Made by a program: the position numbers and the translations under genes. Positions 1 through 64,000 of a stretch of 64,000 bases of DNA are shown here, in pieces; positions within the stretch are counted from its first letter, which is position 1, and each line of letters begins with the position of its first letter. The notes under the pieces are model-generated. The model searched no databases and was not told the origin of the DNA. It worked only from the letters and a program-made list of their open reading frames with translations. Where the stretch lies: NCBI GenBank assembly GCA_037043015.1, contig CM073330.1, forward strand, positions 5,109,263-5,173,262. Direction: 5' to 3'. Source of the DNA: Bryum argenteum (lineage: Eukaryota; Streptophyta; Bryopsida; Bryales; Bryaceae).

Positions 1-1
1 G

Positions 2-163
2 CAGAACTTCAAGCACAAGCTTCGGCATCCCGTTCAGCACCAGAAGTGGCGCGTGCACAACCAGAAGTGGAAGATTCGAAGCAAGCTCAATTACATCAAC
101 CCTTTCTACTATTTGGGTCGCATCACCAAGAACATCAAGTTCATGATCACAGGTCGGCGTTGA
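2..163 (+). CDS. 3' end of an unrecognised protein gene (partial)
   Basis: The window opens inside an open frame of 53 codons that ends in TGA at 161-163. The C-terminus is very basic and rich in aromatic residues (QKWRVHNQKWKIRSK, then INPFYYLGRITKNIKFMITGRR split by no stop). Other frames are open too, but this one has the most protein-like composition. I do not recognise the family, and the upstream exons lie outside the window. It may be the last exon of a real gene, as a long gene-free stretch follows it. Confidence 0.45.
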   Translation, partial: QNFKHKLRHPVQHQKWRVHNQKWKIRSKLNYINPFYYLGRITKNIKFMITGRR

Positions 164-1466
164 TCGAGTGTATATAGTTCCATTATGTTTTAGCCATTAT
201 CGCAGTCCACGATCGATATTGTATGCAGATTATTATCATTTGTTTCAGTCTAACTGTTGTGTGAACGAAGTCACTCGATGGTTTTGTCCTTCACATTTCA
301 AGATGTGGGCTCGCCTCAGATGTCTTTCATACTTTGTAACGTATAGTTTTTGAGTAAATAGCATCGTCTTCTTGCCGTTATCAATCTGTGCGTTGAATAT
401 CAATTATAAGCAATTTTCTATGAACGAGCATCAGAGTGAGTCAAGTGACTGCAGATGAAGAAGCCACAATCGATTCTGTGTGCAATTTAAGCAGTCAATT
501 ACAATTTTTGCATTTTGATTTCTGTGTGAATGAGACGTTCGAGTGCCTTGTCCATCAAATTTGAAGCTGTGGGATTGGATGTGCAACTGTAAATGGTTGC
601 ATCTTCTTTTTCGCAGAGTTTTTGTTGTTTTCTTTTTTAGGGTTAGCACAATCTTCTCCTGTACAAGATTGACTATTAGCTACTCCCTCCCGCTCCATGA
701 TTTCAACACTGTTGGTAAGTTTGCAACGAGCATTCATTTCTGAAAGAGGAAGTGTCAGTTTTGTGATCGATAGTCGAAGTAGAATTTTGAGGTTTGATGA
801 GAAAAGCCAAAACTGATCTCTCATACTGGAGTTTATCTCGTGATTGTCTATGTAAACGAATTCACACGATTGCTTGGACGTCTTAAATTCTTAGTAACGT
901 AACCATGCTTGTCATATTTGCATAGTCCTTGTTGCTCACTCTTTTTCCGTGCACAGGAAAAGATCGGTATTCTATACAACTTGTCTAGTCCAATTGAAAT
1001 TGCCCACTTGCACTTGTTCACAATTATGCAAGTTTTAGATGTAAAAGAAACAATATTGTATTGGACACCATTTTCTTCTAGTGAATTGACATCATTGTAA
1101 TATGCACTTAACAAACGGAGGATGCAGACACCGAGCCTAGGGTTGTCGGTCTGCAATAGGCTCTATCCAAATATCAGTTGAATCCATAAAAGAGTAGCTT
1201 GAATCAAGGTTATGTACTAAGGCCAGCAGTTACAAGTTCACATGCAATGGATGTACTGACCTGTGAACTTGTAGGTTTACGAATACAAAGGAAAGAACCT
1301 GAAAGAGTGGTATATCTAGACATCAGCTCAAAAAATGGCTATGATCGTATTCAACTCAAAGGTTGGCGATTCAAACTACAAGTCCAGAGCTGACAAAGAT
1401 TGAGAATCCTTTACAAGAACCAGAAGACATTCCACGGAAGCTACAAAGGAGAGGATGACAGCGTTG
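164..1466. other. Intergenic stretch, probably two 3' UTRs
   Basis: This lies between the stop of the left-edge gene and the stop of the cyclophilin gene, which converge here. Only short open frames occur on both strands, without splice signals or recognisable protein features. The 3' untranslated regions of both genes probably occupy its two ends. Confidence 0.5.
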
Positions 1467-3237
1467 CTATCCAGCCAAAGGGTTAGCATGCATTGTGACC
1501 CGATTTAACCGAATCTCCGCAAGAGGCCGATCACCTGCTCCAGTTGGTGTCTGCAAACGAAACCCAACACCACGGTTGAGAAAGACTCAAAAACACGAAA
1601 AGAAATTGGTGTTGTATACGAATGAAACTGTTTAGTGCATCTCTACAACTCTAATATGTCAGTGCTAAGACATTGTGGATGATAGAAGACAAGTCGTATA
1701 AGACACCACTTTCTTTGAGTGAAAGTCCCCACAAATTTAGCATGAATACCTCAAATTTTAGAGATTTAAAGACCTTCAGTGTTAACCCCTAAAGTTGAAT
1801 TGATTGTGGTCAATTTGCTCGAAGAAGACTTACTGTTTTTGCACAAAATGAAACTTTGATGGAATATAAGTCAAGATCCGTATGATCAAATTGATAAAAA
1901 TTGACAGGTAGACTAATTGAGCATCTCTAAACAAGATCCTACGGATGCCCCAAAATCAACTTCAAAATGGATTTCGAGATATGGCTGTCTGTAGGTCACT
2001 GTAGAGCTTCTCCTCTCGGGGTTAAACAATCTTCTACACTAGTAGTCTTCTACACTAGTAGGTATAGAACGGTTTTCAGAAGCCATACCTTTTCCATCAC
2101 GTTCAGGACTTCATGTCCGTGAATGACACGACCGAAAATGGTGTAGAGTCCATTGAGATGAGGTTGCTTGCCATATGTCATGAAGAACTGGCTTCCATTC
2201 GTATTCGGCCCACTATTGGCCATGGACAACACGCCTCTTGCATTATGCTGCGCACAACAAAGCCATTCACACCCCACTGAGAATTGCGAAAGAGATCCAG
2301 TTAGATGCCGAGGGATTGATCCCGCTCGAACTATTTCTTAGAGATAAGCATGAAATTATGAAATTATCACGATAAGCATACGTCTGCATATGTATTGAGG
2401 GTTTAGGGTTTAGGTTTTAACTATCGGAGCTTTATAAAATCGTGAACAGATCAGTTTACGAGAGGCAGATCCGGCCATAGCAAGTTTCAATCTGAAGGAA
2501 CGATCACATCTCTTTTCAAAAATTCGTTGCTCTGAGGGTCTGTTTGCACATGAGGTGGTCGTGAGAGTGTTCCAAGTGGCTATGCTTACACCACTTTGCA
2601 TAGAAGTTCAACCGAAAGCTAAGTTGCTGCTGCCGGTAACAGGGATCAGTCGAGATCAGATCCTCTACGAACGTAGCAAAGTATCCAACTGTACAAAAGG
2701 AAAGACTACTGGGAAGGTCAATGCAGAGTTGAGTAACCTTAAACCCTAAACCCTAATTTGATTGAATGCGCACTCCGGTTGATCAGAAACTAAAACTCAC
2801 TTTTAAGGAGTCACGGATTTCGTCGTTGAACTTGCGTCCCCAGATACTGGTGCCGCCTCGGCCGGTGCCGGTGGGATCTCCACCTTGAATCATGAAACCC
2901 TTGATATTTCTATGGAAGATGGTGCCATCATAATATCCACTCGCACAGAGCGCCAGAAAATTCTGCAATCGATCGATGATTAGGGTTACCTTGACAACGT
3001 TATGGTGTAAAAAAAAACATAAACAGGGAGGCGAAGGTTGTGACGTACCTCAGCAGCTTTAGGAACTTCGTCGCAGAAAATCTCACACTTGATTTCGCCT
3101 ACGTTCGTATGCAATGTGACCGACTGCAAGGAAACACGTAATAACAATAATCAGGCACACAATAAATGAGAAGAAAAGCAAACATTCCCTTGAGAGCTAA
3201 GTCATCACGAAATGAAGGAGAGGATGATTATCACCAT
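1467..3237 (-). CDS. PPIL3: Peptidyl-prolyl cis-trans isomerase, PPIL3/CYP18-1 type cyclophilin
   Basis: Five exons join in phase 0: 3235-3237 (ATG only), 3049-3123, 2801-2962, 2089-2247 and 1467-1550, giving 160 residues, the usual length of PPIL3/CYP18-1. The product is a single cyclophilin domain that isomerises prolyl bonds and in other organisms is found in spliceosomal complexes. Seen directly: the start [20 protein letters not shown], the catalytic block [22 protein letters not shown], the [15 protein letters not shown] block, and the end [11 protein letters not shown]. Introns 3 and 4 (553 and 538 bases) are much longer than the first two and carry repeat-like inserts. The tiny first exon is inferred from a CATCATG followed by a GT donor. 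No signal peptide, so cytosolic or nuclear. Confidence 0.94.
1782..2025. mobile_element. Possible diverged piggyBac-like MITE in cyclophilin intron 4
   Basis: TTAA followed by CCCCTAAAG at 1782 and CGGGG followed by TTAA ending at 2025 bracket about 244 bases inside intron 4. The left end matches the TTAA/CCCCTAAA family found elsewhere in this window, but the right terminal repeat is poor. It could be chance. Confidence 0.3.
2397..2760. repeat. Block bounded by inverted telomere-like repeats, in cyclophilin intron 3
   Basis: Two TTTAGGG units sit at about 2399-2416 and two CCCTAAA units at about 2739-2757, in opposite orientation, enclosing roughly 320 bases. The arrangement resembles terminal inverted repeats built from interstitial telomere motifs. 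I recognise no coding sequence in the block. Confidence 0.5.
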
Positions 3238-3644
3238 GATGAGTACAAGTCGTGTCAATACAGCTCTCTTGGTGGTTCAATAGAATCGCAAAAGTCGTGT
3301 GAAGCAAGAATCGGCAATACGGATTCCGCGCGAAAGGATTCGATAAAAATTTGCGCTACGTGGTCTTTGGTGTCTTCGATTTGTATGGGAAGTGGATGCT
3401 TCATAGGGATTCTGAGCTCAATGCAAGGCCCACAAAGGTAAACAGTGTCGAAATACGCTAGGGAGCAGAAATTCACCAGTCTATGCATGTCTTCCCGTTC
3501 CTCCTCTAGTTCCCATCCTCCGTTCCCGGTTCCCTGTCCCCCAACTCCTGCTCCCAATTCCCATCCTTTGTTCTCAATTCCCCATCCCTCGTTCTCTCGT
3601 TTTCTCCACTATCGTTCTCTCGTTTTCCTTTTTTCCTGTTTTTT

Positions 3645-4235
3645 TCATCTCCGGCACCACCGATTGGATTGGGCCGCATGAGGTTTTGTTGAAAGCGGGT
3701 TTCTTTGAAAAGTTATGAATCGCAAAATGGGTCCACAGATCTTGAGATATTAAATTTTCAAGTAATTTTGACCCCTAAATCACAAGAAAGTACAAAAACG
3801 ACCTATTTTTATATTACATTACAAGACAAGCATGGTTGAAGTAGTTAAGTGGGCATGACTATGCTGCAAGAGCATCCTAGTCAATTATCTAAGGCAGGTA
3901 GTTGTTTTCTTTTTTTTTCTTATGTTCTTTTGGATGTGTCATTATGATCTCGGGCATTGCCAATCAAATCGGATTGCATAAGGTGTCGTTGGAATCGGGT
4001 TTTTTTGTAGAGTTGTGAAAACATTCGCATGGCGAAACAAGTCGATGGATCCCGAGATATAGAATTTTGAAGTATTTATGGCCTCCTTTATGACATTATG
4101 ATCTTGGGAACCGCCGGTCAGATTTGGGCGCATGAGGTATCGTTGGAAGCGGAGTTTATTGTAAAGATGTGATAAAAAATGAGATCAAGAAACAGGTCAA
4201 CGAATCCAATATATTGAATCTCAAAGTATTTATGG
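3645..4235. repeat. Three degenerate direct repeats of about 130-140 bases
   Basis: Three related blocks begin near 3645, 3946 and 4098. Each carries in order a CC-CCG-ATTGG-like segment, GGGCGCATGAGG or similar, a GTTGGAAGCGGG-like segment, AGATATTGAATTT-like text, and an end like AGTATTTATGGCC. The spacing between the first and second is about 300 bases, and between the second and third about 150. Upstream (3440-3640) is a pyrimidine-rich stretch with repeated CCC/TTC words. No function is apparent. Confidence 0.55.
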
Positions 4236-5440
4236 CCCCATAATTACTACAATTTATTTCAATGAGCGTGGCAACGCTGCGGGGACATACTAGTATTTTT
4301 TATATTTCATCAACTCTCAATAACAACTTGTGTTTAAATTTGTCTTATATTTATGCTTATATTTGGTGTTCATCGTTACACAATCCGGAGGTATATTAGT
4401 AGTATTAGTTTTTCTACTTGCATAGCTTCTAAGAAAGCATCTTTAAATGCTACTTACAGAGAGAAACCTCTTGCTTTTGTACATCTAGAGAAGCGTTGGA
4501 TTTTTCATGAACGAAAAAAATGTAATTTGGACAATGGGTCTAGTTTTGAAGTTGGTGAACTTTACCGCCAAACATACTTTGTTTCTATGTGTTAACCTCT
4601 TAATTTCCTTGTGTTAACCTCTTAATTTCCTTGTGTTTACTAGTGCTTGAAACCTCAAATTGCGATTTTCTACTTCTATGCACTCCCTGGGGTGTGAACC
4701 AACTTAGTTTACTTCTTTTATATTTCCAACCGTAATATCTTGTACAATACATATGCCTATTCTTAGTCATTTCTCTAAAAATTGATTGTTGAATGTTTAT
4801 CATTTGCAAGATCATAACATTAAAATTTTGTGCAAAAGTTTTTTTAGGCTAAGATATTAATATAAACCCCTTCATCTATGTTGTCCAAAATCGCAAAAGC
4901 CTACACTAGGTCTCTTGGATCTTGAGGGATTCAGCACCAATTTTCAAATTTCGACATCCCTCTATCATGGTTTTGGGGTGCCTTTCCAAGAGTTTTCTTG
5001 TCATCTTCCTATGTACAATGGGAATGCACAACATAACACTTCGCAAAAAATTGTGTTAGACAAGTGCATTGTATTATATGGAAAGTGGCATAACAAAACA
5101 CGGCTTAACAAAACATGACATAACAAAACATACAATGCAATGCGACATTTAACTAAATCCGGACTCATTCACAAATTAGGGATTAGAGAAAATTTTAGAA
5201 GTTACAATTTTGTGGAATGATCATTAGACCAATTAGAATTTACATCGAGGGATGTGAGTATCTTTATATCCTCCAAAGATCGCCCAATTTACATTTTTGT
5301 GTTCACGTTGTATCTTACTCACATGAGTATTTGGGATCCCCCGTTGCCTTACTTCTGGACAACTTCCAGTCTAGAAGTAGTTAAATGTGTCATTGCACTC
5401 GAATTAGAGGACTTGTTACATGTATGGAATTTATTCCTAA
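4236..5440. other. AT-rich intergenic stretch with a dispersed repeat
   Basis: No convincing gene. A 23-base direct duplication (TTAACCTCTTAATTTCCTTG) lies at about 4592-4637. The segment about 4640-4820 is related to about 30302-30490 elsewhere in the window (shared GCTTGAAACCTCAAA, TATGCACTC and AAAATTGA words in the same order), so it belongs to a dispersed repeat. Confidence 0.45.
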
Positions 5441-6421
5441 CATTGCTTTTGTATTAACATTGCTAAAGTCTAGCAACGCTTGAGCAACGTTCTCAAAAAA
5501 ATAAGCAACTTTTGTGTAAACATTGCTCCAAGTCTAGCAAAGTTTGAGCAACATTCTCATGAAAATAAGCAGCGTTCTCAACTATCTCAACTAGATTAGA
5601 AATAACATTGTTCTATCTCAACTAGTTAATAAATAATGTTGTTCTCAAGAAAATAAGCAACGTTCTCAACAAGCTAAAAAATAACGTTGCAACGTTTTGG
5701 AACTTGCTTCAGCAACGTTCTCAAGAAAATAAGCAACGTTAGGAGTGATGCATGTTCTCAAGAAAGTACACAACGTCCTCAACTAGATTAAAAATAACGT
5801 TGCTTAGTGATGCATTAAAATAACTAATGTTTTCAACCTCAATTTTATTAACCCCTAAACGCCCAAGGGGGGGTAAAGCTCCTAACAGTTGGTAATAATG
5901 CTGATTTTTTCAAAACTGAGTAAAAAATATAAAAGATGAAAATGGAAAATCCAACCGTAGGATCTTCTTTGGAGCATGGCAATTAGTATGACCACCAAGT
6001 TGCATGCCATTTGGAGGTATGGATTTCAAGATCCATGCAAAAAAGGGGTGAAGATCACACCACCAAAACTTTCATGAAAAATCTCTTTCGCCCACTCTCA
6101 CAATTTGAGGATCAAGGTTTTTACTATTTATCCAAGGAGGGAGTAGAGTAAACCCACCGAGGAGTTGAGCAAAAAAAACGGCGGATGAAAAATTGATGGG
6201 ATGAAAGCGGGGTTGTGCACCAAAGACGGAGCCTCACATCCAAAATGTCGAAAAACGACACCGTGGGCGCTTAAGGGTTAAGTTGTACATTTGAGGGTGA
6301 AAGCATTGCTTATTTTCTTGAGAACGGTATTAAAGCAAAATTCAACACGTTGCTAATTTGAGAAGCGTTTACACAAGAAGTAATGTTTGTAACATTGCAA
6401 ACCCTCCTCTTTACTAGTATT
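5440..6421. mobile_element. CACTA-like non-autonomous element, split by a piggyBac-like MITE
   Basis: Copies of AACGTTGC and GCAACGTT, mostly with AGAAAATAAGCAACG and TTGAGCAACG contexts, fill 5455-5847 and 6282-6421. The same repeats form the body of the elements at 9837-10314 and 10845-11090. The right border reads GCAAACCCTCCTCTTTACTAG, a diverged match to the right end of those elements. A clear left end is missing. The TTAA-bounded insert at 5848-6281 interrupts it. Confidence 0.5.
5848..6281. mobile_element. piggyBac-like MITE (TTAA borders)
   Basis: The element reads TTAA-CCCCTAAACGCCC at the left and GGGCGCTTAAGGG-TTAA at the right: a TTAA on each side and imperfect inverted ends beginning with CCC, as in piggyBac elements. 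It is 434 bases long, carries no transposase-like frame, and sits inside AACGTTGC-rich CACTA-like sequence, so it inserted later. Confidence 0.6.
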
Positions 6422-6990
6422 GAATAAGGAAAGAATGTTGCTTTCCATAATTGGAGCCTCAACTTACCTTAAAATTTAGTTTTTGGCGGAATACAAAGGA
6501 TCCAAAACAATGAAACAATGTTGTCATGCACCATAATCTCTAGAGTTTGGATATCAATGATGTCATTCCTGAACGAGTTTAGTTACAATTTTGGACGATA
6601 AAATATCATTCAATTTACTCCATCCTCTACTACCATTGTGGTTTCGAAGCCTAGCGTTGAACTATGCATAAAGGACAGATTTATGTTAGCTTAGTTTGCT
6701 TTTAAAGAGTTTACTGATTTGAATTCGAGCACAACCGATGAACAGATTGCATTTAGCACTTAAGAAACCCTCTTTGTTCTTCGCTTTGTTCTCGGCTGAT
6801 GAGCACGTTAGTGCAAAACATGTTCTGAGATTTAGCAATGCAAGATTAGAGCTTTTCTGAAACAGCCCATTGTCTTTTCGGTCCTGCTATTTTGCTTTGA
6901 GTCGTAGTTCTCTCTTCTGCCTTCTATTGCGTTGGGTTACTTTTCTACACCATTAGCTTTCTGCAGGACTTAGTCTCTCTCTCTCTCTTT
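6422..6990. other. Gene-free stretch
   Basis: No open frame with protein-like features on either strand. It ends in a pyrimidine-rich TCTCTCTCTC run just before the telomere-like repeats at 6993. Confidence 0.4.
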
Positions 6991-6992
6991 TC

Positions 6993-7068
6993 CTTAACCC
7001 TAAACCCTAGGACGCTTTTCGTCACCATCGCAAGCCTTATTTCTCTTAACATAAACCCTAAACCCTAG
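6993..7068. repeat. Interstitial telomere-like CCCTAAA repeats
   Basis: Two short runs, each with two CCCTAAA-type units, lie at about 6994-7010 and 7052-7068, immediately upstream of the first frame of the fossil retroelement. Short CCCTAAA runs are also common 5' elements (telo-boxes) of plant genes, so the association with the element is suggestive only. Confidence 0.6.
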
Positions 7069-7070
7069 TT

Positions 7071-9319
7071 ATGGCGGAACATGTAGATCACCCTCGCCTC
7101 ACAGTGCTTAGGCTTACGAATACAGACGATGTATCTACTTTTCTCGGCGAGGCGTCGACTTCTGAACCGCGCCCAGAGCCAGAGGATGAGGTTCTTCCTG
7201 ACTTTTCAGAGGAGGACGACTCTTGGCCAATGCCCGCCCAACTCCAAGATTTTCTTAATAAATCTGTGGAGGATGCTAAGAGAAGTCTTCTTAGACACTC
7301 GAAGCTCAACAAGCAGTTGAATACCTTTAATCAGCAGCTTGTTTCCGACGTGATTCTCCACTCCCTTCGAATCGCCCCACCCAAGTTTAATCTGGCAGGG
7401 CCTGAAGAGGATGCATCTGTGCGTACAGCTCTCGAAGAGGCTTATTCCAAGACTCTCAAGATCTATCATAAGAGTCTGTTGGTGGACACTATTAACGTAC
7501 AGAGGATGCGGGTCAAGACTGCCGAAAAGGAGGCAGATAGCGTGTTGACAGTTTTTTATGACAGACTCAAGGATTTGATCCAAAAGTATCGCCGTATCAT
7601 GCCTTTTGGGTACTACGGTCAACCCGAGTCTTCAAGACAAGCACAAGAAGCATGCCAACAAGTGGTATACCAAGATCGTCAATTCCTTCTATGCGCAGGT
7701 CGCCAATATACAATTCCTTGACGTTTACGAGAGCAACGTCAAGGCTAATGCTTTGAAGGAGCGCAATAAGGCGCAAGATACTGCTATAGAGGACGCTAAC
7801 AAGCTCCCTGTAGAATAGGGAATTGAACAGATCGTGGTCAAGGTGTTGGAGAGGGAGCTCGATAAGAGAAACATCCCTCTCAAGCGACCTTCTCAGTAGC
7901 CACCGCAGAAGCAGCAGCCGCAACAGAGGGAGCAGCAGCAGTGGCAATAGCAGCCACAGCAGAGGCAGCAGTGGCCACGACCACAGCAGGAGAGGCAGCG
8001 ACAGCCAGATAATTACAATTGCACGGGAAACGAGACAAGGATGAACGGCAACGCCTCCAACCGTTTGGTTGCATTCCATATGCCTTCATGGAGGAACTTC
8101 GACCAAAGTCCCCAGATCCAATCTGGTACAAATTCCAACGGGGGAGGAGTCCCGAGAGGAGGAGGCAATGCTTCCAATGGTGAGACAAGTTATCGAGGTC
8201 GGGGTCGAGGTCGCGGGGAAGGACGAGGAACCTCTTCTGGCTTCCATTGATTGACTATTCGGCCTACGTGTTGCACCTGTTTGGCAAGATGACCCCATCT
8301 GTGTTAGAATGTCGTGTAACTAAGACTGCTATTCATAACCTTAGCAGTAGGGTTCTTTCTTTTTCCGAACGACAACTCGTGGGTTTAAGTTTAGATTACA
8401 TACTAGAACCCAATCCCCCTCCCTTTTCAGTTTTACGTGATGAATATGAGTCGTTAGCTCGCCGCATTAGACTGCGGTGGTTTTTCCGTGATGATGACCA
8501 AGGAGTTATTAGCCCGCGGCGCATCCCTAATCCTTTGGGGTTCCAGACAGACGACTTTCTGCGCTCGAGGATACTCTCTTGTTAGGTGCTCATGCGGTTG
8601 AAGAAGCAATCCGTAGTACACCTTTCATCAGAAGAAAGGGTCTTCCCCGACGCTTACATGTGGCGTTGAACAATCTTCGTCACGACTCGAATATCGTCAT
8701 CAAGCCGGCGGAAAAGGATCTTGGGTTAGTCCTTATGGATAGGTCATGGTACTTGTAGGAGGCAAACCGCCAGCTTTCGAACACCCGAGTATATTCTAGA
8801 GTGGATTCAGTACCCTGGGATGAACTTGAATCGAGACTGCAGTGTCTCAAGGTTAAGTTCACGCTTACCATTAGCGAATAAGAATGGCGTTTTATCCTTA
8901 GTAGCACGTCGTGGAGGGAGCCCTGCGTGATTTACTTCCTTCCTAAGGTCCACAAGCCCGTAGTAGTTGGTAGACCTATCTGCGCCTATATTGGCTATTT
9001 CCTTGAGAAGACTTCTATTTGGTTGCATGTTCAATTGCTGCCAATCCTGACCGCCCAAAAGAATCATCTAATGGACTCAGGTTCGTTGCTCAAGGAGGTA
9101 CTGGCCTTCGACGTGCCAGCAGATGCTATCCTCTTCACCTTCGACATGGAGAGCCTTTACCCCAGCATCCCGACGGACAAGGGCCTTCAAGCCCTTCATA
9201 AGATGATTTGTGGGAAGTTTTCAACCCCCAAGGCTGAGCTGATCAAGTCCTTTGCACACTTCACAGTAATTGTTGAACTTCACAAACATTCTGACGCCGA
9301 ACCACTCCAAAAAGCATGA
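7071..9319 (+). mobile_element. Fossil Penelope-like retroelement
   Basis: A first region (about 7071-8250) encodes a charged, helix-rich protein with a Q-rich segment and an RG-rich end (RGRGRGRGEGRG). A second region (about 8250-9319) carries a reverse transcriptase related to Penelope-like elements: an upstream block like NIVIKPAEKDLGLVLMD, then YFLPKVHKP with VGRPICAY, then a palm block ending TFDMESLYPSIPTDKG. This spacing and the PKVHKP signature separate it from LTR and LINE polymerases. No GIY-YIG endonuclease is visible downstream. The element is broken in several places and incomplete, so it is a fossil of moderate age. Confidence 0.65.
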
Positions 9320-9836
9320 TTTGTGCTTCCTGCTGAGCTCGCCTCTCAAGTCCACTAAATCTTCTCCGCCTTCATCTTTGCACATCCTGTCATGAATGGT
9401 CAAGATACATTTGCGCAAGTGTTGTTTCTTTGCTACACAAACTCCTACACATATATAGCAGAGCTCAAAGTTCAAACCTGCAGACTTGCGGCTCGGGAAT
9501 GATACTGGTCTGATGCGCGGTTTCTTGGACTTCTTCCATTTCCTCAATCTCACTGTTCCACATGATAAGAATCGCGCTTTGTAATTAGGAAATAAATTTA
9601 TATTTTGAACATCCATGATTCTACAATTCCATTAGATCCGGAAACGTTCATAGCACGGACATGTACCTCACATGAGCTGGAGGAAACTTTCGAGACACAA
9701 GGCATCACTTCGATGCGTTTATGAGGTTCAACTCCATCGTTGTAAGGTCGAGCTTCCACTCAGCTAGTCGAGCCTTCTTCTGACACAATTTCAGACTCTG
9801 TATTCACAACAAGCAACAATCGGATTTCACCATCAC
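9320..9836. other. Gene-free stretch after the retroelement
   Basis: A 131-codon frame on the minus strand (9221-9616) overlaps the retroelement end and has no recognisable domain. I regard it as chance or decayed sequence. Confidence 0.35.
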
Positions 9837-10314
9837 CACTACGAATTGAGGGGGTTCGCAATGTTTTTTTCTCAAACATTGCTAAAGTGTAGGAACGTTG
9901 TTGAACTCAATTGAGCAATGTTCTTAAGAGCATAAGCATCATTATTGGATCACCAAGAAACATTATTTAAATCTAGTAGAGAACGTAGGTTATTTTCTTG
10001 AGAACGTTGTTCAAGGAAGTTCAAAAACATTGCTATACTCGAGCAACGTTACAAACCCCCCTCTTTTAACAACGAGTAACAAACGTTGCTTCTGAATAAC
10101 GTTGCTCATATTTAGCAATGTATTAGAACTTGCTTGAGCAACGTTCTGAAGAAAATAAGCAACGTTGCTTAGTGAATAAATAAAGTTGCTTATTTTCTTA
10201 AGAACGTTGCTCAAGCAAGTTCTATAACGTTGCTCAAGCAAGTTCTATAACGTTGCTAGACTTTAGCAACGTTTGAGAAGAAAATGTTGCAAACCCCCTC
10301 AATATATAGTAGTG
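9837..10314. mobile_element. CACTA-like MITE with AACGTTGC subterminal repeats
   Basis: Left end CACTACGAATTGAGGGGG followed by TTCGCAATG, right end TTGCAAACCCCCTC followed by TATATAGTAGTG. The two ends are imperfect inverted repeats that start CACTA, the hallmark of CACTA (En/Spm) elements. The 478-base body is a patchwork of AACGTTGC and its neighbours in both orientations, typical of subterminal transposase-binding arrays. No coding sequence and no obvious 3-base target duplication. Confidence 0.6.
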
Positions 10315-10628
10315 CGACCAGAGAAAGTAGAAATCCAGCATGCAGACATGTGAACCGGCCATTGTTGGAGATTTCTTACCTCGGTTTATCGACCAACTTC
10401 TCCATCACTGACTCGAAGCAGCAGAAGAGAAGACTCGAAATTCAAATCACAAACCCGAGCTTGTGAATGTGATTAGACGGTCACCTTGCACACCAGTCAA
10501 TTTAGCCCCGAAGTTTGGGTGCTGCAATCCGAGTCGTAGTCTACCTTTATCTCATACAAAAACTGTGAATTGCTTCAACCCAAATTGCCACTTCAAGCAC
10601 ATTGAACACCAAGATCCATTAGCTCATC

Positions 10629-10840
10629 GCTTGCATACAACAGTGAAAAACTAAACCCCGAGATTCTTAGACTTGCATACAACACTGAAAAACTAAACCT
10701 GGAGATTCTTAGACTTGCATACAACAGTGAAAAACTAAACCCCGAGATTCTCAGACTTGCATACAACAGTGAAAAACCAAACCCCGAGATTCAGAAACCC
10801 TGAGATGGTGAAAAACTAAACCATGAGATTCTCAAACCGT
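10629..10840. repeat. 42-base minisatellite, about 4.5 units
   Basis: TTGCATAC recurs at 10631, 10673, 10715 and 10757, a strict 42-base period. Each unit holds AACAGTGAAAAACTAAACC followed by a GAGATTCT block. The last unit is shortened and diverged. Confidence 0.8.
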
Positions 10841-10844
10841 AAGA

Positions 10845-11090
10845 CACTACTAGAAAAGAGGGGGTTTTGCAACGTTACAAACGTTGCTTCTGTGTAAACG
10901 TTGCTAAAGTCTAGCAATGTTTTGGAACTTGCAACATTCCCAAGAAAATAAGCAACGTTTTCAACTAAATTATAAATAATGTTGCTTGGTGATCTGATAA
11001 CAACGGTGCTTATTTTCTTGAGAACGTTGCTCACGCAAGTTCCGAAATGTTGCTAAACTTAAGCAACGTTTGAGAGGTACTTAGAGAGTG
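10845..11090. mobile_element. Second CACTA-like MITE copy
   Basis: Starts CACTACTAGAAAAGAGGGGG with TTTTGCAACG, the best-preserved CACTA end in the window, followed by the same AACGTTGC/AGAAAATAAGC patchwork as 9837-10314. The right end is diverged (near TTAGAGAGTG at 11081-11090). Confidence 0.55.
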
Positions 11091-11203
11091 TTGAATTCGC
11101 ACATCTTCAGTTTGTGATGAGACATAATTGCAAAGTAGTCCATGTCCATTGTATGTTACTCGTTGATCTGCACTTGCGTCGTCCACATTAGGTAAAAAGT
11201 TCA

Positions 11204-11563
11204 GGCACTACAAGCCTTGGCTTGGTGGTTGGGGCTCATGGCTCCCAACGGGGAGGTCGTGGGTTCTAATCCCCATGTCACCATGGTGGTCACCACTATT
11301 GTCCACCCAACTATTGTGGGGGGTCCTTGGACCTTGTTGTATGGGTACCTCAAATCCCTTTGGGGGATACTATGTCAAGTATCTTCAAGGCACTAGTAAC
11401 TAGCTAGAAACTAGTGTAGTTATAGTGTTCACTCTCGAGAGGGGGAAAGTAATATTGTTCCAATTTCTCCTTGTCCAGTGGCCATGGGGATATTAGCATT
11501 ACGAACGGACACTTCATTCAAGCCGGCCCCTTAGAAAGGGACCGGAGTTTCTATCTATCTTAG
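11204..11563 (+). mobile_element. SINE, tRNA-headed, about 360 bases (copy 1, longest)
   Basis: The 5' part contains a pol III box A-like segment (TGGCTTGGTGGTTGGGG, 11218-11234) and a box B (GGTTCTAATCC, 11262-11272) at tRNA-like spacing. The body ends GGCCCCTTAGAAAGGGACCGG and then CTATCTATCT, a short simple-repeat tail. AAAGTTCA at 11196-11203 and again at 11564-11571 is the likely target duplication. Partial relatives lie at 29807, 50619 and 57869. Confidence 0.8.
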
Positions 11564-11571
11564 AAAGTTCA

Positions 11572-13732
11572 CATTGAGTGGGCAAATCATTAGACTAGAG
11601 ACAAAAATTCCAAGTAAAGCTGTTGTAAGCAACTTGTAAGATTTCAATGAGAGAAATTGATGAGGCACGAGCAGATTGGTCTCCATTACTCAGTAGCTCG
11701 AACGTCCGCTGGGTTGGATGTGTCATTCCATCCCCTGTCCACATGAACAACACAGTCAATGCTTTCATGTACACTTTCAGATCTGCTCCATCACATACCA
11801 ACAACCGTCAAATGTGCCTTTCTTTTTATGCAAGATACAATTTTTTTGAATTTTGATAAGTATGTTACTGTATGATCCAGTATCTAACTTGTACATGAAC
11901 ATGCGCAGTAATTCTTAGGTTCAAAATTTTTCACCATTTGTGAGATGGTAACGTTCAAAATTGGATTTTTTTAACAGTTTTTTCCATGGTGTAGAATGGT
12001 AGAGGAAAGTTTTGGGGGACCAAGAAAACCCTTTTTTATAAGGAAATATGACATGAGGCTCTTCAAATGCTCTTTTTCCTAGGTGAGTAAGGAGTATGTC
12101 TATGTAATTTTTGACCCTCATAGGTTTTATAAAACTTGAAGAAATGCTTCATCTTTCACATGGAGGTATGCTCAAATTCCAATACAAAGGCCTTATTATA
12201 TCAATCAAAAAATTTATGGATTGAAAATCCCAACGGTGAGATCATGCTTTACTACCTTTTCAACAAAACTTGAAAAAAAGTAAAATCTCAACCTTTGGTG
12301 AAATTTGAAATTTGCTGTGTTTTAATCAATTATGGGCCGATCTTTAAAATAAATGAGCATGTACCATAATTTGGGCAGAATCCAAATAGTGTTTCAACCT
12401 TGAAAATCTCCTAAAGTACGAAGAATTTGGACTTTTCAAAAAGCTATGGAAAAGTTCTAGAACTTGCAAAAGGCTTCAACTTCATGCAATCTAAAATAGT
12501 AAGCCAGAGGCTGACCAAAGTCCAATCAACCCGATTTGGGCCTCACTCGCTTTAGGAGTTAAGCACTTGTCACGATCGGGCGTCGAAATTGTTGAACTTG
12601 TCACTACGTAAACATGGCGAGAAAACTGGGACTAGCCGCACATCGACTAGGCCACTCCCAGCAAAGTAAAGCAAGGCCTGTGTGACAAGCTAGAGTAGGA
12701 CCGATCCGTATACACAAGGGGCCTCTATAATCCTCCAAACATAGCAGCTTTTATCTTCTGTAGTTCCCCAAATTTGACGATCGATTGTTCAAAATTGTTG
12801 CAGGACTCATGACTTCATCCTCCAGACACTCAATGAGCAACAATCACAAGCCCAGAAAGCTACCATTCTCAAACCTCTTCTGCGAAACTACACTCCGACG
12901 GAGGGTTCTACGCTCAACTTTCTCCGATATACGATTGCGATGGACTTACTTCAAATAGATTATGATAATAAAGACCTCGTGCAAACTTTCCCAAAAACAC
13001 GATCTCGGAAGCACAACAATCATACATTCACCTAGAGAATGATGACACGAATTGCCCAGTCTTCCAGGTATATGTGCACAATAATCATGATGTTGCGACT
13101 CTACTGCACCTCTGAGCTAATACGAGCCTACCGGTATCTGGTGGTCAGAGTGCTGCAGGATTTTGAAATTGAATCAGAATTGTCCTATATACCTGACTTC
13201 TTGTACCCCACGTTTTTGTCACCTGAAGATACTCGAGGGGGTCTATAAATAACGCACAATAAGCCTTCTTCTCCAGAAGAACATTCATTCTGGAGTCGCC
13301 TGCACAAGGGTCACTATTGTCATTGACTCTAAACTACTGACACACTGTCACGCCCATGCTTATACAAAAGTAGATATAAAGTGGGATCCATCAATTTTAT
13401 TGCTAATAACTACATGTGAATAAAAAAAGGATTAAAAAAATAAAAATCATTCCCTACTGTGCCTACAGTACAGATCAAAAGCTGCTTGCATGACCCAACC
13501 AAGAGCATGCTAGCGTCATCTGCTAGCACAGGTGTCGGAAACAAAACCTCCCCTACCTCTGTACCATAGATACAAAATAACCTGTCCCTCCCAGAAAAGA
13601 AACAAGCAGTGCACAGCTTTCCCCGCCCCCAAAACAAGCTCCTTGATACTCATACACATTGAGCAGGCTTGAAGTTGTTGCTCTTGCTCTGCCATCTAAA
13701 TCTGCTGTTACGTTTACCTTGTTGGTTTTAGC
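11572..13732. other. Mostly gene-free stretch with two weak coding-like patches
   Basis: A minus-strand frame at 11595-11804 and a plus-strand frame around 12790-13025 (containing NEQQSQAQKATILKPLLRNY) look more protein-like than the background, but I find no start, splice context or family for either. The segment 13260-13732 is probably the 3' UTR of the VAP gene. Confidence 0.35.
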
Positions 13733-15457
13733 TTAACCTCCGAGGAGGTAGCCTACCAACATACCCAACAGGCCAACGAGTATTACAAACAAAAATGAAA
13801 ACCCTGTCTGCATCTTCTGGATGTCTTTCGATGAGGTTTCAATCCCGCCGGATCTCAAGCTCCCGTTCTTATACGATTGCTGGTGACAGGAAACCACAAC
13901 GAGTTTGAGTAAGATGATCGGATAACCAACCGTATATTCACTCAACGATCGAATGTTCAGAATTCTGTACTGACCAACTCTTGCTGGAGGTTTCGGCTTG
14001 CTTGTACAGCCTGATTCCGCTCCTCCGTCAGAGCACTCAGAGCGGCCTTTGCCTGTTGAACAATCACGTTATGACGTCATAAGTAGTCCATGTCTACGAG
14101 GTGTCCATGTTCTACTCCTGATGAACGAGCTATACATGGAGGATTTCCAGGAAGTAATAGCCTACCTCGTTCAACTTAAACTTCCATTCGCTTTCCGTCT
14201 TTGCAGTCGTTTGCTACACGAGATAAAAAATGAGTCAGCTCATCTCTTCGAAAACTTACGATGGAATAAAATGAGAAAAGGAGAAAGTAGAGGGGAAAAT
14301 AGAGATTCGCTTACCGGATCCAGGAGTATATGGGATCGCTCTCCGTTATCTACCAGAGGAGTGGAAGCCTTGGGTGAGTTACCCTCCTCTTCGTTGGATT
14401 CCGTGATTGGTGATGGTGGTTGCGGTGGTGAAACATACACCACTTTCAACTTCGCCTCGTGCACGTCCTTTCCCTCTTCTTTGTTGAACTGCAATTATTT
14501 CCAAGTCGTTCTCCGAAAGTCAATATCGACCAACACATTAAGAATTGTGCGTAGTGACGGTTGGGGTCAGAGCGGCTTTTATGAAAGTCAGCGATGTCTG
14601 ATCAAAATGAAGAATGAGCAACCCTTGGAATAAGAAAGAGTGATCATACCATTTCTTGAGAGACATCCGTGGTCGAGGACGCAATCACACTCTGGACAAG
14701 AAACTTATCCTTGCATTGCATGTCTGGGGGTGCTTCCCTCTGAGCTTGCATGGTAACTGCACACATGAAATTCATTCGATGTTAGTGGCGACAGCTCTAC
14801 TGAAGAAATGAAGTATAAGAACCTATCGCTCACATATGACATCACATTACGCATTTTTGTTCGTTCCAATAAATAAGAAGGAAATAACTTTGTCTCTCAC
14901 CGGTGACTTCAGCACTGCTGTGCGGTTGGACGATGCCGGTATTCGGTCGCACACAGTACTTCTTCGGTGAAGTCGTCTTGACCTACAATTTGAATGAAAA
15001 CGAAACTTTTAGAGAATAATGCCAAGCCACATAGAACTAACCTCACGATACAATAAGCTAACAACAGGATCCACAACAGGTGCTGCAATTAAAAAGCCGA
15101 AAATTACGGACGATCTAAAACCCTTCATCTTCTGCTCGTTTAAGGTTTTGAGATAGTACTCCTTCAGAAATGACATACAACACATGGTGAAACTACCAGA
15201 AGTGTTCCATAAATGAAGATGGCGAAGAGGCGTGTTGATTATACGTTTGAACCAGTTGAAAGGTACTCACCTTGAAGGCCACATAATTATCAGTAGAGTT
15301 GACGAGCCGAAGTGACGATGATATCTGCTTCTTCAACTCAACTGCGAGACAGATACAAAGACGATAATCGTCAGCAAAACATCATAGTCGATAGAAACAA
15401 AGCATTAAACACCTACTTTTGATTATTAGCGATTCCTCCGCGAAAATTCGTATGTAG
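13733..15457 (-). CDS. VAP27: VAP27-type vesicle-associated membrane protein-associated protein (5' exon unresolved)
   Basis: Seven exons join in consistent phase: 15417-15457, 15271-15341, 14901-14982, 14650-14756, 14315-14488, 13975-14052 and 13733-13879. The product has an MSP domain with the FFAT-binding surface block TTSPKKYCVRPNTGIVQPHS and QREAPPDMQCKDKFLVQS, then an acidic Ser/Pro linker, a coiled coil (LTEERNQAVQASRNLQQEL), and a C-terminal membrane anchor (FLFVILVGLLGMLVGYLLGG). VAPs anchor in the ER membrane and recruit FFAT-motif proteins at contact sites. The exon at 15417 begins with the last base of a split codon, so at least one upstream exon with the ATG is missing from my model. 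The segment YIRIFAEESLIIK differs from the usual LLxIEPxELxFPFELKK text. Confidence 0.9.
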
Positions 15458-18400
15458 CTAAGAGAATGTGTTAGTCAATTTTGTACAAACACTTCGAACC
15501 CTAGGTCTTGTAAGCTAAATCATAAGATACACGTCCAACTCCAAGCGACAGTCCATTGTCGCTGCACAAAGCTGATGATCAGCCAGAACTAGAACGATGA
15601 ACCATATTGGGGAAGTGCTTCCTGGAACACTTCAAAAATTCTTGTACGAGTACGATAATCTCAATCCACAGTGAAATTGGAGCTATCCCACTACCGCTGG
15701 CAGCTAATTAAACGTTAAATTGGCAGGTGCAGACCAACACACGGCCATCTATTCAGATGAATGTCTACCGTACCGTTGCCGCCACTAATTTAGGGAAAGT
15801 AACCTCTCAAACCACAAAAAGAGGATGAGTGATGACATACAGGGAAACTTAAGCTCCCCAGGCTGGATAGTGAGTAGTTCGGCGGGCATGGCTGCTCCCT
15901 CTTACTCCACGTATTTTTAATTCCAATCAACAGAGTACGCGATGAGAACACCTTCCTCCAAAGAAAACCACTGCACAAACAAACAACTTTCACGCTAAAT
16001 AAAATTTTCAAATCTTCAAGCACTTGATACAAAAACGAAAAAAAGAAAACGCAAGCTCCACTTCCATCTCCCCTAAAAACAGATTGCTGAGTAAACACTC
16101 AAGCAAATCAAACGCAGATCAACAAACCGACAGCTCATAAGCGCAACAATCACTCATCCCCGCCCACTAAAGCAAAAATAGAGGAAATCAACAGCACTGC
16201 TAAAGCCACAGCTAGGGTATAAACATAAGCTTCAGAAACGAATCGGATATCACTTTCGTACCAGTCTTACACTTAGAAACCAGAACACGGAAGCTACTAA
16301 AGCGCATGCGGTGGCGGAATCGCTAACCCGAGGGTTTCACAAAACCATGCGTAAAATACTCGTAAGTGGCTCAAAACGGGCGCCGCGGGTGTCTAAAAAA
16401 GCGCAAAACATGGAAGAAGAAGGTGAGCGAGGGTACCTTCGAAGCGCAAGTGCAGATCGGCAACAAAGTGAAAGAAACAACGCCCTCCGAACAAGAGGTG
16501 GAAGGAGCTAGAAGCGCGTGCGACAGGGTGCCATCAAGGTGGGAGGGAGGTGGGACGCGAGCTACTACCGGACCCTGTTGCCGTGGGCCCCCCCGTGTGA
16601 AAAGGGACGTAGCTTCGGGAGGGGAATCGTTCGCGGGCCGAGTTCTCCTTGAGACCCGGCCCGGGTTATTTTAAGCCCTTGCTCGCGTTGCCCGTTTTGA
16701 AAATTTTGAGTGCCCTGCCCGCTTCGAAATTCGGGCAGCCCTGCCCATCCTTTTTATGGGCTCCATTGGCCCCAGCCTGCCTGGCCTTATGGGGCAGTAC
16801 CAATTCTGCATTGATGGATATATTATTTTTATAATTCAAAAGGTGCTTTCTTAGCAGACTTTATTTTTACTGTTTATTTCTATCTGTTATGTTATCAAAT
16901 AGTAATACCCAATGACCCATGCTTTCCATTCTAGCTGCCCGCAGCAGGAAATATTTGAAAATTCAAACTTTATGCAAATTAGAAGAGATGACAATTTAGT
17001 ATTTTTCTTCTTCTTCTTTTTTGACATTGGGAAATGGAAATCAGGACATCGAATAGTTTTATGAAGTATGATTTATTATGGAATGGCTTTGATAATTTGG
17101 AGGTGTTCTTTAAAAGATATGAAATGTTTATAGAAAATTGGATGGACTGGTGGTTCTCAAGGTTGCAAATTAGGGCAAATTCTTTAGAAGGAGGAGCATC
17201 ACCTATTTTAATTTTTGCAAAAACATATAGAATGAAACCTATTTTATTTTTTGCAAAAACATATAGAATGAATTGTACCTACGTATTCCTATTAATGAGG
17301 AGTAAGAAGTGATTCTACATGTCAAGACTGAGTTAAGTTACCACTATTGGTGGAATGAAAATATTACGGGAAGGTTTGAGGAAATAATTTATAATTTTTC
17401 TTATGAACAAAACCCTTTCGGAGAGTATGTCAAAAAGGTTCCTTGTGATTGCACCTCATCTCATTGGCTTTCTAAGTTGTAAGCATTGAAAATGAGAGAC
17501 TTTGTGTGAAGATACCCTTGAGAGGAAATATAGTATATGATAACCAAATGATGGCTAGAATGAAGTTATTCTAAAAGTGATCAATTTGAGGATCACATGC
17601 AAATGATTGTAAATGTTGCATGTTGATACTTATATTCGGTACAGAAATCAAAACCCAAAACTATGTCATGCATCTATTAAAATTGTTGAACATTTCCAAT
17701 ATAAGAAAGTCAACCATTTGAGATCCGAAACTGATTGCAAAAAAGACACCATTTTCCCCTTAAAACAGGGTAAGCGTTCGTAGCATCTACCAAGGAGGGT
17801 GGGGGAGGGGTAAAGAGCCCCCTAATTTTTTGATGTATAGACATTAATGCCAAGAAGTAGGCTTCCATAGGTAATTTGGGGTCGCAGACCTCAAATTTGA
17901 ATTCAAAATTATCAAATACGGCCTTGGGAGGTCCCCATGGATTCTAGGGTGCCTCCTTGGTAGCTGCTACGAACCATTGCCCCTTAAAACATGTCAAGAT
18001 GTACGAACTTTTGTACTTTGTGATGAATTTCAGATCATTTGAATATGTGTTTTTATTTTTGTATATTTGTGCACTCATTGAGGTTTGAATTTGACTGAAC
18101 ATATTATATCTTAGATGGGGTCATATCAACTTTATAGGATCAAGTGCCTCTCATTAGGTTTTATTGTCACCATCAGAATGGTGCACTGGCGATGCAATTA
18201 TTGTTCATCAAATCTTGTACCTTATTCATTAAGGTTATGTACTCATGTACTCTAGTTGTTCAAAGTCAAGACTTTTCAAACCATTAAAGCAATGCCCCAC
18301 TTACATATGTACTTTTTGATATGAGAATTTTGATATGAGAAGATAACTCATCGATACATTGGATTCAAGACGGCAATTCTAAGAACATGAATTCTCGAAA

Positions 18401-18583
18401 AGAGAGATTTCGAAATTTGAAACCGCATCGATTTGAAAAATCCCCCATATCATCAATATGTACAAACGGTGACCATTATAAATTTAGCTACAACACAGAC
18501 TTGAAAGACCACAACAAAGAAGAATTCTACTCAAATGTGAAGACTCAAATGTCAAACTTCAACAAGCCCCGCAAAACCCTAAA
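15458..18583. other. VAP upstream region and intergenic stretch
   Basis: The missing VAP first exon and promoter should lie between 15458 and about 16400. A GC-rich patch at 16490-16780 contains repeated GCCC and GGGC words (CCTGCCCGCTTCGAAATTCGGG) and may be a diverged repeat. From 16850 to 18583 the DNA is AT-rich with no gene. A direct duplication of TTTTTGCAAAAACATATAGAATGA-like text lies at 17212-17271. Confidence 0.4.
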
Positions 18584-21500
18584 TCAAAACTGCTGATCTA
18601 GCTTGTGCAAAGAAGATTCCAGAACTGCAATACTTTGAGGACATTCATAGCGCATGTAGAAGACGGGGCAATCAGAGTTTGTACAAAGAACAGACTGAAA
18701 ATGCCCACCGGAATGGCACCGAGAACATTCCGCATGAGCTCCATCCAGCTTCACCTCCTGCTCAGCCATGTCGTAGAATGTCGTGGTTGCTGCTTTCTGC
18801 GCATGGCCTGCCAGGATACAGTCTTCACATAAAGCCCCTTGCCCGTTCTCTAACGGTTTCCTGCACAAAATAACACCACACTAAGTCCTAAATCACGACT
18901 ATGATAAGAAGTGGATGTCTGTTTTTGAATGAATCCCTCTAACCTGCAAGTGAGGCAGTGTGCCTTGGGCCGAAAAAAGTTGCTCACTAAACCCTGTGTC
19001 CGGTTCGGTGCTCCCATGTATGCCGATGGAGGAGCGATAGTGTGGCTACCAGTGAATAATTCTCTCAATGTTGAAACATCCGTAACAAACTCCAGTATCT
19101 GTTTCATTCAACAAAAGCCCGATCACATCTATATGCGAGAAACGACCTTCAATGAAAAGTGAAGCCTACTTCAAATGTTAAAAGGGAAGTTCGAGTGAGA
19201 GAAGAGACGAGGTGGCACGAACTGATTCAAGAGGCTTTCGTAGCTTGTTTTCCAAATACACGTGTGTGTTCACTGGAACGCCTCCGAGAAGAGCCTCGAT
19301 TGGATCTTCCGCCATGTCATCCTGCTAGCAAGAGTGAGGTCGTGCAGTCTTTATTGTTGCAATCACAAAATAAGACACGAAAAATGACATCTATCAAGTC
19401 TTGAGTACAGGAGGGGTCGTTAATAAGTTTGGTTGTATTCAATTGGATGCGCGAACTGGGTGAGGGTCGGTCGAGTTACCTGAAGCTTGTTTGAATTGGC
19501 CATGAGGATATAAGGAACTCTCTCTCCGATATGAAACTGCCGATCTGGATCCTTGCGTTTCAACCTCACAGAAAGAGCTACATGGGGACCTCGCCCTTCT
19601 TCAGCAGTCGATGCCCCCCCTTGCTTCTGGGAGCCTTTGGCCACTGCAGCCAGCTTTGTAATATCATGATCATCCACACGCCAGAGACCCTGCATTCAAC
19701 ATAGCTAATGAGCTGAATAGGCATAGATTGAAATCAATTGACTAAAAGGTGAGCAAGGTTGATAAAAGGTTATTCCAGGGTAAAGCAGTCAAAAAAGCAC
19801 CCTCTAATGAAACAAGAGTAAATTTCCTTCATGCACGACAACAATGAATGCAATGACCTTACCCCCGTCATTATATACTCATATAGGCTCCACTTGCCTG
19901 ACACCACCAGTCGTATGGAGTTCTTGCAGCTCTCCAAAGCTTGAGATACGTCATTTTCTATGAGAATGTCATAAAGTGCCTGTTTGCAGATTTTTCGAAC
20001 AAATCTGGGTACATCTCTCCTCTCAACTTCAATGCCTTTCACAAATAATGTTCCCTGCCCTTTGCTTGCTTGGCTGCTGGTGTACTGCTTTCCAGCGTAT
20101 CTATTCACCTGCTCGGAATTCAACTGTTAACAAAGGTGGAGCAGGCAAACCTTAAAAAAAAAACAAGAAGAAATACACCTTGAATAAAAGGTCTAAGAGT
20201 GTAGAAATCTGACCTGAAGAAGGAGAAAAGGGCAAAGAACCTGCAAAAATCAACCTGTTCAGAAGCTAACCAGAAGCCAATTCCAGTAGGACCAGACCAA
20301 ATATGAGTGTTGTGAGTATATTTAAATTACCCTTTCAAACTTGAGGACAATGGGAGAGGGAAAGGCTTGAGAGACGATCTCCGCGGCTTGTGTGCCCAGT
20401 TTGATAGCGTCGTCAACCGTAGCATCTTTGAAGCGAACAAAAACACTGTCGGTCTGCGCATAAATGACCTGAGCCGTTTCAGAGATACTGCCTACAAGCT
20501 CACAAGCCTGCTTACATGTAGCCGCCCCCCAGCTGCAAAATTTGAGTACAAGTAAGACATTGAATAGAAGCAGTCAAAGAAGCCCCCAGACTTTGGACAC
20601 GCTGAGGAATTCACACCCTATGTCATAGAGGGACTTCCAGAAAGTGGTTCAAACCTGCACTCTTCCCTCAATACCACAACTCCTATATCTTAATAAGGTG
20701 GTGTGAGATATCAAAAGATCTCAACTGTCAGTACATTACCTCAAGCAAGTATCGGCTAACGGAAGTGCCTGCTGAGGTGATGCACCCGCACCTGTGAATC
20801 CATATAAAGCATTTGAGCAAAGCTGCATCCACAGATTTCATTTAGTGATCGCTGCTTGTTTGTATCTACTTCAGCCAAATGAGGGCATTTTCTCTAAAAT
20901 TGGTGATCAATGAAATAGATGATTACACCTTCAGCGCCTTCTGCCTCCCATCCAATACTGCATATTCTTCAGGAGTGATATTCTCCATAGCCATACGATC
21001 TCTAGCTTGTTTCCGCGCTGTGATCAAAGCACCTACGAAGAAAGTAAAGTTGTGAAAAGGCGTGCTAATAAACTTACCACTTAGTTACAAAACCTACTGC
21101 TTCATTCGAGTGAAAGTGAAAACCGGCAATCTTCGACGCACAAGAGAGTTGATAATGTCTGAGCTTGTTTCAGTCTATATACCAAAACGAGCTACTAGGG
21201 AATTGTCTCCTCAATATACTTTGGAATGAAGACTTAGATTGGAGAATTGAAGCTCATACCACAGATGCGGGGTAAGACACCTCGCCGTACCGATGCCACT
21301 ACAAATTGGGCACCAGTTGGGCTGAAATCCATCCGCCCACGAAGAAATGAAAAATAAGTAAATGCATCAGTCAATCAAGCATCATATGCGCAGGTGGTTA
21401 GGGGAGTCTCAGATTCTATCTCAAGTTAAGAAAATCTCCAAGCATGTAGTGTATACAGGTAGAAAATCTAGGCACTTGTGCAAACAACCAGATGCAGGGT

Positions 21501-24500
21501 TATCAAGACTAAAACAAAAAACAAGAGCAGACATTGTACATATCTACAAAAGATTCAAGAGAAGGGAATAACAGAATCCAGGGCCTACCTGGTTGTTAAC
21601 ATCTCAGCAGGCATCGCTTTTGCGTCTTCTGGATGTACCAACGTTGTGTAACACCTGACATCAATAAATAAACAGTATTCCTGGTTTATCGTTCAACCCC
21701 AGGTTTAAGGGAACGGCAAAAGAACTTACAGAGGGCCCAAATTTCAAGCAACATAGATAACATCTACAAAAACGAGTTATTCTCAGCTATGAGTCACCAT
21801 TGCATTCAAGTGCTCAAGACTTACAAGTTATGAGCCATGAATAATGATGGGTACAGCGAAGCAAAATCCAAGATTGCGATAGGATCCTGCATGCCAGACT
21901 CGGAGCTCATTAGTAAGAAAGTATACTGTAAGTACTCCAAGATCAATCACTCCACAGAATTCATCTGCTTCAACAACTAGATATGTTGCCAACAGAAAAA
22001 GTCTGTCGTTAGTGTTGTCATTGACAGCGGATCATCTGTATCAGTCAATTACCTGATAGAAGCCAGCAGTGTGATTGTCCTTCGGGTGCAACAGAAAGGG
22101 ACTCTCCGATAGTTGACCTGTGTCATGAAAGCCAGCAGACACAAACTTCTCAATCAACAGTGTCTTTTGATTGTGCAACTTATGCAGGTCGTCGGTTTCA
22201 GTATTAGTAACACCACAACGCTACCATGATAGTGAATTCAAATCAAAATCGTGCTATTCTTTACTTACATAAGGGTTCAGACTCAGGAAATGTTTACCAC
22301 AGTAACACCAAATCTACTGTAGTGAATAACTTGATACTGAAAAATTACTCACCGTTAAGAGTTGTTCCTCCTAGAAGCCAACCTTCTCTACGTGCACTTC
22401 GTAGGAGTAAACTCTGTAACCATGAGCATTGATAACGAAGTCAGGCTTACAAAGCACTAGGACCATGCATCAAGCAGAAGGTTTCTGAAGTGCAAGGTCG
22501 TGATTTGATAAATCGATCCACTTACTTGGACTCGCACCATTTGAGCTTTGTAGAGGACATCAGAAAGCGTCAATCCAGTAACTCTTGCCATCTCCATGGT
22601 CTCTGGAAGTGTTTGCAGCTTCTCCATAAGTTGAAGAGAAACCTGTAAAACATCTTGCGTCAGAAATAAATCACTGCTCACGATCATCTACTGCGTCACA
22701 GCCATGTGGTTTGTGAAGAACATCTATGAAACAAAGGGCTCGGAAGCCAGGAGATTCAGCTTATCAAGATCATGAAGGAAACAAACTGGAGCCAATATAG
22801 GTGATTAAATCCTCACCTCAGCTTCATGGAGTGAATATGCTATGAGTCGAGAAAGACCTCCATGCTTGCCTTGCCAAAGCTCTGACACAGCAGCAGTTGA
22901 AAGCACCTCTTTCGGAGTTCTTAGGAACACCTAACGCAAGACTATTAGCATACTCAGGTATGGAAGGTAAGCGACAAGCAACTGGATGAATAGAGTCTTG
23001 ACGAGTAGGAATGCAATATAAAGGAAGTCTGATTGTCTCTCACATCTCCATCAACCACAGCTCTGTAGCGTTCTGAAGAGGATTCCGTAGCGAAACCATA
23101 AGGGGTACTGACCCGCAAATAGCTTGTAAAAAGGAATATAGAACATGTTTCCATTTTCATTATTGGGCATGGAAACCAGCAAAGCGGACATCAATGATGA
23201 TAAGCAGACCAAAGACATGGACATACCAGAACCGTAAGAGAATGGCAAAAAGGAAGGTCACCTGAGAACATTCCCCTAGAGTGAAGGTGGAGAGGTTGAA
23301 CGACACCAGCACAACTCGAAGCATATCAATCACCAGTCTTCCCTCCACGTAGGCCCGAAAGACTTCCTGATTGGAAGTTGATGTCATACGAGCTTGCTGC
23401 CTTACCCAATGCTTTCCATAAGTCACAACTGATTTCACCTGCACGAAATTCACGGTCCATCATATGGTCAGCACACGCCCATATGATAACGCAATCCATA
23501 ACCTGCTCACTGGGAATGAAGATAGACCATACCTCACTTGTTTGGCCGTTCCGGCGACCAATATCAAAAGCTCCCAGCTTCAGAACCTTAAAACGTTCAG
23601 CTATATATCGCAAGCTCTCTTTCATTTGATAAACACAAACTACATCCGGATCGATCTCCCAGAAGAAGTACTCGCGCCATGCTGTCAGCATTGCTGACTC
23701 GGAGTCAAAATTGCGAACCTCAACTCCTGGTAAAGCTCCTTGGTGAGGACTCTTGCCATAAGTAAACACCACCTGTTTTGTCCTATCTTGAGGACCCCCA
23801 AAGCAAAGAATGTGCGATATCACAAGCACTGGGTCCCTTGATGGAATTGCCGAACCCCCGCCGATTAAACTGGTAAGGCCCTCAATGTCAGCAACATTGG
23901 CCTCCACATCTCCTCCGACTGCCCCACTAGTCTTCCCTTTCGTGCTTGGCTTGACAAGAGGCTCAGCTCTTCCTCGTCCTTTACCTCTACCTCTACCTCT
24001 ACCTCTACTTGTTACTACTTTGACTGGAGAAGTGCTGCTCTCAGGCAACACTCTTCCGCCACCAGAACACTGTACATGCAAGGCAACGATCCGTAATGGG
24101 GCAATAAGATTCCAAGAACCCTCGCCAGGAGTGGAAGGGCCGCTACTGCTTGAACCCCTTGACTTCGGTATACTCACGTGCCTTTTGAGCTCTGTGAAGT
24201 CGGGGAGATCGTCCTCGTCCGGAAGAGATGTATCACTTTGGTCATCCATGTCCAGAATGCTTTCTCTTCCCTGTAGCTTGCCGGATTCTTCTTCATTCGT
24301 ACCAGAGACGCTTGGTGCAGCTGCAGCTGATTCGGTAAACTCCATGTGACTTGTCGCATCCGGGGTCAATCCAATGACATTTTGCCACCGTGCAACAAGC
24401 TCTTTGGAGCACCTTGTCTTTTGCTGATCATGTAAAATTGGCTCAGCCTGCTTGATTTCCACCCAAGAGCCTCCTGCAATAGCTGTATCACAAAAGAAAC

Positions 24501-25971
24501 GCATGCCCAACTGTCCAAACATGTAAAAACAGCTTAGCTCATCTCTAAATCACTGCAATGTTACAGCCATCACTGAAACTACAGGCATCTACATGTACAT
24601 CGAACCTGTTTCCCGAAATAAGCATGCTAGCAAAATATAAAAACAAGGAACTTCTTACGCTACCAAACAAAGAAGATCGCGAGCTCCATGTTGTTAAAAG
24701 AGAGTCCTCGTTGAGGATCGTAAGAATTTCAATCAACGAAGTTCAAGATGCGCGATTGAGTACTAAATACTAACTTTGATTCCCTCTTCATGGGAAGTCC
24801 AATCGTTCCAAACGAGGCCTTCAGATCGCATCTCGTTCTCCTCAGCCAGAACAGTCAGCTCTTTCGCCACTAAACCAATGTCTTTGCCCCTCCAGACTTC
24901 CACCTAGATCAGATAGACAGATGTGAAAACGAGATATACAAGCAGATCACCCTGATGCTTCTCTCTATTAACCCCAGCACTTTTAACATACATTCGGGCG
25001 AGGAGGTCATACCTTTAGAAATAAAAATGGTCCGCCTTGACGGTAATACATGAGCGGTGTCCTGTATTCAACTGTAATTGCGGCTATCTGCAAGACCACA
25101 AACTCTATGTGTATGAAACGATACGAACAAGAATCACTTGAAACACAACTCGCAAACGTCATGCTATATGCAGGTTTTGGAGAATGGGAGCTGATGACAA
25201 AAAGTGAATCCACGTTCAGTAATTTAGCTGCGTCTGGATTGATCAGAAACAGATTTTAACTCATTCATATCTTGGTCCAAGAGTATAAAGAAAACGAATG
25301 ATTCCTCACAGAAGTCAAGATGGCTTACAGATCGATCACCGAAGACCCCACTTTTCTTACGACTGGCCAACACTTTATAATTGAGATGTTCTGTGATGGT
25401 GTCCAAACTGCTCTCGTCCAATGGCACAACTTTCCCATCATGTTTGCACACAGGAGCCGGAAACCAGAAATAGGGAACGAAGTCTGCACCACAAATCAAC
25501 TCAGAATTCCCAACTTGGGATGATCAACTTCGAACAACTCTTCCAAGATTCATACTAGCCTGCGTATATTCGTGTGAAAGTGCTTGAATGAGTGATGCTG
25601 AAAGAGGAAAAGCACTCACCATTTACATGAACTGCAATGCTCACCCCTTCCATATTGAGCCCATAGAGAAGAACCTGTTCAAAAGCAAGCATCGACACTA
25701 AATTGTCCTTGTAGTAACTTCGACTATACCTTTCTCAGGAGCATACTATCAAATTTATGTACTCAACCGGTAATTTTCGGCACAAATTGTTCAATGTACT
25801 TTTGTCTCGTTGTCTAAAAATTCCACATTAATAAAGTTCGTATTATCACTCAGGAAAGTAAAATTTCAGCAACGGGATGTTTCGACGTACAGAAGGCGGA
25901 GTGGCGGGCGCAGAAAGCGGAGCGTCCGTGAAGACGGCGTCCAGCAACATCATACGCACGGGCTCTTCCAT
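18584..25971 (-). CDS. DNA polymerase delta catalytic subunit paralogue, predicted exonuclease-dead with altered polymerase site
   Basis: I followed 24 in-phase exons: 25891-25971, 25620-25674, 25329-25483, 25013-25087, 24775-24903, 23533-24510, 23227-23366, 23044-23107, 22817-22930, 22526-22642, 22353-22413, 22053-22117, 21825-21886, 21589-21654, 21260-21321, 20929-21032, 20740-20822, 20331-20532, 20214-20240, 19863-20108, 19480-19689, 19223-19321, 18944-19098, 18584-18860. They give about 1208 residues. POLD1 homology runs throughout: PYFWFPAP, TPLMYY, GGSWVEI, palm motif A LDFASLYPS (D about 685), motif B ALKLCSNALYG, and C-terminal CLTC/CEDC and CSRC/CTNSDC motifs. Exo I FDIEC reads LHVQC, exo II loses its Asn and Asp, exo III Asp is Glu. 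Motif C DTDS reads QTDS (830-833), and KKRY reads VNRY. Two inserts flank exo I, one acidic, one RG-rich. The boundary of exons 7 and 8 is the least certain. Confidence 0.92.
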
Positions 25972-26900
25972 GACGACACTCCACCACTCTAATGCTGATG
26001 CCCTTCACTTCTTCTTCATCTGGTCAAACTCCAAACTCAAGCGCCAACATCCTAAGCTCAAGTTAACAACATCTGCGGTAATTCGAAGCAATATTCCTTA
26101 CTGTAACAGATTAACAAAAGACAATCAACGTCGATACTCGCTCCATGCCCTAAATACTGACCATGGATAGAAACGGACACATTACAGTACCGCACATCTA
26201 GACTACATTACACTGAAGAATTATTTTTTTGATTTGTGCAATCTGAGCTGCGTGCATTATCGAATTGGACAGAAAGGTTATTTTTCTTTTTGATTTTCAG
26301 GACAAGAAATCAAATACAATAGTGGAGCTCACGATTTTTGAGAAATTTCTGTGTGGAAACAGCAGAAGCATTGGCGGGAGTGCTCGTGATCAGACATGCA
26401 AACAGAAAAGGAAAGTTACTGCGAAAGCTCAATTGAGCTTCCGCATTTCGATGGTCTCGGTGAGCTTGAAGCAGCCATTTGTCAATCGAGGAAACGGAGT
26501 TGAGAGCACTGGGAGCGTATTCGTGAAGGTGCCGACACTATACCGGCAATAGCCAGTCGATTACCGGTAATCTCGATAAAAATGTAGGATCAGAAATGTG
26601 AGTTTATTGCAGAGTTTGTTAAGCTAGCAGAATAAATAAGATTACCAGACCCATGTCGGGTTGGTCGGGTTGGTGTAAGTAAAATGCACGTTCGACATAC
26701 CCTTGATGATATGCCCGCTGGACATAACAATAATGATTTTTAAGTTATCAGACATAACAACAATGATTGTCAAGTTAGCATGACTGTAAAATGCACGTTC
26801 GACCTACCCTTGATGATATGCCCAACCTACCCTTGGTGATATGCCCTACTGGACATAACAACAATGACTGTTAAGTTAGCACGACTGTGGACTTGGAAGT
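25972..26900. other. Polymerase upstream region and short duplications
   Basis: The first 600 bases are the likely 5' UTR and promoter of the polymerase gene and hold no other gene I can support. From 26640 to 26900 the text AAAATGCACGTTCGAC with TACCCTTGATGATATGCCC and the text GACATAACAACAATGA each recur two or three times, an irregular duplication of about 105 bases. Confidence 0.4.
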
Positions 26901-27123
26901 TGTTTTGCTTAATTCCTAAGATATAAACACCTACTTTTGTACATCGAAGGAATTAAGGGGCACTTCACACTATGGCCGAAGGTCGAGAGGCCGTCGATCT
27001 CAGCCAATGGAATTGCACGAAACCCTAGTTTCGGCCTCTCGAGCCTTCACACTAGAAGCCAAAGTCCACCGGACGTCACTCTCCAAATGGCCTACGTGGC
27101 AGCAATTTTTGACCAAGGCGACG

Positions 27124-27181
27124 GCCTCTCGACGTTTGTTTGGGTCCTGCATTTTGCAAGACCCAAACTATGGTCGAGAGG
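27124..27181. repeat. Near-perfect hairpin of about 58 bases
   Basis: CCTCTCGAC pairs with GTCGAGAGG at the outer edge, and GTTTGGGTCCTGCA pairs with TGCAAGACCCAAAC around a short loop, with a small bulge between. Related GGTCGAGAGGCC words lie 150 bases upstream at about 26983, so this may be the end of a small palindromic element. Confidence 0.55.
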
Positions 27182-27256
27182 ATAGTAATATTTTAATGAT
27201 TAAATATAGTCATGATCCATGTCAACACATTTCTTTTAATATAGATGACGTTTAAA

Positions 27257-27866
27257 GTGACATGGGCGACGAGTGTGTTACTTTTGAGATATTCATAAAT
27301 CCTACGTGGAATGCCTTGGTGACGCGGAAAGCTTATGTGGAGGATATGGGTGACGAGGACAAGTTGGTGTTCGGTCCTGGGGGGTGTCAATAGTGACGTT
27401 GGCATATTTTTGTTGACGCAAACTTCTCTCAACGTATGTTTACGAAAACGTAATCACATAGCTGACGTGTCAAATGCATTTATGGTAAGGGTGACGTGGC
27501 TATTAGGGTTTGACTTGGTCAATGTTCCTAGAGAGTGTCAATGGTGACGTGCATGTCAAAAGTGACATGGGCGACGTTCAAGTGTGTTACTTTTGACATA
27601 TTCCTAAATCCTATGTGGAATGCCTTGGTGACGTAGAAAGCTTATGTGGAGGATATGGGTGACGAGGACAAGTTGGTGTTTGGTCATGGGGGTGTCAATA
27701 GTGACGTTGGCGTTTTTGTTGACGCAAACTTCTGTCAACATGTGTTTACGGAAACGTAATCACATAGCTGACGTGTCAAGTGCATTTATGGTAAGGGTGA
27801 CGTGGCTGTTAGGGTTTGACTTGGTCAATGACTCTAGAGATTGTCAATAGTTAAGCGGGTGTCAGA
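27257..27866. repeat. Tandem direct repeat, two units of about 305 bases
   Basis: GTGACATGGGCGACG begins both units, at 27257 and 27562. They share GTGGAATGCCTTGGTGACG, GGATATGGGTGACGAGGAC and GCATTTATGGTAAGGGTGAC in order with a few per cent difference. They lie in the TGACG-rich CACTA-like region. Confidence 0.8.
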
Positions 27867-28847
27867 AGTTACATAGATTATGTTAAATTGTGTTTCAGGA
27901 AATGCGTTTCAAAAAAGTGCATGGAGCTTTAGGGTTTTGCGGTGGCCAGGGTTTCTGCGTCAAAAGTGACTCGCGCGTCAAAAGTGACATAGGTTGTGTT
28001 AAACATTGTTTTTAGAGACGTCATCAAATAGGGTAAGTGAATGCGTCACTATTGATGCAAGTTTAATGCTAGCGCGTCATTTTTGACGTCGTATAACGTA
28101 AACGCGTCACTAGTGAACCTGAGGATGGCTTTCATCGGGGTGGATGAACAGAGGCGGCTAGGGTTAGCCGCCATAGTTAGGTCATGGTACTTTTAGGGAA
28201 GATATAAGCTAGAATCTCACTCTTGCTTTCATTTCTACACATTTTGTGTTAGAGTTCTACAGTTTTAGAGATTAACATGTTAGATTGTTAAAGTATGAGT
28301 TGTAGAGATGTTAGAGTTTTACAAGTTTTTATTCTTTCTTTGCAATTTCTCTTCTTCACATTTTGTGTTAGAGTTCTACAGTTTTAGTGATTCACATGTT
28401 AGATTGTTAAAGTATGAGTTGTAGAGGTGTTGGAGTTTTACAAGTTTTTCTTCTTTCTTTGCAATTCTTAGGTTGTTCAAGAGTTGCATCGTGATGATCT
28501 CCATCCCAGTTTGATTGCATGACGTGCCTTATTAAACTCAACGTGTCCGTGGTAATGTGTGTTGTGCAGATCAAGAAAAATCGAGCATGAGGAAACCCAG
28601 TAAGTCACTCTACGGCGGCTAGGGTTTTAGGGTTGCGTCAAAAAAGTGATCTTGCGCGCGTCAAAAGTGATCTGCGCGCGTCAAAGTGACGCGCCGAGAA
28701 AAAGTGACATAGGTTGTGTTAAACACTTGTTTTTAGAGACGTCATCATATAGAGTACTTAAATGCGTCACTATTGACGCAGTTTTAACACTAGCTCGTCA
28801 CTTTTGACGTAGTATTACGCAATGAGTACCCTAGCACATAGCACATA

Positions 28848-28948
<101 letters not shown>

Positions 28949-29806
28949 TATAGCCTTTATGCTTTATGCTACTCAATACTTGCAACTTTGTATCAGTGGC
29001 TAATATTCCATTTAATACAGTAAAAGCACTGACCAGCTTCATATTGCACTCCATTTCCTGTATGTTTTTGTCAGAGTGTGTTATTTTTGACGTTGCACTT
29101 ACTTTATCGATTGTGTCATGTAACGTGACTTTTGACGTTTTCATTTCCGTCATGTTGTATCCTGTAACATTACTTTGACACGAGGCCATGTTTCTATTAA
29201 CACATAACTCAATAACGCAAATGTCACCCTACGTCTAAACACGTCATCCGAAACACGTTAAAACAAATGACATTTGTATTTAACAATGTTAAACAACGTC
29301 AAATTTAACATCGGTGACGCATTCCAGAAACACGTCACTCTGCGTATATAAAACAATATAAGTATATAACGGATATCTAAATTCTAGTGCAAAATTATAC
29401 GCAAAATCCAAGATCACACCACGTGCCGAAATCTTAGCCATTAAGAATCTGCCACATCAGCGAATTCTTCATCCATCCAAAACGACGGAGGCGTGTGCAC
29501 GTCATAACCTACGTGGAAATTAAATATGAGAAATGTCCATGTCATAGCCACCGTGGAAACTAAGTTACTTCGGAAGTTACTGACCCTAGGTAACTTACCT
29601 GCCCTAAGTTGACGCGTTTTGACGTAGCACGTCATCTTATGTTAAACGGTTTAATACGTTCAGACGTGCAACGTCAAGCCCAAAAGACGTTCGTGACGTA
29701 GGGCGCATTTTTGCGTCAACAAAATTGACCCTGTTAAACCGCGTTAAAATGCGTGAAAACGCACGTTAAACTGCGTCCCTCCGGACACTGTTTTTCTCTA
29801 GTGATA

Positions 29807-30060
29807 GTCCACCCAACTATTGTGGGGGGTCTTTGGACCTTGTTGTATGGGTACCTCAAAGTCTTTTGGGGAGATACTATGTCAAGTATCTTCAAGGCAC
29901 TAGTAACTAGGCTAGAAACTAGCGTAGTTATAGTGTCTACCCTCGAGATGGGGAAGTAGTATTGTTATAATTTCCCCTCGGAATATTAGAATTACGAACG
30001 GACACTTCATCCACGCCGGCCCCTTAGAAAGGGACCGGAGCTTCTATCTATCTATCTATC
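29807..30060 (+). mobile_element. SINE, 5'-truncated (copy 2)
   Basis: Matches the 3' two thirds of the copy at 11204, from GTCCACCCAACTATTGTGGG to GGCCCCTTAGAAAGGGACCGG and a tail of CTATCTATCTATCTATC. The tRNA-like head is missing. The copy begins three bases after the CACTA-like border at 29803. Confidence 0.75.
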
Positions 30061-31247
30061 TTTTTGCCCTTCATCTGAAATGTTGTTTTTTGACACTAGG
30101 GACTTCTAGGGGTTAATCCCTAAAGCTCCTTGGTGTTTTCTGGAAGGTTGAAACCATGGTTGTTTTATCCAACAAAATCTTAAAACACACACAATTTGTC
30201 ACACACAATGTACATCTAAGACCCCTTTAATGTATCAAATGTACATATCATCTAAATTGTGTTTGATAAATAAATTGGAAATTCATCTGATAGGACAACA
30301 TTGCTTGAAACCTCAAAAGTGCAATTTTAACCTCTATGCACTCTTGGGTGCAAACCAATTTTTTTTAATTTTTAAAGCTTCCAACTGTGAGATCTTGTAC
30401 CTAAGATTACTTTTAATTATTTTTACAAAAATTGACCGTTAGATGTTTACCATTTCACAGATGCTTACCATTTCACAGATCGTGACATCAGAAGTTTTCA
30501 TAGGCAATGTGAAGATTGGTCTTGAAACTTTTCGAGGTTGCCCTTATAGAAGTGATAATTTTTTGACATGAGCCGCTTTAAAATTTGAAGAGTGATTCAC
30601 TGTAATGAACATACTTCAATTTTATTTTTTCTTATATATATATATATATATATATATTATTAAAAAAGAAACTTTTTAAAATTGTTTCATTCTGGCTCGC
30701 AAGGATTTTTTGGAAGACTCAAAAACTGGAATTTAATTTTGAAAATTTTACTACACATACTTTGTGGTATGAGGACCACCCAATAAAATCTAAGGCAAAA
30801 TTATTACTATGAATCTCTTCATATAGACTACCCAAAGTTGCAGGAACCTATTGAAGCTAAGTGCAAAGCTTAAGAAGTAAGCAAAGCCAAGAGAGAGAGA
30901 GGGAAACACTAAACCAAGGTGCAAGCAAAGAAGTGAGGAGAACAAGTCTCTCTTGTGGTTTATATGTGTAAAAGGAACACTGGTTATCTCTAGTGAAAAC
31001 TGATACACTAATCACATGTGATCACACCTTTATTATCCAGATCACTACAACTACCACTTTACTATCCGTTTACTGTCCATGTTTTACTAGGAGTTAATTC
31101 CAAGATTAGAAAGTTCCTAGGGTGTATCACTACAACACTTAGGTTGTATCACAACACCTAGGTTGTATCACAACACCTAGGTTGTATGTATGACAACAGA
31201 ACCTATTTTGAGTCTCAAGGAGCTGTCTCGGTTAAGGTTGTTAAATA
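30061..31247. other. Gene-free stretch with dispersed and tandem repeats
   Basis: 30302-30490 is related to 4640-4820. GGGGTTAATCCCTAAAG at about 30112 resembles a junction of TTAA-type element ends. A 20-base tandem (AACACCTAGGTTGTATCAC) is repeated about three times at 31127-31186. No gene. Confidence 0.45.
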
Positions 31248-31249
31248 TA

Positions 31250-32850
31250 CAGTGACCTTCAAAAGTGTCCCAATGTTTATAATTTGAAAGTTTGGTGAGT
31301 CACCACATAGTGATTGCATGCTAGACTGACATGGCATCAATTTAGTTACATACTATCATTAGTAAGGTAATCAAGGAGCAAGGCTTACCACTTGTCTCTA
31401 CATGTATGTGCATGAATTGAAGCTCTAGATATTTTCTCTTCATTGGGACAGTTTTGAAAGTACATATGAGTGAATCTTGTATGCATAGCAAGTGAAGTGT
31501 ACATGCATTGTGAATTGCTTGGTTTGTGTTACATTGTGTGTATTTGTTCTTCTTGCGTCATATATTTGTTTCTTTTCGTGTTTAGCTTCACAAGTGAAAA
31601 TGGTGAGACCATTGTCCCGGGGAAGCAACAATGTATACTCTCTTTGCTTCAAAAAGGTTGTAGTGTGAGAGAGATAGCAAATTCTTTGCATGTTGGTAAA
31701 TCAAGTGTACAGAGGCTCCGTAAGAAGCATTTTCCAGATGCAAAGCTTTTAGTTGGAGGTAGACCACGCAAGTTGACAAGTGCAATGGAGCGGTCTTGTG
31801 TAACTAGTATAACAAGAGGGAAGGTGTCTACTGCAAGAGAAGCTACTAAACATGTGCAAGAAGTTTTTGGAGTACAAGTCGGTGAAGTTCTTGTGACGCC
31901 GTGGACTTTGTAGAGCGGGTTTGCAATCGCATGTGAAAGAAAAGAAACCACATTTGTCACGCAAAGAATATTAGGGCTCGCTTAGAATTTGCCGAAAGTA
32001 TCAAAGACTATACTATTGATGACCGAGTCACGTGATATTCTCGGATGAGACTAAAATTAATGATTTTCTTCGGATGGGAGAGTTTGGTGTTGGGTTCGTG
32101 ATCCACATGAACTTTCGTGAGCGGACCGTTATTCCGACCATTAAGCATGGTGGTGGTTCGTGATGATATGGGGATGTATGTGTATACATGGACCTGGCAT
32201 GATGTGTAGAATTGAAGGTCGCCTCAATCAAAGATGGTTATCAAAAAATCTTGGAGGAGCATCTCCATGGTACAATTCAAAAATATAATTTAGATCCATC
32301 GAGTCATATTTCAACAGGATAATGCACCTATACATACCAAAGAATAGTATGAAACAATGGTTTTCTAGGCAACCTTTTGGTGTCTTATCTTGGCCTCGCT
32401 TTCGGTCTCCGGATTTGAATCCTATAGAAAATCTATGGGCAATTTTGAAAAGGAGATTGAATTGATATGACACACCACCAAAAGGGATACTTGAATTATG
32501 GTCTCGTGTGGAAGAAACCTTCCCTTCTATCACCGTTGATGATTGCAAGAGACTTATAGAATCAATGCCCAGACGAATAGCAAATGTATTAAAAATCCGG
32601 AGGAAAATGGACAAAGTGGTGAGGAATTTCCATGTTGGACGTTCAAAAGTGTACCAATGTACAGAGTAGCTTTAGGTTTTTTTCCTTTCTCATTGAGCGC
32701 TTCAATTTTGTTGGAATTTTTGTAATCAATTAGTACATTGTATGTACTATTTCAATAAATTTACTACATTCCATTCCATGAGTTTCTCTTACCTACATTA
32801 TTTTTTGAATGTAACATGTACAAACATTGGGACAGTTTTGAAGGTCACTG
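31250..32850 (+). mobile_element. Tc1-like DNA transposon, complete ends, decayed transposase
   Basis: The ends are inverted repeats CAGTGACCTTCAAAAGTGTC and, at the right, GACAGTTTTGAAGGTCACTG, flanked by TA on both sides (31248-31249 and 32851-32852). At about 31600-31900 is a paired helix-turn-helix region (KQQCILSLLQKGCSVREIA, GRPRKLT linker). The DDE core follows in several frames: VIFSDETK (about 32032-32056), QQDNAPIHT (about 32312), SPDLNPIENLWAILKRR (about 32406-32456). About 35 residues separate the last D and E, as in DD34E Tc1 elements rather than the DD39D type usual in plants. Stops and frame changes inactivate it. A second, inverted set of terminal motifs lies inside each end at 31441-31463 and 32639-32662. 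Confidence 0.88.
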
Positions 32851-32852
32851 TA

Positions 32853-33200
32853 GCACCCTTTTAAATCCACACCCTTCTTGAGCAATGCAGTTAAATTTAT
32901 GTGCTATATTCTCCCTCCCACCATACCATGACAAAAATTCAAAAGTACTTGAAGTTCAAAAATTGAAAGCTTTAGGGTCTTGAGAGAAAAAATAAAATAA
33001 AAATAAATTCTCTACCATCTAAAAAATCAATTTAATATCAATTCTAAAGAAAAAGATTTAAAAGAAAAAAATAAAAGAAAAAAAAAGAAAAAAGAAAAAA
33101 AACTAAATATATTGTGAATATTGTATACAACTCGAAGTTTTAAATATAATCATAAAGAGTTAAACAGCCACGTGTGATAGGCGGGGCACGGCTATCTGGC
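32853..33200. other. AT-rich and purine-rich low-complexity stretch
   Basis: 33040-33105 is almost pure A with scattered G. No gene or element is recognisable before the PNO1 promoter. Confidence 0.5.
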
Positions 33201-33230
33201 AGGCCGGAAAAGTTTCTGGGCAGTTGAGAG

Positions 33231-33245
33231 GTTTAGGGTTTAGGG
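33231..33245. promoter_or_regulatory. Telo-box upstream of PNO1
   Basis: GTTTAGGGTTTAGGG lies about 115-130 bases before the PNO1 start codon. Telo-boxes (AAACCCTAA) are common promoter-proximal elements of plant ribosomal protein and ribosome biogenesis genes, which fits the product. Another TTAGGGTTTAGGG lies in PNO1's intron at about 33688-33702. Confidence 0.6.
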
Positions 33246-33359
33246 TCTCCAAATCCTTGTGAGCGAAATTGTGCTGCTCTTTTGGAACGCTGCTGGATTG
33301 CTCGTTCAGGACTTGCCAGGCATCGCTCCCCGGTCTTAACGCTTCTCGGACGTCGCAAG

Positions 33360-34162
33360 ATGGGGGAGAGTGAAGCGCAGCCCATGGCGGGAGTCGACGA
33401 CCAGGGTGCAGCTCCTGCTCTCGATTTCGTAGCACCGCCGAAGCCCAAGTTCGGCGCCTTGTCTGCGCACGAAATGAACGGCGGCAAGTTTGAATTTCGA
33501 AAAGTCTTCGTGCCCTCACATCGCTTTACGCCGCTTAAAGAACATTGGATGGAAATTTACACGCCCGTATTCGAACAGATGAAGATCGACATCCGCATGA
33601 ATTTAAAGGTATGCGCTTGCAGGAAATCTCTGCTTGCGTCAGGAGTCGCCTTCAGGGTCGCTGTAGGATTCTCTGTTTGGTCACGATTAGGGTTTAGGGT
33701 TTTGGAATGGGGCTAAGCTTTCCGCTCCTTTGTGTGCAGGCGCGTAAAGTAGAATTGAAGACACGGAAAGATACACCAGATGCTGGATCACTGCAGAAGT
33801 GTGCTGATTTCGTACATGCTTACGTATTGGGATTTGATATACAAGACGCAATTGCTCTGTTGCGGCTGGACGATTTGTACGTGGAGTCATTCGAAATTAA
33901 GGACGTGAAGACGTTGAAGGGAGAGCATTTGTCGCGTGCTATTGGTCGGTTGTCTGGAAAGGGAGGCAAGACGAAATTTGCTATTGAGAATTCAACACGC
34001 ACCAGGATAGTCATTGCCGACACCAGAATACATATCTTGGGCTCTTTTGCCAACATCCGAGTTTCAAGGGATGCGCTTTGCAGTTTGATTTTGGGTTCGC
34101 CTGCGGGGAAAGTCTACTCCAAGCTCAGGACTGTGTCGAGCCGATTAGCGGAGAAATTCTAG
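33360..34162 (+). CDS. PNO1: PNO1/DIM2, KH-domain 40S ribosome assembly factor
   Basis: Two exons, 33360-33608 and 33740-34162, join in phase 0 to 223 residues, close to the plant family length. PNO1 (yeast Dim2) binds pre-18S rRNA near its 3' end and works with NOB1 and DIM1 in small-subunit maturation in the nucleolus and cytoplasm. Visible marks are the N-terminal block KFEFRKVFVPSHRFTPLKEHW, YVLGFDIQDAIALLRLDDLY, and the KH-type segment GRLSGKGGKTKFAIENSTRT followed by RIVIADTRIHILGSFANI, ending in RTVSSRLAEKF. The start is the first ATG after the telo-box and matches the family N-terminus. The 131-base intron carries a telomere-like motif. Confidence 0.95.
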
Positions 34163-35224
34163 GGTTTTGACTTCCATCTGCTGCTCGAAAGCAAGAGCGG
34201 CAGAAAACTAGTCTTATAGTAGATTTAACTGTACCTTTTCTCAGGAGCATGTGCTCAATTAGTATTCTTCTGCACCAATTGGTCTCTGTACTTTTGCCCA
34301 CCGTCTCATTCGATCATCGGTAACCTCAATCTGATGAAACAAATGTATGATGATATATGTGAATGCATTGCAGATTGCAAAGACGGATGAATAGGTTCTT
34401 GAAATCTGGACCAGTTGACCTCGTTCCTCGATTTTTGAGAGCATTTCTGAAGAAGTAGTTTTGTTTTGATCTGGTTCCCTTCTCTGGTTATTTTGCAGAG
34501 AAGGTTTTACATGTAATGCGGCAGATGCTACTCAAAAAATCCTGTGAGTAAGCACAGTCAATTTAATGTTTCTTTCGATTACAGAGGGATCGGTGCAGCC
34601 TGCATCGATTTCGCTCTTTTGATGAGCAGCGTGCCCTTCCCATGGACTCGAAACCTTGCCATATTGGTTCCTTCGTGTATAGCATGTGTCACGTTAAGAC
34701 TGTGCAGGCTGCGATTACCGTCACTGGGATGAATGTGCTCACGAGTGAAGTCATCGCCAAGCTTACAAGTGAAGTCGGAGAGGCAATCTTAGAAGAACTG
34801 GGCAGCGGTCTCCGAGAGTGGAAAAACACGAGACAGTCGAAGCGTGGGCAGAAGACGAAAGCCACACTATCATCAGACTCCTTGTTGGCGGATCACATGT
34901 GATGCTTTCAAGTTTCTCGTCGAAGTTGGTTATATGAGAAGCTCAAGGAGACTAACCATTTCAAAAGCCCAGTTGAAGTGTTGGAATCAGGGTTGGGGTT
35001 TTATGTCTCTGTTTGACAGGGGCAGATATTGTGCAGGAGTTCAGTGTTTTACTTTGTGTCGATACCCATTCGCCGTTTATGTCTTTAGGAGGAATATCTT
35101 TCGATTTGAGGAGTACATGCACGCACTTGAGATACAATTTATCGAAGCTCACCGAGGGCTGGAGGGATACTCGGATATCATTAGTTGTTGAATCTAGATC
35201 AAGCATAAAAACAGGAGATGTACA
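34163..35224. other. PNO1 3' region and an unresolved coding-like stretch
   Basis: An 86-codon frame at 34642-34902 (containing LTSEVIAKLTSEVGEAILEE) and another at 35013-35237 (containing DTHSPFMSLGGISFDL) look more protein-like than chance. I could not join them into a gene or assign a family. They could be exons of an unknown plus-strand gene or decayed sequence. Confidence 0.3.
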
Positions 35225-35341
35225 TGAGATTAGCTGACATCAGAAGGGCTGACTGTGAAGGAACTATGTGTAAGATTTATAAGCTGGAGTTGATCAGTTG
35301 TCATTATCTTCAGACTTTTTTTCAATGTAAACTTTTTCCAA
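35225..35341 (+). repeat. Left arm of a perfect 117-base inverted repeat
   Basis: Reading from TGAGATTAGCTGACATCAG to TGTAAACTTTTTCCAA, every base I compared is found in reverse complement at 35831-35947. The 489 bases between the arms contain a possible short coding exon. Confidence 0.85.
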
Positions 35342-35380
35342 CCTCAGTTCAAACCTCAGTTGCGGTTTCACGTTCAACGA

Positions 35381-35482
35381 ATGGAATCGATCCTTGCCAT
35401 GGATCTTCATCACGCTGCAACGAGGACTCTCCAGATTCTGATTTACTCCTCTGCTGGAGTCATCGGCACATCGACCATGCAG
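35381..35482 (+). other. Possible orphan first exon
   Basis: ATG at 35381 opens a 34-codon frame containing TLQILIYSSAGVIGTSTMQ, which ends exactly at a CAG-GTAG donor-like site. It resembles a membrane-anchor or signal-anchor exon, but no downstream exon could be matched. It lies between the two arms of the inverted repeat. Confidence 0.25.
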
Positions 35483-35830
35483 GTAGTTTTACTTGGCCGT
35501 GGCTTCAGCCGCTTTTGAGTACCGGAATCGATTAAAGGTATGTAATGTGTGAATCAAGAGACTAGATTCATTTCAGGATTCCTTCACTGAGCATATTTTG
35601 GAGCTGCGATGACTTCAGTATTGAGTTACTGACACCCAGGCCAGCATTGCGGTTAGGAGGCGTATTACGTTAGCATCATAGCCTTGCATTGTAATTTTCG
35701 ATACATATGTCGACTATCAAGAGAAACACCTTAGTACGTAAAACGTAAAACACTTTGTAGCTTCGTACTTCTTTTTCATTGATTCATTGAAACACTTTGT
35801 CTCATCCACCAGTTGAGCACTTTAAGTTCA

Positions 35831-35947
35831 TTGGAAAAAGTTTACATTGAAAAAAAGTCTGAAGATAATGACAACTGATCAACTCCAGCTTATAAATCTT
35901 ACACATAGTTCCTTCACAGTCAGCCCTTCTGATGTCAGCTAATCTCA
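35831..35947 (-). repeat. Right arm of the perfect 117-base inverted repeat
   Basis: Reverse complement of 35225-35341 without a mismatch in my reading, including a run of seven T. Transcription across both arms would give a 117-bp duplex. Confidence 0.85.
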
Positions 35948-36329
35948 AGGGTAAGCCTTTGAAAGGCTTCAAAACCACGTGAAGAAAAAAACCGAGGAAA
36001 AATATCTCTCCAAGATTGATCTTCATATTTAAATAAACCTCGTAATTTTAAAAAAGTAGGTTTTTTTGAAATAGGTCTAGCAAGAAAAAGATTGGGATAG
36101 GCTAATTCCCCCCCAAAGAATCGGACATGAAATTTTTTTTTCATCCGGCTCAAATAGCATTAAATTTTAATTATAATTATACTAAAAATAAAAATTTGAC
36201 CTATATTTGTTATATATGCTTCTTTCAAAAAAATTTATGTTTTCTTTAATAGCGTCACCTACTGTCTCTTGAAGTTTGAAAACCATTCTTGAATTTGGGA
36301 TCCTGCATCAAGTCACGCAAGGTCTTATC
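35948..36329. other. Probable VPS53 3' UTR
   Basis: AT-rich, no coding potential. Lies directly downstream of the VPS53 stop codon. Confidence 0.45.
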
Positions 36330-39300
36330 TCAGAGCTCCATATCTTCCTGAGATCTTAAATTACGGAAGCGATAGCTTTGAACCTCAAGAGAAGAAGCAA
36401 GCGAAGGCTTACCCTCTTTCTTAGCAGCTCCTTCCTTGGCTTGCTCAACGACATTAGCAAACAAGCGTTTCAAACCAGTGCTAGATGCCGCGGCTGCAGC
36501 TGCTGCTGATTGGGAGATTGCACCTCTACCCAGAGCTTCAACGCGAGACATCATAGCTTCCCTGCTCTTTTGTCCAGAGAGTCCAAACGTGGGAGTAGAG
36601 GGTCCTGGATTTGCTTGGTTGAGTTGTTGAGATCCACCTACTTGTAATGTTGGTAGACCTTCTGTGTTACGATTCATGAACCGGTCGAGAAATGGCTGAA
36701 AATCCGAACGCTTCACACCCTACAATAAACATCCGGCTCATTCAATTAATGAGGGGAGTAAATCGTCTTAGCTTACATGACGCCTTCAGTGCAAGAGGAA
36801 TAAACAGACCACAAGGGTAATATAGCTGTCATAGAGCTACATTTGAAGTCAAAAAATCATCTGAAATGAACAAAACTGAAGGATGAAAAGCGAAATAGAA
36901 GCAAGCAATAACCTTCAGGTCAAGAATTCGTTGAAAATCAGCACCAGAGCCATCAGGTAGCAAGGCACGATACGTGTCCGCGATTGACTCCATTGGAGAC
37001 AATATGACCTACAATACCCGAACATCAAGTTAATACATGGCTAAATAATAGAAATCTTGGCCTGCTAAAAATACGCAAGAAAACAGATACCGGCTAGATC
37101 AATGAATATGTAGTCTATACTTCTTGTACAATACACTTGCGTATGAAGATCCTTACCTTCAACAAATGCTCTGCTTTGCTCATCTCACGTGCAACATATT
37201 TGGTATAGCTCGCTGGAGTATTAGTCTGGAAGCAATTTCATCAATATAAGCAATCAACGACTTCTGGCTTGATGAGAATAAATAAATGAAACCTTAATAG
37301 AGAACCTGTCACACTCTTCGTCGGCATGCTGGAGAGGGCCATACCTGGCCTGCTAGTGACGGGACCTCTAGAAGCAAAGTCTTGACATGATGAGTGTCTA
37401 ATAGCATCTGCACATCAATAATAATAGGATTCGATAAGCTTCATCATCGTTCTCGAGTAAATTCTCAGAAAAGTCAGGAAGTTCAGTTCGACTTTGAACT
37501 ACGCTGACTTAATGCATAACGAATTGTACTCAATATAAATCTCGGCACATCCTTAAACCAGAAGTATTCAGGAAGTTTCACTTTACAATTTCATCATACG
37601 AAACAAATGCCCAGACGACACTCACCTGTTGTGCACCAGTTTCCGAAATACGCTTGCATTTGAAAATATTGTTGTGAAATCGTGGGGCAAATGACGCTGC
37701 TAGCTGCCCATTACAAGAATATAGTAAGTACCAATCTGAGTAACAAACTGTATATTTGATTCACACAAGGAAGGTACATGGTCGAGGATACCTTGTCCAT
37801 AAAATACTGGAAGTAAGTGGGTGACAGAAGTCTTGCAATAGCTGGGACACTACTGGAGAGGATGGCGCTAATTCCGTTGACGTAACTGCACAGTATGATG
37901 ATATTGCAATGTTAAGCATCTCCACAAAAACTTAATACCTACTACAAGCTTCGTTGCTGTATACATCAATGTCACATAGATTTGGTCCTTGTTAACAAAA
38001 CTTTCGTTGGTTCTAGAAGAGACTGATTCTGCGAAAAGCGGAAACCAGAGTGGCCACGACAGAGGTCAGAGTGTAATTGCATACTCGGATTGGTCTCCGA
38101 CACCTTCGAGAGTGGCCCATGGCAGACGAGCCATATTGGCCAACTCGTTCTCGAGTCGTGTCTCCAAACCAAGCACCAATGTTGATAATGCCTTAGTTAT
38201 TACTCCAGAAAACTCATCCTGCAAAGAAGCAACTCGTAAGAAGAGGATGATTGTTTTTTAACTTACATGAGTTTGCGAAGAGCGGTCATACCTGCTCTTC
38301 AGACATATCTATACTTTCAGCAAAGTGCGGATCAATCAGCTTCGCAATATTTTCACCCATATTTGCAGCCTGGCAGTGCAGAAAAGAATAGAAAAGTCAG
38401 CCCTTCTTAAGCGTTCTTTCAGGATTCTGAACTTGGATGATACAAAACATCTCAGGTAAAACAAAACGATAAAAAGCGATCTCTGCAGACCATTGCAATC
38501 AGGCATATCTTAAATCTCAATCTTGTACAGACCAATAACTACTTCTCTGAGATTCAATAGTCAAATTAACAAACATCGTGCACGTCAGTAGAATGATAAT
38601 CAAAAGATAGAATGAGATAGAACATAGAATGAAGGGGCAGATGAGAATCCATACATACCGTCTCATGACAGTATTCTGCCGTATTGACGATGTAGCAGAT
38701 AACTCTCTCATCTTTCTCTGAAACCTGGATTGTAACAGATTCAGAATCAGAGCAACACAACCTCATAATATAATACCAACCCATGTACCAACAGATCGAT
38801 GTAAGAACTAGCTATTGCAAGTGATTTATACCTTGACCTGTCCCTCAGTGCCGGTGACGAGACCAGGTTGACCTCTCGGCAGTCTCGCGACAAGCTTCCC
38901 AGCATACGCTCGGAGCACTCGCTGAAGCACCTGTTTAGAAGGAGACCCATTTTCAATAAGAAGTGAACCGAAGGTATACCAGGCTCGACAAAATATGTAT
39001 AGTGCATTGGAGGCACAGCACGAAGCTCAGACAAGCATAGTAAAATGAGTACATTGTCAATCAAGAAAGTTGTAAGCGGCATTGGGCCACGTTCAAATGA
39101 GAACAGGTCCTCAAAGACCACTGATGGTCCATTTACATAGAGGAATTGCTGTGAAGATAGCATATAAAAGAAAGGAAATATACCTTGTACAAGTTGAAAA
39201 GGGTTTGACTCCGGGTGAGCGCACTGCAGCGCTTCAAGCTTCTTTTAATAATCAAAAACACCTGCACATAATTGTATGTGAGTATTAGTGTACTATAATT

Positions 39301-42300
39301 TAGTGTACACATAATACTTTGCATACTAAGTATTAGTGTACTAAAAATTAGGATGCTTTCAGTTTTACCTTCGCTGCTAAAATGTTCAGTTACTACGAGC
39401 AAGGAAGACAAACCTGTGTTCCACTCGGTAAGATGTGTGTCTGGGTTCCCTCTTCAGGCTCCCAAGTCTCTTCCTGTTATTGACAACTTAGAATGACATA
39501 TTGTACATATATATCTACTGCAAGGTGAATAAACAGAATGATACAATAACCCTGAACCTACGGATCAATAGTACTGCTTGACAAGTATTTCTAAATTAAC
39601 TACTAGACAAATAGACATACGAGACAAGAGGCAAAGCAGCAATGTATAAAGCTTATAACAGATCCTCACCTGTATAAGCTTGTCCAACGTCTCCATCAAA
39701 GTCTTTTCCTCAAGATCAACATATATCGACATGTGAGGCTCAAAGCATGAGGAGATTGTGCCGCGGAAATTAAACGCTGCTGCAGCCTGCAATCATCAGA
39801 AATTAAGCAAATGAGACCCTGTGTGCTGATTGCGAAAGACATGGAAAAGACTCCTGGTATGTTCTAAATGGGGGTTCGGAACTGTTGCTAACAGCACGAT
39901 ACCCATATATACAGACCACAACTTCTCGGTTTGACATCTCTGAGTTTTAAGGAACAAGACAGCCATCCCCTTCGTGAATATCCAACATGAAAAAATCAAA
40001 CGTTACCCTCTCATTAGCGGCTTCTTGATTTATCTTCTTTTCTCCATCTGTTTCCTGTTTGACCAGCACTCGTCAGAAAAGATATTGTACTGACGAGAAT
40101 AGAAACCACCAATAGTGGGATCGTAACACAAGATTGGAAGAGCAATTCGTCAACCCAAATGGCAAGAGAAACCGTGGGCAAACAATGAATGAAATTTAAG
40201 CATAAATGGCATGATTTTCTGCTATGGTCACCAAGCACCTAACACAGATACATTAGTATGCTAGCTGATAGAATCCCCATTTCTGATCAAAGGCAGCTAG
40301 GCCATGCTAATCCTAATGTCGGAAATATACAAAAGAAAGACAGGACTATGTGCAATATGAAACAGAGAGATCTATGTGCTTCAGAATTACCAGTTTCTTC
40401 TGCTTTTGATACTTTTTACGAATGGCTGAAGCAGTGAGCTCTCCATCTTTGGTGTCAAAACCTTCATCGTCGCTTTCCTCCTCTTGTTTCTTACCCTCGC
40501 TTCCACCGAAACGGTCTGCCAGTTCTTCCTCAAATTCTAGAGTTCTTTGTAAAGCCTGGATGTCCAGGCATGCAATGAATTAGAACTAAAGAAAGATTGA
40601 TCCAGCCACAAAGACGACTGATACATTGCTTCTAGACATCATGATGGCGAGAGCTTCAAAAATCCTACACTGTTTAGTATAGCAATGTCTATAACAATGC
40701 AAACATACAAGATCATTTCATGTAACATCTTCCAATCAAGTTAATTTGAGACGAGACCTCACACCGAACCTTTCTAAGAGTACAAAGAACTGCTATAGCA
40801 GACAAATGATTATGGTGAAGAAAAGTCAAGTATTTCATTTTGTTAGGCACCTGTAATAGAGTTCCAACATCAGGCTTCGGTTGAGCTGTATCAAGAATTT
40901 CCATCAACTGCGCCCTGTATAAGAACGAGATTCATTCGCATCGGTACGTAATGTCAGCAGCATAAGGGGTAAAAGGAATCTACGATCTAAAGAGCAAAGC
41001 AAGATGATCGTGATTCAATTTTTCAACAAGCGCATCTATAGATGTCTATTTCATTTACCTCGTTACTTTACAGAACTGCATGCACAGGGTGTGTGCAACC
41101 CGCCAGGTTGGAGGGAATATAGACCAAACTTCTTCATTAGATCTTAGTTGACGCTTTATCCAAGCATATCTCCGCTCCGCTTTATCAAGTCTTGCTACCT
41201 CTGCAATGAGTCATTCAGAAAAATACCAATGAAAATTGATAGAGTTTGACTGTATATGTAAGTTCTCAATGATGCCTAAAATCATAATTATGATACAAAT
41301 TCTTCATAGTCCAGTATCCCATGACAGTGTTGCAGTTCTTGCATAATTAAGAGATCAATATCTACCTTAGCAGTTGCAAAATCAAGAGTATGAACAGGAA
41401 GACTGTGGCCACGTCTTTACGCGGATTACCTGTTCCTTGAAATATTTGTTGATATGCAGTAAGCTCTTTGCTACATACATTGCGAATAAGTTCTTCTTTT
41501 GCAGATGGATCCAGGGCATCGATAACCAGACAAGCATCCGCAAGCTGCTGCATCTGCTGACCGTCTTCACTCAGACCAGCTGATCCCAAACTGCTCCATA
41601 TACACGTTTGGTAATTGGCATCAATGAAAAACCGAGTGCTTTCTTATGATGAACTGAGGAACCATATTTTCAGTGCATACTACACCATCACATTTCCTGC
41701 CAAGTTTGTCTTCTCCCGCACTACTGCAGCATAGGGTTGTGGAAAGGAAATAGGATATTCTCTAAAACATCACGGATATTTCCAAGACATGCCTAAATGT
41801 AGTGATAAGGTGATAGAACTTCAAGCAGCGTAACACAACAGAAAGTACTCTTGTCATCGTTGACAGTCAGATATTGCTCAGAATACATTCCCATGTTCTG
41901 CGTCTTTGTCTCCGTACACAACTAAGATCAGTTTCGAGTACAGAACTCACCTTGCAAAATCAGAAAATATATGAGACTTCAGCATGTCTTTGATGCCCTT
42001 GAACTTCTCTCGCAGCTCTGCAATTTTTGGGACATCCTTGTAGGCTTCAAAATGACTGCAAAGCTGATTAACTGCCTGCATACATCACAGCAAGCATGAG
42101 TCTCTACGCATTCTAATTCCAAGAAGCAATGACTAAGCACACAGAAGACTGAGTTTCGATTCTAATGGAAGAATAGTGCTTCAAATGCAATACTCATTAT
42201 GATAAGTTGCTACTTATTGGCTTCAATATTTGTTGGACCGCAACGCATGTAATAATTGAAGTAGAAAATGCGCCAGAGACCCAGAAATAATCGCAACACT

Positions 42301-44879
42301 AACTAATACTATCACATCAAAACCGCCCCCCCTTCGCTCATTAGACAGAGGAGAGAATGAAAATTTCATAGCCTCGATGCCCAACCTCAAGCTGCCCAGC
42401 TGCCTCCTTATATTGACGCTTGGCAGCCATAGCTTGTAATTGTTCCACAGCTGACACTGTACACAATCCAGCATAATTCTGACAGTCAGTCCTCGATGAG
42501 CTACTTCGACGAAGATCCAGATGAAGTGTAAGTAGGAAAGCTATACTCTGTATTGATCCTTCAAGAACAAACATTACACACTACAACCATCTGGAACGTT
42601 ATGAATATCCACAAACCCAACCTTATCACTTCAAGGACAGGTAGCCTCTTCAGGAGAACGAAGGCATAGTGATTGAATATTGACGAGATTACAATGTCGC
42701 TGAAACTAAACTCCAACAAATTTGCAGAACTTCAGTGGCGTCCTTTTCAGAACGAGCAACTTTTATATGCGAGAGGAAACATTCGAAAGAATCACAGACC
42801 AAGCATTGCGAGACGGTGAAGAGCCGTTATAGTGGTTGTGATGTGTTTCTTCGCGAAATCCAGCTTCTTGATGTCACGACAGATCTCCTTAACCATCACC
42901 TCACTTTGTTCTGCCTTTTCTTTCATTTCGCCTATTTTTTGAGTCAACTCCTGCAGCACATACTTGGCCTTCAGGAATAAGTCTGCACCGATAATGCAAA
43001 TTCTACTTTGAAGAGGGTGAAGTCGTGGGTCTGAATGCAGCCTCTAAAACATATGATACACCAGTTTATATATGCACCATTTGTCTCTCCACATATATAC
43101 ATCAGGATGTCAACTCCTCTTAAGTCTGACGTCAACATGATAAGGTACATGATCAGAACATTATACCCCTATGTCACGAGAATTAAAAAGTAAAGACCAC
43201 CATAACGAATGATAGTCTAATAATGATAAAATCGGTATCTTCCAAGAAACCACATTGCATGAGAGCAAAACCTGAATGGCCCCCATTGCTGCTGCAAGGT
43301 CCTCTTTAGCTTTTGAACCTGAGGTGCTCTGCTCATTGAATAAGAAGACGGTGAAATACATTGAGGTACACGATATAACACCAAAAAATTGACAAAAACA
43401 TGCTTGATCACAGAAACTAGATCCTCATAGAAATGAATATCACACCAAAGGATGATGGTAGCAAAGCGAGGTATAGTACGAACAGAAAAATAAGATGAAG
43501 CTTTAATCTACTGCAAAAACCGGTAACATGTTTGACAATTCTGAAGCTTGATAACTCTCTTCAAATATCAGTCATATTAATCAGGAAACGAAAAAAGAGA
43601 AGGATAAGCAGATTCTAACAAAGGATGCCCGAAAGCTCCTTACAACAGCTCCGGATGCCAGAGGAGGATACAAAGCAGAAACACTCAGCAGCTTGGGAAG
43701 AGAATCATGTTTTCATGAAGTGTTCAGGATTAAAGGTTCCAAGATCGCACCTGCAGCCTGACTGCCGAAAGTATATCAGCATCTACATGCCGAATCTTAT
43801 TCCGCAGCTTTCCAAGAAGGGGATCTACTGCCACCAACGATGCCTCTGCAGCATAAAGTAATCACGAAGTCACAAGTCGAAGCTTAGACACGTCATACAC
43901 AAGCACATCACCAAATTCGCGGTAACCTATAAAACCCGCATTTATTACAGAGTATGAAAAGCTCCATATCACAAACCCCGACTTACTTCGTCTTGGTCAC
44001 TCATACAACTTCTTACTATAGCATTAATATAACACTTTCCTACAGCGTACAAGGACTGCCTTCCTCCATAACAGAGGGTGGTCTAAACTACGAATCTGTT
44101 ACATTCAGGAAAATAACAACGTTATCAATAATTGGTTAAACGATGCCTATGCGACCAAAGTAGGACTAACTCCAGAGAGTTTATATGTAAGCAACTACTC
44201 TAAGGAGGATCGCTCAGCTCCAATAAGGGCTAACTTCAAACAAATCACACAAAGACGATTTTAACACTCGAACGAACCAATTTGAAAGAGGCTGCATCAG
44301 CTAACCAGATTGGTATGACCCCTTCACATGAATGAAACCTTGGCTCAGGCCACTTTGCAACTCACAAGTACACTGATGAACCACAATGCTCAGTGCATTA
44401 TAATCCTTATTGTACTCATCGAGAAAAAGCTCAGAATAGGACTTAAGTTGAAATTGAATTAAGGCGGAACGCCAACTACGTTGATCTTGCTCAAAATTTG
44501 ACAGCCGTTTATAAGCGCTTGTCGAAGGTTTAAGTATCATGCTCAAGATGAAAATTCAGAAAAAAAAAAGTATAAAGTCTTCAATAATAAATGCCATTAT
44601 AGGATCATCTCTAACAAGAAAACTCCCAGCGAGATCAAAAACTTGGAAGTCACTAAAATGCGTCATATTGTTGTCAATAAAGAAATGAATAGGCAGAAAC
44701 TTTGAGCTGTGTGTTAAACACCTGCAACAATTACTATAGAATCAAACAACAGGCATTCTTGACGAACACTGCTCCCGCATGTACAAGATGCAATTACTAC
44801 AATAAAAATTTCTTTCAAGCATACCTGTCGGGAAAACCTCGTTGATGAACTCAAGAGTGTACGCGCTAGTCTTCGCCAT
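36330..44879 (-). CDS. VPS53: VPS53, subunit of the GARP/EARP tethering complex
   Basis: A gene of about 20 exons over 8.5 kb. The first exon (44825-44879) reads MAKTSAYTLEFINEVFPT, and the second (43751-43845) EASLVAVDPLLGKLRNKIRH. Later come the family signature VKEICRDIKKLDFAKKHITT near 42840-42900, AVEQLQAMAAKRQYKEAA near 42400, ALDPSAKEELIRNVCSKELT near 41480, ALQRTLEFEEELADRFGG near 40520, FNFRGTISSCFEPHMSIYV near 39730, VSEKDERVICYIVNTAEYCH near 38680, and the last exon 36330-36719 from GVKRSDFQPFLDRF. VPS53 is a coiled-coil, CATCHR-fold subunit that with VPS51, VPS52 and VPS54 (or VPS50) tethers endosome-derived vesicles at the trans-Golgi. The C-terminal tail is rich in A, S and Q. 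I did not define every boundary. Confidence 0.95.
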
Positions 44880-45416
44880 GGCAGCTTCCTACCAGATGGA
44901 AGTCTTCAAATAAATTTGAACTGCGTTTCAACCGAATGCCATTTCTTTATTAAACCATCGCCGACGAACTGCGATCGAGGATCTCACTGACGTCGATCAT
45001 CTGTCATCCAGCAATGGAGCTCACAAATGTCCGCGACAACGATTCTTTTACAGCTATGCAAATTTTGAGCTCGCGAGATCGCAATTGTTCACCAAAACTC
45101 TCTGAGAGAAACTACAAACCGTGCTCCTGGACCGCCCTCCCAAAAACTGCAAACGGAATGGCAAAAAAGAGCAATTTCTACAGCATGTAGAAAACAAAAT
45201 TGTGACGATTGCTAAACCAGGGAGGGAAATGGAAGCGAGAGGGTGACAGATTCTGGTGCGGAACTGGCGACTTCAGGGCTCCTGTTTTGCTTAGAATCGA
45301 CCTCTTTGACCCTCACTTCTTTACTACGGTATGAATTCTTTAATGTCACTTCTTTACAATCACTCCTTTATCATTACCTCTCTACTGTCACCTTTTTCGT
45401 ATCACATGGTTGAGGT
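44880..45416. other. VPS53 5' UTR/promoter region
   Basis: No open gene. The stretch separates the VPS53 start from a piggyBac-like MITE and probably contains the VPS53 promoter. Confidence 0.4.
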
Positions 45417-45658
45417 TTAACCCTTAAACGTCATATGCTGTCCTAATACCACACCCAAAACCTCTTTTAAACTCCACTTTTAGCATTATTCTATTTTTAA
45501 TTTGCGTGAGCTCTATTCTAAGAAAGTATAGATCTCTTTAAGGTGCTCAGTTTGGAATTTTAAAAATTCCATTTGGTATAATGGAGTGTAAGTTATGAGC
45601 AAGATTCTCTCAAAAAAAAACCCAACCCCTCGGGATGGGTCTGACGTTTAAGGGTTAA
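45417..45658. mobile_element. piggyBac-like MITE (TTAA borders)
   Basis: TTAA-CCCTTAAACGTC at the left and GACGTTTAAGGG-TTAA at the right: 12-base perfect inverted ends starting CCC, flanked by TTAA. 242 bases, no coding sequence. This is the cleanest copy in the window. Confidence 0.7.
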
Positions 45659-45763
45659 GCTTTTCTTGAAGGCATTCCAATGTTATTTCTTTTGCCTCTT
45701 ATTTTCATAAAATATTATGTCATTAATTTTTATACTTTACATTGCACCATTCGTTGACTTGAA

Positions 45764-45846
45764 TACTCCCTCTGTCCCATTAATTGTGCAGTAGGTTCTC
45801 TCAAATTTACCTCACCTACTTTAAAAATATAATGGACAAAGGAGTA
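45764..45846. mobile_element. Stowaway-like MITE, about 80 bases
   Basis: Left end TACTCCCTCTGTCCCATTAA and right end ATAATGGACAAAGGAGTA are imperfect inverted repeats of the Stowaway (Tc1/mariner) type with TA at each border. Confidence 0.65.
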
Positions 45847-46085
45847 AATTTTTTACTTCAAAGAGCATAATAAGAGTGCTGTGGAAGCGAAGGATGGACT
45901 TTGTAAATTACTCAGTATTTGATGAAAACTCTATTTTCTGTGTACAAAACTCATTCACAAATAAAATTATGGAATGATGTAAGAATCCCAAGATAAATCA
46001 TGAGGCATGGCAAGGGTATGGATACTCGATACCATATAAAGTCATATAAAGCCATTGTTGCGAACAACAATACAAAATGTCATTT

Positions 46086-46185
46086 GAGTCATTATGCAAT
46101 GTACATAATACTAGCACCCAAAATGTTGTTTGAGTCATTATGCAATGTATATATTGCTAGCACGGTGTATATAATACTTCCTTGG
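46086..46185. repeat. 46-base tandem pair
   Basis: GAGTCATTATGCAATGTA occurs at 46086 and 46132, followed each time by CTAGCAC. Two units only. Confidence 0.6.
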
Positions 46186-46582
46186 TGAAACAATAAGCCT
46201 ATGAATTCAGAATCATAAAGTAAAGCATTCAAGAATATGATTCCAAGCCACCATATCAAACATCCATTTCTTAGATTGCACCTTCCGTCAAACAACCATT
46301 GCGGGATAGTCTATGCGTTGTTTGCAATCCCCCGATCGGTGTTTTGATAGCTGTGAAAAGGATCAACTAATTGCCGTACCTGAGGATTATTTCAAAATTG
46401 AACACTTCTGCTAAAGAGGAGAATAGTACCTCCTATGTCATGCAGAAAATGAAGTGCGGAAGCACGTAACTCCTAAAATCGACTGATAGTCAGTACTTTT
46501 ATTCATCATTCGGTGCCTTTCGGGGCAATGCTACTGCTCCTCCACCCAGCTACAACTACAAAGAGCCCGAGCCAATCTTCCT

Positions 46583-48485
46583 TTAACCGATCAAGAGCTT
46601 GGTCTCTTCGGTGAACTTGTACGTGGGCACTTCGAGGTTGTAAGGGGCGGGTCCTTTGCGGATACGACCGGAGATGTCGTAGTGAGAGCCGTGGCAGGGG
46701 CAGAACCAGCCCCCGTAGTCGCCCGCATTCGGCAACGGCACGCACCCCAAGTGAGTGCACACGCCCACCACCACCAGCCACTCCGGATTCTGCACCCTCG
46801 CTGAGTCTTCCTCCGGGTCTCGCAGCTCGTTCATGGGCGTGGAATTCGCCAGCTTCACATCCTCCTCCGTGCGATGCCGCACGAACACCGGCTTCCCCCG
46901 CCACTTCACCGTCACCGTCGACCCCGGCTCTATGCTGCCGATGTCCACCTCCAACGACGCCAGCGCCAGCACGTCCCGACTCGCCGACATCGACAGAATC
47001 ACCTTCAGCGCCATAATTCGCAACGCTGATGCGTAGATGAACCGCCCGCCTGCAACCGTCATAAGCTCGTCTCAGAACTTGCTAATAAAAGAAGATCCTC
47101 CGGGCATCATCCCGAGTAGAGGCAGTAAGGTGTACCTGTGAGTACTAAGTAAGCGAACGCTTTCTTGCTGGGATCTCCTGGCGTCGTTCGCGTATGTGTA
47201 TGCTCGTCGTACTCGATGATGTTAGTTGGATTCTTCAATGCCATTGCAGTGGCTGGCATTGTTTCGGTCCCCGAGGCTGTCCCCGCGAGGGCGTCCGAGG
47301 CGAACCCTGCCAAATCACAGCCAAACAATTCATACCGTTAGGTCAACGTGAAGAAATTTCACTGCATCTTGTCAATTGCCACCAATTAATCTCCACTCGA
47401 CGAAACTTTCTTAAGCCTCCCGTTACAATACCATTTTCATTCTGATTGCTGCAAGATCATCAGGTTGTGCATCCACATAAGCGCATGAAAGTTATCATCA
47501 CCCCGCTACGGTCAAAATCCAACTAGTGGCCAGGAGTTCACACATATTACAGAGAGGTAGATGAATTGGTCAAACAACTCCTATGCAAAAAGAACTGAAC
47601 GGCCTGTAGGAGATTTCATCATCCACAGCTGGGATGGGATACAACCAGCATGAAGTATCCAACCCAAGCAACTTCTACATGGACTACTAGAATCACAAAC
47701 CATATAATTGCCTGCGGTCAGTACAGCCTTTCCAAAGGGTAGCAGTGTACTTTCGGACACGCAACTACTACTCCGTTCCGGAATCCAACACGGCCAACCC
47801 CCACAACTCGCCATTACTATATATTGAACCCTACAGAAGAACGCACTCCTATTCCATGTAACTGAGCCACAAGCTCATCCGGTTAAAAGACTGAGATATC
47901 CAATAATTGATGACGCAAACCAAATCGTTCAAAGTGATCAGTTTTGTATGGGAAAAATAAAACACAAACATAATTACCGTGTCATAAACAGTCCTTCAGA
48001 ATATACGACATATCCAAACCGGTCAGAAGTATGAATGCTTTCCAAAAATCAAAATCTGAAAATTCAATACAGGCATCACAATTACCGGTGAAGGGACCTG
48101 AATAGAGAATATAGATAGTTTGTTGTTGCTAAGATCACTACCAAGGAGCTCGTCACTATTGGAAATAAAAAAAGGCAGAAAAAAGAAATGAGTCCAGGCA
48201 CCAGTCTAGGTTCTCATTCCTTTAGGTTAGATACCAGATTCCTGAAAAAAAAGGTACAATTCTAGTAAGCGTCGCATGCGAAAGAGCGAGATGAGGATGA
48301 GAAGTGGTACCTCGAGAGAAGTGCCACGATCGAGTGAGCGGAATAGAGCTCGAGAAAGCTCCATCGTTGGCCACGCTATGGCTTTCCTTGTGAAAGCTGG
48401 TGATCTCCGAGAGAGCAGGTGAAGCGCCCGATTGCGCGAGCCGAGTGAGCGCGGGTAACCTCCGCGCTAACCCCCTCGCCAACAT
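46583..48485 (-). CDS. UCR1: Rieske iron-sulfur subunit of mitochondrial complex III
   Basis: Three exons, 48311-48485, 47136-47306 and 46583-47049, join in phase to 270 residues, the usual plant length. The Rieske protein carries electrons from ubiquinol to cytochrome c1 in the inner membrane. The N-terminus ([20 protein letters not shown]) is an Arg-rich mitochondrial presequence. A membrane-anchor helix spans the exon 2 to 3 junction ([19 protein letters not shown]). The cluster motif is CTHLGC (213-218) and CPCHG (232-236), giving Cys213, His215, Cys232 and His235 as [2Fe-2S] ligands and Cys218-Cys234 as the disulfide. Intron 1 is about 1 kb. The flexible hinge region and the C-terminus TEETKLLIG are normal. 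Confidence 0.97.
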
Positions 48486-49210
48486 GATGCTGCACCGATC
48501 GAAACCCTAAAGAATTCTACGTTTGTTTGTGACGGACACACGCTCAATGGAGCTTCAAAAGGAAGGAATTCACGGGGCTGACAATGAGCTCCTTCTCCAG
48601 TTTGGACGGTGCCATGAGAACTTCGGGAACACTCCTTTCGGACTCGGGGAACGTGGGATCTTTCCACATGCTCGAATGATGCTCCTCATTGTTGAACTTG
48701 AAAAGTTCGTGGAACGAGGATCCCTAAACCGATTCACATTCCAAGGATTGTAAACCAGATGACGGACTCATATTGTGAAGAGCCGTAGTTTTGACAAAAT
48801 TTGTTGAGACTTATTTCCAATTAAGTAATTTGGATCTTACCTTGATTCAAGATAGTTCTAAGTTATGACATTTATTTCTGGGTAAGAGAATTGTGCCTCA
48901 AATCTTTGATTCACATTGAGCATCAACACATTTGAGGTTAAAACCAAGGTTACCCAAGTACAAGAATATTCATAAATTTTCAGCGGCGTACTTCTAGCTA
49001 GATTTACATGTACTTCCAGTTATTATCTTTTGTACTTGTTCATACCCATCATTAAAATATTTTAAAGACCTCAAAAGTACAAAAAATTGTATGTTTATGC
49101 AGGATTCCTAGAACAAATACAAGATATTCTCCGTCAAAACACACCCAAAATATGATTTGTCTGAAGGGTGACAACAAGGAATGATATAGAAGCCGGGAGA
49201 CTCACACTAC
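48486..49210. other. Intergenic region between divergent genes
   Basis: Contains the Rieske promoter side and a gene-free AT-rich stretch. No repeat or gene recognised. Confidence 0.4.
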
Positions 49211-49270
49211 ATGACTTCCCACACATGCAAGTGCCCTGATGGCATGAGCAAGCAAAGAAGATACACGCCA

Positions 49271-49312
49271 CGCCACGTGAAAAGCCACGTCCCCAGTTTC
49301 CACCCACGTGGC
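49271..49312. promoter_or_regulatory. Cluster of G-box/ACGT elements
   Basis: GCCACGTG (about 49274), GCCACGTC (about 49285) and CCCACGTGG (about 49303) place three ACGT cores in about 40 bases, roughly 320-350 bases before the ATG of the downstream gene. In plants such clusters bind bZIP and bHLH factors in light or ABA responses. The function here is inferred only. Confidence 0.45.
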
Positions 49313-49625
49313 CGTCCCACCTGGACCTTTCAGCCTGCTCCTTTTCGAATCCGCAAGTGTGAACCCGCCAACTTCGCCTCTTATCTCCTCCACAGTCAAC
49401 CCTCCTGGTTCATTCACTCCCTGCAGCATCACACTTCTTGCACTTTTCCTCGCCGATCCTACCCCATGTCCCTTTCTCACCACCTCGCACCATTTCCCTG
49501 TCCATCAGCATTCCAACGCACTTCTCCGATCAAAATTTGGAGCAGAATCGAGCCATTTAGAGCCGCATCGAATTTGTCTGCCATTTAGAGCTCCAGAGGC
49601 TCGAATTGGCAGTTGATCGGCGAAA

Positions 49626-50039
49626 ATGGCGATGGCGTTAGGTGCTAGAGTTTACGATATTACCGCACTTCCGAGGGCATCAGTTCGTGTGGTAGCAGAA
49701 GCGAGGAAAACCACCAGCAACAGGATGACGAAGAAGAACAACGCTGTGGACGTGAATGCCGCCTCTTTAAACTCCACTCATCATGTAGGTGAAGAGTCTA
49801 CGCCTGAGGAGGTTAAGAAGACGACAACGCCGAAGGTTCCTTTGCACGAGCTTTTGATGCAGCGGTTCAAATTGGACAAGGCATTGGACGAAGTCGCAGG
49901 GTTTATGGCTCCCCGGGAGAAAGGCGACATCAGGGACGTGATTCTCATGAGCTTGTCGTTCGCTGTGCTTGTTTATATCTCACAGCGCCTTGTTTGCCTT
50001 TATTGTGTGCTCAGGCACATGCCATCCAATTCTTTCTAG
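49626..50039 (+). CDS. Small unknown protein with C-terminal membrane segment
   Basis: A single-exon frame of 137 codons. The N-terminus (MAMALGARVYDITALPRASV) is free of acidic residues at first and rich in A, R and S, like an organelle transit peptide. A charged Lys/Thr-rich middle is followed by VPLHELLMQRFKLDKALDEV and a hydrophobic segment (DVILMSLSFAVLVYISQRLV) about 20 residues from the end. I recognise no family. The upstream G-box cluster and downstream 3' UTR-like DNA support a real gene. A splice site before the stop could alter the C-terminus. Confidence 0.5.
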   Translation: MAMALGARVYDITALPRASVRVVAEARKTTSNRMTKKNNAVDVNAASLNSTHHVGEESTPEEVKKTTTPKVPLHELLMQRFKLDKALDEVAGFMAPREKGDIRDVILMSLSFAVLVYISQRLVCLYCVLRHMPSNSF

Positions 50040-50136
50040 GTTTTTTTTCACACCATTCTTTCACTTATTTATATTTTAATTAGTAGCTTGTTCTTGGATT
50101 GCCACTATTTTGTACAATTTCGTATCCAAATTGGAG

Positions 50137-50820
50137 GTGCAGTCATCGAGTGTAATATAGTTGCCTTCCTTTACTTGTTCGTGTCTCTCATTGGCATTAT
50201 CAATTTGCAGTTAACTTTGATTGTGTGCTCATGTATTGGTGTGCAATTTGTTCTGAAAGATCGATCACGACTGCAGAATAAGCACGGATCTTACATTTTA
50301 CACCATTACTGTATATCTCACTTAGCTTGTTCGTTTAGGCCCTTTTCAGTCAAATTGGTAGTGCAGTCACTGAGTGTAATATAGCTGCCTTGTTCGTGTC
50401 TGCGATTGGTATAAGCAATGTGCAGTGACTGTTTTCTGGTGTGCAATCTGTTCGTGAAGATTGATCACAACTGCAGATCTAGCACGGATCTTGAGTTTTT
50501 TGCATCATTCTTGCGTTCGATCTTATTTAATTTATGATAGGATTTTGTTCAATTTTGTATCCAAGTTGGAGGTGCAGTCACCGAGTATGTGATAGTGTCC
50601 TTCCTGTCCCCGTTCGATAAGGGGTGAGTAGTCTTGTTCCAGGGTCCTCTTGTCCGGTGGGCTTCAGGACTTTGGCTCGACTTTGGCTCGACGAACAGAC
50701 ACTCTAATCACGCCGGTCCTGAAAAAGGACTGGAGTTTTTATCTATCTATCCCCGTTCGATTCTCTGATTGCGCAGTTACTCTGATTGTTTATTAATGAA
50801 GTGTTCGTAAGGATCGATTT
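50137..50820. repeat. Three degenerate tandem units of about 215 bases, the third split by a SINE
   Basis: GTGCAGTCA begins units at 50137, 50361 and 50572. Units 1 and 2 share GAGTGTAATATAG, TGGTGTGCAAT, GATCGATCAC/GATTGATCAC and TAAGCACGGATCTT-like words in order. Unit 3 is interrupted by the SINE copy at 50619-50749 and resumes after it. Confidence 0.6.
50619..50749 (+). mobile_element. SINE, short copy with perfect 12-base target duplication (copy 4)
   Basis: TCCCCGTTCGAT occurs at 50607-50618 and again at 50750-50761. Between them is a 131-base sequence matching only the 3' part of the SINE family: CTTGTTCC, CTCTTGTCCGGTGG, GAACAGACACT, CGCCGGTCC, AAAGGACTGGAG and a TATCTATC tail. It contains a local duplication of CTTTGGCTCGA. 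The intact duplication indicates a relatively recent insertion. Confidence 0.8.
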
Positions 50821-52381
50821 CAACCGAAGGTTTAGTAGGTTTCGGAATGTGAAGGAATTGATAGATTCTGACAGTGGAATGGATCCAGGGGATTGAGGTA
50901 GGATTGTGAGAATACCACCTTCAGCATGCTATATCCAAGGTTCCATGGCTGGCATTTACCGCATTCTTTACCTCTGCCCGTACTGGCTGCGCGACTGGAA
51001 TATGCCCAAATGGATGACTGAAATTCATAAACAAGAGTAGAAGGGTTACATAACGCTCGAGAATCCTTCAGCCAACCAAACTTGACTGTCAAGATGCTCC
51101 GTGATTTCTCCCTGAGACTTCATACCCCGAGAATACAGAGACATGTACCGGATGCTCCTTCCTTGTTGCGAAGTGTCACCGTCTGCTTTTCGTGAAGGAG
51201 TATATGTGCATGATTTCTGTCTTGTTTTGGTTTCTTTCTTAAGATTACGTCAGCTTGTGATTCCTGAACTGTACGTAGATATTTTTGACTACTATTCTCG
51301 AATAGTAAAATAAAGGCTCATGACGATTGACGAGTTCATGTGCTGTACTGTACTGTACTTCACTGCGGCTGGAATTTGTAAGCAATATGTAGGGGACTGT
51401 ACAGTACATGCGTTGCTTTTCCTCCATATTGCATGTGACAATCCCTTCTCGACTAAGAAAAAGTTGGATGCACGAACATTCAACTGCTCAAGAGTATGAA
51501 TGTTTGGTAAACTGGCTCTGCTTTTTATAGCAAATGGGGACAATTTGCCGATTGGTTTTGCATATCTCTGAATAATCAAAGGCGCCAACAATGAGGGACT
51601 CCAACTCATGCTTGAATGATCCTCACCAACCTTCAAAGTCTCCTTGTGTTGTGCTCATTTGGGGTCTCCTTGTATTGTGCTCATTTGGGGTGCTCAAATA
51701 CGATCACTTAAGAGTCTCTTGGAATGGCCGGTATTGAAGTCAGGCTCTTTGTTTCTAGAAAATAGGATACTTATAGATACTTATATGTACAATGTGTCTC
51801 AAAATGACAAGTACAACCAAAGTACAATTTTAGTTCATAGGGTTCTGGGAGTATGTAACATCTCGTAACTTACATGCAAAATTAGTTCATGTTGACTCAC
51901 ATGAACTCAATCTTGTCAAACATGAGGTAAAACCCTCATGATGGTATTTTAAAAAAATGTTTTGGAAGGAGGGGAGATTGTAGATTTTGGAATTGAAAGC
52001 AATCCAAGAAGAGGAACTACCGTATACTCCTCTATCTTTAAATAAGTCCATGATTTGCCAAATTGATTGGACTTCATTTAATGATCTAGATAACTCATTA
52101 ATATGATTGGAATTTCTTTCATGGTCTGAACGGTCAGGATTAAGTACTCATGAAAACAAAACTTTGGATTCTTTGTGAGAAGAGTGTCTAAACCAAAGAC
52201 AGAGAAAGTATCATGTAACTCATGACACGAGTGAAGAAGTGAATGGTTGAGATTTGAGGCACAAAATACACATTCAATCTCACTCCTCACAACCCCACAT
52301 CAAATTAAATAGTTTTGAGAGGGTTTCATGTTATCACAGTTCGCATTGTCAAATTGATTTACAGGAATTCCCTCCCCGAGA
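50821..52381. other. Gene-free stretch
   Basis: No supported gene. A 27-base tandem pair (GGGGTCTCCTTGTATTGTGC type) lies at about 51632-51690, and GTACT is repeated at about 51340-51360. The right end is the likely 3' UTR of the dehydrogenase gene. Confidence 0.4.
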
Positions 52382-54079
52382 CTAAGCATGATGTCGCTTA
52401 GTCAGCATCCATTTCGGCATTCCGGAGGTAAACCACCAATCTCGAATCCAGTAAGGAGAGAAGTAAAGAACACGGAAAACACGAGACATGAAACCGTAGG
52501 TGAAACAAGCAGGAGAAGGCGAGCGTAGAATCACCGCCAGGGCCTTCTTCGCGAACTCAGGAGCAGGCGTCGACCTTGGATCGTGCGATATCGTAATTCG
52601 TTTCAGCAAGTAGTCCTCGTAATCTTTGTAAATTTGTAGCGAGCTCAAGAAGCTCTTTACGACTTGATTTCCGTTCGAAACGATCGCTGTCACTATTGCT
52701 CCCGGAACCAGAAGCATCACGTCGACGTTGAATGGCTTCAATTCCAACCTGCGAGAGACGTATCGCTTAGAGCATATTTTCAGCATGATCTGCGTGTAGA
52801 TTTCTTAGAGATCTGTGTGTACCTCAAAGATTCTGTGCAAGCATGCAAAGCCGCTTTCGAAGATGCGTAAACGCCTGAAAATGGAGCAGATGCAAGACAA
52901 GATATGCTGCCTACGTTCACAATCTTGCCTTTCCCTTTTGCCACCATGTGCGGCACCACGGCTTGAATCAGCATAACAGGACCTGCACAACTTTTTTGTC
53001 AGAGATGTAGTATCCACGGTAAAATTTTATCTTGTCGCACCTCGAAATATCATAAGCCCGCATTAGCATCGGAATTTTGAAGGTGCGCCACTGAGACTTC
53101 AGCAGCGTCCCAAAGGCGGCAGTTTCCGATCCAAGCACCGCGTACTCTCGAGTGCAACTTAATAAAACGACAGAACCTACGGGCAGTATTTAATCACATC
53201 GTTAACGCTACACCTTTCAAAAGGCCTCTCAAATATGCAAGTTCAGAATCAAGAACCTCAGTTGCTCAGGTGCAATCCTCTTAAACGGCGAGCTTGTTTG
53301 CAATCAGATAACGTTACACCTTTCGAATGACGGCTTCTCAAGCAGAAATTTCAACTTTTCTTAAATAAGATACTAGTAAGACTCTACAATCCAGAAAGTG
53401 TTTCTTCAGTTCGAAATTGTTCACACGTACCGACTTATCCTCAATCTCATAAGAAATTACGATACATACGTAAATCTTTGTCTTAGATGAACATGACGAC
53501 TGCCGTCGCACCTCAGTTTCTCAAGAGGAGGCGTAAAAACTTGTTCGCATCTATGAGATCACATGTATTAGCTAGCTTCCATCCATACACAGCGTTGCAT
53601 CGGCTGTTTTCCGCCAACCGGCCGGCCTCCGTAGAAGCAAATTCAAATTCAATCACCTCGAATCTTAAAGCGCAATTTACTTATGAATGCTACAACCTTC
53701 AGTCAAGAAAGTTCAAGAAAATTCTCCTGTAGGCACTGCACGTACCGAGGTAATTAGTTCGGTAGACAGTTTCAACGATATCGATAGGAACTTCCGCAAG
53801 GGGACCAGTGCAAGGAGTAGCGGCATTATTGATGAGGATATCAATTCGTCCAAACTGTTCGATGACGGTTTCCGCAGCCTGCTTGATGCTGTCGGCCGAG
53901 AGCAAATCGAGCGGGAGTGTGTGGATGTGCTCATACGGTTCGAAAATCTTCATGGTGCTCAGCGATCTGGAGGTTGCTATGACGGTGAATCCAGCATCGT
54001 GAAACTCCAGCGCCAGCGCCGCGCCTATTCCTCCGGCAGAACAGCCCGTGATGAGCACCACTTCGTCTCTCCTCGCCAT
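52382..54079 (-). CDS. Short-chain dehydrogenase/reductase, AYR1-like (1-acyl-DHAP reductase)
   Basis: Three exons, 53746-54079, 52823-52982 and 52382-52748, join in phase to 286 residues. Classical SDR marks: the nucleotide site VLITGCSAGGIGAALA, NNAAT after GRIDIL, the catalytic GSISCLASAPFSGVYASSK with Tyr and Lys, and PGAIVT. The C-terminal extension (YFSPYWIRDWWF) is aromatic and could associate with membrane. Yeast AYR1 and plant relatives reduce 1-acyl-dihydroxyacetone phosphate with NADPH at ER or lipid droplets; substrate here is inferred from overall similarity. I start at the ATG of MARRDEVVLITG, since the longer frame upstream has only TTG. Intron 1 is about 760 bases. Confidence 0.93.
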
Positions 54080-54860
54080 CGCTCGGTCGATCGATCGATC
54101 TTCCTCTGGCAACTCCTGCTCGTAGTGGGAGTTTTATAGGCCTTGCAACCACCAGCCTCCCCTTTCTAGTAAATCCTTGTCCGGGTCAAGAGAAAAGTGA
54201 ACCATACAGAATGTGCCATGGGCAACAAAAATTGAACCAGAGCAGATTCTTCTTCCTCGTCTCATTCAAAATAAGTAGATAGTAATAATGACTTGTTCAA
54301 AACTAAATTCTAAGCATGTGCATTATTGACATTTTTTCACTAATTTGAAAAATTGTGTTTGTTGAAACCTATGATTTTAGTGATTAATATATTCCCAGTT
54401 TGTTCATAAAGAAAAGAAAATGAATGGAGTTCTTGGAAGGCCAACATAAATCAAACATCGTTGATTCTATATGCTATGACCACCAAACATAGGCTAAACT
54501 CTCCTCTTGCAATAGCTTGTGGAAACCAAAATAAGTTGAATAGTCTCTCCTTGCACAAAAAGTAGGTGGCCCAAAACTCAATTCTAAGCATGTACATTGT
54601 GACTTTTTCGCTAGTTTGAAAGATCTTATTAGAAAAAAATTATGACTATGTGATCACCACTCCATAATGAATGAAGTCTTCAAATGTCAATGTAAATCAA
54701 ACATTAATTTCACCCTCAATTCTATACGCTATGACAGCCAGACACATGGGTTACTTCACTCTTGTTGTTCCATTCAATGTAATTGGAACTTTGTACAACT
54801 ATCCTATGATAGACTACACGTTTGTATGATGTATTGCAAATCTTGTTGTGCTACTTATAT
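54080..54860. other. Dehydrogenase upstream region
   Basis: Promoter and 5' UTR of the dehydrogenase gene, then AT-rich DNA. Text around 54290-54420 and 54560-54720 is related (TTCTAAGCATGT, TTTTTTCACTAA/TTTTTCGCTAG, CAAATCAAACAT), so a diverged duplication of about 260 bases is likely. Confidence 0.4.
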
Positions 54861-54960
54861 GCTACCCATTATAATTGTCCAGTAGATTCTCTCAAATCTA
54901 CCTCTCAAGTTAGATTTGACAGAACCTACTGAACGATTATAATGAGACAGAGGGAGTACA
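54861..54960. mobile_element. Stowaway-like hairpin MITE, about 100 bases
   Basis: ATTATAATTGTCCAGTAG near the left and CTACTGAACGATTATAAT near the right pair along about 40 bases. The right end GACAGAGGGAGTA is a Stowaway-type end, and the inner TCTCTCAAA words match those after 45764. Confidence 0.6.
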
Positions 54961-57868
54961 AATCAAAATGTTTGTTCTTATGAAATGCTTAGAAATCAAG
55001 ATGTTTGTTCTTAAGATATGCTACAAATCGAAACTTTTATTCTTATGATATACTACAAATCTAGTTGTTCTACTTTCAAATTTTGTGATAATTAATTCAA
55101 TTTTAAATCTCGGAAATTAGTGCAAAGTTGGAGGTATTATTTTAGTTGAACATCTTCTCCACCGCTTTGCTAGTAAAGTTGGGTTGCCAAGATGGAAGCT
55201 ACTCACGAAAGTTTGACTGAAGGAACTTTTAAAGATGATATTCCACAACAACTTGGCCAGTGATGTCAAACGCATGTTCAAATGACGTTTGCCAAACACT
55301 CTTTATTTAAATACTGTAGCATTTTCTAATTAATTTATAGGTTCTTTTGACTTTAATCTCTGTTTCAAGGACACTGTACTTTTATTCTCTCAAGAAAAAA
55401 AAAAACGTGGAAAAGGAGTCATGAAGAAAGAGGAGATCGTCATTGTTTACGTATTAATGAAAAACTATAATACAATAATCTCAATCATCTTGGCTAAAAA
55501 GTTTGTTTATTTTTTATTTTTTTTATTTTTTATTTTTAAAATTATATTTGATTTTACTAGAAGTTTGGTGAGTTGGGTACCATATTCAATTTACACAACC
55601 TTGTTTGGAATCATAGATTGTTCAAACCAAGCTTTCAAACAGAAAGTGGGTAGGGTTTTGCTTAGTATTGAGAAACTTACTATGAGAGAAAATTGATAGT
55701 ATTCTTCAGGAGGGTTTTTCTATTTTATCATATAATGCATATTTTTAGCCAATCATATCAATCTTCATTCACTTATAATAAAAAGTTTGAATTTTTAGAA
55801 TTTGAGTCTCTTCAATTCATCACAAACTAAATGGTTACTACTCCAAGAAAATCAACCATTATATTTTAAATCTTAATATTAACATCTTCAAATCGTTTTT
55901 TTTTAGGAAAATTTTCATAAGAGTTAGAGTATGCACATTTTGATCTCCTTTGGACTATTAGGGGTTGATGATACTAAAGAAAGAGTTATATTTTGCAATG
56001 TAAATTAGATGATAAATGTATTATTTTGCTTTATCTTTTCATTTTGAACAAAAGGGGTATCTTATTATCATGCCACGTTCAATTAAATGTGGATAAATTG
56101 TGAGAAAGTGGAACAAGTGAAGTTAAATGCTGGTGTGTTGCAGAAAGCATAATAAATTAATTTCAAAGATTCCAAATTGTTTATGAAAGACGCTCTTTTT
56201 GAAGTCAAATATAATGATCAAAGTTGTTTTGGTCCAAGGTAATCAATCATAAATATCTGCATATTGCATTCATGACATGATCAAAGCCTTAAGTACTTTG
56301 GCTTATTTTGATCTTAGTGTTTTGGGTTATTAATTTTTGTGTATGTTATGTCCGTGCCATTTTTCTAAGTTAAATAATGCTGTTTTTTGAAAGCTTCCTA
56401 AATGGATATGAAAGTAAGTTATTCAAATCTCAATTGTAGAATAATGTAGTACACTAAGTGTAGGTCATGTGAGTCAAATTTGGAGTTATGGAGTCTTATA
56501 GATTGTTAGATTATAATGTATTGTTCTCAAAATGATTATAAAATTTCAGCATTTTTATTTTAAAGTGGAAATATTTATCAACAAAGCAATTGCAATCAAA
56601 ATTTCACTTACAAGAAAGTTGTTCACTTTTCATTTCAAAACTACTCTTGAACTCAATAAAACACTCAAAATAAATACTTGGCTCAATTGATAGCCTTGCG
56701 GTGGTGAACACTACCTCATATTTTACAAAGGAAGAAATCTAAATCTCTCTTGCACTAAAACCCAAGCCATGTGCCCATGTCTTCAACATGAATTGGATGA
56801 CCTAAAGATTTCTACAGGAAGAACTAGACTTGGATTGAATTTCAATCTAAAAAATAAAACTGATCCAGTGGTGGATATAAATAAAATCCAATGGTGGATA
56901 TAGGAGATACAACTCCGCGAAGACCATGCATTTTTTGGGTTGGGTTTCTGGACCTAAGTACGCTTAGGGGTTAAATATGTATAGAGAGTAACTTATGAAC
57001 AAATTTTGTTATAACTTCTTATTAAATTCCAAATTTTTATTCGAAAGAAATTCATGAATTGGATCCCAAATAAATTCTAGTGTAGAAAACTCAGAAATTG
57101 CAAATTGATCCAAGATGATATGAATTTATGACATGCATCTCAGTGCAAAGAAATTTTTTCTTGAAACATACGAGATGTTTTGCCATTCCAAGTGGATTAT
57201 TTGAACTCCTATGTATCCAATTGGTCCTTGGACCTCCGAACCTGAAAAGTCCAATTTTCTACCACCTTGTTTGAATTGATATATTATCATTGAATTTGTT
57301 GATTGTACTTTTGTACTTTCAGGTGTTAGGATCTCAAACGATGCTATTATATGTACTACCATGTAAAATATTAAGTGTTAGTTTTGTATCACTTGTGAGA
57401 TTGAAGCGGTCAAAGTCGATGTGGAACTTTTCTTGGGCATTGTTTCATGAACTTAGTTCAATTCGTGCGAAGAGGGACTTGATGATTATTACCCAAAAAT
57501 TCTACTCATATCATTTTTCATGTAGATAACTAAGGTGAGAACGCCCATGCAAAATTTTAGAGACTCATTACAATTTTTGAACTTTCTTGCGAGTTGAATT
57601 TTGGATGGTCTAAAAACAACAATTTTGTAAAACATATATCATGTTCATTGTATTTGGTTCAAAAAACATTCGAATGATGAGTAGGTATCTTTTTGAGTTT
57701 GTGATTTAGGCTTTTAGATTTATTCTTCAAAAAATATCAAACATAAAATTCGGAAAGAATAGAAAATTACTAAAAACTTTGAAGCTTGTTGTTCATTGGA
57801 ATTCTGCACTTTCCTCCTCTAGAATGAAATAGTTGGGTGGACTAGTTGGATCCATCATTGCCACCTTG
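54961..57868. other. Long AT-rich gene-free stretch
   Basis: A 91-codon frame at 55421-55696 contains a Phe-rich run from a T-tract and looks like low complexity. CGCTTAGGGGTTAA at about 56964 resembles a right end of the TTAA element family, without a clear partner. Confidence 0.4.
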
Positions 57869-57961
57869 TCCACCCAACTATGGTGGAGAGTTCTTAGACC
57901 ACATTGTTTAGGTACCTCAAAGCCCTCTGGGGGAATACCATGTTGAGTATCCTTAAGGCAA
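57869..57961 (+). mobile_element. SINE fragment (copy 3)
   Basis: TCCACCCAACTATGGTGGAG, then GGTACCTCAAAGCC, TGGGGGAATACCATGTTGAG and TATCCTTAAGGCA match the middle of the SINE at 11204 with more changes than the other copies. Both ends are missing, so this is the oldest copy here. Confidence 0.6.
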
Positions 57962-58573
57962 TATGCCTAAAACGAAGATGGATTCCTTCTTATGAGTCGT
58001 CGAATTGCTTGGACTTAGATACAACAATTACCTCATGGGCACCATCTTCAAAATTCGAGACTTGTATGGGTGAAAAAACTATTGTGGAGAAAGAGATATC
58101 TATTCCAAAAGCAATGACTTTTCATCTCTTGGAGCACATGGCAAATCAATCTCATATATATATACATGTTTGTGTATATATGTAAGAATATATAATACAT
58201 CTTATTTTATCATATCTTCTTAATCTAAATATTTATGAAACTTTGAATGTACCTAAGGTTGGAATTTTGACATTTATTCCAGGTTGCATTGGTAAAAAGT
58301 GCAATTTTTGCCAATTTGTTTTTTAGATTCTCTGAATCACCTAAATTCATGAGGGAGGGAGCAAGTGCAGTTTTCAAAGGCCATGAGCAGTTTTCTTCAA
58401 TACTGTGTTCTAGGTAGGAGGAACTAGCACATTGTTCATCCCAAGAAAGATTAGTAGTCTCGCCATTGGTGTGATGACTGATGACCTCCGGGCATACATC
58501 CAAGAATAGGTCAAACGAACACTCTATTTACGCTTGCCTATAAATAGGTTGGAGTTTTACTTCACCTTCATTG

Positions 58574-58806
58574 TTAACCCCTAAAGGTCTGAGAGTGCTG
58601 TGGCGACCAGTAGAATACGGTGTATTTTGGTTGTATTCGGAGTGAATGCACACCTTTAATGGGTTTGAGTTCAAAGAAGAAGTTGACATTTGAATTAATG
58701 CGGTTCTAGTGAGCTATTACGATTCCAGTTTAGAGTTTTTTGTTGGTAGCAAATCCTAATTATACGACGGCGTACATACTATCCCCAAGGGACTTTTAAG
58801 GGTTAA
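58574..58806. mobile_element. piggyBac-like MITE (TTAA borders)
   Basis: TTAA-CCCCTAAAGGTC at the left and GGGACTTTTAAGGG-TTAA at the right. 233 bases, no coding sequence; ends imperfect. Confidence 0.55.
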
Positions 58807-59095
58807 AAAGTTAGACTTGTGTAAATTTTGACTTGCACATGTGAGAAAGAAGACAAGATGAGCAATGAGCTGAAGATATTGGGAGAGAGCCGACGGAATG
58901 ATGAAATGTTTTGTTGAAACCATGATTGCCAATCATCAAACAACAACCAACACTTGCCAATTATCACAACCAACACTCCCCAATTATCAAACAACAATCA
59001 ACACTTCACTTACAACCGCCATATATTAACCTACAACGGCCATTTATCAACCTAAAACTGCCATTTTCGAACCACAAAGCATGTAGTTGAAACTC

Positions 59096-60077
59096 TTAAC
59101 CCCTAAACGTCCCCAATGTCGTTTTTCTACATTTTGGATGGAGGGCAGAAACTTTGAAGAGCCATAACGCCTTCATCCAAACTCCGTTTTGGATAAAATC
59201 ACTTGGGTTGGGTCCCAAATCAAGTCTAGTGTGTATGGTAAAACTTTCAGAGCCATACAATCAACTATGAATTAATGGCATGCATTTTAGTGAAGGCAGC
59301 TTTTGGTTTTGGGTTTTTAGATATTAGGCATGTTTTATCATTACAAGCCAATTATGTGAAACCAAAAATAGTTTTTGATGAATTTTTCTTACATGTACAT
59401 GGTCTTTAGATGAAATCTAACAATTTTCTACTTGGAAGATTTTTGATCCAACTACTTTTGGTATTACATTTTCAATGATGTTTTCAAAATGAAAAAAGTG
59501 AAAAAATGGATGATTTTTGAACAACTATATCTTTTCATCCACGGTTAGATTTCAACTTTATTTTTTCGGATGGATTCTAATTAGAGTGTACTCCTAGTAG
59601 TACAAATCTTTACCAAATCGAAGATGTTTCGCAGATAAGGCGTAGATTTGAGTGCATAGGGACTAGTTTTGGACTATTTTCCCTTTGTAAATTTTTGGGT
59701 AGTTTTCACCATTGCAAGGATATTTTTTGAGCCAAATAATTATCTTGATGATATTTTTTTTTAAACATGGGTACTATTGAGATGAAGATGAACAACTTTC
59801 TAGTTGGAGAATTTTTCATTGGAGTAGCTTTGTTGGTAGATTTTCCACTCTAAAGTGAAAATGATGAAATTTTGTAGCTTGTTTTGCGCACTAATATGTT
59901 ATGGTCTTTGCAATCTATAAGGCCTCATGACTCAAATTTTGGTCCACATGACCTGCAAGAAGTCTATTACAAGTTTGTACGGTTGAGATCTAAATAGCTT
60001 ATCTTCATTTTCATCTATGACACTTTTTTTGAAAATGTGATTTTGGCTAAAAATAGGTTGGGACGTTTAGGGGTTGA
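59096..60077. mobile_element. Longer piggyBac-like MITE (TTAA/TTGA borders)
   Basis: TTAA-CCCCTAAACGTCCC at the left and GGGACGTTTAGGGG-TTGA at the right: 14-base perfect inverted ends. 982 bases, AT-rich, without a transposase frame. One border TTAA has changed by one base. Confidence 0.62.
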
Positions 60078-61085
60078 ACTCATGACTTATGAACCGTAAT
60101 CATCATGTCATAACACAAAACTCTACTACTAACGATCATGGTAAGTTCATAGGAAGTTGTTGCGCTTCTACCTTTAATGTCATCCACTAAGTTAGTGGAT
60201 GACATTGGGATACATTAGTAACATAAGGCATATGATCCATTACAACTAATGGGAAATTTTGAGAAATTTTAGAACATAAACAAGACGTTCTTATTCTACA
60301 CGAACCTTTACCGAGGTGAAATCAAAGACATGATTTATTTACTTGTCTACCTCGTATCAATACTCAACAAATCAGCTTATAACTAGATGTGCACAATCAA
60401 CCTCAAGACAATAAAAACTGTAAGAAAATCATTCATTAGGATAGACCACACAAGTCGAAAACCGTTTCAGGATCTGGCACTACTAGATCTCAGAAAAATT
60501 CAACACAAACATCAAAGAAGGTTGAAAGTTGACAGATAACCAGTTATTTTGTGAAATGTAGGACTAATATTCGGAATTCATTTTACTTCAGATTTACAAC
60601 ATAAGCTACTGAGTACAAGATCAACTGTAAGTCAGCGACAGATTAGTTCACTCTTTGAACATCACAGATGCAACAAATTCTAAGAAAAGCGGGAAAAATT
60701 CTGAAGTCGGTTACTTGGTAAGAGGAGATAGTGCTTTCAACTTCCAACCCTGAAATGAGAAAGTCAAGCCTGTCACAACACTTTCATAGCATCATCCATG
60801 CCGGGCTCACTCACTGCAAAAAAACAAAATTCCACGTGCAATGCTACCTTCTAGTGACTTATTAGCTACCACCAACTTCAAACTGCCACCACTTATACCA
60901 ACAAGATCGAACCTGATCGCTTGCTGCAGTTGCACCAGGTGGGTAATATTGATCAATTTATGTACAATTGTTCGCCCCCCTTGGCTGGCTACCGAGGACT
61001 ACCCAGGGGGTAAATTAAACCCAACTAGGCAGCTTTGAGAGAACGGTTGTGCTCTATGCCCAAAGTGTGACAAGTTGGAATTTTG
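60078..61085. other. SAS-6 3' flank
   Basis: No gene. The last few hundred bases are probably the SAS-6 3' UTR, possibly with a 3' UTR intron near 60760-60840. Confidence 0.35.
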
Positions 61086-63841
61086 TTACCTACGAGAAAA
61101 ATGGCTCTTCTGTGGAGAGCGGTTGGGAGGGGACTTCATCGCTTTAGTACGAGCAGGAGAGGGATTCTCCCTGTCTCCTCCATGGCCCCCCTTGCCAGGC
61201 AACTGTTGCCGAGGCGGGGACGTCCCTCGCTGCTGATCGTCACCTTCATTGCCTGGAGGTCGACTGACAGGCTCGCCACCACCACGACCGCTCGGGCCGC
61301 TTCGATCAGCTGCCGGCATCAAAGTAGGTGATTGCTGTCCGGATGGAGATTGCTGATTCGGAGATGGCGGCCGAGAGCAGTTGCTCTGGAACCCATCTGC
61401 TCCAGCAACATTACCATTTGGTCTGCCTACAGTCACTGAGCTTTTCGTGAAATTTGAATATCCTGACCTGCATATCCAACAAGAGAACACTTTCAAAACC
61501 TTGCACTACTTCTCATGCTCTCAAGTAGTTAAGCTCCTTCAGAAAGCTGACCTGTCTGCAAAGGAAAGTTGAGGTCGGGGTAGTAGGTTTTGCCTGGCTC
61601 CCCAAGAGCTAGGATCCTCCCAAGCGTTGAGAAGCGGAGCTCCATCGATGGGGACCGGACCACCTCCGATGTAAGAGCCTGCAGCGGTCGAGGAGGCTGT
61701 CATGTCCTTCGACATGTATTGGATCTTTTGAGCTGCTTGTACAGCAACCTTCGTAACTGGTTGATACATGGAGCGCTGGCTCCCTGCCAACGATGGAGCC
61801 TTGTTGAATACCCCCAAGCCACTTTGATGCAGATTCCCTGGCTGAGGCTTCATCTGGAGAGACGGAATCCCTGTAATCGGTGTACCCGAGGATGACAAAT
61901 ATGGAGATGCCATAGGAAACTGGTTCTTGAATGGTGTAGATCCAGAATTTGCACCACCCATCGAACTGTTGGAGGATACAGGAGTAGTAACCTCGCCAGG
62001 CCTGTTGGTCGACGTAAGGCAGGAATATGCCAGCCCACTTGTATTGGGTCGGTTGAATTGACTAAAACGGGATGAAGCTGGTCCCATTGGCAACTTTCCT
62101 AATTGAGCCTCGGTCAATTGCTGATTTAACCATCTGCGCTATGAAAACAGTACATCGTACTTAGGCACAAGATAGCATAATATATACTATAACTTATTTG
62201 ATTTTGACGATATGAGATCCAAGGAATGACTGGATGAAATGATAACATGAGGTGAAAGGATGAGCCACTTACTGGATCATTTGTTGGTTGGATTGCTGAA
62301 GGTTCTGAGCTTCATCTAGTTTGGAAGTGATCTCCTCCATCTAAACATAGATAACAGAGCCTTACGCATTAGAGATTATTGTAACCTTGAGAATGGAGCC
62401 AGTAACAAAAAATGACTAGTTTCTCAGAGCAATAAGGTTCTATTCTTCTTGAGCAATTTTTTTTGATTGCTCAGCATTCACCTTTTTCTTCTTCTCCTCC
62501 ACATCTGCTTTGATGGTTGTCAACTCAATCCGCAGAGTTGCATTCTCAGCGTCAGCCTTCTCAATAGCAGCCTGTCGTTCATTGAGCAGATTCTCCTGCT
62601 GACTTGCGACCTGGCCTTTCAACTTCACTTTTTGCTTCGAAGCGCGCAACTCAGTCTGTATGAACAAGAAATACACCATGTAAAAACTGTTCGTTGAGAA
62701 GGTTTAATTCTGGGTCGAGATTTCATAAATCCCAAGATACGAAGAATTCGTCTTGATCGTTTCGGACCTGAAGTTTCTCAATAATTTGATAGCACTTGCT
62801 AAGTTCGGTGGCATTAGCACTTGCTCGCTCCTCTGCACGGTCAGCTGTCGCCTGGGCCTCTTTCCGTGAGGCTTCTAATGCTGATCTGGAATTACACTCA
62901 CAGATGCCATTTTCAAAAACGTCCTCAGTACTTTCAAGTAGTGTGCCATTGTCCTCAACAGGCAACCTGATTAAGCCAAGAAACAACCTAGAGGAACACA
63001 CACGCTGAACCGCGTACCTTTGCAAAGTCTGAGCTTCAAGCTGCGCCGTCATCTTAGAAAGCGACTCATTTTTATCAGAAACCTGATTCGACACATACAA
63101 AGGGTGAAGGTCATCGCTCATCACACGACCATCCAATGTACAAAGATGTAGCAGTAAGATGACGAAGATTTACCTCCTGTTCTAAGGCACTCAAACGAAT
63201 GAGATGTCGGTTAGCTTCTCTTTCTGCTTCAGTCTTATATGTTTCCAGGTTACGTTTCTCCTTTTTTAGGCGGTCGCCTTCCTATATCAGAAAACCAAAA
63301 CCATAGTGCATTGAAGTGAATAAATGTGGAAGGATACAAGGTGAATGCATAGAAATAAAACAAGAATATGGTCTCAAGTCTTTCAATCTCTCTACAAAAC
63401 ACTCCAGCAGATTAATAGTCCTGAATTGTCACAGTCTTAAGAGAGCAAAAGCTCAAACAAGAAACACAACGTCTGAGTGGTTGTCATTTAAAATGATCGA
63501 ACTTACCTCGGTCTTGTCCTCCAGATTTCTTTCGAGAGAGTTGCACTTATTTTTGAGCTCTGTGATGATATTGTCAGTTGTATACTTCGCATCTAATAAC
63601 GAGCGCACCTGCACTTTCAGAAAACTTAAGAAATTAACCTCCCCTGCATACTTGAGCAATCACTGAGAAACAAGTACATCAGTAATTGGAACATCTTGGA
63701 GATAAATTGCCGAATAAGGACCTGTCTATCTAAATCAGAAGCTCGTAGTTGTTGTTGATCAATTTGCTGTCGGAGACGACTCTCCAATTCCGTGCGTTCC
63801 TTGTCAAGCCTATCCTTAAGTTCCGCTGTCTCTTGCATAAC
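61086..63841 (-). CDS. SAS6: SAS-6, centriole cartwheel protein (C-terminal part; gene continues beyond the window)
   Basis: Nine in-phase exons: 63722-63841, 63507-63608, 63174-63281, 63018-63082, 62768-62885, 62482-62655, 62273-62340, 61552-62133 and 61086-61467. They give a long coiled coil (ELKDRLDKERTELESRLRQQ through LRIELTTIKADVEEKKKK) and then the family's signature NQQMIQWLNQQLTEAQLGKL, which matches the ITWLNKELNE segment of SAS-6. SAS-6 dimers assemble into the nine-fold cartwheel that templates centrioles and basal bodies. The tail of about 320 residues is low complexity: Ser, Gly and Pro-rich, ending in RSPQKSHFSRR. The N-terminal head domain lies to the right of the window. In land plants the gene is expected only where sperm are flagellate. 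Confidence 0.92.
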
Positions 63842-64000
63842 CTATTTAAGAGAACAACGCACAAAATCAGCTCTTCGATTACGTTAGTTCACCAATTCCT
63901 TACAGGACAAAGACAGAGTTGGCATTCAGGTTATTCGTGCCATTAATTCCTAATCGATTTTCCCAATCTGTCTAACTCATGTGTCGAAAGTCATGTAAGA

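Follow-up and report, generated by a model that had tools for sequence, protein, structure and literature searches.

PMC7544198, in the passages drawn on here, describes four B-family DNA polymerases for eukaryotes, and plant polymerase reviews, in the parts consulted, give a single POLD1 for Arabidopsis. Outside the eukaryotes, the archaeal enzyme PolB2 (Dpo2), once predicted to be inactive, is reported in the sections of PMC8764526 used here to be a robust exonuclease-less polymerase that extends mismatches and lesion-bearing ends and works as an extender in vitro. Primer-independent PolBs without the first motif C Asp are likewise called highly active in the relevant passages of PMC7544198. 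The equivalent of that Asp in RB69, D621, is counted in the catalytic triad in the excerpts at hand, so its loss may cost activity. (Other passages drawn on are from PMC6801657, PMC3792054, PMC3564110, PMC4140758 and PMC6794406, each in part.) The window analysed here, the whole stretch of 64,000 nucleotides from the moss Bryum argenteum, carries a gene that may encode an overlooked DNA-repair polymerase. No description of its family was found in searches of the open-licence PubMed Central literature.

The gene lies on the minus strand at the location first proposed for it (Table 1). The earlier count of 24 exons and about 1208 codons gives way to 23 exons and 1,199 amino acids, and the claim of a single conserved reading frame holds: all 22 introns have GT-AG borders, and the terminal stop is the only stop in the spliced gene model. 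Aligning the Physcomitrium protein P0001 to the DNA with splicing recovers the same exons over the part that P0001 covers. The encoded protein contains the Pfam domains PF03104, PF00136 and PF14260. Its PF00136 match (E 2.9e-73, profile positions 2-451 of 453) identifies it as a B-family polymerase, and PF14260 is matched over positions 1-70 of 70 with every Cys in place, giving it the CysA plus CysB tail of POLD1. Homology to POLD1, at first described as running end to end, extends over most of the protein; the N-terminus is short, with the match beginning at about residue 119 of human POLD1, and there are two inserts relative to POLD1. The predicted structure of a relative has a full pol delta-like fold, with low confidence in the inserts.

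Table 1. Features of the polymerase gene, in window coordinates (exons listed from high to low)
Feature	Position	Strand	Residues (aa)	Detail
Whole gene, delta/zeta-type B-family polymerase	18584..25971	-	1-1199	23 coding exons
Exons 1-8	25971-25891, 25674-25620, 25483-25329, 25087-25013, 24903-24775, 24510-23533, 23438-23262, 22930-22817	-
Exons 9-16	22642-22526, 22413-22353, 22117-22053, 21886-21825, 21654-21589, 21321-21260, 21032-20929, 20822-20740	-
Exons 17-23	20532-20331, 20240-20214, 20108-19863, 19689-19480, 19321-19223, 19098-18944, 18860-18584	-
Exo I position	24061..24084	-	308-315	ALHVQCSG instead of SFDIECAG; alignment
RG-rich low-complexity stretch	23968..24006	-	334-346	insert after exo I; 6-bp tandem repeat
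Exo II position	23602..23634	-	458-468	VYQMKESLRYI, Asn and Asp gone; alignment
Exo III position	22817..22837	-	582-588	YSLHEAE, Asp to Glu; alignment
Motif A	21845..21868	-	676-683	DFASLYPS, unchanged; alignment
Fingers helix N	21001..21024	-	736-743	ITARKQAR, conserved Arg; alignment
Motif B	20796..20934	-	766-776	LKLCSNALYGF, Lys/Asn/Tyr/Gly retained, Ser to Ala; intron inside
Motif C	20439..20462	-	819-826	YAQTDSVF, Gln for the first Asp, second Asp retained; alignment
Micro-exon, 27 bp	20240-20214	-		encodes VLCPFLLLQ; spliced alignment to Physcomitrium P0001
KKRY position	20091..20108	-	872-877	VNRYAG; alignment
PIP-type box (predicted PCNA-binding)	18973..18996	-	1091-1098	QGLVSNFF, pattern Qxx[ILMV]xx[FY][FY]; before CysA
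CysA motif	18818..18957	-	1104-1122	intron inside
CysB motif	18668..18727	-	1153-1172	4/4 Cys

Motifs were called from alignment to solved pol delta and POLD1 proteins. These alignments confirm that all three exonuclease motifs are lost, as first noticed: FDIE has become LHVQ, NxxFD is gone, and the exo III Asp is Glu, so that none of the POLD1 motifs FDIE, NxxFD and YxxxD is kept. The first-pass annotation overlooked that the polymerase site is remodelled as well, YGDTDS to YAQTDS and KKRYAG to VNRYAG. The protein therefore lacks the YGDTDS plus KKRYAG pair of POLD1, and it has neither the YGDTDS nor the KKRYVG of REV3. What it carries instead is the signature of a green family: Gln or His in motif C, VN in place of KK, and NA.YG in motif B.

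Members of this family occur in chlorophytes, streptophyte algae, a moss (Physcomitrium), a clubmoss and ferns; among the protein rows examined, none named as a seed plant falls within it. Across 424 polymerase columns, the window protein and its Physcomitrium counterpart are 84% identical. Against NCBIfam, neither P0003 nor P0013 reached the cut-off of any family. Residues were counted over 54 family rows, setting aside gapped rows at each column. The exonuclease residues have drifted across the family, with the canonical residue kept in 1 of 42 rows at the exo I Glu, 0 of 46 at the exo II Asp and 1 of 49 at the exo III Asp. The polymerase residues are of another kind: the motif A Asp (51/51), the helix N Arg (50/50), the motif B Lys, Asn, Tyr and Gly (50/50 each) and the second motif C Asp (49/49) are all retained, and the family's checked dNTP-contacting residues are invariant. 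The first motif C Asp is found in none of 49 rows, replaced by Gln in 43 and His in 6; this is a fixed alternative, not scatter. Both Lys of the KKRY position are substituted in all family rows examined. A PIP-type box before CysA is present in 30 of the 45 family rows that have CysA, vs 0 of 76 for POLD1 and 2 of 121 for REV3. The proposal of a proofreading-free protein is accordingly kept as regards exonuclease loss and selection (see below), but the loss is not local, the family spanning green algae and spore-bearing land plants, and the polymerase site has changed too.

Where the family came from depends on how the trees are built. It fell outside the POLD1 clade in three analyses, and with REV3 included it lies beside REV3 (support 98/93), a single clade of the family plus green POLD1 being rejected (p-AU 0.0036). 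With REV3 left out the same clade is not rejected (p-AU 0.31), and the free tree still sets POLD1 apart from the family, weakly (84/33). The REV3-free test led to the withdrawal of an earlier conclusion that the family surely predates green plants. It is nearly an even question whether the same protein has a younger origin, as a fast-evolving POLD1 duplicate from the green-plant ancestor whose long branches pull it towards REV3. The REV3-free p value speaks for such a duplicate, as do three introns that the window gene has in common with its own genome's POLD1 in place and phase (92 of 5000 random draws gave as many) and the fact that all family members known by name so far are green; the rejection with REV3 included, the placement beside REV3 and the weak separation in the REV3-free tree speak against it. 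The term POLD1 paralogue thus survives in a broad sense only, with a green POLD1 duplication and an older branch beside REV3 both possible. A bolder proposal, judged somewhat unlikely, would add the family to alpha, delta, epsilon and zeta as a fifth eukaryotic B-family lineage, one that dates back to the delta/zeta split, survives in green algae, mosses, lycophytes and ferns, and has disappeared from seed plants. On this view it would be a PCNA-tethered, proofreading-free extender with Gln or His at the position of the first motif C Asp of the other eukaryotic enzymes compared, and P0126 and P0130, two exonuclease-dead proteins that retain YGDTDS, would be its stem relatives. A viral source was considered as well: of 307 confirmed matches in viral contigs, 80 were kept (best identity 29%), and a motif C was found in 30 of these 80, with Gln or His in none, so that there is no sign of a viral source among the 80. 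An earlier viral scan with a single exon as query gave no match.

We lean, by a modest degree, to a joint reading. In it the gene is intact and belongs to an old subfamily of delta/zeta-type B-family polymerases of the green lineage, separate from the genome's own POLD1 and REV3, and it encodes an active, PCNA-tethered, proofreading-free polymerase for damage tolerance or repair. The enzyme would be held to PCNA through its PIP-type box, and CysB would probably join it to the B-subunit, which is common to pol delta and pol zeta. Having no proofreading and a changed hold on the primer end, it might carry on at points that would make POLD1 stall and excise, either by extending primer ends that are mismatched or carry lesions or by gap-filling repair synthesis. 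Extender activity is argued from the analogy with Dpo2, also exonuclease-less and altered in motif C, and with REV3, like either of which it would act. Activity is favoured by the invariance of the checked dNTP contacts and of two Asp residues, that of motif A and the second of motif C, and by the fixed swap at the first motif C Asp; counting against an active, PCNA-tethered enzyme are the 15 of 45 rows with CysA that have no PIP-type box and the damaged CysB of the Klebsormidium and Diphasiastrum members. That the family was not found in seed plants, where its role would then be dispensable, also counts against this reading. Loss of both KKRY Lys could cripple DNA binding. This loss and that of the first motif C Asp, in all family rows examined, would also suit a polymerase that has lost catalysis and is retained for a structural or regulatory role, binding PCNA and the B-subunit and competing with or recruiting other polymerases, and polymerase modules that are inactivated can still have essential roles (PolEpsilonC; PMC7544198, in the passages used). 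We regard such a protein as unlikely, because a scaffold would not need the Asp of motif A, the second Asp of motif C and dNTP contacts that are invariant over 49-51 sequences, and because enzymes with the same motif C loss are active (PMC7544198 and PMC8764526, in the parts cited above).

A separate canonical POLD1, which the first-pass annotation had suggested looking for, lies on contig C7 of the same genome (FDIE, NxxFD, YCLKDA, YGDTDS), so the window gene is not the only POLD1 of the species. REV3 and POLA are also present; this REV3 has KKRYVG, and the YGDTDR in its model is probably a splice-model error. POLE was not identified in this genome, and locus L010 on C2, tried as POLE, was rejected, as it resembles a giant-virus-type PolB relic with stops. 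Decayed partial copies of the window gene occur on C6 and C4. Standing in for dN/dS, the window copy was compared with a decayed duplicate fragment, using Physcomitrium to polarise the differences: all 12 amino-acid differences that it resolves are changes in the fragment (10 more are unpolarised). Selection on the window copy is supported. A pseudogene, or a sole, fast-evolving POLD1, for which those decayed copies speak, was rejected as wholly improbable, given the open 23-exon frame with GT-AG introns, the 84% identity to Physcomitrium, the 12 to 0 polarised changes and the POLD1 on C7.

A conserved extra enzyme could help explain damage tolerance and mutation in algae, mosses and ferns; seed plants, the subject of most plant DNA-repair work, are without it as far as found. 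An active site one Asp short also offers a natural experiment on the metal ligands that a B-family polymerase requires. Genes of Physcomitrium, which has a family member, are easily knocked out through gene targeting (PMC4990234, in part), and the question is therefore directly testable. The same paper, in the portion consulted, reports bleomycin induction of Physcomitrium Pp3c17_18800 ("DNA polymerase B: delta subunit") 5-fold, of POLD4 8-fold and of pol zeta 4-fold; Pp3c17_18800 may be the family member or POLD1, and it is not counted as evidence.

Among known systems, the inactive C-terminal half of pol epsilon is similar in being a polymerase module with a damaged active site (PMC7544198, in part), but the green family, compared with it by description only, retains its dNTP contacts. 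PolB_SITDG of cyanobacteria and algae has also lost the first motif C Asp (same source, in part); compared by description only, it has a hydrophobic replacement and a motif ending in TDG, against Gln or His and TDS in the green family. Archaeal Dpo2 shares the absence of exonuclease activity, an altered one-Asp motif C and coexistence with a replicase (PMC7544198 and PMC8764526, in the passages seen), but forms an archaeal clade with no known delta-type Cys tail, again compared by description only. REV3 is the neighbour in the tree, perhaps as an artefact, and its exonuclease is inactive (PMC7544198, in part), as the family's motifs suggest for its own; unlike the window protein it retains YGDTDS and KKRYVG (8 of 8 other-species rows examined), and it is about 1,700-2,600 amino acids long in most full-length plant rows, against 1,199 for the window protein; a long REV7-binding region ahead of the exonuclease domain is a further mark of REV3. 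POLD1, finally, has intact exonuclease motifs, YGDTDS, KKRYAG and NSVYG, and no PIP-type box before CysA, whereas the window protein has lost every exonuclease motif, reads YAQTDS, VNRYAG and NALYG, and adds a PIP-type box, two inserts and a short N-terminus.

The window polymerase gene was modeled by hand (22 exons) and then by spliced alignment to three relatives, the Physcomitrium protein P0001 and the database proteins P0002 and P0003. The frame is intact, as the first-pass annotation had it, with 23 exons and 1,199 residues instead of the 24 exons and about 1208 codons proposed there. The P0001 alignment gives exons identical to the hand model over its reach, apart from an added micro-exon; those of P0003 and P0002 agree with the model except at the gene start and in splitting the long sixth exon (kept here as an unsplit open frame) in insert regions, and the P0003 alignment stops one exon early. 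The 1,190-residue model without the micro-exon, used as query for Pfam, for the protein search and for alignment to solved pol delta, matches PF03104, PF00136 and PF14260. About 1.3 kb upstream of the gene start lies a tandem repeat. Elsewhere in this nuclear window a group II intron match, with an open frame-like stretch next to it, is possibly inserted organelle DNA.

Features of the window (window coordinates) and related loci on other Bryum argenteum contigs (G000 coordinates)
Feature	Position	Strand	Details
Polymerase gene, final model	25971-18584	minus	23 exons, 22 GT-AG introns, 1,199 aa, sole stop terminal
Micro-exon	20240-20214	minus	27 bp, added by spliced alignment to P0001
Tandem repeat	27254-27848		306-bp unit, two head-to-tail copies, 91% matches
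Group II intron match	36091-36153	minus	Rfam, 43.5 bits
L093, decayed piece of window gene	G000:C6:3819916-3820864		exons and introns; 90% and 87% identity over 862 and 360 columns
L094, short decayed piece of window gene	G000:C4:16380941-16381102
L010, broken B-family polymerase	G000:C2:26747940-26748758	minus	LDFSSLYPS; 8 stops within match

Alignment to solved pol delta and to POLD1 proteins bears out the reported loss of all three exonuclease motifs: exo I reads LHVQ where POLD1 has FDIE, the exo II NxxFD is lost, and Glu replaces the exo III Asp. Motif A (DFASLYPS) is intact, and motif B retains its Lys, Asn, Tyr and Gly. Two changes absent from the first-pass annotation are a Gln at the first Asp of motif C (YAQTDS) and VNRYAG at the KKRYAG position.

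A search with the window protein passed 2,337 proteins, of which the best 120, sorted by motifs, comprise 45 that go with the window protein and 75 canonical POLD1; the closest relative among these 120 is a Physcomitrium patens protein, 74% identical. Members named among the 120 include land plants (Physcomitrium, Diphasiastrum, two species of Adiantum, Ceratopteris), Klebsormidium, two Closterium, a protein labelled Chlat1 (presumably Chlorokybus), and the chlorophytes Bryopsis, Coccomyxa, Myrmecia, Symbiochloris, Trebouxia, Chlorella, Auxenochlorella, Scenedesmus, Tetradesmus, Monoraphidium, Volvox, Haematococcus and Dunaliella. A profile search (47 rows listed) adds others, including Micractinium and Cymbomonas. 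No seed-plant name occurs among the family matches listed, many of which are nameless, and the seed plant that comes first in the list, Vanilla, is represented by a canonical POLD1 (P0044). For Sphagnum, the liverwort Calypogeia and Selaginella, this database contains REV3 but no named family member among the 120 matches; with only candidates sharing most words scored and many rows nameless, the family is likely absent from them. P0002 (a 1,179-residue frame, though its contigs do not exceed 3.8 kb) and P0043 (a transcript-style name) may derive from transcripts. In Cymbomonas tetramitiformis P0123, and in the near-identical P0124, the family polymerase is fused behind a PF03372 (endonuclease/exonuclease/phosphatase) domain, a possible sign of a function in repair. 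The paralogue had been thought undescribed in plants, and no description of the family was found in searches of open-licence PubMed Central papers; it is not a lone case, being spread across green plants. In the main text of the fullest B-family survey found (PMC7544198), the words plant, moss, Viridiplantae and paralog do not occur, and the single mention of an alga concerns another group. Database entries for some members carry the name "DNA polymerase delta catalytic subunit", and such labels may have hidden them.

Residue counts over 54 family rows (gaps set aside; related rows are not independent) show drift at the exonuclease site and a polymerase site that is uniform across the family in an altered version. 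The exo I Glu survives in 1 of 42 rows and its Asp in 30 of 42 (His in the window protein), the exo II Asp in 0 of 46, and the exo III Asp in 1 of 49. Invariant are the motif A Asp and Tyr (51/51), the helix N Arg (50/50), the motif B Lys, Asn, Tyr and Gly (50/50 each) and the second motif C Asp (49/49). The first motif C Asp is never present in 49 rows (Gln in 43, His in 6). At KKRY, the first Lys is replaced by Val (49) or Ile (1) and the second by Asn (50/50), with the Arg kept in 50 of 50 and the Tyr in 49 of 50. In RB69, whose numbering is carried over to the family by the present analysis, D411 and D623 are reported to bind metal, D621 to be part of the triad, K560, N564 and R482 to touch the triphosphate, and KKRY to steady B-form DNA and contact the primer end.

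A PIP-type pattern, Q..[ILMV]..[FY][FY], was sought before CysA, itself found by a simple pattern that misses it in 9 of the 54 rows. It occurs in 30 of the 45 rows with CysA (further upstream in P0053), vs. 0 of 76 POLD1 and 2 of 121 REV3 by the same test; 11 of the other 15 retain FF or YF but lack an in-register Gln, and 4 have neither aromatic pair. The predicted PCNA box of the window protein is QGLVSNFF. The window protein has a complete CysB, a motif that is damaged in Klebsormidium and Diphasiastrum.

A PF00136 search of the Bryum argenteum genome (258.8 Mb, 25 contigs) finds five places. One, on C7, is a separate canonical POLD1, rebuilt over 28 exons from reference residue 141 (without the N-terminus), with FDIE, NxxFD, YCLKDA and YGDTDS intact; this rules out the window gene as the only POLD1 of the species. 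The others are the window (G000:C10:5109263-5173262), REV3 on C4 (76% identical, within the region queried, to the REV3 of Sphagnum), a POLA-like locus on C6, and a broken giant-virus-like PolB on C2 (L010), probably an endogenous viral relic, of giant-virus type by its look. No POLE is among the scored candidates.

Two duplicate fragments of the window gene (L093, L094), with introns and stops, are evidence of segmental duplication. Over 195 codons the C6 piece differs from the window by 5 gapped, 12 silent and 22 replacement codons (2 being stops), with 156 identical. Physcomitrium agrees with the window at 12 of the 22 and with the fragment at none (p 0.0005), 10 being unassigned partly from P0001 ending. 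Since the two copies arose, selection has preserved the window copy and not the C6 piece, as the first reading proposed; the comparison behind this, 12 polarized replacements to 0, is weaker than dN/dS between intact genes. The 84% identity to Physcomitrium over 424 polymerase columns points the same way.

Three polymerase-domain trees included REV3 and one further tree omitted it; of 63 aligned rows, 2, 13 and 22 (partial, long or redundant, chosen by hand) were dropped for the first, second and third, the last with yeast Rev3 added. The family is a single clade in all three (support 98 to 100). Streptophyte and chlorophyte branches lie within it in the first two (P0053 outside both in the first), which argues that the last ancestor shared by green plants already had it. 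The proposed POLD1 paralogy holds in part. When REV3 is in the tree, the family adjoins it (98/93, third tree); the test then rejects a shared origin with green POLD1 (p-AU 0.0036), does not reject a grouping with POLD1 as a whole (0.24), and leaves a POLD1-REV3 grouping that excludes the family at the borderline (0.063). When REV3 is omitted, the green POLD1 origin survives the test (p-AU 0.31) and the separation of POLD1 has weak support (84/33), so long-branch attraction may account for the link to REV3. The window gene and its own POLD1 have three introns common in place and phase, a number reached in 92 of 5000 random draws. Metagenomic P0126 and P0130, lacking exo sites and retaining YGDTDS with I[RK]RYAG, join the family stem on long branches (97/89, second tree) and may represent intermediates from beyond the green lineages named above.

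On the favoured reading, somewhat more likely than not, the window protein would be a working polymerase that is tethered to PCNA and does not proofread. The main rival, a dead structural protein, seems rather improbable to us, since the dNTP contacts are conserved unbroken across the family. These weightings concern function; that of a green POLD1 duplicate, slightly below even, bears on descent and is independent of the other two. The putatively active polymerase might extend awkward primer ends or perform repair synthesis. Its closest working analogue is archaeal PolB2, which likewise lacks exo motifs and has an altered motif C; formerly thought dead on account of these two features, PolB2 is reported to be a robust polymerase that extends mismatches and lesion ends (PMC7544198, PMC8764526).
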